Origin: Spirosoma montaniterrae | Lineage (GTDB): Bacteria > Bacteroidota > Bacteroidia > Cytophagales > Spirosomataceae | NCBI RefSeq assembly: GCF_001988955.1 | Contig: NZ_CP014263.1 | Span: 930,001 to 994,000 of the forward strand | Length of the DNA: 64,000 nucleotides | Direction: 5' to 3' | Shown here: piece by piece, positions 1 to 64,000 of the stretch | Layout: each line of letters opens with the position of its first letter | Numbering within the stretch: the first letter of the stretch is position 1 | The notes under the pieces: model-generated | The model's database searches: none | Seen by the model: the letters and a program-made list of their open reading frames with translations, nothing else | What the model was told of the DNA's origin: nothing | Position numbers and translations under genes: made by a program

Positions 1-488
1 TTTTGCAACTGCGCGAACTGGCCCTGCGCGAAGTGGCATCGGCAGTAGAACGTAAGATTGACCTGAGCGTGCCAACCGGCGGGCAGGGGCGCAACGAGCG
101 ATTTCTGGCGGCCATCAGCAGCAACCACGAAACGGCCCGGCGCGTAATTCGGAAAACGGCCCGGCTGGCGGCTTATTACCAGTCGCGCTGGTATGTGCTG
201 TACGTGCAAACGCCCGCCGAAGCACCCGACCGCATTCGGCTCGACGTGCAGCGGCATTTGCTCAATAACCTGAAACTCGCCACCGAACTGGGGGCCGAAG
301 TGATTCAGGCAAAGGGCAATAACGTGGTGACTTGTTTGATGGATGAAGTGGAAAAACGCAGGATTACGACGGTCTGCATCGGTAAACCGCACTTTAGTCT
401 GGCACAGATTATTTTGCGGACGTTTGCCTTCAACCAGCTACTGACTAAACTCTCGGAGTCTGACACGGATTTGATTATACTATCGTGA
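1..488 (+). CDS. kdpD: KdpD soluble sensor portion, C-terminal part (cut by window edge)
   Basis: This reading frame is already open at the first base, so the gene starts upstream of the window. The visible ~161 residues look like the end of the stand-alone KdpD N-terminal protein of Bacteroidota: a linker (residues EVASAVERK) followed by a universal-stress-protein-like alpha/beta domain ending in DTDLIILS. In this phylum the KdpD input domain and the kinase are often encoded by separate genes. The next gene overlaps it by 4 bp (GTGA), which indicates translational coupling. The expected role is sensing potassium status for control of the KdpFABC potassium pump, which would lie upstream and cannot be seen. 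The family is fairly clear; the split-KdpD reading leans on the neighbour. Confidence 0.75.
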   Translation, partial: LQLRELALREVASAVERKIDLSVPTGGQGRNERFLAAISSNHETARRVIRKTARLAAYYQSRWYVLYVQTPAEAPDRIRLDVQRHLLNNLKLATELGAEVIQAKGNNVVTCLMDEVEKRRITTVCIGKPHFSLAQIILRTFAFNQLLTKLSESDTDLIILS

Positions 489-2227
489 GTATCAAAACCA
501 AAATATCGGCGGCACTGGCGTTTATGTTCGCCATCATTCTCGCGCTGGGCGGACTCGGAGCTTTTTACCTGAATCAGCTTTCTAAAGATTCGCAGGCCAT
601 TTTGCAGGACAATTATATCTCGCTCGAATACGCGGGAACCATGCAGCGCGCCCTCGCTGATCTGGCACAGGGTCCCAACGCTGAAACATTGGGGCAGTTT
701 AATGAATCGCTCAAAAAACAAGAGAAAAATATCACGGAAGTGGGCGAACGGGAGGCCACTGTTAGCCTCCGGCGCGAGTTTGACCGGTATCGGCGGGGGG
801 CAACCGATTCGCTGACCGTTCGGCGGATTCAGGAGTCTTTGTTTCGGCTCGATGATATTAACCGGCAGGCCATTGTGCGGAAAAACGACGTAGCCAAGCA
901 AACGGCCAATGATGCGCTGCTGTGGCTGGCCGTGGTCGGAACGCTCTGTTTCCTGATTCTCTTCTCATTCATCATCAATTTTCCCGGCTACATCGCCAAC
1001 CCCCTGCGCGAGTTGACGCGGGGTATTAAGCAGGTGACGAGCCGCAACTTTGAAGAACGGCTGCATTTTCAGTCGTCCGACGAGTTTGGCGAACTGGCGC
1101 GGTCGTTCAACCGGATGGCTGAGAAATTAGACGAGTACGAACACTCGAATCTGGCACGCGTGCTGTTTGAAAAACGGCGCATCGATACCCTCATTCAGAC
1201 CATGAGTGAGGGTATTATCGGCTTAGACGAAAACCGCCGGATTCTGTTTGCCAATCCTGTTGCCTGCCGGTTGCTCGGTATCGACCAGCCGCAATTGATG
1301 GGGAAATATGCACCCGACGTAGCCGCTTCCAACGACCTGATGCGGACGCTCATTCGCGACATTATGCCTGCCGACGGCACGCGCCCGGATGCAAATAATC
1401 TGCTCAAAATCTACGATAACGGCAAGGAAAGCTATTTCAACAAGCGCACGCACACCGTTGACGTAACGCGCACGGGCGAAGAACAAGCTCAATTAGCGGG
1501 CTATGTGCTTGTGCTGGAAAATATTACGCCCTACAAAGAACTCGATCTTGCCAAAACCAACTTCATCGCTACGGTTTCGCATGAACTGAAAACACCGTTG
1601 TCGAGCATAAAAATGAGCCTTAAACTGTTGGAAGACAGTCGCATTGGCACGCTGAACGATGAACAGCGCGATCTCATTGGCAACGTCAGAGCCGATGCCG
1701 ACCGGCTGCTGAACCTGACCAGCGAATTGCTGAACATGGCGCAGGTTGAATCGGGGCAGATTCAACTAAACATCCAGCCCGTTGCCCCCGCCGATATTGT
1801 GCAGTATGCCACCAACGCCCTGCGCGTTCAGGCCGAACAGAAGCAGGTACGTTTTGCCATTCAGGCACCCAACGAATTGCCTGCCGTAAAAGCCGACCCT
1901 GACAAAGCCTCGTGGGTATTGGTAAATTTTTTGTCGAACGCCGTGCGCCACAGCCCCGACGAAACCGTAATCGACGTGTCGGCAACTCTCCGGAACGGTC
2001 ATGTCGAGTTTCGCGTGCGCGACTACGGCGCGGGCATCCGCCCCGAACACCGCGACCGCGTGTTTGACCGGTATTTTAAAGCACCCGGTCAGAACGGCCA
2101 GGCCAGCGGAACGGGGCTGGGCCTGGCTATTTCGAGCGAGTTTATCCAGAGCATGAACGGAGCAATTGGGTTAGACGCGACCGTAACCGACGGAGCCGCG
2201 TTCTATTTCCGACTGCCAGTAGCGTAG
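485..2227 (+). CDS. Membrane sensor histidine kinase (HAMP-PAS-HisKA-HATPase), Kdp-linked
   Basis: A 580-residue transmembrane kinase that starts with GTG overlapping the upstream stop codon. Membrane segments lie near residues 8-30 and 142-165 and bracket a short periplasmic region. A HAMP linker follows (about 165-217), then a PAS domain (about 232-350), and a HisKA domain with the H-box SHELKTPLSS (phospho-acceptor His366). The HATPase_c domain carries an N-box (NFLSNAVRHS) and a G-box (GTGLGLAISS near 543). It is the kinase partner of the split KdpD protein upstream. No response regulator follows, so the cognate KdpE is either upstream or elsewhere. The gene after it is on the opposite strand. 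Confidence 0.85.
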   Translation: MSIKTKISAALAFMFAIILALGGLGAFYLNQLSKDSQAILQDNYISLEYAGTMQRALADLAQGPNAETLGQFNESLKKQEKNITEVGEREATVSLRREFDRYRRGATDSLTVRRIQESLFRLDDINRQAIVRKNDVAKQTANDALLWLAVVGTLCFLILFSFIINFPGYIANPLRELTRGIKQVTSRNFEERLHFQSSDEFGELARSFNRMAEKLDEYEHSNLARVLFEKRRIDTLIQTMSEGIIGLDENRRILFANPVACRLLGIDQPQLMGKYAPDVAASNDLMRTLIRDIMPADGTRPDANNLLKIYDNGKESYFNKRTHTVDVTRTGEEQAQLAGYVLVLENITPYKELDLAKTNFIATVSHELKTPLSSIKMSLKLLEDSRIGTLNDEQRDLIGNVRADADRLLNLTSELLNMAQVESGQIQLNIQPVAPADIVQYATNALRVQAEQKQVRFAIQAPNELPAVKADPDKASWVLVNFLSNAVRHSPDETVIDVSATLRNGHVEFRVRDYGAGIRPEHRDRVFDRYFKAPGQNGQASGTGLGLAISSEFIQSMNGAIGLDATVTDGAAFYFRLPVA

Positions 2228-2248
2228 TACAGTAGTACCCACGGGCCA

Positions 2249-3157
2249 CTACCAAAAAAACATCTCCCCGGCCAGCCGGAAGGTGTTGCAGTGGGCTTCA
2301 ACAATATCGGCCAGCCGGGGCGAATAGCCACCACCCATCGACACCGTAATGGGCAGGTTGTGTTTGATGGCCTGCTCAAATACGAAACGGTCGCGTTGTC
2401 GGCATCCCTCGCGGCTAACCGACAACTTACCCAGCCGGTCGGACTCCAGAATATCGACGCCTGATACGAAGAACAGAAAATCGGGCTGAACGCGTTGAAT
2501 CAGGTCGGGCAGCGTGTCGTAAAGCGTATTCAGGTAGACGTCATCGGTAGTGCCGGTGGGCAGAGCAATGTCGAGATTCGAGTGTTCTTTTTTGAGCGGG
2601 TAATTGTCTTTGCCGTGTATACTGAACGTAAACACGCGTGGCTCGTGCTGAAACATCACCGCCGTACCATTGCCCTGATGTACGTCTAAATCGATCACTA
2701 AAATCTGCTTTGCCTGACCCGTTTCGAGCAAATAATGGGCCGCTACGCCCACATCGTTGAGCATACAAAACCCTTCACCACGGTCAGGGTAGGCGTGATG
2801 GGTGCCTCCCGCAACGTTCAGGGCCACGCCATCGCGTCGGGCAATCTGAGTACAGTCGATAGTGCCCTGCGTGATAATCCATTCGCGGTCAATCAGTTCG
2901 GGCGTAAGCGGGAAGCCAATGCGTCGAACCATACGCGGGTCAACAGCCAGCGTTTTCAATGCATTGACGTATTCGGGCGTATGAACGCCCCGCACCCAGC
3001 GGTCGTCGGCGGGGGCGGGACCGAAGAAATTGGCGTTGGTGCAGGTGCCTTCGTACAGCAGTTGTTCATGAATCAGTTCGTACTTGAGCATTGGAAACCG
3101 GTGGCCTTCGGGAAGCCGAAGCCGGTACACGGGCGAAAAAGCAATTTGCAGCATCAT
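2249..3157 (-). CDS. Histone deacetylase family protein (class II / AcuC-like)
   Basis: A 302-residue zinc-dependent amidohydrolase of the arginase/deacetylase fold. Visible signatures are the THHAYPDRGEGF block with paired His120-His121, FCMLNDVGVAA, the metal-binding DLDVHQGNGTA block (Asp158 and His160 as likely zinc ligands), a further Asp in SGVDILESDRLG, and the closing GGGYSP loop. Length fits bacterial family members. The bacterial substrate is not predictable from sequence; acetyl-lysine, acetoin-related and acetylpolyamine substrates are all known in the superfamily. It runs convergent to the Kdp kinase with a 21-bp gap and appears to be a single-gene unit. Confidence 0.85.
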   Translation of the reverse strand: MMLQIAFSPVYRLRLPEGHRFPMLKYELIHEQLLYEGTCTNANFFGPAPADDRWVRGVHTPEYVNALKTLAVDPRMVRRIGFPLTPELIDREWIITQGTIDCTQIARRDGVALNVAGGTHHAYPDRGEGFCMLNDVGVAAHYLLETGQAKQILVIDLDVHQGNGTAVMFQHEPRVFTFSIHGKDNYPLKKEHSNLDIALPTGTTDDVYLNTLYDTLPDLIQRVQPDFLFFVSGVDILESDRLGKLSVSREGCRQRDRFVFEQAIKHNLPITVSMGGGYSPRLADIVEAHCNTFRLAGEMFFW

Positions 3158-3356
3158 CTATGCGTACTGTGTTCTACATTCTCTGTTGGGGCTGTGTCCA
3201 GCTCCGGGTAAAGTCAGCGTAGAACATAGTACTTAAAACAGTTAATAGTCCCGTTCGATAAGGATACGGCTAACTTAACGCGGTGTTGGCGGCTTGTGTT
3301 ACTAAACTGGCGTAGTTTGCTCGTTCTTTCGCTTTATCTGAACGATTTAAACTTGT

Positions 3357-4106
3357 ATGAAAACCGCGATTATCACGGGGGGAGGCCAGGGAATTGGCCG
3401 CGTAACAGCACAGTATTTATTGACTCACGGTTATCGGGTTGCCATCTGGGAGGCCGATACCGACGCGCTTGCCGAACTGCGCGAAGCTTTCAAAGCATCG
3501 GCCAGCCAGATTTTGTTCGTCTCCTGCGACGTATCGAGCGAGATCAATGTCAAAAAAGCCGCCGACCAGACCATCAGCCACTTCGGGCAGATCGACACGC
3601 TCATTAACAATGCGGCCATGATGATCGAGAAGCCGCTCGATAAACTGACGCTCGATGAATGGAACCGCGTTATTGGCACTAATCTGACAGGGGCCTTTTT
3701 GTGCGCCAAACATACCGCGCCGTATCTGGCAGCTCAGCGCGGCAGCATCATCAACATCGGTTCTACGCGAGCGTTCCAGTCAGAACCCGACACGTTTGCT
3801 TATTCGGCCAGCAAGGGTGGCCTGGTGGCTCTGACGCACTCGCTCGCCGTTAGTCTCGGCCCCGATATTCGTGTCAACGTTATCAGTCCCGGCTGGATCG
3901 ACGTGTCGGCCCTGCGCAAAAAAGTCAAAGCCAAACCCGACGAACTAACGCCCGAAGACCACGTCCAGCATCCTGCCGGTCGGGTGGGGCAGGCCGACGA
4001 CATTGCCCGCATGATTCTGTTCCTGATTGCGCCCGAAAACAGTTTTATCACTGGTCAGAACTTTGTGGTCGATGGAGGCATGACCCGGAAAATGATTTAC
4101 GTGTAG
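3357..4106 (+). CDS. SDR family NAD(P)-dependent oxidoreductase
   Basis: A 249-residue classical short-chain dehydrogenase/reductase. The cofactor loop is TGGGQGIG near residues 6-13, followed by the structural NNAA motif, the active-site YSASK (Tyr-x3-Lys) and the family's closing G-Q-N-F-x-V-D-G-G-M-T. An acidic residue after beta-2 (WEAD) suggests NAD rather than NADP. Substrate is unknown. The last ~160 bp overlap, on the opposite strand, the reading frame of a hypothetical gene. The overlap is probably real for this gene, since the whole SDR core lies upstream and the final strand and DGG motif are intact. Confidence 0.85.
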   Translation: MKTAIITGGGQGIGRVTAQYLLTHGYRVAIWEADTDALAELREAFKASASQILFVSCDVSSEINVKKAADQTISHFGQIDTLINNAAMMIEKPLDKLTLDEWNRVIGTNLTGAFLCAKHTAPYLAAQRGSIINIGSTRAFQSEPDTFAYSASKGGLVALTHSLAVSLGPDIRVNVISPGWIDVSALRKKVKAKPDELTPEDHVQHPAGRVGQADDIARMILFLIAPENSFITGQNFVVDGGMTRKMIYV

Positions 4107-4682
4107 GGAGTCAGACATGCGGAGTATATCGGCAGTGTTCTGATACCACTTACGCCGATTCAGTGCCTGTAGCATACTTGGATTGTCGGCATATACCCGT
4201 TTCATTCGCCTGGGGGTCAGCGGTAGGATAGGACTGTCTAAGTCGCGGCTGAAATAATCATAAACGCTCCGGCTCGTATAATAGCGATACAGGCAAATAC
4301 CGCCAACGTGCGTGAGTTCATACGAGCCGGTTCGACCGAAGCGATACGTTTTTCCTGCCAGTCGGAAACCCCAGGCGGTTGACGGGTCGATGAGCAGGGT
4401 TGTATCGGGAGTTTTAAGTTGCCAACGCTCTTTCGATATAGGCAGAAAACGCGTTTTAAGCGTGTAGCCCGGTTGCCCATTGCTAAAGCCATACAGAACT
4501 CGCCCCGTGCGCAGATCAGACGATTGCAGGAGCAGGCCGTTTTCGTGCATTGGCACCTGAGAAAAAGCAGGAAGCTGCCAGCCATAGCCTACAAACAGAA
4601 TTGACAGAAACAATCGCCAGGGGCACGTACTGACTTGCCCGACATGAATCAGACGCCTGCGCCAACTTATCGGGTAAGCCAT
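3945..4682 (-). CDS. Hypothetical exported protein, 3' end overlapping the SDR gene
   Basis: I do not recognise the family. From the ATG at 4682 the protein has a basic N-terminus (SWRRR), a hydrophobic run (FLSILFVGYG) and a plausible signal cleavage after PAFSQ, so export is likely. The mature part is rich in aromatic residues and Arg, with beta-like stretches (GRVLYGFSNG, WGFRLAGKTYRFG). The last ~54 codons run antisense through the 3' end of the SDR gene and look unlike the rest. The natural end may therefore lie near 4110-4130 and be hidden by a frameshift; one shifted frame stops about there. It is upstream of no obvious partner and could be cotranscribed with the rhodopsin gene 166 bp upstream. 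Confidence 0.5.
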   Translation of the reverse strand: MAYPISWRRRLIHVGQVSTCPWRLFLSILFVGYGWQLPAFSQVPMHENGLLLQSSDLRTGRVLYGFSNGQPGYTLKTRFLPISKERWQLKTPDTTLLIDPSTAWGFRLAGKTYRFGRTGSYELTHVGGICLYRYYTSRSVYDYFSRDLDSPILPLTPRRMKRVYADNPSMLQALNRRKWYQNTADILRMSDSLHVNHFPGHASIDHKVLTSDKTVFGRNQEQNHAGNVVGLPHPTGRMLDVVFGR

Positions 4683-4848
4683 AGTGATAAGCGAATACAT
4701 GCCGAAACGGTAATTACGAGTGCAGAGCATTGGTTTATGACGGTTGAGTTAAACTTATTTGCCTGATTAACGGTAGCGAACCCCAGATTGATTGCTGAAA
4801 TCGCTTAGAAAAATCTTAAAATTTCGTGTTATCAGACAAACTGCTTTG

Positions 4849-5577
4849 TCAATTGTGAGCGGGCTGAGCTGTCAGCGTGGCCTGCGCTTCGTTGTGCAGG
4901 TGAGGGGGCAGGCTGCGTAGCTTGCTCAGGTTGTAGAAAGCGAAGCCAGACTTAGAAACGATGGGCAGCAAAATCAGGAGTGCGGTGGTAGTTAGCGGGC
5001 CGAATAGACCAACGCCGGGTGTGCCCAGCAGCCAGACGGTTGGATAGAGCAGCCACTGCACGGTTAAGAATACTGCCGAGTCGCGGTAAACATTGGCAAT
5101 GGCCTGCCCCTGTTGTTGGGCTATGTTGTAGAGTGGCCCCCAAAACAGGCGTAACACAATAAGCAGAGCCACGCAGCCAGCAATGTACCAGAACCAGCGC
5201 GGGCCTGCGGGCGAGAGTTCGGCGAGCAGGCCGGTTAAAATCATAATGACCTGTGTGCCCATCAGAGCCGCCGTTAAGGGACCCTTAACATCGACGGTGT
5301 ATTTCCCGGTCAATACCAGCGAGAGCAACAGCAGTGGGGTTGTAACGGCCCAGTCGATGTAGCGGGCATAGTAAACGGTTTGCCCGAAGGCGTCTAATTT
5401 CCCCTGATTCATAGCCAGCGCGGCATAAGCCAGCCCCGACCACACAACCACAAAGGTGTGAATAAGATACTTGTATTGGGGCACCCCTTTCGGGTTGCGG
5501 CTCATCAATAAAAAAGTTAGCGCACTGCCAGCCATTACGGCTACGTACAACCAATGCAGAAGTGATTCGAGTGACAT
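4849..5577 (-). CDS. Microbial rhodopsin, Anabaena sensory rhodopsin / xenorhodopsin type
   Basis: A 242-residue seven-helix retinal protein. I chose the ATG at 5577 because it gives MSLESLLHW, matching the N-terminus of Anabaena sensory rhodopsin (ASR) as I recall it; an upstream ATG would read through a palindrome. Helix C reads RYIDWAVTTPLLLLSL, giving Asp75, Thr79 and Ser86 (a DTS motif). The retinal Schiff-base lysine is Lys209 in LLPIVSKSGF. Pro205 replaces the second counter-ion Asp of proton pumps, a hallmark of the ASR/xenorhodopsin clade. Pocket residues Trp76, Trp175, Tyr178, Pro179 and Trp182 are present. The proton-release glutamates of bacteriorhodopsin are absent. Unlike ASR, Lys36 and Asn216 occupy the positions I take to be the cytoplasmic carboxylates Glu36 and Asp217. 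No retinal or carotenoid gene and no ASR transducer lies nearby. Confidence 0.88.
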   Translation of the reverse strand: MSLESLLHWLYVAVMAGSALTFLLMSRNPKGVPQYKYLIHTFVVVWSGLAYAALAMNQGKLDAFGQTVYYARYIDWAVTTPLLLLSLVLTGKYTVDVKGPLTAALMGTQVIMILTGLLAELSPAGPRWFWYIAGCVALLIVLRLFWGPLYNIAQQQGQAIANVYRDSAVFLTVQWLLYPTVWLLGTPGVGLFGPLTTTALLILLPIVSKSGFAFYNLSKLRSLPPHLHNEAQATLTAQPAHN

Positions 5578-5581
5578 AATA

Positions 5582-5617
5582 GTTGACTGATTAACGTTGA
5601 GTTGATAATCAGTCAAC
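5582..5617 (-). promoter_or_regulatory. 12-bp perfect palindrome just upstream of the rhodopsin start
   Basis: The arms GTTGACTGATTA (5582-5593) and TAATCAGTCAAC (5606-5617) are exact inverted repeats separated by 12 nt. The structure ends four bases before the rhodopsin ATG. It could be a dyad operator for a repressor or an RNA stem-loop covering the ribosome-binding region. Either would let it control rhodopsin expression, but this is inference from position and symmetry. Confidence 0.5.
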
Positions 5618-5690
5618 CATTTGCCAGTTGTATGGTTTGCAATCAGGATACTTCTAATTATTTTCTAAGCTACTCATTGCCAAAACATTA

Positions 5691-6766
5691 CTACGAAAAC
5701 TCGACCTCGGCTTTCTCCCGGAAGAATGCGCCATTTTCGGTGTTCAGAAACGCTTCGAACGGAATTTCTTCCTGCTTCAGAAAACCCTGTTGGGGCAATA
5801 CGACATCGGCAACCATTTCTACTACAGCCGCTACCGAACCGGCAGTGGTCCACGAAATAGCCCGCCAGTGTTTGCCGTCGATGCGCCGGGGGTGGTAGGC
5901 CCGGTAGAACTCTTCGCGGGCTAACTGACCGTTTTTCCAACCTTCAACCACGGCGTAAACATACACGACGTCTTCGCGCACGGGAGGTTTGGCTTCAGTC
6001 AGAATCTGCTCGGTTAGTTCGCGTTTGTCTTTCAGAATCAGTTCATATAACAGAAACCGCATCAGGCGGCAGTGACCCGGATAGCGGATGGTTTTGTAAT
6101 TGAGCGTATCGACGCGCCCGGCATACGTTTCGCACATGGTGCCCAACCCGCCCGATGTGCTGAACGCTTCAAATTCCTGACCCTCAATGTTTATGACTTC
6201 GATGCCATCCAACGCAGGAACCAGTTTTACGTTGCCGTTGGCAATCACTTCGCAGTCGTTGATATATTCATTGATGACCCCCGCCGGCGACCACGTGAAC
6301 GAGTAGCCCAACAAGCCGTTGGGGTAGCGGGGCAGTGCGCCTACCCGCAATTCAATATCGCGAAGCCGGTCGAAGCGATTGGCAAGGTCGGCCCCAACGA
6401 TGCCAATCAGGCCGGGAGCTAAGCCACACTGCGGGGCCATAACACCCCGCGCCGTTTTTGCCATCTCGCGAATAGCCGACGTAGTTGGCACGTCTTCGGT
6501 CAAATCGAAATAGTGGATGCCCGCGTCGAAGGCGGCTTTGCAATGGGCAGATTAAGATTGTAGGGTAAACAGGACACTACCCCGTCGAAACCAGCTACCG
6601 TTTGGCGGAGCAGAGCCTCGTCGGCAACGTCGCCCTGAAGCGTAGGAAAAGGAAGAACTTCGGCAGGTGTTTGCCGGTCGAAACCTGTAACGGAAAATCG
6701 TTTGTGGAGCAGTGTGCCGACCAATGAGCCGACCTTACCTAACCCCACGACCAACATATTTTTCAT
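5691..6766 (-). pseudogene. Saccharopine dehydrogenase family protein, interrupted by one frameshift
   Basis: The N-terminal piece starts at 6766 with MKNMLVVGLGKVG, a Rossmann NAD(P)-binding loop, and runs to LNLPIAK. There the frame breaks. Adding one base in the TTT run at 6537-6539 (AAA on the coding strand) restores a continuous protein through AAFDAGIHYFDLTEDVPTT into the large C-terminal domain (GVMAPQCGLAPG, GLGTMCETYAG, TIRYPGH). The repaired product would be ~358 residues, normal for this family of lysine-type or saccharopine dehydrogenases. The substrate cannot be assigned. The break is either a sequencing/assembly error in a homopolymer or a recent inactivation, as the rest of the gene shows no decay. 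Confidence 0.8.
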
Positions 6767-6810
6767 GAATAAACAGATGAAGGTGAGGTAGCAAAGTTCG
6801 TAATAAACGC

Positions 6811-6843
6811 GGAAGCCCCGCCATGATTTATGGCGGGGCTTCC
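6811..6843 (-). terminator. Intrinsic terminator after the YtxH genes
   Basis: A 14-bp perfect GC-rich stem (6811-6824 with 6830-6843, arms GGAAGCCCCGCCAT) with a 5-nt loop. It lies between the end of the YtxH pair and the start of the saccharopine-dehydrogenase-family gene, so it most likely ends YtxH transcription on the minus strand. Confidence 0.7.
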
Positions 6844-6881
6844 TGTTTTCAGAGACGTTGAGTAAATCGGTACTAAAAGAA

Positions 6882-7250
6882 TTAGTTCACTTTGAATGAA
6901 TCTTTGGTATTCTCGATACCAACCTGAGCATCGTCGGCCAGTTCATCGACTTTGTCGTTGTACTGATCCTTGGTCGCTTGCTTGTTATACTCCGACTGCG
7001 CCTGACCTTTATACTGGTTGTATTGATCTTTCGCTTTGTCGGCGTATTGATTTACCTGCGTTTTAGCCTGTTCGAGACCGTCTTTTACCTGGGCCATACC
7101 TTTCTCCCACTGATCTTTCAGATCGCCCGACCGTTTGTTAGCTTCTTCAGTCAGTTTCTCGCGGGTTTCTTTGCCCGAACGGGGTGCCGTCAGAATGCCG
7201 ATAACTACGCCCGTGATGATACCCGTCAGAAAATCGCGTGTGCTTCTCAT
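6882..7250 (-). CDS. YtxH domain-containing small membrane protein
   Basis: Starting at the ATG at 7250 the protein is 122 residues. It has one N-terminal membrane helix (FLTGIITGVVIGILTAP) followed by the family signature APRSGKETREKL and a long charged, probably coiled-coil tail with repeated YADKAKDQYNQYK-like heptads. This is the usual YtxH layout of a membrane anchor plus an amphipathic helix. Family members are often linked to general or envelope stress, but no molecular function is established. It lies 28 bp downstream of a second YtxH gene on the same strand, so the two probably form an operon. Confidence 0.8.
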   Translation of the reverse strand: MRSTRDFLTGIITGVVIGILTAPRSGKETREKLTEEANKRSGDLKDQWEKGMAQVKDGLEQAKTQVNQYADKAKDQYNQYKGQAQSEYNKQATKDQYNDKVDELADDAQVGIENTKDSFKVN

Positions 7251-7278
7251 TGTTACTTTGTTTTTGGGTGATTGGTGA

Positions 7279-7530
7279 TTACTGTTTTGACTTACGTTTG
7301 GCCTGTCCGACCACATCATGCGCTTTAGACGCAGTTGTGTCGACATAGTCATTGTACTGGTTTTTGATATTTTCCAAACCCGACTGGAGTTGATCCTGAA
7401 GGTCTTTGAAAAATGAGTCAGACTCTGACGAAATCCGTCGGCGGGTTTTCCTGCCGCTCTCAGGGGCCAGCAAAACGCCAACGATTGCGCCAACCGCTAA
7501 CCCTACTAAAATACCGGGTAATGCTTTCAT
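7279..7530 (-). CDS. YtxH domain-containing small membrane protein (first of pair)
   Basis: From the ATG at 7530 this is an 83-residue protein that opens with a membrane helix (LPGILVGLAVGAIVGVLLAP) and continues with APESGRKTRRRI, the YtxH motif. A short amphipathic helix follows and the tail is basic (KRKSKQ). The longer frame starting further upstream adds a non-hydrophobic leader with no family resemblance, so I rejected it. It is the promoter-proximal member of a two-gene unit with the 6882-7250 gene; duplication of YtxH genes in tandem is common in this phylum. Confidence 0.8.
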   Translation of the reverse strand: MKALPGILVGLAVGAIVGVLLAPESGRKTRRRISSESDSFFKDLQDQLQSGLENIKNQYNDYVDTTASKAHDVVGQAKRKSKQ

Positions 7531-7807
7531 GTGCTTTCGCGTTCGTGAATGACTTGATACATCTACTTCAGTAGAAAATACCGTACCACATTTGTGCAAA
7601 GCTACTAACTAACTGTAAACAAGCGTATTGGGGTGAGATTAAAAATAGGTGCCCATCTGCCATGATGAGGAGTATTTTCTACAATGGCGTCCACGATTTA
7701 CGCAACACCCTCTGTTTCCAGAACATTTAGGGGCCGTTATTAGTCACTATATCAAACCACACTTACTTTTTCGCCTATACCCGGCATGTACACCACCATC
7801 TGGCTCA

Positions 7808-8884
7808 ATGACTACGATCACACTTTTCTTCTCCATCTACGCCACTGTATTAGTCGCGGCATCATTTATCCACTTGGTTCGTCTTGATTACTGGTGGATA
7901 CGTATCTGGGATTTTCCACATACGCAATTAACCGCTCTTACAACGGCAGGGCTGCTGGGATGGCTTCTGTTCGTTTCCGATTTTAGCTGGCCTGCCGTGC
8001 TGATACCCGTTGGGCTGTTGGTCGCCATGATCTATCAGGGGTGGCTGATTTATCCCTACACGCCGTTACACAAAAAGCAGGTGCGCCGAATCTCCCGGCG
8101 AGTTGCCAAAGACGAAGTCGAGCCTAATACGATTCGGTTAATGACGGCTAACGTGTATATGGAAAACACCCGGACGCCCGACGTACAGGCTCTGATTGCC
8201 CGTTACCAGCCCGACGTGGTGTTGCTGCTCGAAACGAATTTGACCTGGCAGAAGGCGTTAGCCCCTATCGAAGATGAGTACCCATATCGGGTCAGTTGCC
8301 CGCTCGAAAACACGTATGGTATGCTCCTGTACTCGCGGCTGCCGATTCAACACCACGAAATTCGATTTATGGTGCAGGATGATATTCCTTCCTTTTATGT
8401 ACAAATGACTTTACCATCGGGGCAGTTGGTGCATTTCTACGGCGTTCATCCTATGCCGCCCAGCCCCACCGAACACTACCGTTCTACCGAGCGCGATGCA
8501 GAGCTGCTACTGGTTGGCAAAGAAGCCCGTCGGCGCGATGAGCCAATCATTGTGGCGGGCGATTTGAACGACGTAGCCTGGTCGCACACAACGCGCCTGT
8601 TTCAGCGGGTGAGCGGGCTGTTCGATCCGCGCATTGGAAGAGGGCTGTACAGCACCTTTCACGCCCACTACTTTTTTCTGCGATGGCCGCTCGACCATGT
8701 ATTTGTGTCGCATCATTTTCAGTTGCAACGGCTTCGGCGGTTGCCCAATTGCGGGTCCGACCATTTCCCTATTCTTGTATCGCTGGTTTACCGACCAACC
8801 CGCGCACAAAAAGAAACGATCCCGCAGCCCGAACACGACGACCTGCACGAAGCCAAAGACATCATAGAACGGGCAAAGGGCTGA
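7808..8884 (+). CDS. Endonuclease/exonuclease/phosphatase (EEP) family protein, membrane-anchored
   Basis: From the ATG at 7808 the product has 358 residues. The N-terminal third carries about three hydrophobic helices (TLFFSIYATVLVAASF, LTALTTAGLLGWLLFV, PAVLIPVGLLVAMIY). The C-terminal domain is a DNase I-like EEP fold: TANVYMENTR (metal-site Asn), LLLETN (metal-site Glu), FYGVHPMPP, the VAGDLNDVAWS motif (Asp-x-Asn) and GSDHFPI (catalytic Asp-His). This layout is common for bacterial EEP proteins of unknown substrate, which may be phosphodiesters or sphingolipid-like phosphates. The gene is monocistronic and divergent from the YtxH pair. Confidence 0.8.
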   Translation: MTTITLFFSIYATVLVAASFIHLVRLDYWWIRIWDFPHTQLTALTTAGLLGWLLFVSDFSWPAVLIPVGLLVAMIYQGWLIYPYTPLHKKQVRRISRRVAKDEVEPNTIRLMTANVYMENTRTPDVQALIARYQPDVVLLLETNLTWQKALAPIEDEYPYRVSCPLENTYGMLLYSRLPIQHHEIRFMVQDDIPSFYVQMTLPSGQLVHFYGVHPMPPSPTEHYRSTERDAELLLVGKEARRRDEPIIVAGDLNDVAWSHTTRLFQRVSGLFDPRIGRGLYSTFHAHYFFLRWPLDHVFVSHHFQLQRLRRLPNCGSDHFPILVSLVYRPTRAQKETIPQPEHDDLHEAKDIIERAKG

Positions 8885-8903
8885 GTGTGCTGAGTAAATA
8901 GGT

Positions 8904-9022
8904 TATTGCACAGAGCCCTGTTATTGCACAGAGTCTCGCAGAGCAACGAAGAAGATTCTCAGAGAACGTTTTAAATGGATCTCGGTGTGTCTCTTTCTCT
9001 CGGCGTATCTCTGTGTAACAAC
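8904..9022. repeat. Intergenic CACAGAG-type imperfect palindrome (copy 1)
   Basis: The left side holds a short direct duplication of TTATTGCACAGAG and the right side reads TCTCTGTGTAACA, giving an imperfect inverted repeat. A related element with the same CACAGAG / CTCTGTGTAA signature lies at 60270-60375. It contains no credible coding frame and sits at the 3' end of the EEP gene. Confidence 0.55.
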
Positions 9023-9063
9023 ATTTCTTTGGTGAAGAATCAACTCACCCGATAGCTGACAAC

Positions 9064-9096
9064 AAAAAAATCCCTGCGTTCAAACTGACGCAGGGA
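9064..9096 (-). terminator. Intrinsic terminator for the small membrane protein gene
   Basis: A 9-bp stem TCCCTGCGT / ACGCAGGGA (9071-9079 with 9088-9096) is flanked on its left by seven A residues, which read as a T-run on the minus strand. This is the classical rho-independent form, positioned 110 bp beyond the stop of the 9206-9367 gene. Confidence 0.75.
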
Positions 9097-9205
9097 TTCC
9101 GTACCCACCGTAACTTGTACTTAACCTAAAATGTCGTTGAGTTTGGCAAAAATAGCTCTTAAACTCAGTATATCGTCAAAACCGCAATGGGTTCAGTTAG
9201 TCGAC

Positions 9206-9367
9206 TCAAACGCCACGCCCTTGAATGAGCCGCAGAACAACAGCGATGATGGCAATTACTAATAAAACGTGAATCAGGCTACCGAGTCCAAAGCTGTTGA
9301 ATCCCAGAAAACCGAGCAGCCAGATGATAACTAAAATGACTGCGACTGTGTAAAGAAGATTTCCCAT
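9206..9367 (-). CDS. Lmo0937-family tiny membrane protein
   Basis: Beginning at the ATG at 9367 the product is only 53 residues and nearly all hydrophobic: helix 1 (LLYTVAVILVIIWLLGFLGF), a short glycine-rich turn (NSFGLGS), helix 2 (LIHVLLVIAIIAVVLRLI) and a basic end. This two-helix hairpin with the GFLGF turn is the hallmark of the lmo0937 family, which is widespread and of unknown function. A start further upstream would add 35 polar residues without family support. It is a single-gene unit closed by its own terminator. Confidence 0.75.
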   Translation of the reverse strand: MGNLLYTVAVILVIIWLLGFLGFNSFGLGSLIHVLLVIAIIAVVLRLIQGRGV

Positions 9368-9810
9368 AACGTTTTTTAGTGAGTAAACCAGAAGAATTAA
9401 TCTCGCATCTGACAACTGTTTAGAAAATTTTGTGCCAACCCGTTCGGAAAGATTGTATGTTTGAATACACACGGCCTACAGCACTGAAAATGAGCATAAA
9501 AATCCGGCGAAATAGCTTGTAGGCCACTTTTACGCCCATTGCAATCGGGTGGAAATTATGTAGATAAAATTCCACACATGTAGAACAATCGTAGAAAAAT
9601 AGCGCAATTGATAGCGTCTGTTGCTACCACAGTTGCTGAATGGCGAATGAGAAGAGAAAGTAAATTATACGTACAATCACTTAATTCATTGGTAATTACT
9701 GCCTAAGAAAATATATTAAAAGACATTAACGGGGTCCGGCACTGTTTTCGGCACTAAATTTTATAGGGATATAGGTAGAATATCACTGATTACGTAAGAC
9801 TTCAATTACC
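9368..9810. other. AT-rich intergenic region between divergent genes
   Basis: About 440 bases without a convincing coding frame, RNA or repeat. It separates the small membrane protein (minus strand) from the receiver gene (plus strand) and must carry promoters for both. I could not pick out a clear TTTG / TAnnTTTG pair in it. Confidence 0.5.
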
Positions 9811-10233
9811 ATGATGACGACGGGAGTCGGCGCAGCACAGCCATATAGACCAGCCGTAATGAATGCTACTACACCCGCTAAGCGCGTATTGATTGTAGAC
9901 GACGAAACAGATATATGTCTGCTGTTGTCAGGTTTGCTGCGTCGCTTAGGTTATCAGCCTACGTGCGCTCACTTCATTGAGGAGGGCCGGCAGTGTTTGA
10001 ATGCACAACGCTTTGATGCTGTTTTCCTGGATCTGAATCTTCCCGACGGGTTAGGCTTCGATTTATTGCCCTCCATCAAAGAAAAGCAGATACAGGCTAA
10101 AGTGATTATGATCAGTGCTTTCGATGGGCAGGCCGAACGCAGGCGGGCGACCGAACAGGGAGCAGATTACTTTATTGGGAAACCGTTTACCCGGCGGTCG
10201 GTTGAGATGGCTTTGCAAACCATTCAGGAATGA
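9811..10233 (+). CDS. Single-domain response regulator (receiver only)
   Basis: A 140-residue CheY-like receiver with no output domain. The acidic pocket is VDDETD near residues 29-34, the phospho-acceptor is Asp74 in FLDLNLPDG, and the conserved Ser and Lys are in MISAF and GKPF. The first ~23 residues are not part of the fold, so the ATG encoding MNATTP (residue 17) may be the true start. It is followed after 88 bp by an NtrC-type regulator and may receive phosphate from, or buffer, that pathway. A promoter for the next gene lies within its last codons. Confidence 0.8.
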   Translation: MMTTGVGAAQPYRPAVMNATTPAKRVLIVDDETDICLLLSGLLRRLGYQPTCAHFIEEGRQCLNAQRFDAVFLDLNLPDGLGFDLLPSIKEKQIQAKVIMISAFDGQAERRRATEQGADYFIGKPFTRRSVEMALQTIQE

Positions 10234-10242
10234 GTATATTTG
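10212..10242 (+). promoter_or_regulatory. Bacteroidota-type promoter for the NtrC-like gene
   Basis: TTTG at 10212-10215 is followed after 19 nt by TATATTTG at 10235-10242. This matches the Bacteroidota sigma-A consensus (TTTG, 19-21 nt, TAnnTTTG). It straddles the stop codon of the upstream receiver gene, so the NtrC-like gene can be transcribed independently. Confidence 0.55.
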
Positions 10243-10321
10243 TTAGAGTCGAACTGGCTCTTAACTCTCTTTTTAGACAAAAAGCAGGACAAAGCTTGTC
10301 CGGGTAAGCTACTCAGTGTTC

Positions 10322-11800
10322 ATGGAGAAAATCCTGATAATTGACGATAACAACGATATATGCCTGCTTCTCGAACGCTTTCTGAGTAAACAGGGCTATA
10401 AAACAGCCTCCGTGCAACGGGGTGAAGATGGCCTCGTGCTTTTACGCAAGGAAGCTTTTGAACTGGTCATTTGTGATTTTAAATTGCCGGATATCGACGG
10501 GCTTGAAATGCTGCGCCGAATTAAGGTGATGCATCCCAGTACCGCCGTTATTATTATAACCGGCTACTCCGACGTGCGGGTGGCGGTGCAAACGGTGAAG
10601 CACGGTGCGTATGACTATGTAACGAAGCCGCTATATCCCGACGAAATTCTGTACACTATTAAAAGTGCGCTCGAACGCCGGATTCAGTCGTTGGGTCAGG
10701 CTGGTAACACAGCCACGTCGGCACCCTCGAATGGAGCCGCATCTCCCCGGCCCGCAGCAGCTAAAGCCACTAAACAAACGCTTGCCCCCGATGGCAAACG
10801 ATTTATTTTTGGTAAAAGCCGGGCCGCCGAACAACTTCAGAAACACATCGATCTGATTGCACCGACCGATATGTCGGTGATTATTACGGGCGAGACAGGT
10901 ACTGGTAAAGAGTTTGTTGCCAACGCCATTCACCTTAAAAGCAAACGTGCCGATAAACCGTTTGTGGCTATCGACTGCGGAGCCTTGAGCAAGGAACTGG
11001 CGGGCAGCGAGCTGTTTGGACACGTTAAAGGCGCGTTTACAGGGGCCATGTCCGACAAAGCTGGCAGCTTCGAGTTTGCCAACGGTGGTACGCTATTCTT
11101 AGATGAGATCGGCAACCTGACCTACGATAATCAGATTAAGCTGCTCCGTGTTTTGCAGGAACGCAAAATTCGGCGTATTGGCAGTAATAACGACATTGCA
11201 GTTGATGTCCGTATTATCGTAGCTACAAATGAAGATTTGCGCGATGCCGTTCGGCAGGGGAGGTTCCGTGAAGATATTTACCACCGCATCGACGAGTTTG
11301 AGATTCATCTGTCGCCCCTGCGCGAACGCAAGGCCGACATTATGATCTTCGCTGAGCATTTCCTCGAACTCGCCAACCGGCAACTGGAGCGCGATGTAAT
11401 TGGCTTTGACGATGAGGCTAAAGAGAAGCTTAAAGAATACTTCTGGCATGGCAACCTGCGTGAATTGCAGAACGTAGTAAAACGAGCCGTATTGCTAACA
11501 CAGGGCGACTATATCGAAGCCGACGTTTTCCCGCAGGAAATTATTTCACCCCAGTACTTCACCCCCGAAGACGCACACGCTGGTGGTGTACAGGTTAATT
11601 TCGACATGGGTCGGCCTGGCGTTCCGATTCTCAGTCAGTCGGCGGCTAACTTGAAATCGGTATCCGAAAATGCCGAACGAGCCGCTATACTGAAGGTGCT
11701 TGAAAAAACGGGTTACAACAAGACCAAAGCTGCTGAAGTTCTGAATATCGACCGCAAAACGCTGTACAACAAACTGAAAGCATACGATATTCATTTGTAA
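10322..11800 (+). CDS. Sigma-54-dependent response regulator, NtrC family
   Basis: From the ATG at 10322 the protein has 492 residues; a GTG two codons earlier is less likely. It has an N-terminal receiver (about 1-120) with phospho-acceptor Asp52 in CDFKLPDIDG, then an alanine/proline-rich linker. The AAA+ domain (about 160-390) carries Walker A GETGTGKE, the sigma-54 contact loop GAFTGA, and Walker B LFLDEIG. A Fis-type helix-turn-helix closes the protein (GYNKTKAAEVLNIDRKTLYNKL). It should activate RpoN-dependent promoters when phosphorylated. No dedicated kinase is adjacent on the 5' side; the PAS kinase at 12780 and the kinase at 15004 are candidates. Confidence 0.93.
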   Translation: MEKILIIDDNNDICLLLERFLSKQGYKTASVQRGEDGLVLLRKEAFELVICDFKLPDIDGLEMLRRIKVMHPSTAVIIITGYSDVRVAVQTVKHGAYDYVTKPLYPDEILYTIKSALERRIQSLGQAGNTATSAPSNGAASPRPAAAKATKQTLAPDGKRFIFGKSRAAEQLQKHIDLIAPTDMSVIITGETGTGKEFVANAIHLKSKRADKPFVAIDCGALSKELAGSELFGHVKGAFTGAMSDKAGSFEFANGGTLFLDEIGNLTYDNQIKLLRVLQERKIRRIGSNNDIAVDVRIIVATNEDLRDAVRQGRFREDIYHRIDEFEIHLSPLRERKADIMIFAEHFLELANRQLERDVIGFDDEAKEKLKEYFWHGNLRELQNVVKRAVLLTQGDYIEADVFPQEIISPQYFTPEDAHAGGVQVNFDMGRPGVPILSQSAANLKSVSENAERAAILKVLEKTGYNKTKAAEVLNIDRKTLYNKLKAYDIHL

Positions 11801-11830
11801 AAGAGGTGTAAGGTTTTAGGGTGTAGGGTA

Positions 11831-11918
11831 TAAGGGGTAGGGTTTTAAGGTGTAAGGTTGGAAAGGCTTTTGCTATATGTACCTTTCCAACCTTACACCT
11901 TAAAACCCTACCCCCTAA
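11831..11918. repeat. Long hairpin between convergent genes (GTAAGGTTGGAAAGG family, copy 1)
   Basis: A ~36-bp nearly perfect inverted repeat (11831-11866 with 11882-11918, one extra C) with a 15-nt loop. It sits between the convergent NtrC-like gene and an outer-membrane protein gene whose TAG stop lies inside the right arm. It probably acts as a two-way terminator. A diverged relative is at 18024-18074. Confidence 0.75.
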
Positions 11919-12559
11919 TTCATACTAAACCCGATAGATAACAGGCCAACGCTGTTTTTGGCGTTACCAAGCAGCGTTCGGGCGGCTCCGTCATTGGCAA
12001 TTCGTTGCAAACCCTGTTCATAACGGGCACCTACGAACATTTTGCCAAAATAAACATTCAGTCCGCCCGCAACACCATAATCCACTCTATTGAAATTGTT
12101 GCGGTTGATGGCTGCAACACCAGAGCCGAAATCGCCGTTGGAGTTGATATTTGAGTTTAGCAGATACGACACGTATGGACCGGCCTGTAGTTCGACGGCC
12201 TGCCCCAACTTAAACGTAGCCAGAACCGGCAGTTCGACGTAATTTAGTCGGAATGTGTTACGTCCGTTGATACCCAGCACGTTGTAATCAGCCGATGCGC
12301 CTTTGGTCATGTACAATAGTTCGGGCTGAATAGCGAAAAACTCGCCCAGTGGAGCTTGTGCGAAAACACCGGCATGGAAGCCAATACGCTCCTGCTTGTT
12401 CGAGACGCCCTGATTATCGTAAAAGAGCGAACTGGCGTTCAGGCCGCCTTTGATGCCAGTACGAACGCGGCCCTGTGCCAGCGCGTCTGTTGTAGGTAGT
12501 GTAGTTGCCCCCGCAGCCATCAGGGCAACTGCGAACAGCGTGTTGATTGTTTTTTTCAT
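11915..12559 (-). CDS. Outer-membrane beta-barrel protein (porin / PorT-like)
   Basis: A 214-residue exported protein. A typical signal peptide (KKTINTLFAVALMAAGATTL ... ALAQ) is followed by alternating hydrophobic beta strands with the barrel-type sequence GIKGGLNASSLFYDN, LNYVELPVLATFKLG, LQAGPYVSYLLNS, VDYGVAGGLNVYFGKMFVGARYEQGL, and an aromatic-containing C-terminal strand SVGLLSIGFSMN. This matches the eight-stranded outer-membrane barrel family abundant in Bacteroidota. The function is not predictable; it may be structural or sensory. It is monocistronic, and its stop codon lies in the adjoining palindrome. Confidence 0.8.
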   Translation of the reverse strand: MKKTINTLFAVALMAAGATTLPTTDALAQGRVRTGIKGGLNASSLFYDNQGVSNKQERIGFHAGVFAQAPLGEFFAIQPELLYMTKGASADYNVLGINGRNTFRLNYVELPVLATFKLGQAVELQAGPYVSYLLNSNINSNGDFGSGVAAINRNNFNRVDYGVAGGLNVYFGKMFVGARYEQGLQRIANDGAARTLLGNAKNSVGLLSIGFSMN

Positions 12560-12779
12560 AACGTTTCGGTAGTTAATGACAAAACGTGGATAAATCCGTT
12601 TGTGTGGTTAATTGCCCAAAACCGTGCCAATTGTGGCAAAACGTTGCGGTAGTGGGCTATAGGCTTGTATTTTACCAGTTTGCAAAACAATTGGCCCGAA
12701 ACGGGCATAGATAATTTAGAACAACTATGCGTAGGTTTTTCCCCAATTTGGTAGAACGTAACAAGCAAACTCAACGTGT

Positions 12780-14354
12780 ATGGTACCGCTTTTGAAGGAG
12801 GCAGGTGTAACAGACCCAGTTGCATTCATGTTCGATGCCATGAATGCATCGTTAAGTGGAATTATCATTTACACAGCCGTTCGGAAAGATGTATCTGATG
12901 ATTTAGCTGGCCCTATCATCGATTTTCGTTTTATGGCCGTTAACCGGGCGGCTATGCAACTGCTTAATCTGACAGAGAATCCGCAGGGCAATACCATGTT
13001 AACCTTGTTTCCCGGAACGCAGGAGCATGGTTTTTTTGAGCAGTATGTGCAGGTTGTTGAAACCGGTCAGCCAATGCGTTTCGAGACAGAGTATAACGCC
13101 GACGGGGTTAGTGGGTGGTACGATGTCGTTGTCGTAAAACTGTACGATGGCTTTGTCATTACGTTCAATGACATCACTACCCAGAAAAACGCCATTCAAC
13201 AAATAGCGCAGCAAAACAGCCTGCTCAATGGTGTAATGGACACGTCGCGTAATGGCATTGCGTCGATCCGGGCTGTGCGCAATGCATCGGGCGTAATCAC
13301 GGACTTCCGGCTCGAAACGTTCAATAACGCGCTGGCAGCGAGTTCGGGTTTTACAGCCGATGAGATCAGAAATCAGTCGATAGCGACAATAGACCCCGAT
13401 GTACACACATCCGGCCTGTTCGACCAGTATGTTGCGGTCTGCGAAACCGGGCAAATACAGGAGGTCGAGTACCACTATCCTAAAACCGGACACTGGTTTA
13501 GTGTGGCCGCTGCCCGTCAGGAAACCGACCGGGTTGTTGTTACCGTGACCGACATTACTGAGACAAAACAGACTCTGCTAACCCTGGAGCGACAGGCCCG
13601 CCACGCCGATGTACTGGTTGAAGAATTGCAGAAATCAAACGCCAATCTGGAACAGTTTGCTTACATAGCCAGTCACGATTTGCAGGAGCCGTTACGCAAG
13701 ATTCAATCGTTTGGCGACATTCTGATCGATCAATACGCGCCGAATCTGGGCGAAACCGGTAGCGATATAATTCGGCGAATGCAGGCCGCTTCGGCCCGGA
13801 TGCATTCACTCATTCGCGACCTACTGGCCTACTCGCGGGTAGCAAGCCGAACCGATGCTTTTAAACGGGTTGATTTGAACAGCATTTTGCATGACGTGTT
13901 GACTGATCTGGAAGCCACCCTGCATGAGAAAAATGGCACCATTGAGGCCGACCGGTTGCCTACCCTTACGGGCGAACCGCTCCAGCTACGTCAGTTGTTT
14001 CAGAACTTGCTCAGCAATGCCCTGAAATTCACTAAACCGAACCTGCCCCCTTTTATTCGTATCACCTGTGAGATAAAGCAGAGTCAGGCGTTACAAACCC
14101 TGGCTCCGACCCTTACATCCGGAGATTACTGCTGTATTGTTATCAGCGATAACGGTATTGGGTTCGACGCTCAATACAGCGAGCGAATTTTTCAGTTATT
14201 TCATCGGTTACACACCCGGTCGGCTTTTGCAGGAACGGGTATTGGCTTGTCTATCGTGAAAAAAGTAGTTGATAACCATAACGGCTTTATAAAGGCTGAC
14301 GGATTCCCTGGTGAAGGTGCAACATTTACCGTATTATTGCCTACGAATACATAG
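12780..14354 (+). CDS. Soluble PAS-PAS histidine kinase
   Basis: A 524-residue cytoplasmic kinase with no membrane segment. Two PAS-like domains (about 10-130 and 140-260) each end in a DITT/DITE-type motif (VVTVTDITETK). A coiled linker leads to a HisKA domain with H-box YIASHDLQEPLRK (His299), the variant typical of phytochrome-like kinases. The HATPase domain shows the N-box LLSNALKFTKP and G-box GTGIGLSIVKKVV. It is followed at 167 bp by a phytochrome-type receiver, the usual partner of this kinase class. The ligand of the PAS domains is unknown. Confidence 0.88.
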   Translation: MVPLLKEAGVTDPVAFMFDAMNASLSGIIIYTAVRKDVSDDLAGPIIDFRFMAVNRAAMQLLNLTENPQGNTMLTLFPGTQEHGFFEQYVQVVETGQPMRFETEYNADGVSGWYDVVVVKLYDGFVITFNDITTQKNAIQQIAQQNSLLNGVMDTSRNGIASIRAVRNASGVITDFRLETFNNALAASSGFTADEIRNQSIATIDPDVHTSGLFDQYVAVCETGQIQEVEYHYPKTGHWFSVAAARQETDRVVVTVTDITETKQTLLTLERQARHADVLVEELQKSNANLEQFAYIASHDLQEPLRKIQSFGDILIDQYAPNLGETGSDIIRRMQAASARMHSLIRDLLAYSRVASRTDAFKRVDLNSILHDVLTDLEATLHEKNGTIEADRLPTLTGEPLQLRQLFQNLLSNALKFTKPNLPPFIRITCEIKQSQALQTLAPTLTSGDYCCIVISDNGIGFDAQYSERIFQLFHRLHTRSAFAGTGIGLSIVKKVVDNHNGFIKADGFPGEGATFTVLLPTNT

Positions 14355-14521
14355 TGTTTTGTTGATTTTTATTTATTTTTGACTGATTTAACGCAGTCAC
14401 CGTGCTTACCTATATAGGCACTGCTGTTGATTATCAGCTATTTCGCGGATTTGCGCCAGACTCCAACAAAAACGTAAGTTTTCTTTTTCACAGGCCGTAA
14501 CGATCCTGCTTTATCAACCCT

Positions 14522-14962
14522 ATGCACCGTAAGCCTACCACTATGACCATATTGATTGCCGACGACGACAACGACGACCGCTTGTTTATGGAACAGGCAT
14601 TGCGTCAGAGTGGTTACGCCGGAGCCACTGCCTTTGTCGAAGATGGTGAAGAATTAATGGAATACCTGCGATGTGAAGGCCGCTACAACTCAACAAATGC
14701 GTCGTGGCCGAATTTGCTTATTCTTGATCTGAATATGCCCCGCAAAAACGGCTTTCAGGCACTTCAGGAAATAAAAAATGACCCAAAACTGCGTCGATTG
14801 CCGGTTGTAGTGATGACCACCTCGTCAGCCGACGAAGACGTAATTAAAACTTATAATCTGGGAGTCAATTCATTCGTTACCAAACCATTCAACTTTAGCC
14901 GGTTAGTGGAGATGGTGGGTGCGCTGAAAACTTACTGGTTAGACACCGTAAAATTACCCTGA
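14522..14962 (+). CDS. Response regulator receiver protein (Rcp1-like)
   Basis: A 146-residue single-domain receiver of the Rcp1 class that pairs with phytochrome-type kinases. The acidic pocket is ADDDNDDR, the phospho-acceptor is Asp69 in LILDLNMPRKNG, and the conserved Thr and Lys are in VVMTTS and TKPF. The insert between beta-2 and alpha-2 (CEGRYNSTNASWPN) is characteristic. A second possible ATG (MTILIADD, residue 8) would also give a complete fold. The kinase-receiver order and the short gap indicate that it takes phosphate from the 12780-14354 kinase. Confidence 0.88.
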   Translation: MHRKPTTMTILIADDDNDDRLFMEQALRQSGYAGATAFVEDGEELMEYLRCEGRYNSTNASWPNLLILDLNMPRKNGFQALQEIKNDPKLRRLPVVVMTTSSADEDVIKTYNLGVNSFVTKPFNFSRLVEMVGALKTYWLDTVKLP

Positions 14963-15003
14963 CGCCCTGGTAGCTGGTTGTACCTGTTAATTGCTCCTCT
15001 GTT

Positions 15004-16481
15004 ATGATCCCTGATCTGACAACACTCGACGTTTCCGAAAAAAAACTGTTATCCGCGTTCTCCTCGTTGAGGACGATGAGGATGATTATATGCTGACTCG
15101 TGCGCTGGTGTCGGCACGGGAAAATGCAAACATCCGGCTCGACTGGGCCGATAGCTACGAGCAGGCATTGGCCGCTATTGCTGCCGACAACCACGATGTT
15201 TACCTCGTTGATTACCGACTCGGACACTACACCGGTATCGATCTGATTCAGGAAGCATTCCGAATGGGGTGCCGGGCACCGATGATTTTGCTGACCGGTC
15301 AGGATGATCTGACCGTCGATCAGTCGGCACTCGAACTGGGCGCGGCTGACTATTTGGTGAAAGGCCGTATCGATGCCCAGTTGCTTGGCCGCAGTATTCG
15401 CTATGCGCTCCGGCAAGCCAGCGTTCTGGCCGAGGTAGCGCAGAAAGAAAATAAATACCGAACGCTCTTCGAACGCTCGATAGATGCCATCTTCGTTGCC
15501 AACAATGAGCTGAAGTTTCAGGATGCCAATCCATCGGTAGAGCGGCTGCTGGGCTATAGTCGCGACGATTTGCGGGCACTCAATCCTGCCCGGCTTTTTA
15601 CGGACCTTAACCACCTGCGTGAACTCCGGTTCAATGTACGCGAACACGGCCAGATTAAGGATTTTGAGACAATGCTCCTCCACCGTAACGGGCGTAAGCG
15701 CGTTTGTCAGATTTCGGTCTGGGCCGTTGCCGATCAGGTTGGCAAGCCCGAGTGGTTTCAGGGTATCGTGCGCGACATTACCGACCAGAAGCGGGCGCAG
15801 CAGGATCTGATTCTGGCCGAAAAGCTGACCATGACGGGAAAAATCGCCCGCAGTATTGCCCACGAAGTACGAAATCCGCTCACTAACCTGAGTCTGGCCC
15901 TGGAGCAACTTAAGGAAGAATTAGACACCGACAGCGAGTTTGTGACGATGTACACCGACATTATCGGGCGTAACGTAGACCGCATCGGGCAGTTGATTAC
16001 CGAAATGCTCAACTCGTCGAAGCCCCGCGAATTAGACCGCAAAAAGCAGGATCTGAACGTGGTGGTGAAGGCAACGTTGCAGTTGGTGACAGACCGTATC
16101 AGGCTAAAGCGAATGCGACTGGAAACCAAATTCGCGACCGACGACTGTACTGCGCTGCTCGACCGCGATCAGGTGAAAACGGCACTGCTCAACATTTTGG
16201 TCAATGCCGTAGAAGCCATGCAGGAAGGCAAGGGTATATTAACTGTTAAAACGAGTTGCCACGAAGAAGGCCGCGTTTGCATAGAAGTGATCGACAACGG
16301 CGACGGCATTAGCGAAACAGATCGGCAGCGGCTATTCGACCCATTTTTCACGGGTAAGTCAGGTGGCATGGGGCTGGGTCTTACCGCTACCCAGAACATC
16401 ATCAACAGCCATAAAGGGTCTATCGAGGTAGAAAGCCAGGTAGGGCAGGGAACCACTTTCCGGCTCTATTTTCCCAAGTGA
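15004..16481 (+). CDS. Receiver-PAS-histidine kinase with an apparent -1 shift at an A8 tract
   Basis: The uninterrupted frame begins at an internal ATG (15090), which would cut off the first strand of the receiver. The missing start (VIRVLLVEDDEDDY) is coded just upstream but has no start codon in that frame. An ATG at 15004 opens MIPDLTTLDVSEKK in another frame, and the two join if one base is gained at the A8 run 15038-15045. The receiver has its Asp in LVDYRLG. It is followed by a PAS domain (SIDAIFVANNELKF), HisKA (SIAHEVRNPLTNLS) and HATPase (GGMGLGLTATQNI). A receiver-first kinase is suited to a phosphorelay. The A AAA AAA context also fits a ribosomal or polymerase slippery site, so expression may depend on slippage; a base-call error is the simplest alternative. 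Confidence 0.8.
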
Positions 16482-16518
16482 TAAAAAGTAGTTCTTATCG
16501 GTTGCAAACGTCGTGCGA

Positions 16519-16546
16519 AGCCAGTTTTTAATGAACTGGCTTTTTT
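16519..16546 (+). terminator. Intrinsic terminator after the receiver-PAS-kinase
   Basis: An 8-bp stem AGCCAGTT / AACTGGCT (16519-16526 with 16534-16541) is followed by six T residues. It lies 38 bp beyond the kinase stop codon and closes the signalling block. Confidence 0.75.
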
Positions 16547-16743
16547 GTGGAAAAGAGTGAGTAAAATATTACACACCCCCCAACAGAATTTCCACATATT
16601 TGGTATAAATTTTTTAGACAAACTTAGTTCAGTATCTATCAAAATTATTCGCAAACACTTGATTATAAGAGATATACTAATAGTTAAAAGGGTATGGTAG
16701 CGGCAATCACATGAACTGGCATAATTTGCGCAGTAGGAAAGTC

Positions 16744-16971
16744 ATGACTATGACACCTATGTGGACACCTACTCACTTTCCGGCTGCTATGCGGTCGCTC
16801 AACCCCAGCACGCGGGCCAAAGCGATTGAAATTGCAAACCAACTGCTGGAGCAGGGACAGTTGGATAAGCAACGTGCCATTACCATCAGCATTATTGAGG
16901 CCCGTCGTCTGGCCCGAATGTATGCTGTTGAGACAGACCGCATCGGACGCTCTGTTTCATCCTACGCTTAA
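16744..16971 (+). CDS. Small protein with a YdaT-like motif
   Basis: A ~75-residue protein if the ATG at 16744 is used; an ATG at 16711 adds 11 residues. The sequence MWTPTHFPAAMRSLNPSTR, then KAIEIANQLLEQG, then AITISIIEARRLARMY resembles the N-terminal domain of the Bacillus YdaT type (W-x-P-x-x-P then KAI-x-IAN-x-LL), a family of unknown function often seen among stress genes. It lies 30 bp upstream of a Cys-rich copper-storage-like gene and may share its transcript. I am moderately sure of the motif and not of the role. Confidence 0.55.
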   Translation: MTMTPMWTPTHFPAAMRSLNPSTRAKAIEIANQLLEQGQLDKQRAITISIIEARRLARMYAVETDRIGRSVSSYA

Positions 16972-17000
16972 TAACCAAAACCTATTACTCAACTACCGAC

Positions 17001-17414
17001 ATGATCTGGAACAAGACCATTTACGACACCTTAACCAGTTGCGCCACACTGTGTGATGAGTTTGCCACCGAATGTTCACGGTCGGAAGATATTGAGAATT
17101 GGTATCGCAGCATTTTTTTAAACCTCGACTGCGCCGATATGTGCCGCCAACTGGCGATGCTGTACGTGCGTGGCTCAGAAAATACGCGCCTGTTGGCAAC
17201 TGCCTGCATTGAAGTATGCGAAAAATGCGCCCAGGAAATAGCTCAGTTCGATACAGAACGTTGCCAGCAGGTTTATGCTATGTGTCAGCAGACCATTCTA
17301 AGCTGTGTTAGTATCTTGAACATGCAGCGCAATGACGCCGACGCGAAAAATCCAACGTCAACCCCGGCATCGCTTTTTTACGGCATCGACCTGCGCGAGA
17401 CCATCTATAATTAA
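17001..17414 (+). CDS. Four-helix bundle, Cys-rich copper-binding-like protein
   Basis: A 137-residue protein with eleven cysteines spaced along predicted helices (Cys14, 18, 25, 44, 48, 69, 73, 76, 88, 95, 102). Most fall in C-x3-C or C-x6-C patterns that point to one side of a helix. This is the pattern of the Csp/DUF326 four-helix copper-storage family, whose members bind many Cu(I) ions inside the bundle. There is no signal peptide, so it would be cytosolic. The C-terminal ~30 residues are outside the bundle. It sits between two other small stress-type proteins. Confidence 0.75.
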   Translation: MIWNKTIYDTLTSCATLCDEFATECSRSEDIENWYRSIFLNLDCADMCRQLAMLYVRGSENTRLLATACIEVCEKCAQEIAQFDTERCQQVYAMCQQTILSCVSILNMQRNDADAKNPTSTPASLFYGIDLRETIYN

Positions 17415-17426
17415 TAGCTAACAGCC

Positions 17427-17474
17427 AGCAGCCAACAGTAGTTTTGCCAATTAGCGAAGCTACTGTTGGCTGCT
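17427..17474. repeat. Intergenic palindrome, AGCCAACAG family (copy 1)
   Basis: A 15-bp perfect inverted repeat (arms AGCAGCCAACAGTAG at 17427-17441 and its complement at 17460-17474), with looser pairing outside. The core AGCCAACAG recurs in the palindrome at 57628-57689. It lies between the copper-protein gene and the next gene and may end transcription. Confidence 0.65.
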
Positions 17475-17504
17475 GATTGTTGGTTGATAACTGAAACAAC
17501 CGTT

Positions 17505-18008
17505 ATGGAAACCAAACCACAGAAAAACGAAAAATTAGAAAAAGTGCGGAAAATGGTTGGCGACATCCGCATTGCGATGATGACGACCGTTAACGACGAG
17601 GGTCAGTTGATGAGCCGCCCAATGGCTGCTTTAGAAATGGATGAAGACGCTACAATCTGGTTCTTTACCCAAAAAACATCGCCCAAAGTTGCTCAGATAG
17701 AACAGCACGAACGACAGGTTAATCTGGCGTTTGTCAACGTAAGCGATGCGGATTACGTATCCATTTCGGGTACTGCCGATGAAATTGACGACCGCGCCAA
17801 AATCGACGAACTCTGGAATCCACAGGCTAAAGCATGGTTTCCCAACGGCAAAGATGATCCGAATCTGACGCTGTTGCGCGTGCATACTCACATGGCCGAA
17901 TACTGGGACTCGAACGACAGCACGATGGTTCGGTTGTTCCAGCAGGCCAGTGCAGCCCTAACCGGAACCGTTCCTAAAATGGGCGAAAACGAAAAAGTTT
18001 ACAACTGA
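17505..18008 (+). CDS. Pyridoxamine 5'-phosphate oxidase family (general stress protein 26-like)
   Basis: From the ATG at 17505 the protein has 167 residues with the split-barrel FMN-binding fold: RIAMMTTVNDEGQLMSRPM (first strands with the flavin-contacting Ser-Arg-Pro), ATIWFFTQKTSPKV, VNLAFVNVSDADYVSISG, and a C-terminal segment WFPNGKDDPNLTLLRV typical of the GS26 subgroup. Members bind flavins or related cofactors; the physiological reaction is unknown. It is translated after a palindrome that separates it from the upstream Cys-rich gene. Confidence 0.82.
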   Translation: METKPQKNEKLEKVRKMVGDIRIAMMTTVNDEGQLMSRPMAALEMDEDATIWFFTQKTSPKVAQIEQHERQVNLAFVNVSDADYVSISGTADEIDDRAKIDELWNPQAKAWFPNGKDDPNLTLLRVHTHMAEYWDSNDSTMVRLFQQASAALTGTVPKMGENEKVYN

Positions 18009-18023
18009 ACAGACGCAAGGTAA

Positions 18024-18074
18024 AAGGGGTAAGGCTGGAAAGAGACTTGGTGTGTCCTTCCGGCCTTACCCCTT
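18024..18074. repeat. Intergenic palindrome, GTAAGG-TGGAAAG family (copy 2)
   Basis: Left arm AAGGGGTAAGGCTGGAAAG (18024-18042) pairs with CCTTCCGGCCTTACCCCTT (18056-18074) with two mismatches. It shares the GGGGTA-AGG-TGGAAAG sequence of the larger palindrome at 11831-11918. It sits between two genes on the same strand. Confidence 0.65.
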
Positions 18075-18092
18075 ACGTTTTATCCCACTTTT

Positions 18093-18827
18093 ATGATTGT
18101 TATCCAAACAGATACCGGCTGGCAAGTCATTCATCAGCAGGCGCATGGCTTACTGGCTGTGCAGGCCGCCATGCATTGGCAGGTCGATAAACGACCAAAA
18201 TACTGGATTGAGACGCTGATCGCGCTCACCGAACACGATGATGGGCAAGACCCGTGGGAGGGCCGCAATCATCTGACAACGGCGGGTGCCCCGCTTCATT
18301 TTCAGGTTCTGGAGTATTCTGTGGAGCAATGCCGGAACATGATTGCGATTTCGCTCGACAAAAGCCGCTGGAACGCGCTCATGCTGTCGATGCACACGTC
18401 ATTCTTGTACGAAGAAAAACGCGGTACGGATAAGGCATTGGATGAATTTTTAGATCAACAGATCGACAACCAGAAGAAGTGGCGTAAGCAATACGCAGCT
18501 ACGAAAGCCGACGCGCAATATGCCTACGATTTTATTCAATGGTGCGATGCGCTGTCGCTTATTCTGTGCCTGAATCAGGTGCCGCCCGAAGGCCGTCGGC
18601 TCGAAATCAGCAAAGGGCCCGATGGTGTCTCGTATTACATCCTGCAAAATCCGAACGGTTCGCTCTGCATTGATCCGTGGCCGTTTGATGTACCGGCGTT
18701 CGCGGCTCACGTCGAAGTTTTCGAGTTGAATCAGTTGGTTTTCAGCGATGACAATGAATTGTACAACGCCTTGCAGGATGCGCCCTTAGCGTTGAAAGAG
18801 TGGCAGTTTGTGCAACGTAGCCAATAA
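18093..18827 (+). CDS. DUF3891 family protein
   Basis: A 244-residue cytoplasmic protein with the DUF3891 layout: an N-terminal VIQTDTGWQVIHQQAHGLLA block with conserved His, LTEHDDGQDPWEG (the most conserved acidic motif), a central helical MLSMHTSFLYEEKRG region and the later CDALSLILC motif. The conserved His and Asp residues suggest a metal-dependent hydrolase fold, but no activity is known to me. The gene ends 18 bp before a CobC-like phosphatase and probably forms an operon with it. Confidence 0.8.
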   Translation: MIVIQTDTGWQVIHQQAHGLLAVQAAMHWQVDKRPKYWIETLIALTEHDDGQDPWEGRNHLTTAGAPLHFQVLEYSVEQCRNMIAISLDKSRWNALMLSMHTSFLYEEKRGTDKALDEFLDQQIDNQKKWRKQYAATKADAQYAYDFIQWCDALSLILCLNQVPPEGRRLEISKGPDGVSYYILQNPNGSLCIDPWPFDVPAFAAHVEVFELNQLVFSDDNELYNALQDAPLALKEWQFVQRSQ

Positions 18828-18845
18828 TCGGGGTATATTGCCGCT

Positions 18846-19487
18846 ATGGACGTGTATTTAATTCGACACACTGAAGTGGCTGTGGGCCGCAGCGTAGCCT
18901 ACGGGCAGTCGGACGTTGACCTGGCCGACGCTTATGATGAGCAGCGCGACCGGCTGCTGGCGCATCTGCCCACCGATGCTGCTGCTATTTTCTCCTCGCC
19001 CCTGACCCGCTGCCGACGCTTAGCCGACGACATAGCCGGGAGTATGGCTGCCGGGAGCCGCATAGAAACGGCACCAGGGCAAACCGCCCTAATCGACGCA
19101 CATCGGCCTGTTGTAGTACACGATGACCGGCTGAAAGAGTACCACTTCGGTGATTGGGAAATGGTTCCGTGGGCCACTATCGACCGTGCGGCTCTCGACC
19201 CCTGGATGGCCGACTTTGTAACGGTTCGCGTTCCCAACGGCGAGAACTTTCAGGACCTCTTCGACCGTGTCAGCCGGTTCTGGCGCGAGCAGATTCTGCC
19301 GTTGGCCGAAACCCAACCGGGTCAGCCCGTGTTTATCGTTACGCACGGGGGCGTAATTCGGGCTTTGCTCTGTCTGTTTCTGGATTTATCTTTGCACAAT
19401 GCTTATCGAATAAACCTCGACTACGGAGCCGTAACGAAGCTAACCCTAACGGATTTGTCGTATACGATTCAATACATCAATCGTTGA
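18846..19487 (+). CDS. cobC: Histidine phosphatase, alpha-ribazole phosphatase-like
   Basis: A 213-residue member of the phosphoglycerate-mutase-like phosphatase clan. The catalytic motif is LIRHTEVAVG (phospho-histidine His8 flanked by Arg), with a second His in FIVTHGGVIRAL and the general acid in KEYHFGDWEM. The sequence GQSDVDLADAY and the FGDWE block are closest to CobC/alpha-ribazole phosphatases, which remove the 5'-phosphate in the last steps of cobalamin nucleotide-loop assembly. Other substrates are possible in this clan. It is followed 50 bp later by a DUF6580 membrane protein. Confidence 0.72.
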   Translation: MDVYLIRHTEVAVGRSVAYGQSDVDLADAYDEQRDRLLAHLPTDAAAIFSSPLTRCRRLADDIAGSMAAGSRIETAPGQTALIDAHRPVVVHDDRLKEYHFGDWEMVPWATIDRAALDPWMADFVTVRVPNGENFQDLFDRVSRFWREQILPLAETQPGQPVFIVTHGGVIRALLCLFLDLSLHNAYRINLDYGAVTKLTLTDLSYTIQYINR

Positions 19488-19536
19488 CCCTGTGCCACAC
19501 CGCAGCGAAGTGGTATGGCACTTACTAACAAACTAT

Positions 19537-20076
19537 ATGAAATCGATTTCGATTCGTCCTGCCACGCTGATGCTCATGATTCTGGCTGCCGCGCTGTTCC
19601 GCTTGCTGCCTCACTGGCCTAATTTTACGCCCATTGCGGCTATGGCTCTGTTTGGCGCGGCCACCTTCGAGCGCAAATGGCTGGGTCTGGCGACTCCGCT
19701 GGCGGCTATGCTACTGAGCGATGCGCTGATTGGTTTTCACGGCAGCATGGGGGCTGTTTACCTGAGCTTCGGTTTAACGTGGCTGTTAGGAATATGGGCC
19801 TTGCAACGACCAACCGCCGGGCGCGTGGCTTCGGCGTCGGTCACGGCGTCGGTGCTGTTTTTCCTGATTACCAACTTCGCTGTCTGGTACGGCAGCGCGT
19901 TTTACCCGCAAACGCTGGCTGGTCTGGCAAGCTGCTATGTGGCTGGTCTGGCATTTTACAACGGCACGTCGTTTTTCCTGAACGGCCTGCTGGGCGATCT
20001 CTTTTTCAGTGGTGTGCTGTTCGGCAGTTTCTACCTCCTTCAGCAACGTTTCCCTGTGCTGCGCGTAGCGCAATAA
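19537..20076 (+). CDS. DUF6580 family multi-pass membrane protein
   Basis: From the ATG at 19537, 179 residues. Five or six hydrophobic helices make up almost the whole protein (LMLMILAAALFRLLP, FTPIAAMALFGAATF, LAAMLLSDALIGF, VYLSFGLTWLLGIWAL, SVTASVLFFLITNFAVWYG, FFLNGLLGDLFFSGVLFG). The PNFTPIAAMALFGAA and NFAVW motifs are typical of DUF6580, which resembles substrate-binding S components of vitamin transporters. Next to a CobC-like phosphatase, a cobamide-related transport role is a reasonable guess but unproven. Confidence 0.7.
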   Translation: MKSISIRPATLMLMILAAALFRLLPHWPNFTPIAAMALFGAATFERKWLGLATPLAAMLLSDALIGFHGSMGAVYLSFGLTWLLGIWALQRPTAGRVASASVTASVLFFLITNFAVWYGSAFYPQTLAGLASCYVAGLAFYNGTSFFLNGLLGDLFFSGVLFGSFYLLQQRFPVLRVAQ

Positions 20077-20097
20077 GTCTGCTGTTATAGATGCATG

Positions 20098-20136
20098 AAT
20101 AGCTGGTCGCTCGTTGGGAACGAGCGACCAGCTATT
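20098..20136. terminator. Perfect 18-bp bidirectional terminator hairpin
   Basis: AATAGCTGGTCGCTCGTT (20098-20115) pairs exactly with 20119-20136 around a GGG loop, followed by TTTT on the plus strand. It separates the convergent DUF6580 and glucosidase genes; the latter's stop codon begins at the next base. Confidence 0.85.
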
Positions 20137-22779
20137 TTAATCCCACTCCCACGAATCTTCGTTGATTAGTTCGGCAACGGCACCGGTCCAGCCGGTTTGG
20201 TGGCTGGCTCCAATGCCCTGGGCCGTGTCGCCGTGGAAATACTCGAAAAATAAAATCAACTCCTTGTTTTCAGAACGCTGGTAAAATGGACTGAATGGGC
20301 CATTGACGGGGCGATGCCCGTTGGCATCCTGCTCGAAGATACTCACTAAGCGGTCGGCCAATGCCTGCGATACCTGTTTGAGATTGAGCCAGTTGCCTGA
20401 GCCAGTTGGGTATTCGACCTGCAAACTGTCGCCGTAGAACTGATAGTATTTTTTCAGCGACTTTATCAGCAGATAATTGATAGGCATCCAAACGGGACCA
20501 CGCCAGTTGGAATTGCCACCAAACATGCCCGAGTCCGAATCGCCCGGCACGTAGGCGATACTGTATGTGTCGCCATTGATTTGCACGGAATATGGGTGCT
20601 GCTCATGGTATTTCGACAATGCCCGAATACCGCCCGGCGACAGAAACTCCGATTCATCGAGCATAACCTGCAATAGCTTTTCCAATTTATCCCGCGAAAT
20701 CAGCGACAGCAGAATATCACCCTGCTCATTCACAAGCTGTTCGGGCATAGGCCGCCCCAGTTCGAGATGATATCGCTGGAAAAACGACATTCGCTTTAGA
20801 AAATCGGCCAGCGGTTCGCACTTTTCCCGCCGGATAACCGACACCGCAAACAACACCGACAGCCCAACCGCCGACCGCACTTCCAATTTTGCCGACGGCC
20901 CGCGCATGGGGTGGAGCAGGTCGTAGAAAAACTGGTCTTTTTCGTCCCAGAGTGCCTGATTCAGCGATTCGCCAATCAGTACAAAATGCTCGTAAAACTT
21001 GGTCGCCACATCTTCAAACGTTGGGTCGTAGCGCGTGATTTCCAATGCCATATCCATCAGGTTGAGCGCGTACATACCCATCCAGGCAGTGGCGTCGGCC
21101 TGCTCAAGGAGGGTGCCGGGCGGGAGGTGGCTGCGGTTGATGACGCCGATATTATCAAGGCCCAGAAAGCCTCCGCCAAAAATATTGTTTTCTTCGTCGT
21201 CGTGCCGGTTGGCCCACCACGTAAAATTGATAAGCAGTTTCTGAAATGCCCGCTTCAAAAACTGAATGTCGGCATTGCCATAAATAGCCTTCTCAATTTT
21301 ATAAACCGACAACGCTCCCCAGGCATGAACGGGCGGGTTTACGTCCGAAAAATTCCATTCATAAGCTGGCATTTGCCCCTGCGGATTCATATACCACTCG
21401 CGCATCAGCAGAATCAACTGGTTTTTGGCAAATGCCGGGTCCACCATAGCCAGTGGCACGGTATGAAAGGCCAAATCCCAGGCTGCATACCACGGGTACT
21501 CCCACTTGTCGGGCATACTCAGCACGTCTTCGTTATTGAGGTGTTCCCAGCGTGCATTTCGGCCCAGCACCCGTTCGGGCGGGGGAGGCAGGTGGCCGGG
21601 ATCGCCCTGAAGCCAGCGCGGAATGTCGTAGTGATAGTATTGCTTGGTCCAGAGCATACCGGCCAACGCCTGCCGCATAATTTGCAGCCGGTCGGTGGTG
21701 GTATCGGCGGGTGCCAGTTGCCGGTAAAAGTCGTCGGCTTCGCGAACACGGTCGGTAAACACCTGCTGAAACTCTTCGCCAAATGGTTTGAGAATCAATT
21801 CATTGACTAACCGAAGACAAACCGACTGCGACTCGCCGGGTTGCAGTGTCAGTGCGTAGACGGGCGCGAATTTGGTGCCACTTTGATTTTCCTGAAGCAG
21901 TTGGAGCAGATAGTCGTCATCCTGACAAATAGCTTCGTGAAAGGCGTCTTTCACAAACGGCGACGTGTTTGGTACGCCGTATAGCCGCTTCATATTTGTC
22001 TCGTTCTCGGTCAGGAGAGCCGTGTCGGTAGGTTCGTAATACAGAAAATACTGCCCCGTTTTAGGATGGCTGAGTTGCGCCAGACCCGTATGCGGGGCGT
22101 CGGGTCGGCGGTTGATGGTCGGTTTTTCGACATTTGGCTCAAATGCCCATCGGTTGCGGCACCAGAGGGTAGGCAGCACCGTCAGCGGAGCCGGGTCGAG
22201 GCCTTGATTTACGACCGTAATGCGAATGCAAACGTCATTATCGCTTTTCCTGGCGTATTCAACGTCGACATCGAAATAACGACCTTCTTCAAAAACGCCC
22301 GTGTGCAGAATCTCGAATTCAGGTTCCTGCCGGTTGCGGATGCCATTTTCGTGTACGAGCCAGCCGTAAGGAAACGGAGCTTGTGGGTACTTGTAGCGCA
22401 TCCGCATGTACGAGTGCGTGGGCGTGTTGTCGAGGTAGTAGTATAACTCCTTAACGTCTTCGCCGTGGTTGCCTTCGTTATTGGTCAGGCCAAACAGCCG
22501 TTCTTTCAGAATACCGTCGCGGTGATTCCAGAGAGCCAGCGCGAAGCAAACGTTCTGCCGCCGGTCGGAGATGCCGCCGAGACCATCTTCGCCCCAGCGG
22601 TACACGCGCGAACGGGCATGGTCGTGCGGAAAGAAATTCCACGCATCGCCATTGGCCGAATAGTCTTCGCGCACCGTACCCCACTGTCGCTCCGACAGAT
22701 ACGGCCCCCATTTGGCAAGCGGGATTGTTTTTTTTGCCGCTTCTTCTACCCGTAGTCGTTCAGCCGAAGGTTTTGTCAT
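20137..22779 (-). CDS. Large glucosidase, GH63 / MGH1-like (alpha/alpha)6 glycoside hydrolase
   Basis: An 880-residue soluble enzyme with no signal peptide. The N-terminal beta-sandwich region opens with WGPYLSERQWGTVREDYS and YRWGEDGLGGISD, typical of bacterial GH63-related glucosidases. The C-terminal (alpha/alpha)6 domain contains YPWYAAWDLAFHTVPLAM (candidate acid Asp), YEWNFSDVNPPVHAWG, FLGLDNIGVINRS, and PGDSDSGMFGGNSNWRGPVWMPINYL with further acidic residues. It probably hydrolyses alpha-glucosidic bonds in the cytoplasm, perhaps glucosylglycerate-type solutes or storage oligosaccharides. An SDR annotated near glucose dehydrogenases lies 26 bp upstream in the same unit, consistent with released glucose as a common product. 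Confidence 0.85.
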   Translation of the reverse strand: MTKPSAERLRVEEAAKKTIPLAKWGPYLSERQWGTVREDYSANGDAWNFFPHDHARSRVYRWGEDGLGGISDRRQNVCFALALWNHRDGILKERLFGLTNNEGNHGEDVKELYYYLDNTPTHSYMRMRYKYPQAPFPYGWLVHENGIRNRQEPEFEILHTGVFEEGRYFDVDVEYARKSDNDVCIRITVVNQGLDPAPLTVLPTLWCRNRWAFEPNVEKPTINRRPDAPHTGLAQLSHPKTGQYFLYYEPTDTALLTENETNMKRLYGVPNTSPFVKDAFHEAICQDDDYLLQLLQENQSGTKFAPVYALTLQPGESQSVCLRLVNELILKPFGEEFQQVFTDRVREADDFYRQLAPADTTTDRLQIMRQALAGMLWTKQYYHYDIPRWLQGDPGHLPPPPERVLGRNARWEHLNNEDVLSMPDKWEYPWYAAWDLAFHTVPLAMVDPAFAKNQLILLMREWYMNPQGQMPAYEWNFSDVNPPVHAWGALSVYKIEKAIYGNADIQFLKRAFQKLLINFTWWANRHDDEENNIFGGGFLGLDNIGVINRSHLPPGTLLEQADATAWMGMYALNLMDMALEITRYDPTFEDVATKFYEHFVLIGESLNQALWDEKDQFFYDLLHPMRGPSAKLEVRSAVGLSVLFAVSVIRREKCEPLADFLKRMSFFQRYHLELGRPMPEQLVNEQGDILLSLISRDKLEKLLQVMLDESEFLSPGGIRALSKYHEQHPYSVQINGDTYSIAYVPGDSDSGMFGGNSNWRGPVWMPINYLLIKSLKKYYQFYGDSLQVEYPTGSGNWLNLKQVSQALADRLVSIFEQDANGHRPVNGPFSPFYQRSENKELILFFEYFHGDTAQGIGASHQTGWTGAVAELINEDSWEWD

Positions 22780-22805
22780 CGTTTTTCTGTTTATAAGACC
22801 ATTTT

Positions 22806-23615
22806 TTACCCACCTGTTGCGAAACTCTCGAAGACTGTCATGCCCCCATCGATGAAAATACTGGCTCCAGTAATGTAGTCCGAAAGGTCAGAAGCTAAGA
22901 AAACGGCTAAGTTGCCGATGTCTTCGGGCTGACCAATTCGATTGTATGGAATAAGCCCCAGCAGGCTCGACATGGCCTGTGGCGTTTCCCAGGCGGGGCG
23001 ATTAATGGGCGTTTGAATGGCTCCCGGACAAATGCTGTTGACCCGAATCCGACGATCACCGTATTCCTGTGCCAGCGATTGCATCATGAGTTTGACCCCG
23101 CCCTTCGAGGCCGCGTAGTTAACGTGACCAGCCCACGGAATCAGCTCATGCACCGAACTCATACAGATAATTTTGCCCGTTGCTGCCGACACCTCCGGGC
23201 GTGGACCCCGGCGCAAAAACTCACGAATGGCCGCCCGAGCGCATAGAAACTGGCCCGTCAGGTTCACGTTGATGACAGCGTTCCACTGGTCCAGCGTCTG
23301 TTCATGAAAGGGCGCATTTCGCTCGATACCAGCATTATTGACGAGAATATCGACCGTGCCATAACGGGAAACCACATCGCTGAACATTGCCTCGACCTGA
23401 GCTTCCTGGCTTACGTCGCATTGGGCCGTCATACCCTGCCCGCCAGCGTCAGTAATTTCCTGTAGCACCGCTTCGGCGGCTACCTGCGACGACGCAACGG
23501 GGTAGTTAATCACGACCGTAGCACCGGCCTTTGCCAGTGATTTTGCCACCCCCGCGCCAATGCCGCTGCTGGCTCCCGTAATGAGGGCGATTTGCCCTTT
23601 CAGTGTTTGATCCAT
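22806..23615 (-). CDS. SDR oxidoreductase, glucose 1-dehydrogenase-like
   Basis: A 269-residue classical SDR: TGASSGIG cofactor loop (residues 14-21), NNAG, SSVHELIPWAGHVNYAASKGG with the Tyr-x3-Lys pair, PGAIQTPIN and a closing GASIFIDGGMT. The overall pattern (INYPVASSQVAAEAV, long insertion RRGPRPEVSAATGK) resembles the glucose 1-dehydrogenase branch of SDRs, which oxidise glucose to gluconolactone. Specificity cannot be fixed by eye. It is the first gene of a two-gene minus-strand unit with the large glucosidase, 26 bp apart. Confidence 0.78.
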   Translation of the reverse strand: MDQTLKGQIALITGASSGIGAGVAKSLAKAGATVVINYPVASSQVAAEAVLQEITDAGGQGMTAQCDVSQEAQVEAMFSDVVSRYGTVDILVNNAGIERNAPFHEQTLDQWNAVINVNLTGQFLCARAAIREFLRRGPRPEVSAATGKIICMSSVHELIPWAGHVNYAASKGGVKLMMQSLAQEYGDRRIRVNSICPGAIQTPINRPAWETPQAMSSLLGLIPYNRIGQPEDIGNLAVFLASDLSDYITGASIFIDGGMTVFESFATGG

Positions 23616-23773
23616 ATAAAATAGCTTGATGAAATAGTACTCTGAGTAAGTTTTTAGCTGATAACGCCGAAAGTTCGCTGGTTCAGGCGGGCATAGCTTG
23701 TCCGGTTACGTAATCTAATTGTAAATTAATCCCGCTTCCGTACCTTATCTATACATCTTCAAACACCCCACTT

Positions 23774-24787
23774 ATGTTTACCACTAAGCGCGTTCCTTTT
23801 TACATTGTTTTCCCGTTTGCTGCCCGATCCATCCTTTTCTTTCTGCTGTATTCTACCGGAATATGCCTGCTCTACTGGGGTTTAGACTGGAAATTTCTGG
23901 CGATTCCATTCGTGCCAATTGCTACCATCGGTACGGCAGTAGCCTTTTACGTAGGCTTCAAAAATAATTCCTCCTATGACCGGCTGTGGGAAGCCCGCCG
24001 AATCTGGGGGAGTTTAACGAACGCCAGCCGGTCGTGGAGCATCATGGTGCTCGACTACATCGGCCCCGACCAACTTGCCGATCCTGTCAATGAGGCTGAA
24101 CTGAAGCGACTACACAAAGAGCTTATTTATCGGCATCTGGCCTATCTGACGGCCCTGCGCGTACAGCTTCGCCAAAAGCCCGTATGGGTGCAACATCGCG
24201 ACCCGGCGCATGAGGTAATCGAGCGGATTACTGAGTTTAAGCAGTGTAGTTTAGACAAAGAGGTAAGCCGGTTCATCTCCGAACATGAGGCCGAACTGCT
24301 CATCAGACACCCCAATCCGGCCACGTATCTGCTACGGCAGCAGTCGGCACAACTACGCGAATTACGTAACGAAGGCTACCTGTCGGAATACTACCACGTT
24401 GATCTGGAGCGGATGCTGGTTGAGTTTTATAATCAGCAGGGGGCCTGCGAGCGTATTAAATCGTTTCCGTTTCCGCGCCAGTATGCCTTTTTTAGCTACG
24501 TGTTTACATGGTTATTCATTTTTGTGCTGCCGTATGGGCTGTTGAGCGAGATGGCGAAAGCCAGTAGCTGGCACATCTGGCTTATGGTGCCATTTTATAC
24601 CATTATCGCCTGGGTGTTCAATACAATGGAAGTGGTGGGGGATACCAGCGAAAACCCATTTGAAAATAGTATTAACGACGTACCTATGACGGCCATTTGC
24701 CGCAACATCGAAATCGATCTGCGCGATATGCTCGGCGAAACCGACCTGCCAAAACGCGTTCAGGCCGTAAATAATATACTGATGTGA
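23774..24787 (+). CDS. Bestrophin-family anion channel
   Basis: A 337-residue inner-membrane protein of the bacterial bestrophin family. The N-terminal helices (AARSILFFLLYSTGICLLYW, IPFVPIATIGTAVAFYVGF) lead into the signature KNNSSYDRLWEARRIWGSLTNASR. A cytosolic helical region follows, then a second helix pair (FSYVFTWLFIFVLPYGLL, IWLMVPFYTIIAWVFNTMEVVGD) and the ending DTSENPFENSINDVPMTAICRNIEIDLR, which is highly conserved. These proteins form pentameric chloride or cation channels. The gene is monocistronic and divergent from the SDR-glucosidase unit. Confidence 0.88.
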   Translation: MFTTKRVPFYIVFPFAARSILFFLLYSTGICLLYWGLDWKFLAIPFVPIATIGTAVAFYVGFKNNSSYDRLWEARRIWGSLTNASRSWSIMVLDYIGPDQLADPVNEAELKRLHKELIYRHLAYLTALRVQLRQKPVWVQHRDPAHEVIERITEFKQCSLDKEVSRFISEHEAELLIRHPNPATYLLRQQSAQLRELRNEGYLSEYYHVDLERMLVEFYNQQGACERIKSFPFPRQYAFFSYVFTWLFIFVLPYGLLSEMAKASSWHIWLMVPFYTIIAWVFNTMEVVGDTSENPFENSINDVPMTAICRNIEIDLRDMLGETDLPKRVQAVNNILM

Positions 24788-25069
24788 GTACCGGCGGCAT
24801 GCGTGCTATAAACTGAAATTGCACTATGCGATTGAAAATTGTACCCACCCGAACGTATAGTCCTATATTTTAAGAATATTAGAAAAATACAATTCATGCG
24901 GTTCTAACAGGGACTTGTTGTGTTTTTCTAAGAAATGCCCTATTTTGCTCAGATTGAATAGTATTTAAAAATGAACTTTCGATAAACGGCTGATTATCAG
25001 GGTAGGGGTTCTTGCATTGGATCGAAGTATTGGCGCACCTTTGTCACGGTAAAACCAAATTTCAAACCA

Positions 25070-25684
25070 ATGAAACAGTTCCGTTTATCAATCGCTGTAC
25101 TGCTTGCAGTATGGGGTCTGGCTGGCATGGGAGATGCCAACGCCGACAATGGTTCGGGCGCAAATGGGGTGAAGATCGAAAAGTCGGAAAACAAAAAAGT
25201 TCGTCTATATATCCCCAACGCTCCCTCGAAAACTGCCGTTGACGTAGCCGTCATCGACGCCGAAGGCAACGTTCTTTACAAAGGAATCGTAGCACACAAC
25301 AAAGCTGGTCGCCAGTTGTTCAATCTGGCGAACCTGCCCGATGGTCAGTACTTCATTACTGCCACGTCGGATGCGTGGTGGATGTCGCAGGGCATAACCG
25401 TGAAAGGCAACGCCCTTAGCGTAGACGCCCGCAATCTGCAACAGGTATCGAAGCCAACGGTAGTGGCTTACGAGAAAAACAAGGTAGAAGTTACGCTGCC
25501 CGCCAGCAACCTGAGCGGTGCGCACGTAACGATCTACGACGCGCAGAGTACAGCCGTGTATTCCGACAAGTTTGCCGGTACGACCCGTCGTTTCGACCTG
25601 TCGTCGCTGCCCGATGGTGCCTACACAGTGGTGGTTGGCCCCGATCAGAAGCAGTTCAGCACGCCGTTAACGATTCGTCACTAA
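25070..25684 (+). CDS. Exported protein with two sorting-domain-like beta repeats
   Basis: A 204-residue protein with a signal peptide (KQFRLSIAVLLAVWGLAGMGDANA). Two ~80-residue repeats follow, each ending in a similar phrase: FNLANLPDGQYFITATSDA and FDLSSLPDGAYTVVVGPDQK. The LPDGxYxxxV pattern and the small beta-sandwich layout resemble Ig-like or type IX secretion C-terminal domains, but here they make up the whole mature protein rather than a tail. Function is unknown; a periplasmic or surface location is likely. It stands alone, upstream of a 35-bp tandem repeat array. Confidence 0.65.
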   Translation: MKQFRLSIAVLLAVWGLAGMGDANADNGSGANGVKIEKSENKKVRLYIPNAPSKTAVDVAVIDAEGNVLYKGIVAHNKAGRQLFNLANLPDGQYFITATSDAWWMSQGITVKGNALSVDARNLQQVSKPTVVAYEKNKVEVTLPASNLSGAHVTIYDAQSTAVYSDKFAGTTRRFDLSSLPDGAYTVVVGPDQKQFSTPLTIRH

Positions 25685-25706
25685 GCCGAAAGGCCCTAAA
25701 AGTCCC

Positions 25707-25846
25707 GTAGGGACGCAACAGCAGAAGGCGTCGGTAGAGATGTAGGGACGCAACAGCCGAAGGCATCGGTAGAGATGTAGGGACGCAACAGCCGAAGGCA
25801 TCGGTAGAAATGTAGGGACATAACAGCGCAAGCGTCGGTTCGGGGA
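25707..25846. repeat. 35-bp tandem direct repeats, three full units plus a diverged one
   Basis: Units begin at 25707, 25742 and 25777, each opening GTAGGGACGCAACAGC and closing with a TCGGTAGA sequence. A fourth, diverged unit starts at 25812. The units are head-to-tail with no unique spacers. The fourth runs into a hairpin (AAGCGTCGGTT at 25830-25840 against the complement at 25859-25869) that may end the minus-strand uvsE transcript. Confidence 0.8.
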
Positions 25847-25879
25847 TAAAACCTACGGAGCCGACGCTTTGCTATTGCG

Positions 25880-26872
25880 TCATAACGCTACGTCGCTCGT
25901 TTCGACAGCTTCGGCAGGTGGGTTTTCGGGGTCTTGCTTTTTGGCCTGATTGATGAGTTTTGCCAGTTTTGGTGTTATCACAGGCTCATTGCCCCGCAGC
26001 CGCAAAATGGCTAACTCCTTCATTTTCGACTCGAACACAATATCTACCTCTTTGCCATACGTATTCGCGATTGAGTAGAGCCAATCGGCGTGGGCTTCGC
26101 GCCTTGCTTTGGGGTCTTCGCGTTCCTGCCGCGAGTCGGAATAGTGAAAAACGGGCCGAACATCCCAGGTACCATAGGCCATCAGAAAGGCTTCTTCTTC
26201 AGTTAGCGTACCGGGATTGAGGGCGTGATGAAAATAATCGAAGACCACGGGCGTACCAATGGCTTCGTAAACCGGCACCAAATCCGCTACGGTGTACAGA
26301 CTAACCCGGTCGTCGTTTTCAACGGTAAGGCGGGCGCGTAAATTCTCTGACAATAGCCCGAAATTCTGACAAAATCGGGCAATGGTGCCGGGCTTATCGC
26401 CGTAGGTGCCGCCTAAATGAATATTAATCTTGTTCCAATGTGACGGTTTCAGACCCATGAGGTCGAAAATTTCAGATTGGTATTCCAGATCCACGAGGGT
26501 GTTTTTCAGCACGTTGCCCTGTCCGGCCAAATGATTGAATGGGCCGGGGTGGGTGGTTAGCCGGATAGGCCGACTACCTATTTCTTCCAGCAAGGTCCGG
26601 ATTTCGGTGAAGTCGGGCAAATTGGCAAGCCGATATTCCGATGCCCACGGGAAAATATCGGATGAGATACGAAACAGGCCAAATCCGTGCGCCAGATTCC
26701 AGTCAACAATCGTCAGCAGATCCTGTACATTCTTCAGAGCCAGTTGAGAGGCATACTGAATGCCCCGCTCGGCGAATGTCTTTTTTATCATGCCCCGATT
26801 GGTCAGAATTTTTTCGGCCTGAAGGGTCAGATTTATACAGGCATAGCCAACATTGAGTGGTGATACAATCAT
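25880..26872 (-). CDS. uvsE: UV damage endonuclease UvsE (UvdE)
   Basis: A 330-residue TIM-barrel DNA repair enzyme. Recognisable blocks are VGYACINLTL at the N-terminus, NLAHGFGLFRISSDIFPWAS, RLTTHPGPFN, INIHLGGTYGDKPGT, LTVENDDRVSLYTVADL, VVFDYFHHALNP and FHYSDSRQE, which hold the His, Glu and Asp residues of the three-metal site. The enzyme nicks DNA 5' of UV photoproducts and starts an alternative excision repair route. The C-terminal ~40 residues are low-complexity and acidic. It appears to be a single-gene unit. Confidence 0.93.
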   Translation of the reverse strand: MIVSPLNVGYACINLTLQAEKILTNRGMIKKTFAERGIQYASQLALKNVQDLLTIVDWNLAHGFGLFRISSDIFPWASEYRLANLPDFTEIRTLLEEIGSRPIRLTTHPGPFNHLAGQGNVLKNTLVDLEYQSEIFDLMGLKPSHWNKINIHLGGTYGDKPGTIARFCQNFGLLSENLRARLTVENDDRVSLYTVADLVPVYEAIGTPVVFDYFHHALNPGTLTEEEAFLMAYGTWDVRPVFHYSDSRQEREDPKARREAHADWLYSIANTYGKEVDIVFESKMKELAILRLRGNEPVITPKLAKLINQAKKQDPENPPAEAVETSDVAL

Positions 26873-27065
26873 GCCTGATAAACCTGAATTGGTAGCTTCG
26901 GGTTTTGCGCATTTACCGTTCAGTCAAAAGTTGCGAGACAAATACAGCAATAGACCGTCTAAGCCTTATCTTACTATTAACTGATTGAGCAAATTGACAA
27001 ACAGAACAAAAAACCATCCACCCGCAGCTCACTTTGGCCCATACTGGAACCATACCCCTTCGTCT

Positions 27066-27470
27066 ATGGAAGACTTAACCACCGATCAGATCATTGGTAT
27101 CGCAACTGGGTATCGAAACATGGCCCGCGCGCTGAACGAGTTTCAGGTACGACGCTGGCCGGAATTTACGCATGAGCAACAGTTAGACGTCAACGCCTAT
27201 CAGAACAGCCTGCTCAACCGCGCCCACGACCTGCAATCGCTGCTTGTGCGGCCTGCGTTCAAGTACCCGTTAGACATCGCTACGGATATTGTTCAGGCTA
27301 CCGATACGGCACGCAACAGCCTGAAAATCATTCGTAATCTGACTGTTGCTCTCAATGTAGGGGCAATTATGGTGGCGTTGGCGTCATATGTAGCCCGTGC
27401 CAATCTGCGCGGCATTCAAACCGCCCTGCGCGAACTGCGCGAACTGGTTATGCTGGAAGAAGAGAAATAA
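27066..27470 (+). CDS. Hypothetical helical protein with one membrane segment
   Basis: From the ATG at 27066 the protein has 134 residues; a TTG upstream would add a polar leader. I do not recognise the family. The N-terminal two thirds are helical and charged (MEDLTTDQIIGIATGYRNMARALNEFQ, LNRAHDLQSLL). A candidate membrane or buried helix (LTVALNVGAIMVALASYVA) lies near residues 94-112, and the tail is an amphipathic Leu/Glu/Arg helix. It is convergent with the FKBP gene across a strong hairpin. Confidence 0.55.
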   Translation: MEDLTTDQIIGIATGYRNMARALNEFQVRRWPEFTHEQQLDVNAYQNSLLNRAHDLQSLLVRPAFKYPLDIATDIVQATDTARNSLKIIRNLTVALNVGAIMVALASYVARANLRGIQTALRELRELVMLEEEK

Positions 27471-27474
27471 AATA

Positions 27475-27497
27475 CCCCACCCCGGCTGGGGGTGGGG
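27475..27497. terminator. GC-rich bidirectional terminator
   Basis: CCCCACCCC (27475-27483) pairs with the GGGGTGGGG stretch ending at 27497 around a short loop and is followed by ATAAAAATT. It sits between convergent genes and probably serves both. Confidence 0.65.
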
Positions 27498-27504
27498 ATA
27501 AAAA

Positions 27505-27945
27505 TTATTCGTTTGTCTTTACGCCTACAAGCTCAACCTCAAAAACCAGATTTTGCCCGGCAAGTGGGTGGTTGGCGTCGAGTGTAACGCTACTGTCGCT
27601 CAGTTGGCGAACAATGACCGGAATGGGGCGCGGATTGCCATCTTCATGCATGTTGAGCGTCATTCCCACTTCGAGCGGAATATCGTCGGGAATGTCGGAG
27701 CGGTTGAGTGTGAAAATCATTTCCTCATTGGCCGAGCCGTAGGCGTCTTCCACCGGAATGTTAATTGTCTTCTTCTCGCCGGTGTTCATGCCTTCCACAC
27801 CTTCATCGAATCCTTTGATAACCTGACCACTACCAACGATGAATTCGAGGGGAGTGCGTCCCGCCGACGAATCGAAAACAGTGCCGTCGGTGAGAGTGCC
27901 GGTATAGTGAACCTGAACGGTATCACCGGCTTTTGCTTGTGCCAT
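27505..27945 (-). CDS. FKBP-type peptidyl-prolyl isomerase, SlyD-like
   Basis: A 146-residue cytosolic isomerase. The FKBP half-domains are AGDTVQVHYTGTLTDGTVFDSS and the catalytic-domain end (LVFEVELVGV). Between them lies the insert-in-flap domain typical of SlyD (VEDAYGSANEEMIFTLNRSDIP ... LDANHPLAGQ), which gives chaperone activity. The His/Cys-rich nickel-binding tail of Escherichia coli SlyD is absent. It should accelerate cis-trans proline isomerisation during folding. The gene seems to be transcribed alone and ends at the hairpin shared with the convergent neighbour. Confidence 0.9.
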   Translation of the reverse strand: MAQAKAGDTVQVHYTGTLTDGTVFDSSAGRTPLEFIVGSGQVIKGFDEGVEGMNTGEKKTINIPVEDAYGSANEEMIFTLNRSDIPDDIPLEVGMTLNMHEDGNPRPIPVIVRQLSDSSVTLDANHPLAGQNLVFEVELVGVKTNE

Positions 27946-28005
27946 GTGTGTAATAGTTTGTTAAACGCCGTCGCAAACCTACCCAATTGCCAGATAAGTC
28001 GTAGA

Positions 28006-28638
28006 CTATACGCTAATTTTTGACCAACCCCGGACCAGCGTCAAAAGTTCAGCCTGTACCGACTGGGTGTGGTCGTCGTTGTACCACCGCTGCGCCCGCT
28101 CAACAGCCTCCGACAGGGGCAGTTTTTCGGTGCGCCAGTCTATCATCAGGTTCTGTAAACCCGCCGGGCGCGGCCCCCAGGTACCAATTTCGCTCAGATC
28201 GCGGGTGCGCAAACAAATCAGTTTCGGAATAGATCGACCCCCGTTGGTCAGGTAGGCATTCATCAGTGCAGGATTTTCGTCGCGCAGCAGATAGCCAACC
28301 GTAATACTCGGCGATTCGGAAGCCATCAGATCAATCACCGGCAGGCTCTGGGCCGCGTCGCCACACCACGATTCGGTCAGTACGAGCCACGTCCACGGTT
28401 CCAGCACCTCCGCCAGTGCTTTACGCAGTTCCGGCTCAAGGGTTGTCAGTCGATGCAGGCGACTCATGCGGTGCAGATTCAGCTTCACATAACCCAGAAT
28501 TTCGGGCGTGTTGTAGTGTGGATCGATAGTGGTGCTGCGGCCTTCGTTGAAACGTTCGGTTGACAGCGCAACATACTGGTCATACGTCATGGCCGACGCA
28601 ATAAGGTCGGGCGTGATAACGGGCGAGTCGATTGACAT
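28006..28638 (-). CDS. Thioredoxin-fold protein with a single active-site Cys (WCGD)
   Basis: A 210-residue protein of the Bacteroidota thioredoxin-like group that opens with PDLIASAMTYDQYVAL. The thioredoxin core shows LVLTESWCGDAAQSLPVI, where the usual CxxC is WCGDAA with only the first Cys kept, then RDENPALMNAYLTNGGRSIPKLICL with the cis-Pro equivalent. With one Cys it cannot act as a standard disulfide oxidoreductase; a monothiol or binding role is likelier. It is 8 bp downstream of the 28647-29288 gene, so they form an operon. Confidence 0.78.
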   Translation of the reverse strand: MSIDSPVITPDLIASAMTYDQYVALSTERFNEGRSTTIDPHYNTPEILGYVKLNLHRMSRLHRLTTLEPELRKALAEVLEPWTWLVLTESWCGDAAQSLPVIDLMASESPSITVGYLLRDENPALMNAYLTNGGRSIPKLICLRTRDLSEIGTWGPRPAGLQNLMIDWRTEKLPLSEAVERAQRWYNDDHTQSVQAELLTLVRGWSKISV

Positions 28639-28646
28639 GCAGGTTG

Positions 28647-29288
28647 TTAGTTGGCAGAGTAATGTTGCAGATACGTAATGAGCCGCTCAAAATGCAACTG
28701 CTCATAGGCGTTCTGCGTCTGCCGGATCATCAGATGCCGGTAGCTGTCTACTAAACCATCGAAGTGCGGGTTGTGGTTCAACCGGGCAGCAATCAGACCT
28801 TTGTAGCAGCGGTGCGTCTGGTTATACACGTAGCGGCTGGGCTGGTTGGGCTGGTCGTTGAGGAGCCGGTCGAGGTTGTGGAGGGTACAGGCCGTATCGA
28901 GAAACTCAAACCCTTCGAGGTCGAAAAACTGTTCAATTTGCCCGCATACGTCGCTCAACTCGTCGTCGCTATGAATTTTATAGCGGAAATACTGAAAGCC
29001 ATTGAATTTGCCAATCGACAGAATCAGCGTATTGGCATCGGGCCGATAATCGGGCAGGTTATTGAGAAACTGCTGGGCAATTTGCTCGACCTGATCGCTG
29101 CGGCACCCAAAATTAACTTCGAGCATGGTTTCGTCGCTGTAAAAAGCGGGCGACAGAATTACGTTCTGGAATCCGGTTTCGGTCGTTCGGCGAAACTGTT
29201 TTTTTTCGCTGAGCAACACGTACTGGTGGCGCGCAAAAAAGGGCGTCAGTTGGTGGTAGAGTTTGGTTTCAAAGGGCGTCAGGGTCAT
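28647..29288 (-). CDS. Hypothetical protein, cotranscribed with thioredoxin-fold gene
   Basis: From the ATG at 29288 the product has 213 residues (MTLTPFETKLYHQLTPFF). I do not recognise a named family. It looks like a soluble alpha/beta protein with alternating strands (FQNVILSPAFYSD, MLEVNFGCRSDQVEQIAQQFL, NTLILSIGKFNGFQYFRYKI) followed by helices, similar in style to DUF4304-like proteins, but I would not assign it. No signal peptide or membrane helix is seen. The longer frame start adds a Cys/Arg-rich leader without support. Confidence 0.6.
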   Translation of the reverse strand: MTLTPFETKLYHQLTPFFARHQYVLLSEKKQFRRTTETGFQNVILSPAFYSDETMLEVNFGCRSDQVEQIAQQFLNNLPDYRPDANTLILSIGKFNGFQYFRYKIHSDDELSDVCGQIEQFFDLEGFEFLDTACTLHNLDRLLNDQPNQPSRYVYNQTHRCYKGLIAARLNHNPHFDGLVDSYRHLMIRQTQNAYEQLHFERLITYLQHYSAN

Positions 29289-29425
29289 ACAGGTGCGGTG
29301 AAGCAACCGAAAACAGTTGGATTGGATAGCGGCATAACTAAATAAGCGCGAATAAGTTTTCAAGGGGAACTAATTCGTGTCGGGGGTCGTTTTGTCTTAC
29401 ACGCCCAAACCGGGTGTCATACTCT

Positions 29426-29794
29426 GGGGACGACCGGAATTGACAGCTTGCTGAGGTCGCGTGTAAGCATGCCGGGAGTTGACGGTATTTCCTGCCCAAA
29501 CAAATCGTCGAAACAATAACTGGCGAATATAACTACGCCATGGCTGCCTAATTCGGAGAATTAAGCAATAGCCATCGTCTCCCCGACCTACGTACTGCTG
29601 GTTGGATCAGGGGGCGTCGACTCGCAGTGCTGGCCCGGCTAATGGTGTTAACACCGGGCGAGATCCAAGCACCTACGGCAATTGGTCGGTCTGATTCGAA
29701 CCAGCCCCTTGCCCGACAATCCAATCGAATCTAAGCATGTAGAAAGCGCGTTGGTTTCCTTGACTGGACGAGAGTTCGAATCTCTCCGTCTCCA
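29426..29794 (+). ncRNA. ssrA: tmRNA (ssrA)
   Basis: A one-piece transfer-messenger RNA of ~369 nt. The 5' end GGGGACGACCGGAATTGACAG and the 3' end with TTCGAATCTCTCCGTCTCC are diagnostic, and the 7-bp acceptor stem pairs (GGGGACG with CGTCTCC, one G-U). CCA is not encoded. The tag frame at 29522-29551 reads GEYNYAMAA followed by TAA, a Bacteroidota-type degradation tag. Downstream GC-rich segments fit the pseudoknots. It rescues stalled ribosomes together with SmpB. Confidence 0.96.
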
Positions 29795-29800
29795 CGTTCC

Positions 29801-29840
29801 AAACAGATAACCCCGGCCAACTGGTTGGGGTTATCTGTTT
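29801..29840 (+). terminator. Intrinsic terminator of tmRNA
   Basis: AAACAGATAACCCC (29801-29814) pairs perfectly with 29827-29840 around a 12-nt loop, six bases after the mature tmRNA end. Confidence 0.85.
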
Positions 29841-29856
29841 AGGTTATGTTGTAAAT

Positions 29857-30483
29857 ATGACTTTCACTGAACTCATCGCATTGATTGAACAGGGCGAGAG
29901 CAACCGGCTGGAGTTTAAACGAACGCTCTCATCGGCACACCGCATTGCCCGCACACTGGCCGCGTTTGCCAATACGGCAGGTGGTACGCTGCTCATCGGC
30001 GTGGCCGACGACGGGCGGATTACGGGTGTATCGTCGGAACTGCGCGAGATGCGTAAAATTGAAGAAGCTACCGACCAACTCATCAACCCTCCGCTTACAG
30101 TCAGCTACCAAACCATTGCCCCCGATGGTCGCAACGTACTCATCATCAACGTGCCTGAAAGCGATGAGAAACCCCACACAGCCATCAGCGAGGCCGGTAA
30201 GCACACAATTTACGTGCGGGCCAGAGATAAATCAGTGCCGACCAATCAACTGATTATCAACCCCGAACCTGCCGACGCGCAACTGCTCAAATCGCCCACA
30301 GCCCGAACGCTGATTCAGTACCTGCGTAAAAATGACCACATCACCGCCGACAAATTCGCCAAACTCATCAACGTGTCGGAATACCGGGCGACCAAACTGT
30401 TGCGTCAGTTTGCCGGGCAGGGATTATTATTGCTCATCGACAACCAACGCGCCGGGCGGTATGCGCTGAAACTCACAGAATGA
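29857..30483 (+). CDS. AlbA_2 (Schlafen-like) putative DNA-binding protein
   Basis: A 208-residue protein. The N-terminal ~125 residues form an AlbA_2 domain: NRLEFKRTLSSAHRIARTLAAFANTAGGTLLIGVADDGRITGV, then VLIINVPESDEKPHTA and HTIYVRARDKSVPT. The C-terminal part (LIQYLRKNDHITADKFAKLINVSEYRATKLLRQFAGQGLLL) is a winged-helix-like region. This layout is seen in transcription regulators of the ATP-dependent DNA helicase-related group in Bacteroidota, with unknown targets. It is followed by hemF 66 bp downstream of its stop, and the two may be cotranscribed. Confidence 0.8.
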   Translation: MTFTELIALIEQGESNRLEFKRTLSSAHRIARTLAAFANTAGGTLLIGVADDGRITGVSSELREMRKIEEATDQLINPPLTVSYQTIAPDGRNVLIINVPESDEKPHTAISEAGKHTIYVRARDKSVPTNQLIINPEPADAQLLKSPTARTLIQYLRKNDHITADKFAKLINVSEYRATKLLRQFAGQGLLLLIDNQRAGRYALKLTE

Positions 30484-30548
30484 CTTTTCTCAATTTCGCA
30501 CCTGACCAACGTCGGGCGTGGGTAACAAAAACTTTCGACCTTTGCAGT

Positions 30549-31472
30549 ATGGTAACTGAACAACGTATCTCGAAAGAAACGATAGCCACCTTTTTCATGG
30601 ACCTACAGGACCGTATCTGTCGGTCGCTCGAAGACGCCGATGGCGGGGCCACCTTCCGCGAAGACGCCTGGCAACGGCCCGGTGGGGGCGGGGGCCGCTC
30701 GCGCATCATTACCGATGGAGCCGTGATTGAAAAAGGGGGCGTGGGGTTTTCTGCCGTTCATGGCGAAGCCACCGAGGCTACCTTACGCTCGCTGAACCTG
30801 ACCGAACCGGCTGAGTTTTATGCTACCGGCGTGTCGATTGTGTTGCACCCGCGCAACCCGATGGTGCCGATTATTCACATGAATGTGCGGTATTTCGAAG
30901 TGAGTACGGCAACATTCGTTGGGGGCCACAACTGGTTTGGCGGTGGCATCGACCTGACCCCGCACTATGTGGATGAAGACGACGCCCGCTGGTTTCACAC
31001 CTACTTGAAAACCGTTTGCGACCGCCACGCCGTAGCCGACTACAGCCGGTTTAAAACTTGGGCCGATGATTATTTTTATATTCCCCACCGGCAGGAAACA
31101 CGCGGTATCGGCGGCATCTTTTTCGATTACCTCAAACCAACCGACGACGTCGACAAAGCCGATCTGTTTGCGTTTGTGCAGGACGTGGGCAACGCCTTTG
31201 CGCCCATTTACACGCATTTTATGCACCAGAATCGCGAATTACCCTTTGGCGAACGCGAAAAACAGTGGCAGTTACTGCGCCGGGGCCGCTATGTGGAGTT
31301 TAATTTGGTCTGGGACCGGGGAACGAAATTTGGATTAGAAACCAATGGCCGTACTGAATCCATTTTGATGAGTATGCCCCCGCAGGCCAACTGGATTTAC
31401 GACCACCACCCCGAAGCCAACACCCGCGAGGCTGAAACGCTCGGCTGGTTACGAAAAGGCATTGACTGGTAA
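30549..31472 (+). CDS. hemF: Oxygen-dependent coproporphyrinogen III oxidase
   Basis: A 307-residue enzyme starting at the ATG at 30549 (MVTEQRISKETI). Family signatures are GGGGGRSRIITDGAVIEKGGVGFS, ATGVSIVLHPRNPMVPIIHMNVRYFE, FGGGIDLTPHYVDEDDARWFH, RGIGGIFFDYL and GRYVEFNLVWDRGTKFGLETNGRTESILMSMPP. It oxidatively decarboxylates coproporphyrinogen III to protoporphyrinogen IX, a late step in haem synthesis, and needs O2, so the host respires aerobically. The protein is cytosolic. Length is normal for HemF. Confidence 0.95.
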   Translation: MVTEQRISKETIATFFMDLQDRICRSLEDADGGATFREDAWQRPGGGGGRSRIITDGAVIEKGGVGFSAVHGEATEATLRSLNLTEPAEFYATGVSIVLHPRNPMVPIIHMNVRYFEVSTATFVGGHNWFGGGIDLTPHYVDEDDARWFHTYLKTVCDRHAVADYSRFKTWADDYFYIPHRQETRGIGGIFFDYLKPTDDVDKADLFAFVQDVGNAFAPIYTHFMHQNRELPFGEREKQWQLLRRGRYVEFNLVWDRGTKFGLETNGRTESILMSMPPQANWIYDHHPEANTREAETLGWLRKGIDW

Positions 31473-31798
31473 ACCCCACCCCAACCCCTCCCCGTTAAGG
31501 AGGGGCTAAACCAGTCGTTTATCGTAAGCCCCTCCCTAACGGGGTGAGGTTTACCCACAAGTCGAGGGTTTTGAATTTTCGTCGCATAGCGACCTAATGT
31601 TTGTAGTACAATAAGTGACGCCACCCACGCTGCCGTCGCGTAGCGACCTAACTATTCATGCGGGTTGTTAGGTCGCTACGCGACGGAACGCTTCTTAATT
31701 TTGCCAATAGCCTACAAACATTAGGTCGCTACGCGACGAATAGATTACATAAAAGTGTGGGTAAACCTCACCCCTAACGGGGAGGGGTTGGGGTGGGG
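31473..31798. repeat. Nested composite palindromic element (CCCCACCCC outer, TAGGTCGC inner)
   Basis: The outer arms are CCCCACCCCAACCCCTCCCC at the left and its complement at the right end (up to 31798), with a second paired segment GGTTTACCCA / TGGGTAAACC further in. Between them lie three or more copies of CGTCGC-TAGCGACCTAA in both orientations (about 31580-31740), forming a second palindrome. No gene is present. The outer motif recurs at 62628-62747. Confidence 0.8.
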
Positions 31799-32914
31799 TC
31801 ATTTATCGACTGACGACCGGATTGAGCTTTTCTGTAAGGCCGAAAAATCCCACGGCTGACCGGGGTGATAATGCAGATAGCCTTCGCGAATGGTAAGCGG
31901 GCTGTCGAAATTATTGTAGTATAGTTGCCCCGTGCCTAACCCCTGCGGCATCAGATTCTTAAACTGTGCCGTGTACTGGGCAATGGCGTTCAGGCCAATA
32001 TTCGATTCGAGAGCCGAGGTAATCCACCAGCCGATATTCAGCCGCCCGGCCAGTTCGATCCACTCGTCGCAATGGCGCATTCCGCCCAACAGCGTGGGTT
32101 TCAGGATGATATACTGCGGGTGTATGCTCTTTAGCAGCTTGTATTTATGGACGTATTCCATCTGCCCGATCAGTTCTTCGTCGAGGGCAATGGGCAGGGG
32201 TGAATGGCGGCATAATTCGGCCATCTGTTCGGGCTGTCCGGCACGGATGGGCTGTTCGATGGAGTGCAGGCCGTAGGTGGCCAAGCGTTCGAGTTTCGCC
32301 ATTGCTTCGTTGGGCCGGAATGCTCCGTTGGCATCAACCCGCAGCGTAATCTGTTCGGGCGAAAAGCGGTCGCGGATCATTGCCAGCAGGTCGCATTCCT
32401 GCTCGAAATCAATGGCCCCGATTTTCAGTTTGAGCGTTGTGAAACCGGCCTTAATTTTCTCTTCGATTTGCTGCCTCATTGTGGCCGCGCTACCCATCCA
32501 GATTAGCCCATTGATGGGTAAGGACCGCTGCCCGGTCGTAAATTCGGTTTCGTGAACAATGTGCCGCCCACCCGACAGAAAATCGAGCATGGCCGTTTCA
32601 AAACCAAACAAAATACTCGGAAATTTCGGGTCTATGAGCTGATTCAGCACAATGGGAACGTTCCAGCTAAACAGTTGGAGATCCAAGCTGGTAAACTCCC
32701 GGCAATACTCACGAAGCTGCTCCTCAAAATCGGGCCGGTCATCGTAGCTCAGCCCTTTGAGCGGACCGCATTCGCCATAACCAATGGTCGAGGAGTCTTC
32801 ATCATCGAAGAGCCGGATTAAATACGACGTTTTTTCGGTAAGTGTACCGCGCGACGTACCCGCTTCGAAGCGAAAGTGCAACGTGTATTTCAGGTAGTCG
32901 GCTCGAAGACTCAT
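31799..32914 (-). CDS. menC: o-Succinylbenzoate synthase (enolase superfamily)
   Basis: A 371-residue enolase-superfamily enzyme. The capping domain opens with LKYTLHFRFEAGTSRG and GYGECGPLKGLSYD. The barrel shows the catalytic lysine motif LKLKIGAIDFE, metal ligands in RVDANGAF, SIEQPI and ALDEEL, and the second lysine in YIILKPTLLGG, followed by GWWITSALESNIG. This is the Bacteroidota MenC pattern, dehydrating SHCHC to o-succinylbenzoate in menaquinone synthesis. The gene stands apart from other men genes and ends within the composite repeat. Confidence 0.85.
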   Translation of the reverse strand: MSLRADYLKYTLHFRFEAGTSRGTLTEKTSYLIRLFDDEDSSTIGYGECGPLKGLSYDDRPDFEEQLREYCREFTSLDLQLFSWNVPIVLNQLIDPKFPSILFGFETAMLDFLSGGRHIVHETEFTTGQRSLPINGLIWMGSAATMRQQIEEKIKAGFTTLKLKIGAIDFEQECDLLAMIRDRFSPEQITLRVDANGAFRPNEAMAKLERLATYGLHSIEQPIRAGQPEQMAELCRHSPLPIALDEELIGQMEYVHKYKLLKSIHPQYIILKPTLLGGMRHCDEWIELAGRLNIGWWITSALESNIGLNAIAQYTAQFKNLMPQGLGTGQLYYNNFDSPLTIREGYLHYHPGQPWDFSALQKSSIRSSVDK

Positions 32915-33008
32915 TGTAACTATTGGTGAGGGCGGTTCGCAGTCCTAAAAGTACTACTTTTGACTGCTCGAAAAAGGCAATATTACGAAATTATTAGCGA
33001 TTCGCTTC

Positions 33009-34058
33009 GTGAGAAAATGGCTGCTCTTACCAGTTAGTTGGTTGTATGGCTGGGTAATGAATGTTCGTAACATACTGTTTGACAAGGGTTTATTCGTTTC
33101 ATTGATGCCTGACGTCCCAACCATTTGTGTTGGCAATCTAACCGTTGGCGGCACCGGTAAGACGCCAGCGGTAGAATATTTGATTAAGTGGTATGTTCGC
33201 AACGAGCCGGGTGTGCCTCTTGAGACGGTAACGCTGAGCCGAGGTTACGGACGACGCACAAAAGGCTTTCGGATAACAACGGAATCAGACACTGCCGACA
33301 CCGTTGGCGACGAACCGCTGCAACTCTATCGCAAGTTCGGCCACCTTGTCCGGGTGTGCGTGGGCGAACGCCGGGCCGATGCCATTCAATTTATTTTGCG
33401 GCAATTTCCTGAAACCGAACGGATTCTGTTAGACGATGCGTTTCAGCACCGCGCCGTTCGTTCGCACCTAAACGTGCTGCTCATGGACTACAACCGACCG
33501 TTCTACGACGATTATCCGTTTCCTGCCGGGCGGCTGCGCGAATCGCGGCACGGAGCCAGTCGGGCCAACGTTATTATCGTTACCAAATGCCCCGACAACC
33601 TGAACGCAACCGAACGGACCGCTATCGAAGCGCACATCCGGCCCTATGCCCGGCCCGAAACGCCGGTATTTTTTGCCGGGTTGCATTATGAGCAACCTGT
33701 TTCATTTGCCACTCATCAATCGGCCAATGGGCTGACGAATGTGGTGCTGGTATCGGGTTTAGCCAACGCCGATCCGCTCGAACGCTATGTTAGTCAGGTA
33801 TTTAAGCTGGTTCGCCATCATCGTTTTGCCGACCATTATGCCTACTCCCGAACCAATCTCAACGCCCTGCTGGCAAGTCTGCCCACGGATGCGGCCTTGC
33901 TGACCACGGAAAAAGACTGGGTAAAAATAGATGTATTACTGACGCCCAACGAACGCGCTACGTTGCCGCTGTATTATTTGCCGGTGGCTATGCGTTTTCT
34001 GGAAGGTGAAGAACGGTTTAGCGCGTTGTTAACACAAGACGCCCTTAAAAAAAGTTAA
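33009..34058 (+). CDS. lpxK: Tetraacyldisaccharide 4'-kinase
   Basis: A 349-residue inner-membrane-associated kinase that phosphorylates the lipid A disaccharide precursor at the 4' position. The start is GTG at 33009. An N-terminal amphipathic or membrane helix (KWLLLPVSWLYGWVMNVRN) is followed by the P-loop in CVGNLTVGGTGKTPAVEYL, TLSRGYGRRTKGF, VGDEPLQLYRKF, ILLDDAFQHRAVRSHLNVLLMDY and PFPAGRLRESRHGASRANVIIVTKCP. These are the strongest LpxK motifs. It confirms an outer membrane with lipid A. A putative porin gene follows after 51 bp on the same strand. Confidence 0.93.
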   Translation: MRKWLLLPVSWLYGWVMNVRNILFDKGLFVSLMPDVPTICVGNLTVGGTGKTPAVEYLIKWYVRNEPGVPLETVTLSRGYGRRTKGFRITTESDTADTVGDEPLQLYRKFGHLVRVCVGERRADAIQFILRQFPETERILLDDAFQHRAVRSHLNVLLMDYNRPFYDDYPFPAGRLRESRHGASRANVIIVTKCPDNLNATERTAIEAHIRPYARPETPVFFAGLHYEQPVSFATHQSANGLTNVVLVSGLANADPLERYVSQVFKLVRHHRFADHYAYSRTNLNALLASLPTDAALLTTEKDWVKIDVLLTPNERATLPLYYLPVAMRFLEGEERFSALLTQDALKKS

Positions 34059-34109
34059 CCTAAGCCAACTAACCACAGCCGTTCAGCGATTTGGCGTATT
34101 TTTGACCGA

Positions 34110-36179
34110 ATGAATCAGCGTTTTCTTTTTCTCCTATTGTTCAGTATAGCTGCCCTTTCGGGCCGGGCGCAGCAATTTCCGGGCACCACCCAGCCGGGGC
34201 AGTTTCCGGGCGGCTTTGGCAATCAGCAGGGACGCCCCACCGGCAGCGGCAACAGTCAGTCGAGCAGTTCCGGTGGTATCGACGATTCTACGAAGGTTAT
34301 TTACGGGCCTAAATCGACGCGGTATATTCTGGAAGACGACGTGCTGAACAATCGGCAGAAACAGTACCTCGTTGACACAACGATGGACGACGTGCATCGG
34401 TATCTGTACGTACACCGAACGCAGAATCAATATCAGGATTTGGGGAATCTGGGAACACCCATGCGCCCGGTATTCGTGCAGGTTCCCGACCAGTTAGGGT
34501 CGCAGACGGGGTATTCAGTATTTTCAGAATACGCGTATAACCCCATGAATGTCAAGTATTTCAACACCCGTTCGCCGTTTACGGACATGTATGTGGCATT
34601 GGGCGGGCGCAATCAGAACATTCTTCGGTTCGATTTCGCGCAGAACATCACTCCCCGCTGGAATGTGGGCTTTGCGCTGCAACGATTTACATCGAACCGG
34701 CAATTTGGCGCACAGGGGCAAACCAGTCAGTTGAACCGACAACTCGCTGAAAACTGGGGTTTTCTGGGACACACGAACTACCAGTCGAAAAACAATAAAT
34801 ATACGTTGTTGATGAACTTCATCAACATGAACCATAGCTTAGGTGAACAGGGGGGACTGATACCGGGTCAGTTTCTTGACGGAAGCATCAATCGGTTTGC
34901 GTATACGGGCGATGCACGCCTGTCGAGTGGGGTTGTACAAACGGGTTTTGCACCGGCAGTACCTGGCCCGCGCGGTAACGAAATTCGCAACAATTGGCAT
35001 GTGTATCAGCAATATGTATTAGACAAAGGGTTCCAGATTTATGACCGGCTCGAGTACCAGCGGCAAAAAAATTCGTACCGCGATGATACGTTGCGGTTCA
35101 ATCAGGAACCGAGGCAAGTAACGGATAATCTGGTTTTGCCGGGCTTTTACCCATCCCGACGCAACGACCCGAACCTGACTACGCTGGGCGATACGTCGCG
35201 TATTCTGGTCGATGCCCGGTTTCGGGTGCTTGATAATCAATTCGGTGTAAAGGGCATTTACCAACTTGGCAAGTCGGCGTTCAACTATCGGGCATATTTG
35301 CGGAACCGGCTGTTGGGCCAGTATACGCTGTACAATACCGGGCGTGCTGTTGAGAATGAATATGAAACCCGGCGGCTCGAAACGTTTGTAGGCGGCTGGC
35401 TTGGCTATTATTTCCCGGATAGTCTTTCACGATTGACGGCAGAACTGGAATATCAGTTAGGTGGCGGATTTCGGCTGAAGGGGCAGCTTGAAAGCAAGTG
35501 GTTCACAGCGGGTTACACGGCCATGCTGGTACAGCCAACGCTGTTGCAGGAGCGATTCGAGAGTATTGTATTCAACTGGCGTAACAGCGGCCTGCGTGGT
35601 TTCAACCACGCGTATGGCCGGCTGAATCTGCGCTACAAGGGCATCCGGCTCGAACCGGGTTTAGACTATCATCTGCTCAGTAATTACATTTACTTCGACA
35701 CCAACGCCGTAGCCCGGCAAGACAATGGTTCGTTCAGCGTACTGCGAACGGGGCTGGGCTATCAGTATCAACGGGGGCGATTTCTACTGGCTGGGCAAGC
35801 GTATTACACCTTGCAATCGCGCGACGACGTGCTGCGAACACCGCCGTTTTTCTGGAATGGCCGGTTCCAGTACGAGCTGATTTATGCCAAAGTACTTTAC
35901 ATTCAGGTGGGTGTCGATCTGCATTATAAATCGCCGTATTTTGCCGATGCCTACATGCCTGTAACACAGCAATTTCATCTGCAAAACCGGCAGAGGGTCG
36001 AAGGCTATGTGCTGGCCGATCTGTACGCCAATCTGCGCGTCAACCGAACCCGGCTATTCGTAAAACTCACCCACGCCAATCAGGGCGTGTTGCAGGGACC
36101 GGGCTATTTTGTGGCACCCGATTTCTTACAAATGCGCCGAGGCTTCGCATTCGGCGTCGATTGGTATCTGTTCGATTAG
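34110..36179 (+). CDS. Putative outer-membrane porin (Porin_10 family)
   Basis: A 689-residue exported protein with signal peptide (NQRFLFLLLFSIAALSGRAQ), a Gly/Gln/Pro-rich and Ser-rich N-terminal stretch (residues ~20-55), then a large beta-rich domain with many aromatic strand ends (YSVFSEYAYNPMNVKYFNTRSPFTDMYVALGG, FDFAQNITPRWNVGFALQRF, and the end RRGFAFGVDWYLFD). This is the putative-porin family characteristic of Cytophagales and Flavobacteriia. Substrate is unknown. TATTTTTG at 34097-34104 lies only 5 nt before the ATG, so a near-leaderless transcript is possible. Confidence 0.82.
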   Translation: MNQRFLFLLLFSIAALSGRAQQFPGTTQPGQFPGGFGNQQGRPTGSGNSQSSSSGGIDDSTKVIYGPKSTRYILEDDVLNNRQKQYLVDTTMDDVHRYLYVHRTQNQYQDLGNLGTPMRPVFVQVPDQLGSQTGYSVFSEYAYNPMNVKYFNTRSPFTDMYVALGGRNQNILRFDFAQNITPRWNVGFALQRFTSNRQFGAQGQTSQLNRQLAENWGFLGHTNYQSKNNKYTLLMNFINMNHSLGEQGGLIPGQFLDGSINRFAYTGDARLSSGVVQTGFAPAVPGPRGNEIRNNWHVYQQYVLDKGFQIYDRLEYQRQKNSYRDDTLRFNQEPRQVTDNLVLPGFYPSRRNDPNLTTLGDTSRILVDARFRVLDNQFGVKGIYQLGKSAFNYRAYLRNRLLGQYTLYNTGRAVENEYETRRLETFVGGWLGYYFPDSLSRLTAELEYQLGGGFRLKGQLESKWFTAGYTAMLVQPTLLQERFESIVFNWRNSGLRGFNHAYGRLNLRYKGIRLEPGLDYHLLSNYIYFDTNAVARQDNGSFSVLRTGLGYQYQRGRFLLAGQAYYTLQSRDDVLRTPPFFWNGRFQYELIYAKVLYIQVGVDLHYKSPYFADAYMPVTQQFHLQNRQRVEGYVLADLYANLRVNRTRLFVKLTHANQGVLQGPGYFVAPDFLQMRRGFAFGVDWYLFD

Positions 36180-36235
36180 CTTTTCGGGTAAGATTGGCGG
36201 AACCGGGTCTTTTTCTCGCAGATTTGCGAAAAATT

Positions 36236-36841
36236 ATGATGAGCGTACTTCCTGCTTTACTATTCTTCAGCCTGATGCTAAACACACCCCTGTTCGATGG
36301 TCGGTCGTTTCGGGGCTGGGAGGGCGATACGGCCCGGCTGTGGCACATCCGCGATGGGGCATTGGTGGGCGGTTCGCTCACCGAAATGGTAAAAAACAAC
36401 GATTTCCTTTGCACTACCCGCTCCTATAAAAACTTCGAGTTGACGCTGAACTGGAAATTGGTCGGCACGGGCTTTGTCAATGCTGGTGTACAATTCCGCA
36501 GTCAGCGGCTAACGAATCCGGCTTATGAAATGACGGGCTATCAGGCCGATTTGGGTAAAGGCTACTGGGGCTGTCTGTACGACGAATCGCGCCGAAACAC
36601 AGTACTGGCCCGGCCCGACTCCGCGCAGGTGCAACGCGTGTTGCGACTCAATGATTGGAATGAGTACAAAATTCGCTGCAACGGCCCGCGCATTCAAATC
36701 TGGCTCAATGGCTTGCAGACCGTCGATTATACCGAACCTGACCCGGCTATTCCGCAAACGGGCGTTATTGGTCTGCAAATTCACGGAGGTGGCAAGGCCG
36801 AGGCTTCCTACAAAAACATCAGCATTGAAGAATTACCTTAA
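36236..36841 (+). CDS. DUF1080 protein, 3-keto-glycoside hydrolase/lyase-like
   Basis: From the ATG at 36236 the protein has 201 residues with a short hydrophobic export signal (MSVLPALLFFSLMLN). The concanavalin-like DUF1080 domain follows: LFDGRSFRGWEGD, WHIRDGALVGG, NDFLCTTRSYKNFELTLNWK, GVQFRS, GYQADLGKGYWGCLYDESRR, WNEYKIRCNGPRIQIWLNG and GVIGLQIHGG. Members are now linked to cleavage of 3-keto sugars made from glycosides. The next two genes encode a GMC oxidoreductase and a gluconate-dehydrogenase-subunit-3-like protein, the expected glycoside 3-dehydrogenase. The three probably act together in the periplasm. Confidence 0.82.
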   Translation: MMSVLPALLFFSLMLNTPLFDGRSFRGWEGDTARLWHIRDGALVGGSLTEMVKNNDFLCTTRSYKNFELTLNWKLVGTGFVNAGVQFRSQRLTNPAYEMTGYQADLGKGYWGCLYDESRRNTVLARPDSAQVQRVLRLNDWNEYKIRCNGPRIQIWLNGLQTVDYTEPDPAIPQTGVIGLQIHGGGKAEASYKNISIEELP

Positions 36842-36904
36842 TCGGAACAGGATAATTTGCGGCTTTCTGCCTTTATAGAATAGAATACTAATCTGACGTT
36901 CTGC

Positions 36905-38650
36905 ATGGATTCTTTCCAATATCAAAAACCGCCGGTTCAGTACGACGTAGCCATTGTTGGCTCCGGAGCTGGGGGTGGTATGGCCGCCTACACATTGGCA
37001 AAAGCCGGGGCAAAAGTCGTGCTGCTCGAAGCGGGCGGCTACTACGACCCCGCCGATCCCAAATACATTACGCAAATGAAATGGCCCTGGGAGTCGCCCC
37101 GGCGCGGAGCGGGTACAACGCGAGCCTTCGGCGATTTCGACGCGGCCTGGGGCGGCTGGGATATTGAAGGCGAACCCTATACCACAGCCAAAGGCACTGA
37201 ATTTCACTGGTTTCGGTCGCGGATGCTGGGCGGTCGCACCAACCACTGGGGGCGTATCTCCCTGCGCTTCGGTCCCGACGACTTCCGGCGCAAATCCATG
37301 ACCGGCGTGGGCGAAGACTGGCCCATCGGCTACGATGACATCAAACCCTTCTACGACCGGGTCGATAAACTGATCGGCGTGTTTGGCTCGGTAGAGAATT
37401 TTCCCAACGAACCCGACGGTATTTTTCTGCCCCCACCCAAGCCGCGTCTGCACGAGCTGATGATTCGGAAAGGGGCCAAGAGCATCGGCATCCCGGTGAT
37501 TCCCTCGCGGCTGAGTATTCTGACGAAACCCATTAACAATGAGCGCGGAGCCTGTTTTTATTGCAGCCAATGCGGGCGTGCGTGTCAGGCGTATGCCGAT
37601 TTCTCGTCGTCGTCGGTGCTGGTAAAACCGGCTCTGAAAACGGGTAACGTCACGCTCATCAATGGAGCAATGGTACGCGAGGTAATCACCGACCCGGCAA
37701 CGGGCCTTTGCACGGGCGTGAGCTACGTAGACACCCAGACGTTGCAGGAGGTGACTGTTCGCGCCAAAAGCGTGGTGCTGGCTGCCAGTGCGGGTGAAAC
37801 GGCCCGACTGCTGCTCAACTCCAAATCGAGCCGCTTCCCGACGGGCCTTGCCAATGGTAGTAACGTGGTTGGTAAGTACATCAATGATTCTACCGGAGCC
37901 AGCCGGTCGGCATTTGTACCGGCCCTGATGGATCGCAAACGCTATAACGAAGACGGCGTGGGCGGAATGCACGTGTTTACACCCTGGTGGCTCGATAACA
38001 AGAAGTTAGACTTCCCGCGTGGCTACCACATCGAATACTGGGGCGGTATGGGAATGCCTGCCTACGGTTTTGGCTGGGGTATCGAAGCGATGAATGGCAT
38101 GATGGCCGCCCGCGATGGCAGCAAGAAACCGGGCGGTGGCTATGGAGCCAGTTTGAAAGACGACTACCGCCGGTTCTACGGAGCTTATGTGGGTATGGCT
38201 GGTCGGGGAGAGCCGGTGCCGCTCGAAAGCAACTACTGCGAAATTGACCCGAATGTGGTCGATAAGTATGGTATTCCGGTGCTACGGTTCAACTACAAAT
38301 GGTCTGATTATGAGGTGAAGCAGGCCAAACACATGCAGGATACTTTCGAGCAGATTATTCACTCGATGGGCGGCATTGCGCTGGGTCAGAAACCTGGCCC
38401 CGAAAACAGCTACGGGCTGGAAGCTCCGGGCAAAATCATTCATGAAGTAGGTACGGCGCGTATGGGCAACGATCCCAAAACTTCGGCCCTGAACAAGTTC
38501 CAGCAGGCCCACGACGTTAAAAACCTGTTTGTAGTCGATGCAGCAGCGTTCCCCTCGCAGGGCGACAAAAACGTAACCTGGACTATTCTGGCAGCATCCA
38601 TGCGCACGAGCGAATATTTGATCGATCAGGTGAAGCAGAAAAACATATGA
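36905..38650 (+). CDS. GMC oxidoreductase, probable glycoside 3-dehydrogenase catalytic subunit
   Basis: A 581-residue flavoenzyme. The FAD-binding loop is [12 protein letters not shown] (Gly19-Gly25), followed by [13 protein letters not shown] cysteine cluster Cys217, Cys220, Cys223 and Cys227 (in [11 protein letters not shown]) resembles the iron-sulfur site of sugar dehydrogenases of this group. The C-terminal substrate domain ends with [12 protein letters not shown] and the catalytic-His region [13 protein letters not shown]. Its stop overlaps the next start (ATGA), so it is coupled to a gluconate 2-dehydrogenase subunit 3-like protein that carries the export signal. The probable reaction is oxidation of the 3-OH of glycosides with transfer of electrons to the respiratory chain. 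Confidence 0.85.
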
Positions 38651-39288
38651 AACGCAGAGACCTCCTCAAAACGATACCCGTAACGGCCCTCGGCATGGCC
38701 GTTGCACCCGCCGAAGCCGCTGTTCCGGCTCCACCCGACACCAAACCGCTCAAAATTCCGGGCGGGCGACAGAAGTTTGAAGCCGAACGCGACGCGAAGC
38801 TCAACGCCGAAAAATTCTTTACTCCCCACGAGCTGCAAACCGTGACGGTGCTGGCCGACATTATCATTCCTGCCGATGAGCGGTCGGGGAGTGCATCGCA
38901 GGCGGGCGTACCGGCGTTTATCGAGTTTATGATGAAAGACCAGCCGCGCAGCCAGACCCCTATGCGGGGCGGCATTCGCTGGCTCGATAACACCTGCGTA
39001 AAACGCTACGGCAAGCAGTTTGTGCAATGCACGAAAGCCCAGCAGATCGACATGGTGGAGCAGATTGCTTACCCGGCCAAGGCCACTCCCGACATGACGC
39101 AGGGCGCGGCTTTCTTCAGCCTGATGCGCAACATGACTGCCAGCGGTTTTTACACAAGTCAGATCGGTATCAAAGACCTCGGCTATGTAGGTAATGTGCC
39201 CAATCAGTGGAACGGCGTTCCCGACGACGTGTTGAAGCAATACGGCCTGGCTTACGAAGACCGCGAACTGGCGTGGTGGAAAGAATAA
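38647..39288 (+). CDS. Gluconate 2-dehydrogenase subunit 3 family protein
   Basis: A 213-residue small subunit. It starts with a twin-arginine-like signal ([20 protein letters not shown] ... AEA), so it probably carries the folded GMC subunit across the inner membrane as a hitchhiker. The mature part shows the family pattern FFTPHELQTVTVLADIIIPADERSGSASQAGVPAFIEFMMKD, RWLDN, and FFSLMRNMTASGFYTSQIGIKDLGY. It overlaps the GMC gene by 4 bp and ends at a strong terminator, completing the DUF1080-GMC-subunit 3 cluster. Confidence 0.88.
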   Translation: MKRRDLLKTIPVTALGMAVAPAEAAVPAPPDTKPLKIPGGRQKFEAERDAKLNAEKFFTPHELQTVTVLADIIIPADERSGSASQAGVPAFIEFMMKDQPRSQTPMRGGIRWLDNTCVKRYGKQFVQCTKAQQIDMVEQIAYPAKATPDMTQGAAFFSLMRNMTASGFYTSQIGIKDLGYVGNVPNQWNGVPDDVLKQYGLAYEDRELAWWKE

Positions 39289-39296
39289 AGCTGATT

Positions 39297-39341
39297 ATAG
39301 CAAAAGCGGCCTGATTCTGTGCATCGGGCCGCTTTTGCTAT
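39297..39341. terminator. 15-bp bidirectional terminator
   Basis: ATAGCAAAAGCGGCC (39297-39311) pairs exactly with 39327-39341. It ends the GMC cluster and overlaps by 4 bp the 3' end of the convergent RES-domain gene. Confidence 0.85.
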
Positions 39342-39787
39342 TTCAGGCGGGTATCGAACGGGTGCGGTTCAATACTGCTGATGTGTAGTGTGCGGTGTTC
39401 GGGATGGAGCGGGTTAAGCAGGTAGTTGTATTCAGTAGGCGACTGCGCCGATGGGACGCGCATAATCCAGAACTGCCCCTCGCGCAGCCATTGGTCGGTA
39501 AGGTCGGCGAGAGCAGGTAAATATGGAACGTCGCGCCAGTCGGTGGGTAACTGGTCTGGTTCGAGACTCATGATGCTGGCCGAGTCGGGGATTTTCAACA
39601 TAATCAAAGACTGGTCGTTAGGTAATCTTTTCGAGTTAGCCAAGATTTCTATTTTTGCCAGCGATACATATTCAGAGGTGTAAAGAATGCGAGTGCCCTC
39701 GCGGTGCCAGCGACCGGGTCCGAAAAGTCCACCAGTGCCGGTGAGGTCATCAGCATATTTTGTTGAGGCAATGCGGTACAAATTCAC
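39338..39787 (-). CDS. RES-domain toxin (NAD+ phosphorylase type)
   Basis: A 149-residue RES protein: N-terminal MNLYRIASTKYADDLTGTGG, then GPGRWHREGTRILYTSEYVSLAKIE with the conserved Arg, Tyr and Glu of the active site, DWRDVP, and the C-terminal NYLLNPLHPEH segment. Family toxins deplete cellular NAD+ and are neutralised by an Xre/DUF2384 antitoxin, which is the upstream gene here. All core residues appear intact, so it is probably active. Its last bases lie in the terminator hairpin shared with the convergent cluster. Confidence 0.9.
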   Translation of the reverse strand: MNLYRIASTKYADDLTGTGGLFGPGRWHREGTRILYTSEYVSLAKIEILANSKRLPNDQSLIMLKIPDSASIMSLEPDQLPTDWRDVPYLPALADLTDQWLREGQFWIMRVPSAQSPTEYNYLLNPLHPEHRTLHISSIEPHPFDTRLK

Positions 39788-39839
39788 ACCAACATAGTAA
39801 ATTAGGGTTCATATAGAATATAACCAACATCGGCGAATT

Positions 39840-40280
39840 TTACAAATAGATACCATGTAAGATGGCATTTAATACATTCATAACCTGTTTACGCCCCAGC
39901 ATGGAGCCTAACAGCGTAATTGGTCTTCTATTTTGTAAAGAGGGAATTTTAGCTGTGAGCCAGTCATCAAGGTCTTCCTTATTTTGAAAAACTTCCATTC
40001 CCTTTTCATAAACTTCGGCTAAGGAGATAGCTTTTTCGCTTTCATCCTGTGTAAGCCTGGTTTTGGCGCGGACCCTCCGTTGATACGTGCTTTCTGAAAT
40101 TGCCAAAATATGACTCATCTCCTTGTTAGTGAAGCCGAAGTTATTTTGCAGATAAGCAACTGATGCAATAGGCAGACCTTCTATTGCCACATCCATTAAA
40201 TCGAACTCCTGACGAACACGGTGATTGATTAGCTGCTCTCCTCCCAAAGCTGCTACTATTCTACTGATTGGTACGTTCAT
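39840..40280 (-). CDS. Xre/MbcA/ParS antitoxin of the RES toxin
   Basis: A 146-residue antitoxin. The N-terminal part has a helix-turn-helix (GFTNKEMSHILAISESTYQRRVRAK) preceded by IVAALGGEQLINHRVRQEFDLMDVAIEGLP. The C-terminal DUF2384/MbcA-ParS toxin-binding domain includes LAEVYEKGMEVFQNKEDLDDWLTAKIPSLQNRRPI and LLGSMLGRKQV. It should bind and block the RES toxin and repress the shared promoter. The toxin gene follows 52 bp downstream, giving the standard antitoxin-first order. Confidence 0.9.
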   Translation of the reverse strand: MNVPISRIVAALGGEQLINHRVRQEFDLMDVAIEGLPIASVAYLQNNFGFTNKEMSHILAISESTYQRRVRAKTRLTQDESEKAISLAEVYEKGMEVFQNKEDLDDWLTAKIPSLQNRRPITLLGSMLGRKQVMNVLNAILHGIYL

Positions 40281-40363
40281 AGTCGATTGATTGTTTTACT
40301 GCTGTCAAATGACAACAGGTTGACAAAGATAATAATTCCTACCCATGCAATCCCTGTAGATTT

Positions 40364-40371
40364 TACCTTTG
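40364..40371 (+). promoter_or_regulatory. Candidate -10-like box upstream of fumC
   Basis: TACCTTTG matches the Bacteroidota TAnnTTTG element, about 100 bp before the fumC start and divergent from the antitoxin gene. I could not see a matching TTTG at the right distance upstream, so this is tentative. Confidence 0.35.
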
Positions 40372-40385
40372 CAACGATTCACAAA

Positions 40386-40465
40386 GAGTGAAAGAGCGAA
40401 AAGGTGAAAGAGCGAAGAGCCGCACCACTTGCTTGCTCTTTCACTCATTCACTCTTTCGCTTTTT
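40386..40465. repeat. GAGTGAAAGAGCG palindrome in the fumC leader
   Basis: GAGTGAAAGAGCGAAAAGG with a second GTGAAAGAGCGAAGAG in the left arm (40386-40420) faces CTCTTTCACTCATTCACTC and TTTCGC in the right arm (about 40435-40465). It forms a long imperfect hairpin that ends directly before the fumC ATG. Both arms consist of internal repeats of a ~10-nt unit. Confidence 0.65.
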
Positions 40466-40469
40466 ATTC

Positions 40470-41876
40470 ATGGAATACCGCATCGAGAAAGACACGATGG
40501 GCCAGGTGCAGGTGCCGGCCAACGTTTATTGGGGCGCGCAGACGCAGCGTTCGATTGAAAACTTCCCCATTGCTCAGGACATCAACAAAATGCCCCGCGA
40601 GATTATCCGGGCGTTTGCGTACCTCAAGAAAGCAGCCGCCCTCACCAACCTCGACGCGGGCGTATTGCCACAAGATAAAGCCGACCTTATCGGGCAGGTG
40701 TGCGACGAAATTCTGGCCGGTAAGCTCGACGATCAGTTTCCGCTCGTGGTCTGGCAAACCGGCTCCGGTACGCAGAGCAACATGAACGTAAATGAGGTAG
40801 TAGCCTACCGCGCCCACGTCCTGAACGGCGGCCAACTCACCGACGAGAAAAAATACCTCAACCCCAACGATGATGTAAATAAGTCGCAGTCGAGCAACGA
40901 CACGTTCCCGACGGCCATGCACATCGCGGCCTACAAAATTCTGCTCGAAGTAACTATTCCGGGCATTACTAAATTACGTAACACGCTCGATGCCAAAGCG
41001 AAGGCGTTTATGCACGTCGTAAAAATTGGCCGGACGCACTTCATGGACGCTACCCCGCTGACGGTTGGGCAGGAGTTTTCGGGCTACGTCTCGCAACTCG
41101 ACCACGGGCTGCGGGCCATTAACAATTCGCTGGCGCACCTGAGCGAGCTTGCGCTGGGTGGCACCGCCGTTGGCACGGGCATTAACACACCCAAAGGCTA
41201 CTCGGAAAACGTGGCGAAACACATCGCCAACCTGACGGGCCTGCCGTTCGTGACTGCCGAGAATAAATTTGAAGCTCTGGCCGCCCATGATGCTATTGTT
41301 GAAGCGCACGGTGCGCTGAAAACCGTAGCAGCTTCGCTGATGAAAATTGGGAACGACATTCGGATGCTGTCGAGTGGCCCCCGCGCCGGTATTGGTGAGT
41401 TATATATTCCTGACAATGAGCCGGGTAGTAGCATTATGCCGGGTAAGGTGAACCCCACGCAGTGCGAAGCCATGACGATGGTGGCCGCGCAGGTGATGGG
41501 CAACGACGTAGCGATTAACATCGGCGGTATGAACGGCCATTTTGAACTGAACGTGTTCAAGCCGGTCATGATTTATAACTTCCTGCACTCGGCCCGGCTC
41601 ATCGGCGACGTGTGCGTATCGTTCAATGATAAATGCGCTGAAGGCATCCGGCCTATCGAAGCCAACATCGAAAAGCACGTACAAAACTCACTGATGCTGG
41701 TAACGGCCCTGAACACCAAAATCGGCTACTACAAAGCCGCCGAAATTGCCCAAACGGCGCACAAAAACGGCAGTACGCTGAAAGAAACCGCCGTTGCCCT
41801 CGGCTACCTCACCGCCGAAGAATTCGACCAGTGGGTTGTGCCGGGCGACATGGTGGGGGAGGTAACGGGTCAGTAA
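40470..41876 (+). CDS. fumC: Class II fumarate hydratase
   Basis: A 468-residue enzyme from the ATG at 40470 ([28 protein letters not shown]). It shows the fumarase/aspartase signatures [47 protein letters not shown], the active-site loop [20 protein letters not shown], and [17 protein letters not shown]. It interconverts fumarate and malate in the TCA cycle. A palindrome fills the gap just before the start. The 3' end is repeated in a damaged form at 42616-42673 beyond an inserted module, and the probable original terminator lies at 42735-42766. Confidence 0.95.
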
Positions 41877-41894
41877 TAGATGTAAAAAATTGCC

Positions 41895-42385
41895 ATGCAG
41901 TTTGACAATAAAGGGTTGTTAACTCCAGCGGAGATAGTTCTGTTGTCTCTTGCAGAGCTTAAGGAGGTATTTGTTAATTCTTTCCCTAATTCAGAGACTC
42001 AGCATACCATCTTTGCTTCTTATTGTCAGTTTGTAGAAGATTTTACCCGTGAAATTTGCCCTGTTTTCACGCATTGGATAGACGGTAGTTTCATCACAAA
42101 CAAGTTGAATCCTAACGATATGGATTTTGTTGTCCACGTTGAGGATTTAATGTTCGAGACTAACGTCGCTTGATTGACAGTAAATTTCGTCTCACTGGCG
42201 CGAAACGGTTCTACCCAAAACTGGACGTTTACACGGTTCGTTGTTATCGGCCAGAAGATTCGCGGTATTTCATTACAGAGCATGATTTAGCTTACTGGCA
42301 CGATTGGTTTACACACACACGCCCAAATCGATTTGGGAAGCGGAGCCGAAAGGGGTATATTGAGGTGAATTATAATCGCACTTAA
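41895..42385 (+). pseudogene. DUF6932-like nucleotidyltransferase-fold protein, frameshifted copy
   Basis: The gene is in two pieces, 41895-42173 and 42170-42385. Adding one T to the TT at 42170-42171 joins them (FETNVALIDSKFRL) into a ~163-residue protein colinear with the intact homologue at 58126-58599. Shared features are the IFxxY helix, THWIDGSFITNKLNPNDMDF (the GS...D-x-D nucleotidyltransferase motif) and a third acidic residue in PKLDVYTVR. The C-terminus ends with RKGYIEVNYNRT, as the homologue ends RNKGFLELIVC. The gene starts 18 bp after fumC and is followed 3 nt later by its small partner. It is either decayed or affected by a base-call error. Codon use is more AT-rich than its neighbours, suggesting transfer. 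Confidence 0.75.
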
Positions 42386-42388
42386 GCA

Positions 42389-42601
42389 ATGGAAACAGAA
42401 GAAGTTACTCTGGATATTCGGATGAATGACTTACTTCAGCAGGTTAGGCGGTTGGATGAAATGATCACGTTTCATCAGCAGCATTCCGGCGATGCAGCAA
42501 CGATACGTCAATACGAGTTTATGAAGGCTGATTTTATTGACAAAGCAAATCAGGCTCTTAAGGCGTATCATGTTCAATTAATAGCCACGCCAGTACACTA
42601 A
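42389..42601 (+). CDS. Small helical partner of the DUF6932-like protein (copy 1)
   Basis: A 70-residue, mostly helical protein (MNDLLQQVRRLDEMITFHQQ ... QYEFMKADFIDKANQALKAY). It sits 3 nt after the nucleotidyltransferase-like gene, exactly as its counterpart at 58603-58866 does. The two partners share a loose pattern: LLxxhxxhD, a polar gap, then an F/Y-x3-K/R-x5-A-x2-L-x4-Y helix. No catalytic motif is visible. It may be the antitoxin, or the toxin, of a two-component module; the sequence does not say which. No database name is known to me. Confidence 0.6.
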   Translation: METEEVTLDIRMNDLLQQVRRLDEMITFHQQHSGDAATIRQYEFMKADFIDKANQALKAYHVQLIATPVH

Positions 42602-42615
42602 TTCAAGTACCTAAT

Positions 42616-42673
42616 CCTCGGCTAACTCGACAATCGGGTTGTATCCGGCGATATGGTGGGGGAGGTACAGTAG
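42616..42673 (+). repeat. Degenerate duplicate of the fumC 3' end
   Basis: The stretch TCCTCGGCTA...CTCGAC...GGGTTGT...CCGGCGATATGGTGGGGGAGGTA...CAGTAG aligns with the last ~75 bp of fumC (41803-41876) with small deletions and substitutions. A 15-bp exact match spans 41850-41864 and 42653-42667. The DUF6932-like module therefore lies between two fumC ends, as after integration or allele exchange. Confidence 0.75.
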
Positions 42674-42734
42674 TGTATAGCCACCCCTGTTGGTCAGCAG
42701 TTTAAATCATACTTTGAGTAACTAACTCTGTGGT

Positions 42735-42766
42735 AAAAGCCGGAAGAATCAGCTTCCGGCTTTTTT
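42735..42766 (+). terminator. Intrinsic terminator, probably the original fumC terminator
   Basis: AAGCCGGAAG (42737-42746) pairs with CTTCCGGCTT (42753-42762) around AATCAG and runs into six T residues. It lies just after the damaged fumC-end duplicate, which suggests that it once followed fumC directly. Confidence 0.75.
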
Positions 42767-42821
42767 GTTTGGCGGGTTTTCTGTAGAATCGTGGCTGCAA
42801 AATCATTTCAACAACCCGTAC

Positions 42822-44477
42822 ATGACGAATTCATTTCCGTTACCTTTCCGAGTACCGTATGCGGTTACCCGGCCTTTCAAAAAATCGGTTGTTTATTTTT
42901 CGATGGAAATCGCCGTCGATCAGGCTCTGAAAACGTATTCGGGTGGACTGGGGTTTCTGGCCGGGTCGCACATGAAAAGTGCCTATGAACTTGGTCAGAA
43001 CCTGATTGGAATCAGCGTTTTATGGAAATACGGCTATTACGACCAAAGCCGGAAAACCGACAACAGTATGGACGTACAGTTTCGCGAGAAAATGTACTCG
43101 TTCCTGCAAAATACGGGGATCGAATTTACCATCGACGTGTTGGACCGGCCCGTCCGGGTTCGGGCGTATTACTTGGCCCCGGAAGTGTTTCAGACCGTAC
43201 CGCTGTTCTTTCTGACTACCGACATCGATGGCAACGATACGGCCACCCGGCTGATTTCGTACCGGCTCTACGATAACGACGTGCGGCTGAAAATTGCTCA
43301 GTGTATGCTGCTGGGGCTGGGTGGTGCCAAATTAGTCGATGCGCTCGGTTTTGCGCCCGACGTGTATCACCTCAACGAAGCCCACGCCCTGCCCGCAGCG
43401 TTTCACCTGTTTCAAAAACTCGACACGGTAGCGAAGGTGAAAAAGAAAATGGTCTTTACTACGCACACGCCCGAAGAAGCCGGAAACGAAAAACACGACA
43501 TTCATTTGCTTAATGAATTAGGCTTTTTTGGGAGTATTCCACTCGATAAAGTGCGAAAAATCAGCGGTATTCAGGACAGTACGTTCAATCATTCGCTGGT
43601 GGCATTGCGGCTGAGTCGGCAGGCCAACGGCGTATCGAAGCTGCACGGTGAGGTAGCGCGTCAGATGTGGAGCCACTACAAAGGTATCTGCCCGATTACG
43701 CATGTCACGAACGCCCAAAACCAACGCTACTGGACTGACCCGGCCATTGAAACCGCCCGGCTGGCAGGCGATACCGGGGCGATTATGGCCCGTAAAAAAG
43801 AGTTGAAGGCCCCGCTATTCCGGTTCGTAGCCGATCAGGTGGGAAAACTGTTTGACCCAAACGTGCTGACACTGGTGTGGGCGCGTCGGTTTGCCACTTA
43901 TAAACGCCCCGATTTACTCACGCAGGATGCCGAACGGTTTGCACGGTTGCTCAATCAGACCAAATACCCGGTGCAGATTATCTGGGCCGGTAAGCCATAT
44001 CCGATGGATGCCGGAGCCATTGAAGTCTTTAACCGGCTCTATTACCTGAGTCATCTGTTTCCGAACATGGCCGTGCTGACGGGCCACGAACTGGCCCTGT
44101 CGAAAATGCTGAAAGATGGAGCCGATGGCTGGCTGAATACGCCCATCGTGACGCGCGAGGCATCGGGCACCAGCGGCATGACAGCCGCCATGAACGGAGC
44201 CATAAACATGTCAACCAACGATGGCTGGGTTTGCGAATTTGCCAAACCGGGCGAAAACAGTTTCATTGTCCCAACTGCTGACCCCATGCTGTCGTATCAT
44301 GACCGCGACGACCACGACCGCAGCCACTTGTTCGACCTGCTTGAAACGCAGATTCTGCCCTGTTACTACGACCGCCCCGGCGATTGGCAAAAACTCGTAT
44401 TCCAAAGCATGAACGACGTAAACGCTTATTTCGGAGCCAACCGCATGGCTGAGGAGTACTACGAGCGGGTGTATTAA
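42822..44477 (+). CDS. Alpha-glucan phosphorylase homologue (GT35) with Thr at the cofactor-lysine site
   Basis: A 551-residue short-type glycogen/alpha-glucan phosphorylase homologue from the ATG at 42822. It begins VVYFSMEIAVDQALKTYSGGLGFLAG, then YHLNEAHALPAAFHL, VFTTHTPEEAGNEKHD, VWARRFATYKRPDLL (substrate-phosphate Arg and Lys), WAGKPYPMD and REASGTSGMTAAMNGAINMS. In standard enzymes the last motif is GTxxMK, whose Lys forms a Schiff base with pyridoxal phosphate; here Thr454 takes that place. Either this is a divergent clade with another role, or it is not a phosphorylase. The gene stands alone after the fumC terminator. Confidence 0.8.
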   Translation: MTNSFPLPFRVPYAVTRPFKKSVVYFSMEIAVDQALKTYSGGLGFLAGSHMKSAYELGQNLIGISVLWKYGYYDQSRKTDNSMDVQFREKMYSFLQNTGIEFTIDVLDRPVRVRAYYLAPEVFQTVPLFFLTTDIDGNDTATRLISYRLYDNDVRLKIAQCMLLGLGGAKLVDALGFAPDVYHLNEAHALPAAFHLFQKLDTVAKVKKKMVFTTHTPEEAGNEKHDIHLLNELGFFGSIPLDKVRKISGIQDSTFNHSLVALRLSRQANGVSKLHGEVARQMWSHYKGICPITHVTNAQNQRYWTDPAIETARLAGDTGAIMARKKELKAPLFRFVADQVGKLFDPNVLTLVWARRFATYKRPDLLTQDAERFARLLNQTKYPVQIIWAGKPYPMDAGAIEVFNRLYYLSHLFPNMAVLTGHELALSKMLKDGADGWLNTPIVTREASGTSGMTAAMNGAINMSTNDGWVCEFAKPGENSFIVPTADPMLSYHDRDDHDRSHLFDLLETQILPCYYDRPGDWQKLVFQSMNDVNAYFGANRMAEEYYERVY

Positions 44478-44503
44478 GGTAGAACAGCGTAATTTTGTCT
44501 TCT

Positions 44504-45172
44504 ATGATCCGCCTTTTACTGCTCTACATTCTTGCTCTATTTACAATCAGCGTTCACGCCCAGACCACTGACGAAAATCCAGCCGCAACCAGTTGGTACA
44601 GCGAACCCGACGGTATCAACTGGCTGCTCGAACGCTACCGGCCCATCTACGACTTCAAACCCCGCGAAACCATCGCCAGCATCGGAGCGGGACAGGGCAT
44701 TCGCGAAGTCGTGTACTCGCTAATGGCCGACAGCCTGACGGTTTACTTACAGGACGTAGAAACCTACTGGCTTTCACCCGAACGACTCTATAAAACGCTG
44801 CGGACAATTTACGGGAAAGCGGGCCGTTCTGACTGCTCGGCAACGTTCAAAATTATACGCGGCACTGACCGCGATACCGGTTTGCCCACGCAGCTTTTCG
44901 ATAAAATTATCATCGAAAACAGCCTGCACGAGTTTGATCATCAGGCAATTATGCTGCAAAGCATACGCGACAATCTGAAACCCGGCGGAACGTTGTTTGT
45001 CTGGGAAGAAATCGCCACCAAGCCCAACCGTAAACATTCTGGTTGTCGCAAACCTATGTTTACTGACCAGTCGCTGCGGCAGTTAATGGCCGAACATGGT
45101 TTCCAGTTTGTTGATAAAACCGTTGTCGACCCGCCCCGTGGCAGCGATGTAGTGTATCGTTTTTCGTTTTGA
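44504..45172 (+). CDS. Class I SAM-dependent methyltransferase-like protein with a signal peptide
   Basis: From the ATG at 44504 the product has 222 residues. The first 20 (MIRLLLLYILALFTISVHAQ) are a convincing signal peptide. The rest is a Rossmann methyltransferase core: ETIASIGAGQGIREVVYSLM (the GxGxG SAM loop), TVYLQDVE (acidic ribose contact), DKIIIENSLHEFD, and IRDNLKPGGTLFVWEE. Export is odd because SAM is cytosolic, so it may bind another ligand or have a misread N-terminus. TAATTTTG ends 6 nt before the ATG, so transcription may be nearly leaderless. Its stop directly abuts the convergent mqo stop. Confidence 0.7.
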   Translation: MIRLLLLYILALFTISVHAQTTDENPAATSWYSEPDGINWLLERYRPIYDFKPRETIASIGAGQGIREVVYSLMADSLTVYLQDVETYWLSPERLYKTLRTIYGKAGRSDCSATFKIIRGTDRDTGLPTQLFDKIIIENSLHEFDHQAIMLQSIRDNLKPGGTLFVWEEIATKPNRKHSGCRKPMFTDQSLRQLMAEHGFQFVDKTVVDPPRGSDVVYRFSF

Positions 45173-46711
45173 TTACCGCGTTACTTCGGGCGTTTGTTCA
45201 TCCATCGTTAAGCCAAGAATGCGGCTGGTTTGCTCGCGGAGTTGGCGGGTCAGTTCGGCGTTTTTCGCCAGCGATTGCCCGTAACTCGGAATCATTTCGC
45301 GTAGTTTCTGCTGCCAGTCGGGCGAGGCTATTTGCGTGGGGAAACACTTGGTCATCAGGTCGAGCATGATCGATACGGCAGTGGAGGCACCCGGCGAAGC
45401 ACCCAGCAGCGCGGCAATGCTGCCGTCAGCAGCACTCACTACCTCTGTGCCAAATTCCAGCACACCGCCCTCTTCGTCGTCTTTTTTGATGACCTGCACC
45501 CGCTGCCCGGCAATTTCCAGTTCCCAGTCGTCCATCTGCGCTTCGGGGAAATACTCTTTTAAAGCCGCCAGCCGGTCTTCGGGCGATTGCATCACCTGCT
45601 GAATCAGGTACTTCGTCAGCGGAATATTGTGCAAACCAGCCATCAGCATCGGAGCCATGTTGCTTAACTGTATCGACTTCGGCAAATCAAGATACGAACC
45701 GTGTTTCAGGAATTTGGTCGAGAACCCGGCGTAGGGACCGAACAGTAACTCCTGCTTACCATCGATCATGCGGGTGTCTAAGTGCGGCACCGACATGGGT
45801 GGGGCACCTACCGACGCTTTGCCGTAGACTTTGGCATGGTGCCGTTCGACCACGTCGCGGTTGGTGCATTTGAGCCACTGCCCGCCCACCGGGAAACCAC
45901 CATAGCCCCGGCTTTCGGGAATGTCTGATTTTTCGAGCAGCCGCAGCGAACCGCCACCAGCCCCGATGAATACAAATCCCGCTTGTACGTCGCGGGTTGC
46001 GCCGGTCGTTAGGTTTTCGACCCGAACTTTCCAGCCGCCGAGCGACTTCGACCGCCAGAGGTCGCGCACGTCGTAGCCAAAGTGCATCGTTACGCCCGGC
46101 ATCTCTTGCAGTTTGGCGAACATGCAGCGCGTGAGTGCGCCAAAATTTACGTCGGTGCCAATGTCCATGCGGGTGGCCGCTACGGGCTGAGCCGGGTCGC
46201 GGCCTTCCATTACGAGCGGCATCCAGTCGGCGAGATGTGCCGGGTCTTCGGAATACTGCATCCCATGAAACAGGTGGTTCTGCTGGAGCGCGTCGTAGCG
46301 TTTGTGCAAATACCGCACATTCTCATCGCCCCACACGAAACTCATGTGCGGAATCGACCGGATAAAGCCCGGTGCATCATTCAGAAACCCGTTTTCAACC
46401 AAATGCGCCCAGAACTGCTTCGACTGCTCAAACGATTCGGCAATTTTGACGGCCTTAGGTGTTTCAATAGTGCCGTCTTCGCGTTCGGGGGTGTAGTTGA
46501 GTTCGCAGAAGGCCGAATGGCCGGTGCCTGCGTTATTCCAGGCGTCGGAGCTTTCGGCGGCTGCCTTGTCGAGCCGTTCGTAAATATCAATCGTGAGCGA
46601 CGGTTCCAGTTCTTTTAACAGTACGCCGAGCGTAGCACTCATAATACCCGCGCCAATCAGCAGAACGTCGGGGCCTTTTTCAGTTGTATTTGTATGCTTT
46701 GCCATATTCAT
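45173..46711 (-). CDS. mqo: Malate:quinone oxidoreductase
   Basis: A 512-residue membrane-associated FAD enzyme. The FAD loop is DVLLIGAGIMSATLGVLL, followed by IYERLDKAAAESSDAWNNAGTGHSAFCELNYTPE, SIPHMSFVWGDENVRYLHKRY, RMDIGTDVNFGALTRCMF, VFIGAGGGSLRLLEKSDIPES and FGPYAGFSTKFLKHGS, all typical of Mqo. It oxidises malate to oxaloacetate and passes electrons to menaquinone, which fits with FumC and MenC elsewhere in the window. A second ATG two codons in is equally possible as start. The stop codon touches that of the convergent methyltransferase-like gene with no gap. Confidence 0.95.
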   Translation of the reverse strand: MNMAKHTNTTEKGPDVLLIGAGIMSATLGVLLKELEPSLTIDIYERLDKAAAESSDAWNNAGTGHSAFCELNYTPEREDGTIETPKAVKIAESFEQSKQFWAHLVENGFLNDAPGFIRSIPHMSFVWGDENVRYLHKRYDALQQNHLFHGMQYSEDPAHLADWMPLVMEGRDPAQPVAATRMDIGTDVNFGALTRCMFAKLQEMPGVTMHFGYDVRDLWRSKSLGGWKVRVENLTTGATRDVQAGFVFIGAGGGSLRLLEKSDIPESRGYGGFPVGGQWLKCTNRDVVERHHAKVYGKASVGAPPMSVPHLDTRMIDGKQELLFGPYAGFSTKFLKHGSYLDLPKSIQLSNMAPMLMAGLHNIPLTKYLIQQVMQSPEDRLAALKEYFPEAQMDDWELEIAGQRVQVIKKDDEEGGVLEFGTEVVSAADGSIAALLGASPGASTAVSIMLDLMTKCFPTQIASPDWQQKLREMIPSYGQSLAKNAELTRQLREQTSRILGLTMDEQTPEVTR

Positions 46712-46784
46712 AACGGGCTGAACGCCCCTTCTATCTACAAAAATGGTAGGCGGGTTGTTCCGGATTAGACCGTACCTTTAGGGC

Positions 46785-47732
46785 ATGAAGTGGCAAATTA
46801 GGGCTGTAAGCCTACTTTTTCTCGCTATCTTTCTATCGAACGTACCGACTCAGGCGCAGCCGTTGCCTGTGGCTCCGGTTTCGCCAGTCGAACAGCCGGG
46901 TATCAATCAGGGCCGGTTCATTGGCGTGGTGGCCGGAACGGCTGTCTTCTACACCGTTACGCTGCTCTTACTGCGGAAACAATGGTACAAGAAGCGGGTG
47001 CCGTTTCATAGCTTCAATGACAATCGGGAGTGGCTGCAAATGGATAAACTGGGCCATGCAACCACCGCCTATTGCATGAGCCGGGGAGGCTACGAACTCA
47101 TGCGCTGGAGTGGCGTAAACGAGCGGGCCAGCATTATCACAGGCAGTTTGCTGGCATTGCTGTTTCAGTCGACGCTCGAAGTCTACGACGGATACTCGGA
47201 AGGGTGGGGGTTTTCTAAGGGCGATATGATTGCCAACGTTGCCGGAATGGGCCTGTTTATGGGGCAACAGCTTGGAGCCGGGCAGCAGGTGGTGACAATG
47301 CGATACGGTTTTCGGAAAACTATCTTTCCGCCGTATCGACCCAATCTGCTGGGTAAAACCACGGGGCAGCAGATGCTGAAAGATTATAATGGACAACAAT
47401 ACTGGCTGTCGGTCAATCTGGCATCAGCGTTGCCCGTTGGTCCCTCGTTTCCGCGCTGGCTGAATCTGGCCGCAGGCTACAGTGGTAGCGGCATGATTGG
47501 CGGCCACCAGAACCCCAAAACGTTCGACGCAGCCGGAAACGAAGTGAAATTTGAGCGATACCGTCAGTTTTTTCTCTCGCCCGACGCCGATCTGTCGCGC
47601 ATCGACGCCTTTAGTCCATCGTTGCAGCGGTTTATCGGAACGGCGCAATTCTTTAAAATTCCCGCCCCTTCGCTGGAATATAATCGGGTGAAGGGTTTTC
47701 GGTTTCACCCGCTGCTACTGCCGAAAGAGTAG
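46785..47732 (+). CDS. DUF2279 family exported/membrane protein
   Basis: A 315-residue protein with signal peptide (KWQIRAVSLLFLAIFLSNVPTQAQ), a following membrane helix (GRFIGVVAGTAVFYTVTLLLL) and the DUF2279 core: FNDNREWLQMDKLGHATTAYCMSRGGYELM, then STLEVYDGYSEGWGFSKGDMIANVAGMGLF, with conserved Asp, His and Glu that suggest an active or metal site. The C-terminal third is a soluble region seen mainly in Bacteroidota members. The function is unknown; related YfiM-type proteins are envelope lipoproteins. It is divergent from mqo across a 73-bp gap. Confidence 0.8.
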   Translation: MKWQIRAVSLLFLAIFLSNVPTQAQPLPVAPVSPVEQPGINQGRFIGVVAGTAVFYTVTLLLLRKQWYKKRVPFHSFNDNREWLQMDKLGHATTAYCMSRGGYELMRWSGVNERASIITGSLLALLFQSTLEVYDGYSEGWGFSKGDMIANVAGMGLFMGQQLGAGQQVVTMRYGFRKTIFPPYRPNLLGKTTGQQMLKDYNGQQYWLSVNLASALPVGPSFPRWLNLAAGYSGSGMIGGHQNPKTFDAAGNEVKFERYRQFFLSPDADLSRIDAFSPSLQRFIGTAQFFKIPAPSLEYNRVKGFRFHPLLLPKE

Positions 47733-47744
47733 CATGTCTAAAAC

Positions 47745-47807
47745 CACAGCCACGTAGAGAACAACAAGGTTGGTGTTAGAAAACCTGCTGTCCGCTGCGT
47801 GGCTGTG
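47745..47807. terminator. Long-loop hairpin between convergent genes
   Basis: CACAGCCACG (47745-47754) is complementary to 47798-47807 across a 43-nt loop. It lies between the DUF2279 gene and the convergent outer-membrane protein gene and may serve as a two-way terminator. Confidence 0.45.
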
Positions 47808-47819
47808 ATCACTCATCTT

Positions 47820-48407
47820 TTACAGCCGACCTCCGCCGATGTCGAAGCCGAGTTTGATGCCGAGGTATGTGTTTTTGCTTTCGATAGTGGCATTGGTAAG
47901 TCTATTCGACGTAGTTGGTACGGCATTGTACTCAACGCCAACCACAAAATGTCCGGCTTTAATACCACCCCGGATCATACCACCAAACTTAGTGGCACCG
48001 GTGAGCGTAACCTGCTCTGGCCCCTGTCCGTCAACAATGGTTATAGTTCCCGCCGACGCTATCGTGTATAAGCCTGCACCAACACCCAGGAAAGGACGAA
48101 CACCATTTGTGCCAAACAGATACGTGCCGGTCAGCAAATAGGAGCCAAAGGCACCTGCGTCGCCCGTAACGGTATTACCACCACTTACAACCCCTCGGGC
48201 TACCAGTGCCCATTCGGCCCGCAGCCCGAGGTCGAGATTATCGCTAATGCCATATTTGGGTTCAACGGCGAACAAAACTCCCCCCGAAACACCTGAAGCG
48301 AGTGGCTTGGCTATGCCTACTGAGAGGTTCACCTTGAACGGCTTGAACTCTTGCGCAGTAGCTGAAAAAGCTACCGAAAGAAATAGAACGGTTAGAAAAC
48401 GTTTCAT
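47820..48407 (-). CDS. Outer-membrane beta-barrel protein
   Basis: From the ATG at 48407 the protein has 195 residues. The signal peptide is KRFLTVLFLSVAFSATAQ, and the mature part alternates strands and glycine turns: VNLSVGIAKPLA, GGVLFAVEPKYGISDNLDLGLRAEWALVAR, SYLLTGTYLFG, VRPFLGVGAGLYTIA, FGGMIRGGIKAGHFVVGVEYNAVP and YLGIKLGFDIGGGRL. This fits an eight-stranded outer-membrane barrel of the OmpW/OMP_b-brl type. Ligand or role cannot be inferred. It is probably monocistronic; the upstream 90 bp must hold its promoter. Confidence 0.8.
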   Translation of the reverse strand: MKRFLTVLFLSVAFSATAQEFKPFKVNLSVGIAKPLASGVSGGVLFAVEPKYGISDNLDLGLRAEWALVARGVVSGGNTVTGDAGAFGSYLLTGTYLFGTNGVRPFLGVGAGLYTIASAGTITIVDGQGPEQVTLTGATKFGGMIRGGIKAGHFVVGVEYNAVPTTSNRLTNATIESKNTYLGIKLGFDIGGGRL

Positions 48408-48500
48408 GAACTTATAATCTGGTGAACGGTAAAAATTACCGTGCAAACATAGAGCGTCTTCTACTCAACACAAAATAATGTTACACTTTTTTTGAAGTGG

Positions 48501-49559
48501 TTATTTCAGTTCGCCCGGTGTTACCATAATGCCCTGCTGTCGGTTATCGCGCAGGATAGTAAGCTGAACGCGACGACCAATGATTTCGTCGGTCAGGAGT
48601 CGGTGGAGGTCATCGACAGTAGCTACGGGCTGGCCGTTGAAGCCAACGATAATGTCGCCCTGCCGAAGTTCGCCGTTGCCTGCCACGCCGTCGGGTTCAA
48701 CGCTGGCGACCATAATACCCGTTTTAACCGAAAGCTGGTTGTACTGCCGGATACGCTCCGTGAGGTTAATCAACTGACCGGCAATGCCCAGATAGCCCCG
48801 CCGAACGCGCCCTTCCATAATCAGTTTACCAGCCACCAAAGCTGCCAGGTTCGACGAAACGGCGAAACAAATCCCCTGCGCGGGCAAAATTACCGCCGTA
48901 TTCACGCCAATGACATCACCGCTGGAGTTTACCAGCGGACCGCCTGAATTGCCCGGATTCAGAGCCGCATCGGTCTGGATAACGTCATCGATTAACCGGC
49001 CCGACTCAGAACGAAGCGTTCGGCCCAGCGCACTCACAACACCTGCCGTAAGCGAGTACTGAAAACCGTAGGGATTGCCAATGGCGATGGCTATCTGGCC
49101 CACCTGTACGTCTTTAGAATTAGCAAACCGAATAGCTTTCAACCCATCGGCATAGATTTTCAAAACAGCTATGTCGGTGGCGGGGTCGCGGCCAATTAAT
49201 GCGGCCTCGAAAGAGTGGCCCGGCCCGTCGTTGCGGTCGGGCAGTGCAACGTCAATCTGGCTGGCTCCGGCCACAACGTGGTTGTTGGTCACGATATAGC
49301 CGTCGGTCGAAATAACAAACCCGGACCCCGTACCTCCCTCATTACCGCCCTGACCGGGCCGACGTTGTGGCGAGTTGGCTGGTTGAGAACGTTTTGAGAC
49401 CGTACGATTAACTTTTATCTGTACAACTGACGAACTTACTTTTTTGGCTACATTTACGACCGTGTTAGAATAAGCATCTAACAGCGTCGCATCTGACTCG
49501 CCCGCCCGGCCCAATGAAGGCGAGGAGTCATTGTCGAGAGACACATAATAGGGATTCAT
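48501..49559 (-). CDS. DegP/HtrA-like serine protease with PDZ domain, no signal peptide
   Basis: A 352-residue trypsin-like protease. The catalytic triad is visible as His in IVTNNHVVAG, Asp in DPATDIAVLKI and Ser in LNPGNSGGPLV. A PDZ domain follows (RRGYLGIAGQLINL ... VASVEPDGVAGNGELRQGDIIVGFNGQPV). Unlike DegP it has no signal peptide or membrane anchor; it begins with a polar stretch (MNPYYVSLDNDSSPSLGRAGES), so it appears cytosolic unless the true start differs. HtrA-like proteins of this layout are found in several phyla and may act on intracellular targets. A QRRPGQGGNEGG linker precedes the protease domain. Confidence 0.88.
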   Translation of the reverse strand: MNPYYVSLDNDSSPSLGRAGESDATLLDAYSNTVVNVAKKVSSSVVQIKVNRTVSKRSQPANSPQRRPGQGGNEGGTGSGFVISTDGYIVTNNHVVAGASQIDVALPDRNDGPGHSFEAALIGRDPATDIAVLKIYADGLKAIRFANSKDVQVGQIAIAIGNPYGFQYSLTAGVVSALGRTLRSESGRLIDDVIQTDAALNPGNSGGPLVNSSGDVIGVNTAVILPAQGICFAVSSNLAALVAGKLIMEGRVRRGYLGIAGQLINLTERIRQYNQLSVKTGIMVASVEPDGVAGNGELRQGDIIVGFNGQPVATVDDLHRLLTDEIIGRRVQLTILRDNRQQGIMVTPGELK

Positions 49560-49615
49560 GAGACATGCTGTTTAGCTGAAAAAGAACAGCTTACACGTTC
49601 TGTTCCAAATTTTTC

Positions 49616-49623
49616 TATATTTG
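49616..49623 (+). promoter_or_regulatory. Candidate TAnnTTTG promoter box before the 49678 gene
   Basis: TATATTTG matches the Bacteroidota -7 element and lies ~55 bp upstream of the small gene at 49678. A clear TTTG upstream partner at 19-21 nt is missing, so the call is tentative. Confidence 0.35.
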
Positions 49624-49677
49624 TAAGTGACGTTTTGAGCCGCCATTATGTCATAAGAAAACAACTAACAAATATGT

Positions 49678-49899
49678 TTGTGGCTGTTTTTCGGAGCAGA
49701 TGCTGTAAAAAAGGCAGAAGCTATGTCGTTTGATGAATTTTTGACCAGTAAAAAAATTGATGCTGACCGGTTTCGTTTAGCCGAGCCGCAGCATTATGCC
49801 GAGTGGAAACGTATTTTTGCGCAGATGCACCCGGAAAGCTTTACGGCTCAGAAGAAATTTCTTTTAAATGATACCCGAAGAAAGTATCTTATTCGTTAA
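49678..49899 (+). CDS. Small conserved-looking hypothetical protein
   Basis: A 73-residue protein if a TTG start at 49678 is used (MWLFFGADAVKKAEAMSFDEF), or 58 residues from the ATG at 49723. The part MSFDEFLTSKKIDADRFR ... EWKRIFAQMHPESFTAQKKFLLNDTRRKY is compact, helical and charged, and reads as a real small protein. An ATG at 49674 is out of frame by one base, so a start-region indel is possible. I recall similar proteins in Cytophagales but know no function. It is followed by the DUF4332 gene 63 bp downstream. Confidence 0.6.
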   Translation: MWLFFGADAVKKAEAMSFDEFLTSKKIDADRFRLAEPQHYAEWKRIFAQMHPESFTAQKKFLLNDTRRKYLIR

Positions 49900-49962
49900 A
49901 ATTGTACCCAGCAGCCTGAAGGTCAGGCTTGCCGTGATTCTTCAACCTATATCCTCTTTACA

Positions 49963-50367
49963 ATGTTGACATTGGGAGAACTGCGCGGCATTACCGATGC
50001 CGTATTGAATTCACTGAAAGCCCAGGGTCTGGGCGACAGTAATGGCCTTTTAGAAGCGGCCCGCACACCTCAGGGACGCAAAGAACTGGCATCGGCGGCT
50101 GGTATTGATGCCGCTACTCTTCTTAATCTTGCCAACCGGGCCGACCTTGCCCGCATTAAAGGTATTGGCCGGGTATATAGCGACCTGATGGAAGAAGCTG
50201 GCGTTGATACGGTAAAAGAACTGGCCCACCGGGTTCCAGAAAACTTACACGCTAAACTGATTGAAATCAACACAAAACGCCAGTTTACACAGCGGCCTCC
50301 TTCCGTTGAGCAGGTGAGCGATTTTGTTGAGCAGGCGAAAAGTCTACCGCCCATGCTCGAATATTGA
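49963..50367 (+). CDS. DUF4332 helix-hairpin-helix protein
   Basis: A 134-residue helical protein. It contains two helix-hairpin-helix-like units: GITDAVLNSLKAQGLGDSNGLLEAARTPQGRKELASAAGIDAATLLNLANRADLARIKGIGRVYSDLMEEAGVDTVKELAHRVPENL is the complete DUF4332 pattern, with the IKGIG hairpin most obvious. Such proteins may bind DNA or act as scaffolds; their function is not established. The gene probably forms a short operon with the upstream small protein and is convergent with an outer-membrane protein gene 17 bp away. Confidence 0.82.
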   Translation: MLTLGELRGITDAVLNSLKAQGLGDSNGLLEAARTPQGRKELASAAGIDAATLLNLANRADLARIKGIGRVYSDLMEEAGVDTVKELAHRVPENLHAKLIEINTKRQFTQRPPSVEQVSDFVEQAKSLPPMLEY

Positions 50368-50384
50368 TGACAACAGTGGGTGCG

Positions 50385-51134
50385 CTAAAACTGAATGAGC
50401 GCACCCACCGCTGCATAATTGATCCAGGTAAAATTGTAGATGCTTTCTACATTGGCTCCGCCTTCTACAACGCGGTAGCCCGCCTTCAGACCGACGCGTC
50501 GGCTGACTTGATACGTAATACCGCCGAAAATATCTTCGGCCCTTCCTTGCGTCGACCCCAGCGCGTCGCCTTCCAGTAGTAAGCCTAATCGCTCGGTTGG
50601 GCGGTAGTGCGCGTAGAAATTAATCAACGGTACAAAACCGAAATTGTCGAAATTCGTGTCGCGCCCGCCAGTTTCGCCCCTCAGCCGAACGTTGGCATCC
50701 CTGATTTTTGCCGTAAGCCCAAGCCCGACGCGCCACCGTTCGCGAACAACCAGATCGTATCGATACGTCAGCCGGTAGGAATTGAACTGGTAGAAAGCCG
50801 TGATTGGCTGACCTGTCGGGAAAACGATTCCGTTGTAATTAACAGGCTGGCTGAAACTACCTTCGTAACGAACCGTGAGTGGGGCGTATAGAGCCGAAAT
50901 AGTATGTCGGCCCCCCAGCGTGTAGCCCAGCCGGATTCGATAGAATGCCTTAGGTTGAGCCTGCAACTCGTTAAGATCAACGAGTGTGCCGCCCGTGTTG
51001 GGAATACGAATTTTGTTGTATGCTGTGCCCAGAACGGCCCCGCCTTCGAGGTCGAGCCGAATTTGAGACAAACCCGTTCGTGATAAACCGAGCAGGCTTA
51101 TGAGCAGCCCGCCTGCCAAAAGAAAACGCTTCAT
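50385..51134 (-). CDS. Outer-membrane beta-barrel-like hypothetical protein
   Basis: From the ATG at 51134, 249 residues. The signal peptide is KRFLLAGGLLISLLGLSRTGLSQ. The mature protein has alternating amphipathic strands: IRLDLEGGAVLGTAYNKIRI, AFYRIRLGYTLGGRHTISALYAPLTVRYEGSF, YRLTYRYDLVVRERWRVGLGLTAKIRDANVRL, PLINFYAHYRPTERLGLLLEGDAL and VSRRVGLKAGYRVVEGGA, ending with the strand NYAAVGALIQF. This points to a 10-12-stranded outer-membrane barrel. I know no specific family name. It lies downstream of cdaA on the same strand, 52 bp apart, and may be cotranscribed. Confidence 0.72.
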   Translation of the reverse strand: MKRFLLAGGLLISLLGLSRTGLSQIRLDLEGGAVLGTAYNKIRIPNTGGTLVDLNELQAQPKAFYRIRLGYTLGGRHTISALYAPLTVRYEGSFSQPVNYNGIVFPTGQPITAFYQFNSYRLTYRYDLVVRERWRVGLGLTAKIRDANVRLRGETGGRDTNFDNFGFVPLINFYAHYRPTERLGLLLEGDALGSTQGRAEDIFGGITYQVSRRVGLKAGYRVVEGGANVESIYNFTWINYAAVGALIQF

Positions 51135-51186
51135 AGGTCGACGTTGAGTTTTCAAGCTAACCCGAAAGCGCGTAAAAGGGTTTTGG

Positions 51187-51996
51187 TTAGCCTCTCGGTT
51201 CGTGAAGATAGCGTTCCAGGCGGTTCTCTAATTCGGCCTGATTCAGATTGGTATATAACTCGCCGTTGAGGGCCAGAGCCAGCCGGCCACTTTCTTCGGA
51301 TATGGCAATAATGGCTGCATCGGTGGCTTCGCTCATACCCAATGCGGCCCGGTGCCGAAAACCAAGAGCGGGTGGTAGTTCATCGTCGTCAGAAACAGGC
51401 AAAATACAGCGGGCGGCCCGAATACGACCCCGCATAATGAGTACGGCACCATCGTGAAGGGGGCTATACTGACTAAAAATAGCCAGCAGTAACGGCTTCG
51501 ATAAGTCGGCGTCGATAATCTCGCCCGATTGGGCAAATTTCTCCAGATCGTCGTGCCGCTGCAAGACCAGCAGACCGCCCGAAAACTCTGCACTAAGCGT
51601 TCTGCAGGTATCGAGTATGGGCTTGAGAGCAATGCGCTCGTTTGTATGTTCTGACTGACGCAATAACCAACGCCGGATCCATCGGTTACTGCTAAGATTG
51701 GTCGATTTGCCGATTAGCATCAGGAATCGCCGGATTTCCTGCTGAAAGATAATAATCAGAGCCAGAGCACCGACGCTGATGAAGTATTCAAAAATAGTTG
51801 TTGTCAGGTTTAACCCCAATGCTTTGACCAGCAAATAGGCCAGATAAACCAGCAGATACCCCACAAACACACGGCTGGCAACACTACCCCGAACAAGGTT
51901 ATATATCTGATAAAGCAGGAAAGCTACCAGCCCAATATCGAGCAAATCGAGCCAACCAATGTCTAAAAAACCCAGGCGAAAAGCCAGCATGAACAC
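51187..51996 (-). CDS. cdaA: Diadenylate cyclase CdaA
   Basis: A 269-residue membrane enzyme that makes cyclic di-AMP from two ATP. Three N-terminal membrane helices (LDLLDIGLVAFLLYQIYNLV, VFVGYLLVYLAYLLVKAL, IFEYFISVGALALIIIF) are followed by QQEIRRFLMLIG and the DAC domain with the substrate motifs SPLHDGAVLI (Asp-Gly-Ala) and GFRHRAALGMSE (Arg-His-Arg). An ATG two codons later is an equally good start. Cyclic di-AMP commonly controls potassium transport, which is notable given the Kdp sensor genes at the left end. The usual CdaR gene is not adjacent. Confidence 0.92.
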   Translation of the reverse strand: MFMLAFRLGFLDIGWLDLLDIGLVAFLLYQIYNLVRGSVASRVFVGYLLVYLAYLLVKALGLNLTTTIFEYFISVGALALIIIFQQEIRRFLMLIGKSTNLSSNRWIRRWLLRQSEHTNERIALKPILDTCRTLSAEFSGGLLVLQRHDDLEKFAQSGEIIDADLSKPLLLAIFSQYSPLHDGAVLIMRGRIRAARCILPVSDDDELPPALGFRHRAALGMSEATDAAIIAISEESGRLALALNGELYTNLNQAELENRLERYLHEPRG

Positions 51997-52039
51997 ATTG
52001 AACTAGTTATGGGCCTAAATATAAACAAACCGCATGGGT

Positions 52040-52969
52040 CTATAGGCTTATTGTTTCGCCTTCGGTAGCTAAATAGGTTTCGCCAAAAACAGACCGGGCC
52101 TCGTTCAGGAACTCATCCAACTGTTTATAGCGCGATGAAAAATGACCAATCAGTAACCGTTTCACCTGGGCTTTATCGGCAATGGTAGCGGCTTCGCGGG
52201 CCGTAGAATGATATACTTCGGCGGCTCTCTGCGCATTATCATCTAAAAACGTGGCCTCATGATAGAGCAGATCGACGCCCTGCAACTGCGGAATCAACCC
52301 TTCAACGTAGCGCGTATCCGAGCAGTAAGCATAGGAGCGAGGCTGCGGTCCTGGTTCGGTGTACTCAGCAACGGCGTAGCGCACATCGCCGTTCTCGTCT
52401 AAAACGTCATGTCCTTCCTTGAGTTGTTTCAGGTACTGAATTGGTGTGTCGGTGGGGAGTTTCTCGCGCAGGAGGTGCGGCTTAGCCGGTTTTTCCCGAA
52501 ACAGATAGCCCGTGCAGTGAATGCGGTGTTGAAGCGGAATCGATTCAACAGTCAAGTGCGGATGGTCGAGAATCAGCGTCGACTGATTGGGGTCAACGGG
52601 CTGAAAGTGAAGTTTATAGCCCAGTCGGGAATCGGACACCCGGAAAATAGTCGTCAGCACCTCATCTAAACCATGTGGTCCGAACAGGTATAAATCTTCG
52701 GTGCGTCCGCCCAGATTGAGCGTCGACAGGAGCGGAGCCAGTCCAAAATAATGATCGCCGTGGAGGTGGCTGATGAAAATATAGCGAAGTCGCCCCGGCT
52801 TGATTCGTTGTTCAAGTAGCCGAAATTGAGTGCCTTCGCCACAATCGATCAGCATATACTCGTTGTTGACCGTAAGCAACTGGGCCGTGGGGTGCATCCG
52901 AAGCGTGGGCGTAGCCGAACCGGCCCCCAGAATAGTGAGGGCAAAGGATACATGGGCCGGTCGATGCAT
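52040..52969 (-). CDS. rnz: Ribonuclease Z
   Basis: A metallo-beta-lactamase-fold endonuclease that trims tRNA 3' ends. I prefer the ATG at 52969 (MHRPAHVSFALTILGAGSATPT), 309 residues, because it avoids overlap with the upstream STAS gene; an ATG at 53047 would add 26 poorly conserved residues. Motifs are the zinc site SHLHGDHYFG, YMLIDCGEGTQ, a long exosite arm (RIHCTGYLFREKPAKPHL), DLLYHEATFLDDNAQRA and LLIGHFSSRY. CCA is not encoded in the tRNAs of this window, which suits RNase Z processing. It is coupled to the STAS gene in one operon. Confidence 0.92.
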   Translation of the reverse strand: MHRPAHVSFALTILGAGSATPTLRMHPTAQLLTVNNEYMLIDCGEGTQFRLLEQRIKPGRLRYIFISHLHGDHYFGLAPLLSTLNLGGRTEDLYLFGPHGLDEVLTTIFRVSDSRLGYKLHFQPVDPNQSTLILDHPHLTVESIPLQHRIHCTGYLFREKPAKPHLLREKLPTDTPIQYLKQLKEGHDVLDENGDVRYAVAEYTEPGPQPRSYAYCSDTRYVEGLIPQLQGVDLLYHEATFLDDNAQRAAEVYHSTAREAATIADKAQVKRLLIGHFSSRYKQLDEFLNEARSVFGETYLATEGETISL

Positions 52970-52994
52970 AGCAGTTGCTGAGTGGTCGGCGGGT

Positions 52995-53414
52995 TCAGGG
53001 TTCGTCTCGACCAATAGTGGTGCCTCCGGCGTCGTACTCATCGTCATCTTCGCTGCGAAAATCGTTCTCTAATTCATTCATAAACACAGCGTCAATTCCT
53101 TCCTCTACCGTTGGCAGAATAGTCAGATCACTGAGATTCGCCGAATCTAATGTTTCGATTAGTTCGTCGCTTTTTGTTACAACCACCAGCAGACCAATCT
53201 CGTTGGTACATTGGCGATTAATTTTCCGAATGGTACTGAACCCGGCCTGATCGATGGTCTCTATAGTAGCCATGTCCAGAATAATATTGCTGTATCCCTC
53301 GCGGAACAAGTTGCGGCTGAGTGTTTCAAACGTAGCGGGAACATCGCCCTCAAACGCGCTTTCGGCCAGACGGATCAGGGCATACCGTTCGGTTTTCTCA
53401 ATGGTGTACTTCAT
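52995..53414 (-). CDS. STAS domain protein (anti-sigma factor antagonist-like)
   Basis: A 139-residue STAS protein: TIEKTERYALIRLAESAFEGDVPATFETLSRNL, then IILDMATIETIDQAGFSTIRKINRQC, where the TIDQAG position normally carries the phosphorylatable Ser (D-S-S/A-G). Here it is Asp-Gln-Ala, so regulation by serine phosphorylation is doubtful. The acidic tail (NDFRSEDDDEYDAGG) overlaps the alternative start of RNase Z. Placed between purC and rnz, it looks like part of a housekeeping operon. Partner kinase or phosphatase is not visible. Confidence 0.78.
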   Translation of the reverse strand: MKYTIEKTERYALIRLAESAFEGDVPATFETLSRNLFREGYSNIILDMATIETIDQAGFSTIRKINRQCTNEIGLLVVVTKSDELIETLDSANLSDLTILPTVEEGIDAVFMNELENDFRSEDDDEYDAGGTTIGRDEP

Positions 53415-53434
53415 AATTAGTTTAATGTCAGGTT

Positions 53435-54367
53435 TTAGCGAATGGTTTCCCGAATGGCCATTTCAATGCGTAGCTGAGGGTCGGCCTCAGAAGCTGGCAC
53501 AAATGGCTGACCCGTTACGGTCTCAAACAGTTCGATGTATCGGGCCGAAATCTGGTTCACCCACGCATCGGTCATGGCCGGAACAATCTGCCCGGTTTTA
53601 CCCTGGAAGCCGTTGGCAATAAGCCATTCCCTAACGAATTCTTTCGATAATTGCTTCTGCGGTGATCCGGCCTGTTGGTTTTGGTCGTAGGTGTCTGCGT
53701 AAAAGTACCGCGATGAATCGGGCGTATGCACTTCGTCGATCAGGTAGATCTGGCCGGCTAACTTTCCGAATTCGTACTTGGTATCAACCAGAATCAGGCC
53801 CCGTTCGGCGGCCATCTCGGAGCCGCGTTGAAATAAAGCCAGCGCGTATTGTTCCAGCACTACATAGTCGCTTTCGCTGACGATGCCCTGCCGGATAATT
53901 TCGTCGCGGCTGATGTCTTCATCGTGGCCCTCGTGCGCCTTGGTCGAAGGGGTAATAATTGGTTGGGGCAGTCGGTCGTTTTCGCGCAGGCCGTCGGGGA
54001 GCGGTACGCCACACAGCGTCCGGTGGCCGTCGCGGTATTGTCGCCAGGCGTGGCCCGCCAGATAACCTCGCACCACCATTTCTACGGCAAACGGTTCGCA
54101 ACGTCGGCCTACGCTTACGTTTGGGTCGGGCACGTCGAGGAGCCAGTTTGGCACAAGGTCGGCGGTAGCTCGCAGAAAATAGGCGGCTGTCTGGTTCAGC
54201 ACCTGCCCTTTATAGGGTATAGGCCGGGGCAACACCACGTCGAAAGCCGAAATCCGGTCTGACGCGACCATAACCAGCCGGTCGGGAAATGAATATACGT
54301 CGCGAACTTTACCGCGATAAAATCCCGTTTGACCGGGGAACTGGAAGTGAGTTTCCTGAATAGGCAT
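53435..54367 (-). CDS. purC: Phosphoribosylaminoimidazole-succinocarboxamide synthase
   Basis: A 310-residue SAICAR synthase of the longer, yeast-like type. Motifs are [31 protein letters not shown] at the N-terminus, [46 protein letters not shown] and [16 protein letters not shown] with the SAICAR signatures. It joins CAIR and aspartate in de novo purine synthesis using ATP. A STAS gene and rnz follow on the same strand (20 bp gap), suggesting an operon with thiolase upstream (9 bp gap). Confidence 0.95.
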
Positions 54368-54376
54368 GTAGCAAAA

Positions 54377-55552
54377 TTATAACATCTCAATCACTAAAGC
54401 CGACGCGCCCCCGCCCCCGTTGCAGATGCCAACGGCTCCATAACGCCCCCCGTTTTGCTGCAACACGTTTGTTAGTGTCGTTACGATGCGGGCACCGGAT
54501 GCACCCAGCGGATGACCAATGGAAACGGCTCCACCAAACACGTTCAGTTTCTCCTGCGGCACCTGCAAAACTTCGCTGAATGCCAGTGGCACTACGGCGA
54601 AGGCTTCGTTTACTTCAAAAAAATCAATGTCGTTCATGGTCAGGCCGGCGCGTTCAACGGCCAGCGGAACGGCTTTGGTAGGGGCCGTCGTAAACCACTG
54701 CGGCTCCTGCTCGGCGTCGGCATAGCCCAAAATGCGGGCCAGGGGCGTCAAACCCAGTTCGTCGGCTTTACGGCGACTCATAACCAGCACCGCCGACGCG
54801 CCATCGCTGATGGGCGACGAACTGGCGGCTGTCACTGTTCCGTCGGGCGTGAAGGCGGCTTTCAGGGTCGGAACCTTGTCGTAAATGACATTTTTGTACT
54901 CTTCATCCTCGCTGACAGTCACACTGCCTTTGCGTCCGGCCACCTCAACGGGTACAATTTCGGCACTAAACCGACCACTTTGCGTACTGGCTTCAGCCCG
55001 ACGGTACGACTGTATGGCGTAGTTATCCTGCTGGTCGCGGCTGATATTATATTGCCGGGCGGTCTGATCGGCAAAAACGCCCATTGCGCACTGGTCATAT
55101 ACGTCGACCAGCCCATCGCGGGCCAGCCCGTCAACTAATTCAGCATTGCCGTATTTATAGCCGAAACGCGCTTTAGGCACGTAATAAGGCGCATTCGACA
55201 TACTCTCCATTCCGCCAGCTATAATAACGTCGGCCTGACCTAACTGGATGGCCTGAGCCGCCAGCATAATGGCTTTAGTGCCCGACGCGCATACTTTATT
55301 AATGGTTGTGCAGGGCACGCTGGCTGGGATGCCCGCTTTTAAAGACGCCTGCTTCGCTGGTGCCTGCCCCACGTTCGCCGAGACCACATTACCCATAATG
55401 ATTTCCTGCACCTGCTCAGGCTGAATACCTGCCCGGTTCAGCACCCCCTTAATAGCTGCCGCGCCCAGTTCTGTAGCCGACAGCGTGGCTAAGGCACCGC
55501 CAAAACTGCCAATGGGCGTGCGGACGGCAGCTATAATTACGACTTCATTCAT
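54377..55552 (-). CDS. Acetyl-CoA C-acyltransferase (thiolase)
   Basis: A 391-residue thiolase from the ATG at 55552 (MNEVVIIAAVRTPIGSFGG). The nucleophile is Cys in TINKVCASGTKAIMLAAQ. Other motifs are GGMESMSNAPYYV, DGASAVLVMS, FEVNEAFAVVPLAF, the catalytic His in GHPLGASGARIV and the second Cys in GICNGGGGASALVIE. It condenses or cleaves acyl-CoA in fatty-acid or branched-chain amino-acid metabolism. Sequence features are nearest to acetyl-CoA acetyltransferases. A longer frame to 55675 is an antisense artefact of low quality and was not used. It is followed by purC after 9 bp. Confidence 0.92.
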   Translation of the reverse strand: MNEVVIIAAVRTPIGSFGGALATLSATELGAAAIKGVLNRAGIQPEQVQEIIMGNVVSANVGQAPAKQASLKAGIPASVPCTTINKVCASGTKAIMLAAQAIQLGQADVIIAGGMESMSNAPYYVPKARFGYKYGNAELVDGLARDGLVDVYDQCAMGVFADQTARQYNISRDQQDNYAIQSYRRAEASTQSGRFSAEIVPVEVAGRKGSVTVSEDEEYKNVIYDKVPTLKAAFTPDGTVTAASSSPISDGASAVLVMSRRKADELGLTPLARILGYADAEQEPQWFTTAPTKAVPLAVERAGLTMNDIDFFEVNEAFAVVPLAFSEVLQVPQEKLNVFGGAVSIGHPLGASGARIVTTLTNVLQQNGGRYGAVGICNGGGGASALVIEML

Positions 55553-55580
55553 ACTGCGGTTTATTAATTTGTTGTACGGA

Positions 55581-56261
55581 TTACCAGCGGATGTTACCCG
55601 ATTCAGGGTTGGCTCCCAGACGCCGGGCCGACGAAGACAGGGCATACGGAAGGTCGTCGTTGCGCATCGCGTCAAGCAGTTGAAGAGCCTGTTCCTCAGT
55701 CAGATTGAGCCGCTGAAATCGTTTCAGCAAATCGTCCCGACGTTCAGACCGTTCTACCTGTTGCCCGATGGGTTGTCGGGTTAACGCAGGCCGACGGGCT
55801 GTCAACGGACGCGCCGACGAGGGCTTACCGCTGTATTGGTTTTTTACTAATTCAAAGTTATACCGCGCTGGTTCATTTTCAGTATTTTCGAGCAACGCCC
55901 GCCGAAACAACACCAATGCCTGGGCCGTATCGCGTTCAATACAGGCAATGATGCCCAACTGCGTAGCGGCCACAGCACGCAGGTCGGGCTGCTCTGACTG
56001 AAGCAGGGTTTGATACTGCGGCTTCGCCTTGTGGTATTGATGTAACTGAAAATACGTATGGCCCAGGTTCAGGCGTACCCCAGGGTCGATGGTTGTTGTT
56101 GTACGGCTCAGATGAGCATATAACCGTAGAGCATCTTGATATGCTTTTGATTTATAGGCTTTTTCGGCGTCGATACGGGCCTGGTTATTCTGTGAAATCC
56201 GACTCAAGACGGGCAATTCGGAGAGCCAGACCCAGGCAGCAAGAAAAGCGAAAGCAATCAT
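55581..56261 (-). CDS. TPR protein, BatC-like
   Basis: From the ATG at 56261, 226 residues. An N-terminal signal anchor (MIAFAFLAAWVWLSELPVL) is followed by TPR-like helix pairs (AEKAYKSKAYQDALRLYAHLSR, RLNLGHTYFQLHQYHKAKPQYQTLL, AATQLGIIACIERDTAQALVLFRRALL, EPARYNFELVKNQ) and a basic, proline-rich tail. In Bacteroidota a TPR gene directly after a BatB-type vWA gene is usually called batC, part of the Bat aerotolerance operon. Role in the envelope is presumed. It is 45 bp downstream of the vWA gene and upstream of the thiolase. Confidence 0.72.
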   Translation of the reverse strand: MIAFAFLAAWVWLSELPVLSRISQNNQARIDAEKAYKSKAYQDALRLYAHLSRTTTTIDPGVRLNLGHTYFQLHQYHKAKPQYQTLLQSEQPDLRAVAATQLGIIACIERDTAQALVLFRRALLENTENEPARYNFELVKNQYSGKPSSARPLTARRPALTRQPIGQQVERSERRDDLLKRFQRLNLTEEQALQLLDAMRNDDLPYALSSSARRLGANPESGNIRW

Positions 56262-56306
56262 AGACGATAAATAACTTGCCAAAAATAAATTGAAACGCTG
56301 AATCCG

Positions 56307-57269
56307 TCATAGCCGAAACGTGCGAAGCCGAATAATTATGTCAAGTGAAATCAATAGTAATGCGGCCAACAGGAAATAATAGTACTTATTGCTTAAGACA
56401 GCGGCCCGGCGTTGGTCGGCAACACTACCTTTAAGTGATAGCACTGCCGTAATCAACTGGTCGGCGAAGTGTTCGTTAACATCAGCTTCCAAGTACTGCC
56501 CCTGTCCATTGCGCACCAGGTTCTGCAAAAAAGTACGATTTAACCGACTTCGTACAATTTGCCGGTCAGCGTCCCGGACAAAGTCACGGCCTGCCCGAAT
56601 AGATGCGCCCCCTTCGGTGCCGACGCCGACGGTTATGAGCGACAGGCTGTTTCTGCGGAGTTGGTTAAGCGTTGATTGTGCACAGGTTTCATTCGTTTCG
56701 CCATCGCTGAACAATAGAATTGCCTGGGCATTCCGGCGTATCGACGGGGTAGTCAGAAGCTTTTGTTGAGCTAATTCGAGCGCATTACAGATAAGTGCCC
56801 CCCCACCCGGCAGTACGTTTGTTCGGATGTCGCGAATAACTTGCCGGAGTGCATCGTGGTCGTTCGTTAACGGAGAGAGCAGCAACGGCTCATCAGCGGC
56901 CAGAATGATGCCAAAACGGTCGGCGGGTAAGGAGTCACAAAGTTGCTGAACGTCGAATTTGACCCGTTCCAATCGTGTTGGCACCACGTCGTTGGCATCC
57001 ATCGACCGCGACACGTCAATCACGATAAAAACATCGCGGCTGATGGCGGCTACCTCGCCCTCCGCTTCGCCGAACGACGGGCCCAACAAGGCGATGAGCA
57101 GCAGGCTCAGATAACTACTCCGTAAAAAGAACTTAGGAACAACGCCCCAGGCCGACGTACCTAACTGATTTGCCAGCCAGAATGTACGCCAAATGTAAAG
57201 ACCGTAGAGCAGCACAAACAGGCCAATAAAAATTAATTCGGTTTGGGATAAGGAATAAAGCCAGTTCAT
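56307..57269 (-). CDS. vWA-domain membrane protein, BatB-like
   Basis: A 320-residue protein. Helices near the start (LIFIGLFVLLYGLYIWRTFWLAN, SYLSLLLIALLGPSFG) and at the end (YYFLLAALLLISLDIIIRL) flank a periplasmic-type vWA domain. The metal-ion-dependent adhesion site is DVFIVIDVSRSMDAND (D-x-S-x-S), with the second part in LPGGGALICNAL and LFSDGETNET. This topology matches BatA/BatB of the Bacteroides aerotolerance operon. It may act with the MoxR/BatC complex; no MoxR ATPase lies inside this window. It is the first gene of a minus-strand unit with the TPR gene. Confidence 0.85.
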   Translation of the reverse strand: MNWLYSLSQTELIFIGLFVLLYGLYIWRTFWLANQLGTSAWGVVPKFFLRSSYLSLLLIALLGPSFGEAEGEVAAISRDVFIVIDVSRSMDANDVVPTRLERVKFDVQQLCDSLPADRFGIILAADEPLLLSPLTNDHDALRQVIRDIRTNVLPGGGALICNALELAQQKLLTTPSIRRNAQAILLFSDGETNETCAQSTLNQLRRNSLSLITVGVGTEGGASIRAGRDFVRDADRQIVRSRLNRTFLQNLVRNGQGQYLEADVNEHFADQLITAVLSLKGSVADQRRAAVLSNKYYYFLLAALLLISLDIIIRLRTFRL

Positions 57270-57370
57270 TCGGACGTGTAATCATACTGACATAGAACGC
57301 ACTATGTGGTGTGGCTGTGCTGACGAAAGGGGCGAAATTAGCGAATTAAAAAAGATTTTGTTTGGTATGA

Positions 57371-57402
57371 TTTGCGGAGAACGGTAAATCACACTATCTT
57401 TG
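57371..57402 (+). promoter_or_regulatory. Promoter of the tRNA cluster
   Basis: TTTG at 57371-57374, then 20 nt, then TATCTTTG at 57395-57402. This is a canonical Bacteroidota promoter, 35 bp before tRNA-Ser. It is the clearest promoter in the window. Confidence 0.7.
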
Positions 57403-57437
57403 TGTCCCAATCATTCGGAAAGACGATAATTGGTCCT

Positions 57438-57524
57438 GGAGAGATGCCTGAGAGGCCGAAAGGAACAGTTTGCTAAACTGTCGTACTGGCAACGGTACCG
57501 AGGGTTCGAATCCCTCTCTCTCCG
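57438..57524 (+). tRNA. tRNA-Ser (GCT)
   Basis: An 87-nt class II tRNA. The acceptor stem is GGAGAGA / TCTCTCC, the anticodon stem is ACAGT / ACTGT with loop TTGCTAA (anticodon GCT), a long variable arm follows (CGTACTGGCAACGGTACCG region), and the T-loop is GGTTCGAATCC. CCA is not encoded. It is the first of three tRNAs. Confidence 0.95.
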
Positions 57525-57545
57525 CGAAAGTTATAGCTTTCTTTT

Positions 57546-57619
57546 CGGGGTGTAGCGTAGCCCGGTATCGCGCCTGCTTTGGGAGCAGGAGGTCGTAGGT
57601 TCGAATCCTGCCACCCCGA
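57546..57619 (+). tRNA. tRNA-Pro (TGG)
   Basis: A 74-nt tRNA. The acceptor is CGGGGTG / CACCCCG, the anticodon stem is CCTGC / GCAGG with loop TTTGGGA (anticodon TGG), and the T-loop is GGTTCGAATCC. The C1-G72 pair is typical for tRNA-Pro. CCA is not encoded. Confidence 0.95.
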
Positions 57620-57627
57620 CTACTTAG

Positions 57628-57689
57628 TAAACAGTCATCAGCCAACAGCGAACAGTGTACACTGATTACTGTTGGCTGATGACTGTTTA
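57628..57689. repeat. Intergenic palindrome, AGCCAACAG family (copy 2), between tRNAs
   Basis: A 21-bp perfect inverted repeat (57628-57648 with 57669-57689, including TCATCAGCCAACAG), with a 20-nt loop. It separates tRNA-Pro and tRNA-Arg and shares its core with the palindrome at 17427-17474. It could attenuate transcription or be a processing site. Confidence 0.75.
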
Positions 57690-57696
57690 GTGTATT

Positions 57697-57770
57697 GGTC
57701 CCGTAGCTCAGTTGGATAGAGCATCTGCCTTCTAAGCAGACGGTCTTTGGTTCGAATCCAAACGGGATCA
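57697..57770 (+). tRNA. tRNA-Arg (TCT)
   Basis: A 74-nt tRNA. The acceptor stem is GGTCCCG / CGGGATC with one G-T pair, the anticodon stem is TCTGC / GCAGA with loop CTTCTAA (anticodon TCT), and the T-loop is GGTTCGAATCC. Its 3' end faces an integrase remnant, so it is a likely attachment site for a former mobile element. Confidence 0.95.
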
Positions 57771-57780
57771 CTTTTTACGT

Positions 57781-57838
57781 AAAAAGGCTAATCAGTTTTT
57801 GAGTAAAAATTGCTCATTTTCAACTGGTTAGCCTTTTT
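57781..57838 (+). terminator. Terminator of the tRNA cluster
   Basis: AAAAAGGCTAATCAGTT (57781-57797) pairs with AACTGGTTAGCCTTTTT (57822-57838) and encloses a smaller stem. A run of eight T residues closes it. Confidence 0.85.
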
Positions 57839-57889
57839 TTTGCTTGTGCTTTGTTAGAATAAATACGATAAAATAAAGTAAATCCGTCC

Positions 57890-58111
57890 CCCAATCAGGA
57901 GGTTGATACGATTCGTTTACGACCAACGCATTTTTGGCCTACCGTCTCGATTATGAAGATAACCGGCCACAAGTCTGAAGCGCAGTTTATGAAGTACATC
58001 AAAGTCACGGGCGAACAAAACGCCCGCTTATTACTCGACCATCCTCATGTCAACGGAACCGCAGCAAGGCGGAACACCAATGTAGTACGAACCATGCACA
58101 AGGCTGTGTAA
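57890..58111 (+). pseudogene. Tyrosine integrase C-terminal remnant
   Basis: A frame at 57953-58111 reads MKITGHKSEAQFMKYIKVTGEQ and continues to a TAA. This is the recognisable C-terminal end of Bacteroidota tyrosine recombinases, with the GHKS His and the catalytic Tyr in FMKYIK. Just upstream, in another frame, YDSFTTNAFLA resembles the preceding helix (normally SFTTNAFLAG). The sequence between is damaged by deletions, and the Arg-containing N-terminal part is missing. It therefore cannot be active. It marks an old integration event next to tRNA-Arg and precedes the module at 58126. Confidence 0.75.
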
Positions 58112-58125
58112 CACTGAGGAATCTA

Positions 58126-58599
58126 ATGCTAATCTTTGACGAATACGGATTTCTGAAACCCTATGAACCCATTAAAATTGACCTCGACATGCTGGAGCAT
58201 GTGTTTGTCAGGGAGTTTGCTAACTCGATTACGCGCCAAACCATATTTGAGCAATACCGGGCCTATACCGACCGATTACTGACGCTCTTACCGGGCGGGT
58301 TTACGCAGTGGATAGACGGTAGTTTCGTGAGCCGTAAACTTGATCCCAACGATATAGACGTTTTGACGTTTATCGACGCTGACCTGTACAGTCGGCACGA
58401 ACGGGCATTAAAAGAATTGAAAAATGAATTTGCACAGGGAGCCGGGCGGGTAGATGTTCATTTCATTCGGATATATGCCGAAGGCCACCGCTACCGACCT
58501 CATTTTGAATCTGACCGGGTGCAATGGCTATTTGACTGGAGCCGTACCAACACCCGCCCCCGCCGAAACAAAGGATTTCTTGAACTTATAGTCTGTTGA
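58126..58599 (+). CDS. DUF6932-like nucleotidyltransferase-fold protein (intact copy)
   Basis: A 157-residue protein. The central signature is QWIDGSFVSRKLDPNDIDVLTF: Gly65-Ser66, then Asp76-x-Asp78, with a third acidic residue Asp110 in GRVDVHFIRIY. This is the metal-binding arrangement of the DNA polymerase beta / minimal nucleotidyltransferase superfamily. N-terminal helices (LDMLEHVFVREFANSITRQTIFEQYRAYTDRL) precede it. It could AMPylate or nucleotidylate a protein or RNA. The small partner gene starts 3 nt after the stop. A frameshifted homologue with the same partner arrangement is at 41895-42601. Placed beside an integrase remnant and tRNA-Arg, it looks like cargo of a mobile element. 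Confidence 0.75.
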   Translation: MLIFDEYGFLKPYEPIKIDLDMLEHVFVREFANSITRQTIFEQYRAYTDRLLTLLPGGFTQWIDGSFVSRKLDPNDIDVLTFIDADLYSRHERALKELKNEFAQGAGRVDVHFIRIYAEGHRYRPHFESDRVQWLFDWSRTNTRPRRNKGFLELIVC

Positions 58600-58602
58600 G
58601 CC

Positions 58603-58866
58603 ATGCAAGTAGAGGACATTTTAGACGACCTGCCAACGACACCGCACGAACGGGCCGAACTCATTGAACAACTGTTGGAAATGATAGAACATTGGGACGC
58701 AGGAATCAAACGCCATGAATCTTACCCGGAACGGGACGAATTCACGATTGACCAGTTCACCGACCAACGAAACAAGTACATCGCGCAATTAGCCGTACTG
58801 CTGAATCAATACGGATTGATAGTTCAAATGCCTACTCAACCCACAACCGGGCGGTTAGCGGCCTGA
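58603..58866 (+). CDS. Small helical partner of the DUF6932-like protein (copy 2)
   Basis: An 87-residue acidic, helical protein: DILDDLPTTPHERAELIEQLLEMIEHWDAGIKRHE, a polar turn, then FTDQRNKYIAQLAVLLNQYGLIVQM. It occupies the same position as the 42389-42601 protein, with identical 3-nt spacing. The shared pattern is an LLxMhxxWD/hD helix and a C-terminal K/A-x3-L-x4-Y helix. No motif reveals a function. Tight coupling suggests that the two products interact, as in toxin-antitoxin pairs. Confidence 0.62.
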   Translation: MQVEDILDDLPTTPHERAELIEQLLEMIEHWDAGIKRHESYPERDEFTIDQFTDQRNKYIAQLAVLLNQYGLIVQMPTQPTTGRLAA

Positions 58867-59150
58867 CCTGACGCGCTGAATTGCTATGATACAGGAACTT
58901 GATGGCTTCGGCCACCCGGTTAGTGGCTCTGATGGTTGACCGCCCCGCGCTGGGGGATGTGGGAACCGTCGTTCGCATCTACCAGACGAACGACCTTAGG
59001 CTCAAAAGAGCATGCGTTTAGCCGGGCGGTAGTGTTTTTTTGGTCATAACGCGCAGTAGAGCGTTCATTCGTACTGAGAAATTGGCCGCTATTCTTGGAT
59101 CATACTATTCTTACATCATCCCACTCTTACAAAATCTCACATTTAGTCAC
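58867..59150. other. Gene-poor stretch, likely remnant sequence
   Basis: About 280 bases with no credible gene. One short imperfect hairpin (GTCGTTCG near 58970 with CGAACGAC near 58985-58993) is visible. A 68-codon frame in this area lacks any family character. It may be leftover from the mobile element marked by the integrase remnant. Confidence 0.4.
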
Positions 59151-59185
59151 CAAAAAAACGGGTCGGGGAACCACCCACCCGACCC
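59151..59185 (-). terminator. Intrinsic terminator for the aldo/keto reductase gene
   Basis: GGGTCGGG (59160-59167) pairs with CCCGACCC (59178-59185). The preceding CAAAAAAA reads as a T-run on the minus strand, 82 bp past the reductase stop. Confidence 0.7.
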
Positions 59186-59266
59186 AATGAGTCCGAAGAA
59201 GTATAGGGCCACCCCCGCACCGCCCGGCATATTGTTAATCGATTAGCCTTTTTGCTTGATTTTACT

Positions 59267-60375
<1,109 letters not shown>

Positions 60376-60376
60376 G

Positions 60377-62614
60377 TTACAGCTTAACCTCCTCTATCCT
60401 AAATGGTTGCTTGTAAAACCGCTTGCCAGTGGTTTTGTACAGTGCGTTGGCAACGGCCCCGAACACGGGCGGGAATGGCGGCTCGCCGAGTCCGGTTGGG
60501 TCGATGTCGTTCTGTACGAAATGCACCTCAATTTTCTTCGGAGCTTCGTTATGCCGGATCATGCGGTATTGGTCGAAGTTGGTTTGGCCCGATACGCCGT
60601 CTTTGTGCGTCAGCCCACCGTACAGCGCGTTGCCGATGCCATCCACAACCGCCCCTTCGACCATGTTGATGGCCGCATCAGGGTTGATGACAATGCCGCA
60701 ATCGACCGCGCTGAACGCCTGTTCAACGTAGGGTTGCCCGTCGCGCAGGGTCATCTCTACTACGTGGGCCGCGTAGGCGTTGTGGCAGAAATAAGCCGCT
60801 ACGCCCCGGTTCTTCGCCTTGTTTTCGGGTTTGTCCCAGCCCGATTTTTCGCGCAGCAACGTCAGTACCCCGGCGTAGCGGTCGGCGTCGTAGTCGTTGT
60901 TTTTGCCGACGGGGTTTTCTTTGGCCCGTTTCAGCAGGTCGAGCCGGAGTTGAATGGGGTCTTTTCCCATCATCTCGGCCAGTTCGTCTAAGAACGACTG
61001 TTCGGCGGCTGCGTTGAAGTTGGAACGTGGTGCCCGGAATGCCCCAATCGTGATGTTCGACGGAATCTCCCAGCTTTCGGCTAAGTAATTGTCTACGGCC
61101 CCTGCCGGGAAGCGGTTGGCATGAACCGGATTTTCGGGAATACCCCCGCCCCGGACGTGGAAGCCGATCAGATTCTTATTGGCATCGAGCGCGGCCCGGT
61201 ACGTAGCGGTGTACATGGGCCGGTAGATGCCATACGTCATATCATCCTCGCGGGTATACACGAGTTTGACCGGAGCCTTCACCTGCCGCGAGATCACGCC
61301 CGCTTCGACCATATAATGCGGATAGGCCCTACGACCGAAGCCTCCGCCCATGCGCGTCATCTGAATGTCAAGTTTGTCTTTGGAAATCCCAAAGCGGTTC
61401 GCCAGCGTTTCTTCGGCCAGACCCGGTGCCTGCAACGGCCCCACGAACAAGGCTTTGTCCGCCGTTACGTGGGCGAAGCAGTTCATAGGTTCCATACAGT
61501 TGTGGGCCAGAAACGGGGCCGTATAGGTACGTTCCAGAATCTGCGCGGCCCCTTTGAACGCCGTTTCGGGGTCGCCGTCTTTGCGGAGCTGGGTGGCGGG
61601 TTGTTTGGCCCGTTCCTGCATTTTCTCGAACTGGGCAGCGGTGGTTGCCAAACCGGCGGGCATCAACTCCTCGCGTTTGTTGCCGCGCATGTTGACCATC
61701 TCTTTGAAATCGGTCATCGGCTCCCAGTTCACTTTCAGCTTTTTGCGGGCGTTCATCACCTCCCAGGTGCTATTGCCCACCACGGCCACCAGCTCATTAA
61801 AGGTGCGGGTCTCGAACATACCCCGTTCGGTGCCATCTTCAAATACCTTGAACGAGAAAACAGCTTTGATGCCCGGCATTTTCAGTACCTGAGCCGCATC
61901 GAACGATTTCAGTTTCATGCCAAATGCGGGCGGGTGCTGTACCATCGCAACGAGCATTCCTTCGGTCTGGTAATCAATACCAAACAAGGGTTTGCCCGTT
62001 ACGACCTTTTTGCCTTCTACGTTTTTCTGCGACTTCCGAACCACCGAGAAGTCTTTCGGAGCTTTGAGTTTCACGTCTTTCGGCACGGCTACCGTAGCGG
62101 CTTTGGACGCCATCTCGCCATACGTGGCCGATTTGCCGCTGCTGTGACTCAGCACCCCCGCTTTGGTCGTTACTTCGTCAACCGGAACGCCCCACGTCTG
62201 AGCAGCGGCTTCGCGGAGCATCTGCCGGGCCGAGGCTCCGGCCTGACGTAGCGGTTTCCAGTACGCCCGCACCGACTGACTACCGCCCGTAAACTGAAAA
62301 CCGTATTTGACACCATCGTGCGGGGCCATCTCGACCACCACGTTCTTCCAGTCGGCATCGAGTTCTTCGGCGGTAATCATAGGCAACGAAGTCATCACGT
62401 TCTGCCCGAATTCAGGATTCGGACACATCAGTTTGATTACGTTGTCGGGCGTGATACGGATATAGCCGTTTAATTCCTGCCACGCATCAGCGAGCGTTTC
62501 TATTTTATCGGCGGCCTGCGCTTTAGCCATCCAGCTAAAACTCAGCAACAGTCCGCCCCCGGCCAGAGCCGACGATTTGAGGAACGAACGCCTATTGAGG
62601 GTTGTCTTTTTCAT
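60377..62614 (-). CDS. Molybdopterin-binding large subunit, IorB-like (xanthine oxidase family)
   Basis: From the ATG at 62614, 745 residues. A twin-arginine signal (LNRRSFLKSSALAGGGLLLSF) shows export after folding. The body follows the isoquinoline 1-oxidoreductase beta-subunit pattern: NPEFGQNVMTSLPMITAEELDADWKNV, GGSQSVRAYWKPLRQAGASAR, GKPLFGIDYQ, RTYTAPFLAHNCMEPMNCFA, RMGGGFGRRAYPHYMVEAG, GAFRAPRSNFNAAAEQSFLDELA and GLGEPPFPPVFGAVANA with the catalytic Glu. It hydroxylates N-heterocycles or oxidises aldehydes with a molybdenum cytosine dinucleotide cofactor. The iron-sulfur partner is the gene upstream at 62750; a palindromic repeat separates them. Confidence 0.9.
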   Translation of the reverse strand: MKKTTLNRRSFLKSSALAGGGLLLSFSWMAKAQAADKIETLADAWQELNGYIRITPDNVIKLMCPNPEFGQNVMTSLPMITAEELDADWKNVVVEMAPHDGVKYGFQFTGGSQSVRAYWKPLRQAGASARQMLREAAAQTWGVPVDEVTTKAGVLSHSSGKSATYGEMASKAATVAVPKDVKLKAPKDFSVVRKSQKNVEGKKVVTGKPLFGIDYQTEGMLVAMVQHPPAFGMKLKSFDAAQVLKMPGIKAVFSFKVFEDGTERGMFETRTFNELVAVVGNSTWEVMNARKKLKVNWEPMTDFKEMVNMRGNKREELMPAGLATTAAQFEKMQERAKQPATQLRKDGDPETAFKGAAQILERTYTAPFLAHNCMEPMNCFAHVTADKALFVGPLQAPGLAEETLANRFGISKDKLDIQMTRMGGGFGRRAYPHYMVEAGVISRQVKAPVKLVYTREDDMTYGIYRPMYTATYRAALDANKNLIGFHVRGGGIPENPVHANRFPAGAVDNYLAESWEIPSNITIGAFRAPRSNFNAAAEQSFLDELAEMMGKDPIQLRLDLLKRAKENPVGKNNDYDADRYAGVLTLLREKSGWDKPENKAKNRGVAAYFCHNAYAAHVVEMTLRDGQPYVEQAFSAVDCGIVINPDAAINMVEGAVVDGIGNALYGGLTHKDGVSGQTNFDQYRMIRHNEAPKKIEVHFVQNDIDPTGLGEPPFPPVFGAVANALYKTTGKRFYKQPFRIEEVKL

Positions 62615-62627
62615 GGTCTGTGAGACC

Positions 62628-62747
62628 CCACCCCAACCCCTCCCCGTTAGGGAGGGACGAGTAGAAAATTCTATCCCCAAAGCTAACTGTTGGTACGGAA
62701 GGCCGACGATTAGCCCCTCACTAACGGGGAGGGGTTGGGGTGGGGTT
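62628..62747. repeat. CCCCACCCC palindrome inside the IorAB-like operon
   Basis: Left arm ACCCCACCCCAACCCCTCCC and right arm (complement) ending at 62747 are perfect inverted repeats over more than 20 bp, with inner TTAGGGAGGG and CCTCACTAA segments. It lies between the two subunit genes. The same outer motif makes up the element at 31473-31798. Confidence 0.85.
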
Positions 62748-62749
62748 AT

Positions 62750-63202
62750 TTATTTCGCGGCTGAATGAATAGCTTCTTTAATCCGTAGGTACGTTCCGCA
62801 ACGGCAGATGTTGCCGCTCATCGCATTGTCGATATCCTCGTCGGTGGGCTTTGGATTCGTTTTAAGCAAACTCACCGCGCTCATAATCTGCCCCGCCTGG
62901 CAGTAGCCGCACTGCGCTACGTCGTGGTCGAGCCAGGCTTTCTGTACGGGATGGTCGCCGTTTGCCGACAAGCCTTCGATGGTCGTGATTTCCTGATTCG
63001 CTATGGCCGAAAGAGGCAACTGACAGGAGCGCGTGGCGGTGCCGTTGAAGTGAACCGTGCAGGCCCCGCACTGCCCTACGCCACAGCCGTACTTGGTGCC
63101 TTTGAGGTTCAGCGTGTCGCGCAAGGCCCACAGCAGGGGCATTTGCGGGTCGGCATTCAGCGTTTGCCGCTTGCCGTTGAGTTTGAAGGTGATGGTTGCC
63201 AT
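62750..63202 (-). CDS. (2Fe-2S) small subunit of molybdenum hydroxylase, IorA-like
   Basis: A 150-residue iron-sulfur protein with two [2Fe-2S] clusters. The plant-type ferredoxin site is [20 protein letters not shown] ... SCQLPL, and the second, helical site is [15 protein letters not shown] ... [13 protein letters not shown]. It transfers electrons from the molybdenum subunit encoded just downstream. No signal peptide is present, so it is exported together with the Tat-carrying large subunit. The separation of the genes by a 135-bp palindrome may give unequal expression. Confidence 0.93.
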
Positions 63203-63211
63203 AAGGTTTGT

Positions 63212-63343
63212 TTAGTTGCCTACCCGGCTTTGCTCGACGGGCGTGTAACGGTCGCCAAAGATGTTGATTTGTGAAATCGTATCGCCCAGCAAAGGCTTCC
63301 AAGCAGTTGCGCCAGGCTAATTGTTGTTCCGTTCGTTTGCCAT
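63212..63343 (-). pseudogene. Short frame with an in-frame TAG, possible gene remnant
   Basis: Reading from an ATG at 63343: MANERNNN, a TAG, then PGATAWKPLLGDTISQ continuing INIFGDRYTPVEQSRVGN and TAA. The second part looks like genuine protein sequence (GDTISQINIFGDRY), yet no uninterrupted start exists. It could be the tail of a lost gene or a very small gene with a nonsense mutation. I do not recognise the family. The stop is 9 bp before the IorA-like start. Confidence 0.35.
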
Positions 63344-63503
63344 AACGTAATCCGTTTATTGACACAGTATTACGAAGACAAATCTCGCCTACTTTCTAAC
63401 GGAAAAATAATAAAAAACAAACAGAGACTTACGAATTTCAAACAGGAACTTTTGCCCAGTTGCCTTAAACACAGGCGGGTAGGCGGGTTCGCCCATACCG
63501 AAT

Positions 63504-63760
63504 CTACTTTTTCCTGTACACCTGTTTCCGATCTGCCACTTCAATCACCCTACAGTCAGAATGGTATCGTTGATTTCGTAAATAATGCGATAGGTACCAA
63601 CCCGAATGCGGTATGCTTCCACGTTGGTCAACTTGATATAGTTGTGAGGACGGGGATTCTGGGCTAACCCGGCAATGGCTGCTTTGATGGACGTGATTAG
63701 TTGCCTGTCGAGTTTTTTGAGCTGGCGAATGGCATATTCGGTGATGACAATCGTGTACAT
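63504..63760 (-). pseudogene. RelE/ParE-family toxin, 3' end frameshifted
   Basis: The 5' part (63545-63760) encodes MYTIVITEYAIRQLKKLDRQL, then KLTNVEAYRIRVGTYRIIYEI, the core of a RelE/ParE mRNA interferase or gyrase toxin. The frame then stops at VG. Adding one base to the CCC at 63548-63550 (GGG on the coding strand) continues it with VIEVADRKQVYRKK and TAG at 63504, the normal RelE ending with its catalytic-region Arg and Tyr. The repaired length is 85 residues. It is therefore an inactivated toxin or a homopolymer base-call error. The antitoxin gene ends one base upstream. Confidence 0.8.
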
Positions 63761-63970
63761 TCAGGAAATCTGATTGCTGTGGTGAGCCTCTATTTCCTGA
63801 AAAGCTTCATCGAATGGCACCGATTTTCCGCTTCTTTTTTTTGCTTTTTTATACGCGGCAATATCAGCCAACTCCTCGGCATCGGCCACTAATTTCTCGT
63901 ACTCTTTGACCGGTATCTGCACATAAAGCGGCTTACCCTGACTATCGGTGACGTAGTGAACGTGTAGCAT
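63761..63970 (-). CDS. Antitoxin of the RelE-like toxin
   Basis: From the ATG at 63970, 69 residues. The N-terminal part (MLHVHYVTDSQGKPLYVQIPVKEYEKLV) forms short strands and a helix like Phd/YefM- or RelB-type antitoxins, and the C-terminal part is a charged toxin-binding helix (IAAYKKAKKRSGKSVPFDEAFQEIEA). The SVPFDEAFQEIE ending is common in antitoxins of Bacteroidota RelE pairs. The stop codon directly precedes the toxin start (coordinates 63761/63760), the standard coupled arrangement. Confidence 0.8.
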   Translation of the reverse strand: MLHVHYVTDSQGKPLYVQIPVKEYEKLVADAEELADIAAYKKAKKRSGKSVPFDEAFQEIEAHHSNQIS

Positions 63971-64000
63971 GAGCGAAATTCTTTCTGTTAACAAATATAC

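Follow-up and report, generated by a model that had tools for sequence, protein, structure and literature searches.

A probable mobile toxin-antitoxin cassette of Bacteroidota that pairs a DUF6932 nucleotidyltransferase-fold protein with a small helical partner

In AbiE and MenT-type systems a toxic nucleotidyltransferase is accompanied by an antitoxin, and we propose these as a working analogue for the gene pair described here. MNT-HEPN systems (HepT-MntA, HI0073/HI0074) combine a nucleotidyltransferase with a helical partner. In PDC-M63AB, a candidate defence system of PADLOC, an M63A gene has a second gene, M63B, directly behind it; the system has been deleted in strain NILS69, which we take to be an E. 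coli strain. This deletion is reported to have given no defence phenotype (PMC12409345). PD-lambda-2 is described as having a toxic B component and a HigB-like gene, which occupies the place of the DUF6932 gene of L061, a distant locus of the present family (PMC9519451).

The window, a stretch of 64,000 nucleotides from Spirosoma montaniterrae, contains two copies of such a pair (Table 1), with 3 nt between gene 1 and its partner in both. The first-pass annotation had described two pairs of the same design in the window; both are present, and the host genome (5.8 Mb, one contig) holds four DUF6932 genes. Its account of gene 1 as a protein of about 160 residues fits the intact copy 2 but not copy 1, whose frame is broken. 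The copies are homologous yet well diverged, as it had stated; gene 1 of both belongs to DUF6932, and the small partners are only 20% identical.

Table 1. Coordinates of the two gene pairs and of neighboring features in the window
Feature	Position	Strand	Description
Copy 1 gene 1, N-terminal piece	41895..42173	+	92 codons, TGA end; DUF6932 with GS...D-x-D residues
Copy 1 gene 1, C-terminal piece	42170..42385	+	71 codons, different register
Copy 1 small helical partner	42389..42601	+	70 aa; intact frame; C terminus ATPVH, without -AA
fumC (class II fumarase), directly 5' of copy 1	40404..41876	+	TIGR00979, 759 bits
Direct repeat (60 nt), upstream copy = intact fumC 3' end	41805..41864	+	
Direct repeat, downstream copy (75% identical) = fumC 3'-end remnant right after partner stop	42608..42667	+	
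Copy 2 gene 1	58126..58599	+	intact; 157 aa, DUF6932, nucleotidyltransferase fold; proposed as toxin
Copy 2 small partner	58603..58866	+	87 aa; modelled as helical hairpin; proposed as labile antitoxin
C-terminal Leu-Ala-Ala codons, copy 2 partner	58855..58863	+	proposed ClpXP-type degron
Tyrosine recombinase C-terminal remnant, immediately 5' of copy 2	57953..58111	+	read by eye
tRNA-Arg (TCT), 5' of integrase remnant	57697..57771	+	
Host tmRNA, tag GEYNYAMAA	29426..29795	+	

A Pfam profile search assigned gene 1 of both copies to DUF6932 (PF22014; curated cut-off 27 bits). Copy 2 scored 97.4 bits (E=1.3e-27). The N-terminal piece of copy 1 covers profile positions 1-78 (63.3 bits, E=4.2e-17), and its C-terminal piece covers positions 101-142 at 23.4 bits (E=8.9e-5), below the cut-off. 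The PADLOC profile PDC-M63A was matched by copy 2 (E=1e-16) and by the N-terminal piece of copy 1 (1.8e-14). We read the break in copy 1 as decay rather than programmed frameshifting, which we reject because broken relatives are interrupted at different places; a sequencing error may be the alternative cause. In five broken relatives (L026, L031, L131, L143, and L153) the stop lies at or beside a Q-W dipeptide that precedes the GS motif and whose codons are one transition away from a stop.

The metal-binding residues that had been proposed as GS...D-x-D...D correspond to Gly-65, Ser-66, Asp-76, Asp-78, and Asp-110 of copy 2. Over 48 aligned homologues the first four are invariant and Asp-110 is at least 90% conserved. 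The pattern hG[GS]...[DE]x[DE] with a third acid lies on a matching fold, as in polymerase-beta-type nucleotidyltransferases; gene 1 was modelled with this fold, and MNT structures are among the structural matches of the model. A PDB sequence search gave no usable match, and no mention of DUF6932 was found in the open PMC literature.

The profile searches that had been suggested for both partners placed gene 1 in DUF6932/PDC-M63A, but for the small partners of the window they gave no match above cut-off in Pfam or NCBIfam and no convincing match in PADLOC or PHROGs. The copy 2 partner weakly resembles PF09720 (Unstab_antitox) over 18 residues (E=0.016, 15.7 bits, cut-off 23.3), a match to which we give no weight. 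The small partner is modelled as a hairpin of two long helices, and its alignment has few conserved positions. A model of both proteins read through was confident per residue, but its pTM of 0.68 is, by our own estimate, roughly the value expected from a pair of independent domains, and we claim no docking of the two proteins.

Membership in the described systems was assessed from these data. Like MNT-HEPN, the pair couples a nucleotidyltransferase with a helical partner, but the partner here is modelled as two long helices, and the asymmetry of gene loss points to the opposite polarity. The R-x4-6-H motif is not conserved in 35 aligned partners, in agreement with the earlier remark on the missing HEPN motif, and at E<=1 the window partners match no HEPN family of Pfam, which rules out MNT-HEPN. 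AbiE (type IV toxin-antitoxin) is ruled out since no AbiEii/AbiEi Pfam match was obtained at E<=1; moreover, the antitoxin here would be a bare hairpin without a recognised DNA-binding domain. Plain PDC-M63 membership is ruled out because neither window partner matches M63B. The arrangement of gene 1 with a second gene directly behind it is that of PDC-M63AB, but the window partners have 70-87 aa, compared with about 305-330 aa. Homology between the small hairpin and the N termini of large partners was also rejected, with an hhalign probability of 4% against the M63B-type N terminus (12 large partners) and 1.4% against L005, and we claim that the two share only position and helical nature. The proposal of a toxin-antitoxin or defence type other than MNT-HEPN or AbiE thus holds up, given near-universal pairing and proteolysis-type tails. 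Its novelty is confined to the small-partner version, as DUF6932/PDC-M63A is catalogued and M63AB is already a PADLOC candidate.

In the host genus, 23 of 36 genomes encode DUF6932; it was also found in 76 of 200 genomes of a family sample and in 31 of 395 of a phylum sample (24 above cut-off). Pairing was scored on the genus and family sample matches, in which our own gene-1 profile located gene 1 at 130 loci and did not detect it at L156 and L158. A partner lies directly downstream at 128 of the 130 loci. It is a small helical protein at 117, four of them partial, and a larger gene at 11; the two unpaired loci have an unscored 72-aa frame (L129) or nothing (L011). Adjacent genes with near-obligatory pairing are what is expected of a toxin-antitoxin system, and the opposite outcome named in the first-pass annotation, gene 1 occurring mostly without the small partner, was not seen. 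Based on the E-values and the family-wide pairing, a chance origin of the paired design can be taken as excluded. Clean pairs (n = 78, including one of another family) are separated by gaps of -23 to +18 nt. The best 80 of 150 named genome loci divide into 73 with a small adjacent frame, five with a large one, one broken locus, and one at a contig end. On 32 viral contigs the partner is large in 29 and a 55-aa gene in two, and the remaining case is broken; a Streptococcus phage carries DUF6932 and then a 55-aa gene near integrase and excisionase genes. Searches of plasmid and of phage collections each yielded two distant matches.

Of the 11 large partners in the host family, those of L003 and L139 match PDC-M63B in PADLOC, that of L005 is of XRE type, that of L135 resembles HsdR, and the remaining seven have 302-326 aa; the long partners L062 and L075 from other families match no M63B model. 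L003 is identical with L160, the third copy in the host genome (G000:C1:5284000-5293000), a full M63A-M63B pair with an M63B E-value of 7e-174. Immediately upstream of it are a gene for an N6-methylase with a weak HsdR-type N terminus and an HsdS gene, downstream a formyltransferase (purU-like) gene, and we read M63AB here as a component of a restriction locus. At L135 (G076:C15:14731-19159) the first ~55 residues of the HsdR-like partner match the PDC-M63B N terminus (E=5.5e-5), and we read this partner as a defence effector joined to the N-terminal segment of M63B. On plasmid NZ_CP147712.1 (L164), DUF6932 with a 313-aa partner adjoins a multiubiquitin/ThiF/DUF6527 operon. The DUF6932 gene of L061 precedes an XRE-peptidase gene whose product closely matches PD-lambda-2_B (1.5e-77), the only such case among nine large partners scanned. 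The likeness to PD-lambda-2 is confined to this distant branch; neither window partner matches an XRE or peptidase family.

The C terminus of the small partners is -Ala-Ala in 99 of 164 cases and a terminal alanine in 119. In contrast, among 326 open reading frames of at least 200 aa on the same contigs one ends in -AA and 16 in alanine, and the -AA end occurs in none of 164 gene-1 proteins and none of 34 large partners. One of 165 partners, placed at a sequence end, was left out of the tail count, and the 164 include L242, a gene-1 piece of the L154 locus mistaken for a partner. When partners were clustered at 60%, 55 of 100 clusters ended mostly in -AA. All four alanine codons and all 16 codon pairs are used at this position, which rules out a recombination motif at the DNA level. 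The -AA terminus of the ssrA tag is a known ClpX signal, and partners that carry it should therefore be short-lived through an encoded ClpXP-type degron; the copy 2 partner ends in GRLAA. Five tails, chosen for likeness, were compared with the tmRNA tag of their own host. The tail of L099, GNTSYAMAA, is identical to its host tag (9/9); L047 (GNTSHAMAA) matches GNTSYAMAA and L113 (GEYSYAMAS) matches GEYSYAMAA at 8/9 positions each. The tails of L132 (GEYYYPMSA; host tag GEYSYAMAA) and L150 (GEYHYAMAS; host tag GNYSYAMAA) complete the set. In hosts G000, G022, and G100, with the tag GEYNYAMAA, the partners share the -AA end at most. Seven silent differences separate the tail DNA of L099 from the tmRNA DNA, so the peptide is, judged from sequence, conserved or converged and not recently copied DNA. 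At eight loci at least two partners, whole or in pieces, stand in tandem.

The pattern of gene loss bears on polarity. Under a strict rule, gene 1 is broken and the partner intact at 23 loci, whereas the reverse was found at two loci at most (L107 and L123), both scored as partner lesions only through a longer partner type. Of the remaining loci, three have both genes broken and 88 both intact; L002 was scored as intact though its profile match begins at position 14, and L145, at a contig edge, was set apart. After correction for target length the asymmetry reaches only p=0.04, or p=0.06 when clusters are counted. Solitary genes are a clearer guide to polarity than these counts. The 36 genus genomes gave 41 partner hits, eight of them without a nearby DUF6932 gene and one of the eight at a contig end, which leaves 7/41 solitary partners compared with 1/130 for solitary gene 1. 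Three of the seven (L360, L361, and L363) have intact frames, a stop close to the end truncates L362, and the other three (L364, L366, and L367) are broken. L364 follows immediately after the end of mutS, where its relatives L009, L016, L017, and L024 carry the cassette. It seems that the partner is harmless alone and that gene 1 is hardly ever retained without it. As counter-evidence, the -AA end is kept beside a dead gene 1 (17/26) as often as elsewhere (60/90).

The cassette, about 0.75 kb in size, often lies directly behind another gene. In 71 of 159 cassettes with enough flank, a same-strand open reading frame of at least 100 aa ends within 50 nt of gene 1 or overlaps it. Copy 1 starts 18 nt after fumC; the downstream fumC 3'-end copy contains a stop in frame with fumC (by eye), and no cassette was found in the fumC loci of 29 relatives. 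Flanking repeats were scored against a null threshold from mismatched loci and then against real gene ends of the same contigs. An initial test against mismatched loci gave 37/255 loci compared with 1/507. Scores above the 99.5% null score were obtained for 25 of 157 unique cassettes and seven of 332 gene ends (Fisher p=4e-8), and scores above every null score for 18 and three, respectively (p=3e-7). Flank-limited loci had been dropped (eight of 165 in repeat scoring, six of 165 in the upstream count). For 14 of the 18 strongest repeats, the upstream copy coincides with the 3' terminus of an open reading frame (239 aa or longer) whose end lies no more than 27 nt from gene 1. The upstream genes of the strongest repeats include lepA, mutS, ettA, fabH, rpe, thrA-type, and fumC, as well as RbsB-like and CysE-like genes that score below their NCBIfam cut-offs. 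L109 and L126 have similar partners behind different genes (fabH and CysE-like). The downstream copy begins right after the partner, and at lepA, where this was checked, it continues into a terminator-like hairpin. The cassette is present at five of 30 lepA loci examined in the genus; in 14 of the 25 empty loci the stop codon was found by pattern, with a hairpin after it by eye. A further case outside the 14/18 count is aspS at L123 (G040:C162), seen in the mismatched-locus scan and missed in the thresholded scan because the partner frame runs into the repeat. There the partner enters the duplicated aspS 3' end and terminates with the AspRS C terminus in place of -AA.

Because of the tails, the solitary and intact partners, and the insertion anatomy, we consider it likely that the gene pair is a widespread mobile toxin-antitoxin cassette of Bacteroidota in which gene 1 encodes the toxin and the small partner the antitoxin. 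We read it as type II-like, with a putative nucleotidyltransferase toxin and a labile helical antitoxin. The gene 1 product would probably be toxic and most likely add a nucleotide to host RNA or protein. Gene 2, probably translated from the same message, would supply a small helical antitoxin that neutralises it. In most antitoxins a C-terminal -Ala-Ala would act as degron, a few being near or exact copies of the host tmRNA tag, and ClpXP or a similar protease should remove them rapidly. When synthesis stops through gene loss, phage shut-off, or stress, the stable enzyme would be freed. In the best cases the ~0.75-kb unit lies upstream of the terminator of the preceding gene, between copies of its 3' end.

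An anti-phage system without classical addiction, with gene 1 as an effector that the partner, in the role of M63B, switches on or holds until infection, has several observations in its favor: DUF6932 with M63B is a PADLOC defence candidate, viral and prophage contigs have mainly the large-partner form (29/32), the third genome copy stands behind N6-methylase and HsdS genes, a copy on a plasmid has a multiubiquitin/ThiF operon nearby, and the L135 partner is HsdR-like. This reading is nevertheless unlikely, as housekeeping genes precede many small-partner cassettes, the small partner has no detectable homology to the M63B-type N terminus, and PDC-M63AB gave no defence phenotype in the one test found (PMC12409345). 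Quite unlikely, too, is the polarity of MNT-HEPN, in which the nucleotidyltransferase is an antitoxin that modifies or restrains a toxic small partner. A toxic partner would not survive intact on its own or at the 23 loci with a dead gene 1. The partner also lacks a conserved R-x4-6-H motif, and it would be unusual for the degradation tag to sit on the toxin instead of the antitoxin. In a third alternative, the pair would be an ordinary accessory enzyme with a small subunit, whose losses and -AA tails have no toxin-antitoxin meaning; that the genes often decay and occur patchily (23 of 36 genus genomes) would suit any dispensable gene. We regard this as very improbable in view of the tmRNA-tag-like tails, the -AA excess over control frames (99/164 compared with 1/326), and the near-obligatory pairing of gene 1, whereas the partner survives alone.

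The toxin-antitoxin reading supplies DUF6932/PDC-M63A, a catalogued family of unknown function, with a likely function and polarity, both open to direct testing. A more tentative proposal, which we hold to be possible rather than probable, joins tail and insertion into a minimal mobile addiction unit with a host-adapted tmRNA-tag antitoxin and a recombinase-less cassette behind housekeeping genes. The encoded tag would be fitted to the lineage of its host, being GNT... in one genus and GEY... in a second, and the antitoxin would join the ClpXP queue of stalled-ribosome products, coupling toxin release to that pathway. If true, addiction would be tied to ribosome rescue and ClpXP; no system of antitoxins with host-tmRNA-tag (ssrA-like) tails was found in the open PMC literature, and degradation of ParD is treated in PMC6191456. 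On the insertion side, a two-gene cassette of ~0.75 kb without its own recombinase would enter behind the stop codons of many housekeeping genes, duplicate 19-114 nt of the gene 3' end, and borrow promoter and terminator. This suggests a harmless route of acquisition and expression for a tiny cassette, and it raises the question of what mobilises it. We favor a recombinase-type integration at gene 3' ends with the recombinase acting in trans or since lost; duplication of the 3' end through illegitimate recombination is equally open.

A motif search placed a tyrosine recombinase immediately 5' of nine cassettes, counting L154 and L242, two of the ten rows, as a single locus; L037 resembles these loci but fails the motif. 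No convincing attachment repeats were found around the integrase-associated cassettes, nor was a convincing copy of a tRNA 3' end found behind copy 2. Farther out, the cassettes L071, L073, L074, L236, and L238 are surrounded by longer direct repeats (62-196 nt); the first three of them have large partners. The separate arrival of the two window copies that had been suggested fits their positions, copy 1 between two fumC 3' ends at a site empty in the 29 relatives examined and copy 2 behind tRNA-Arg and an integrase remnant. The fourth genome copy (L161, G000:C1:5666000-5680000) adjoins a tRNA-Arg (CCT) with an IS605-type TnpB gene beyond, and it has two tandem partners, the second with a PQPNV end. 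Between tRNA-Pro and the tRNA-Arg of copy 2, at 57628-57689 of the window, there is a loopless 31-nt inverted repeat (90%).
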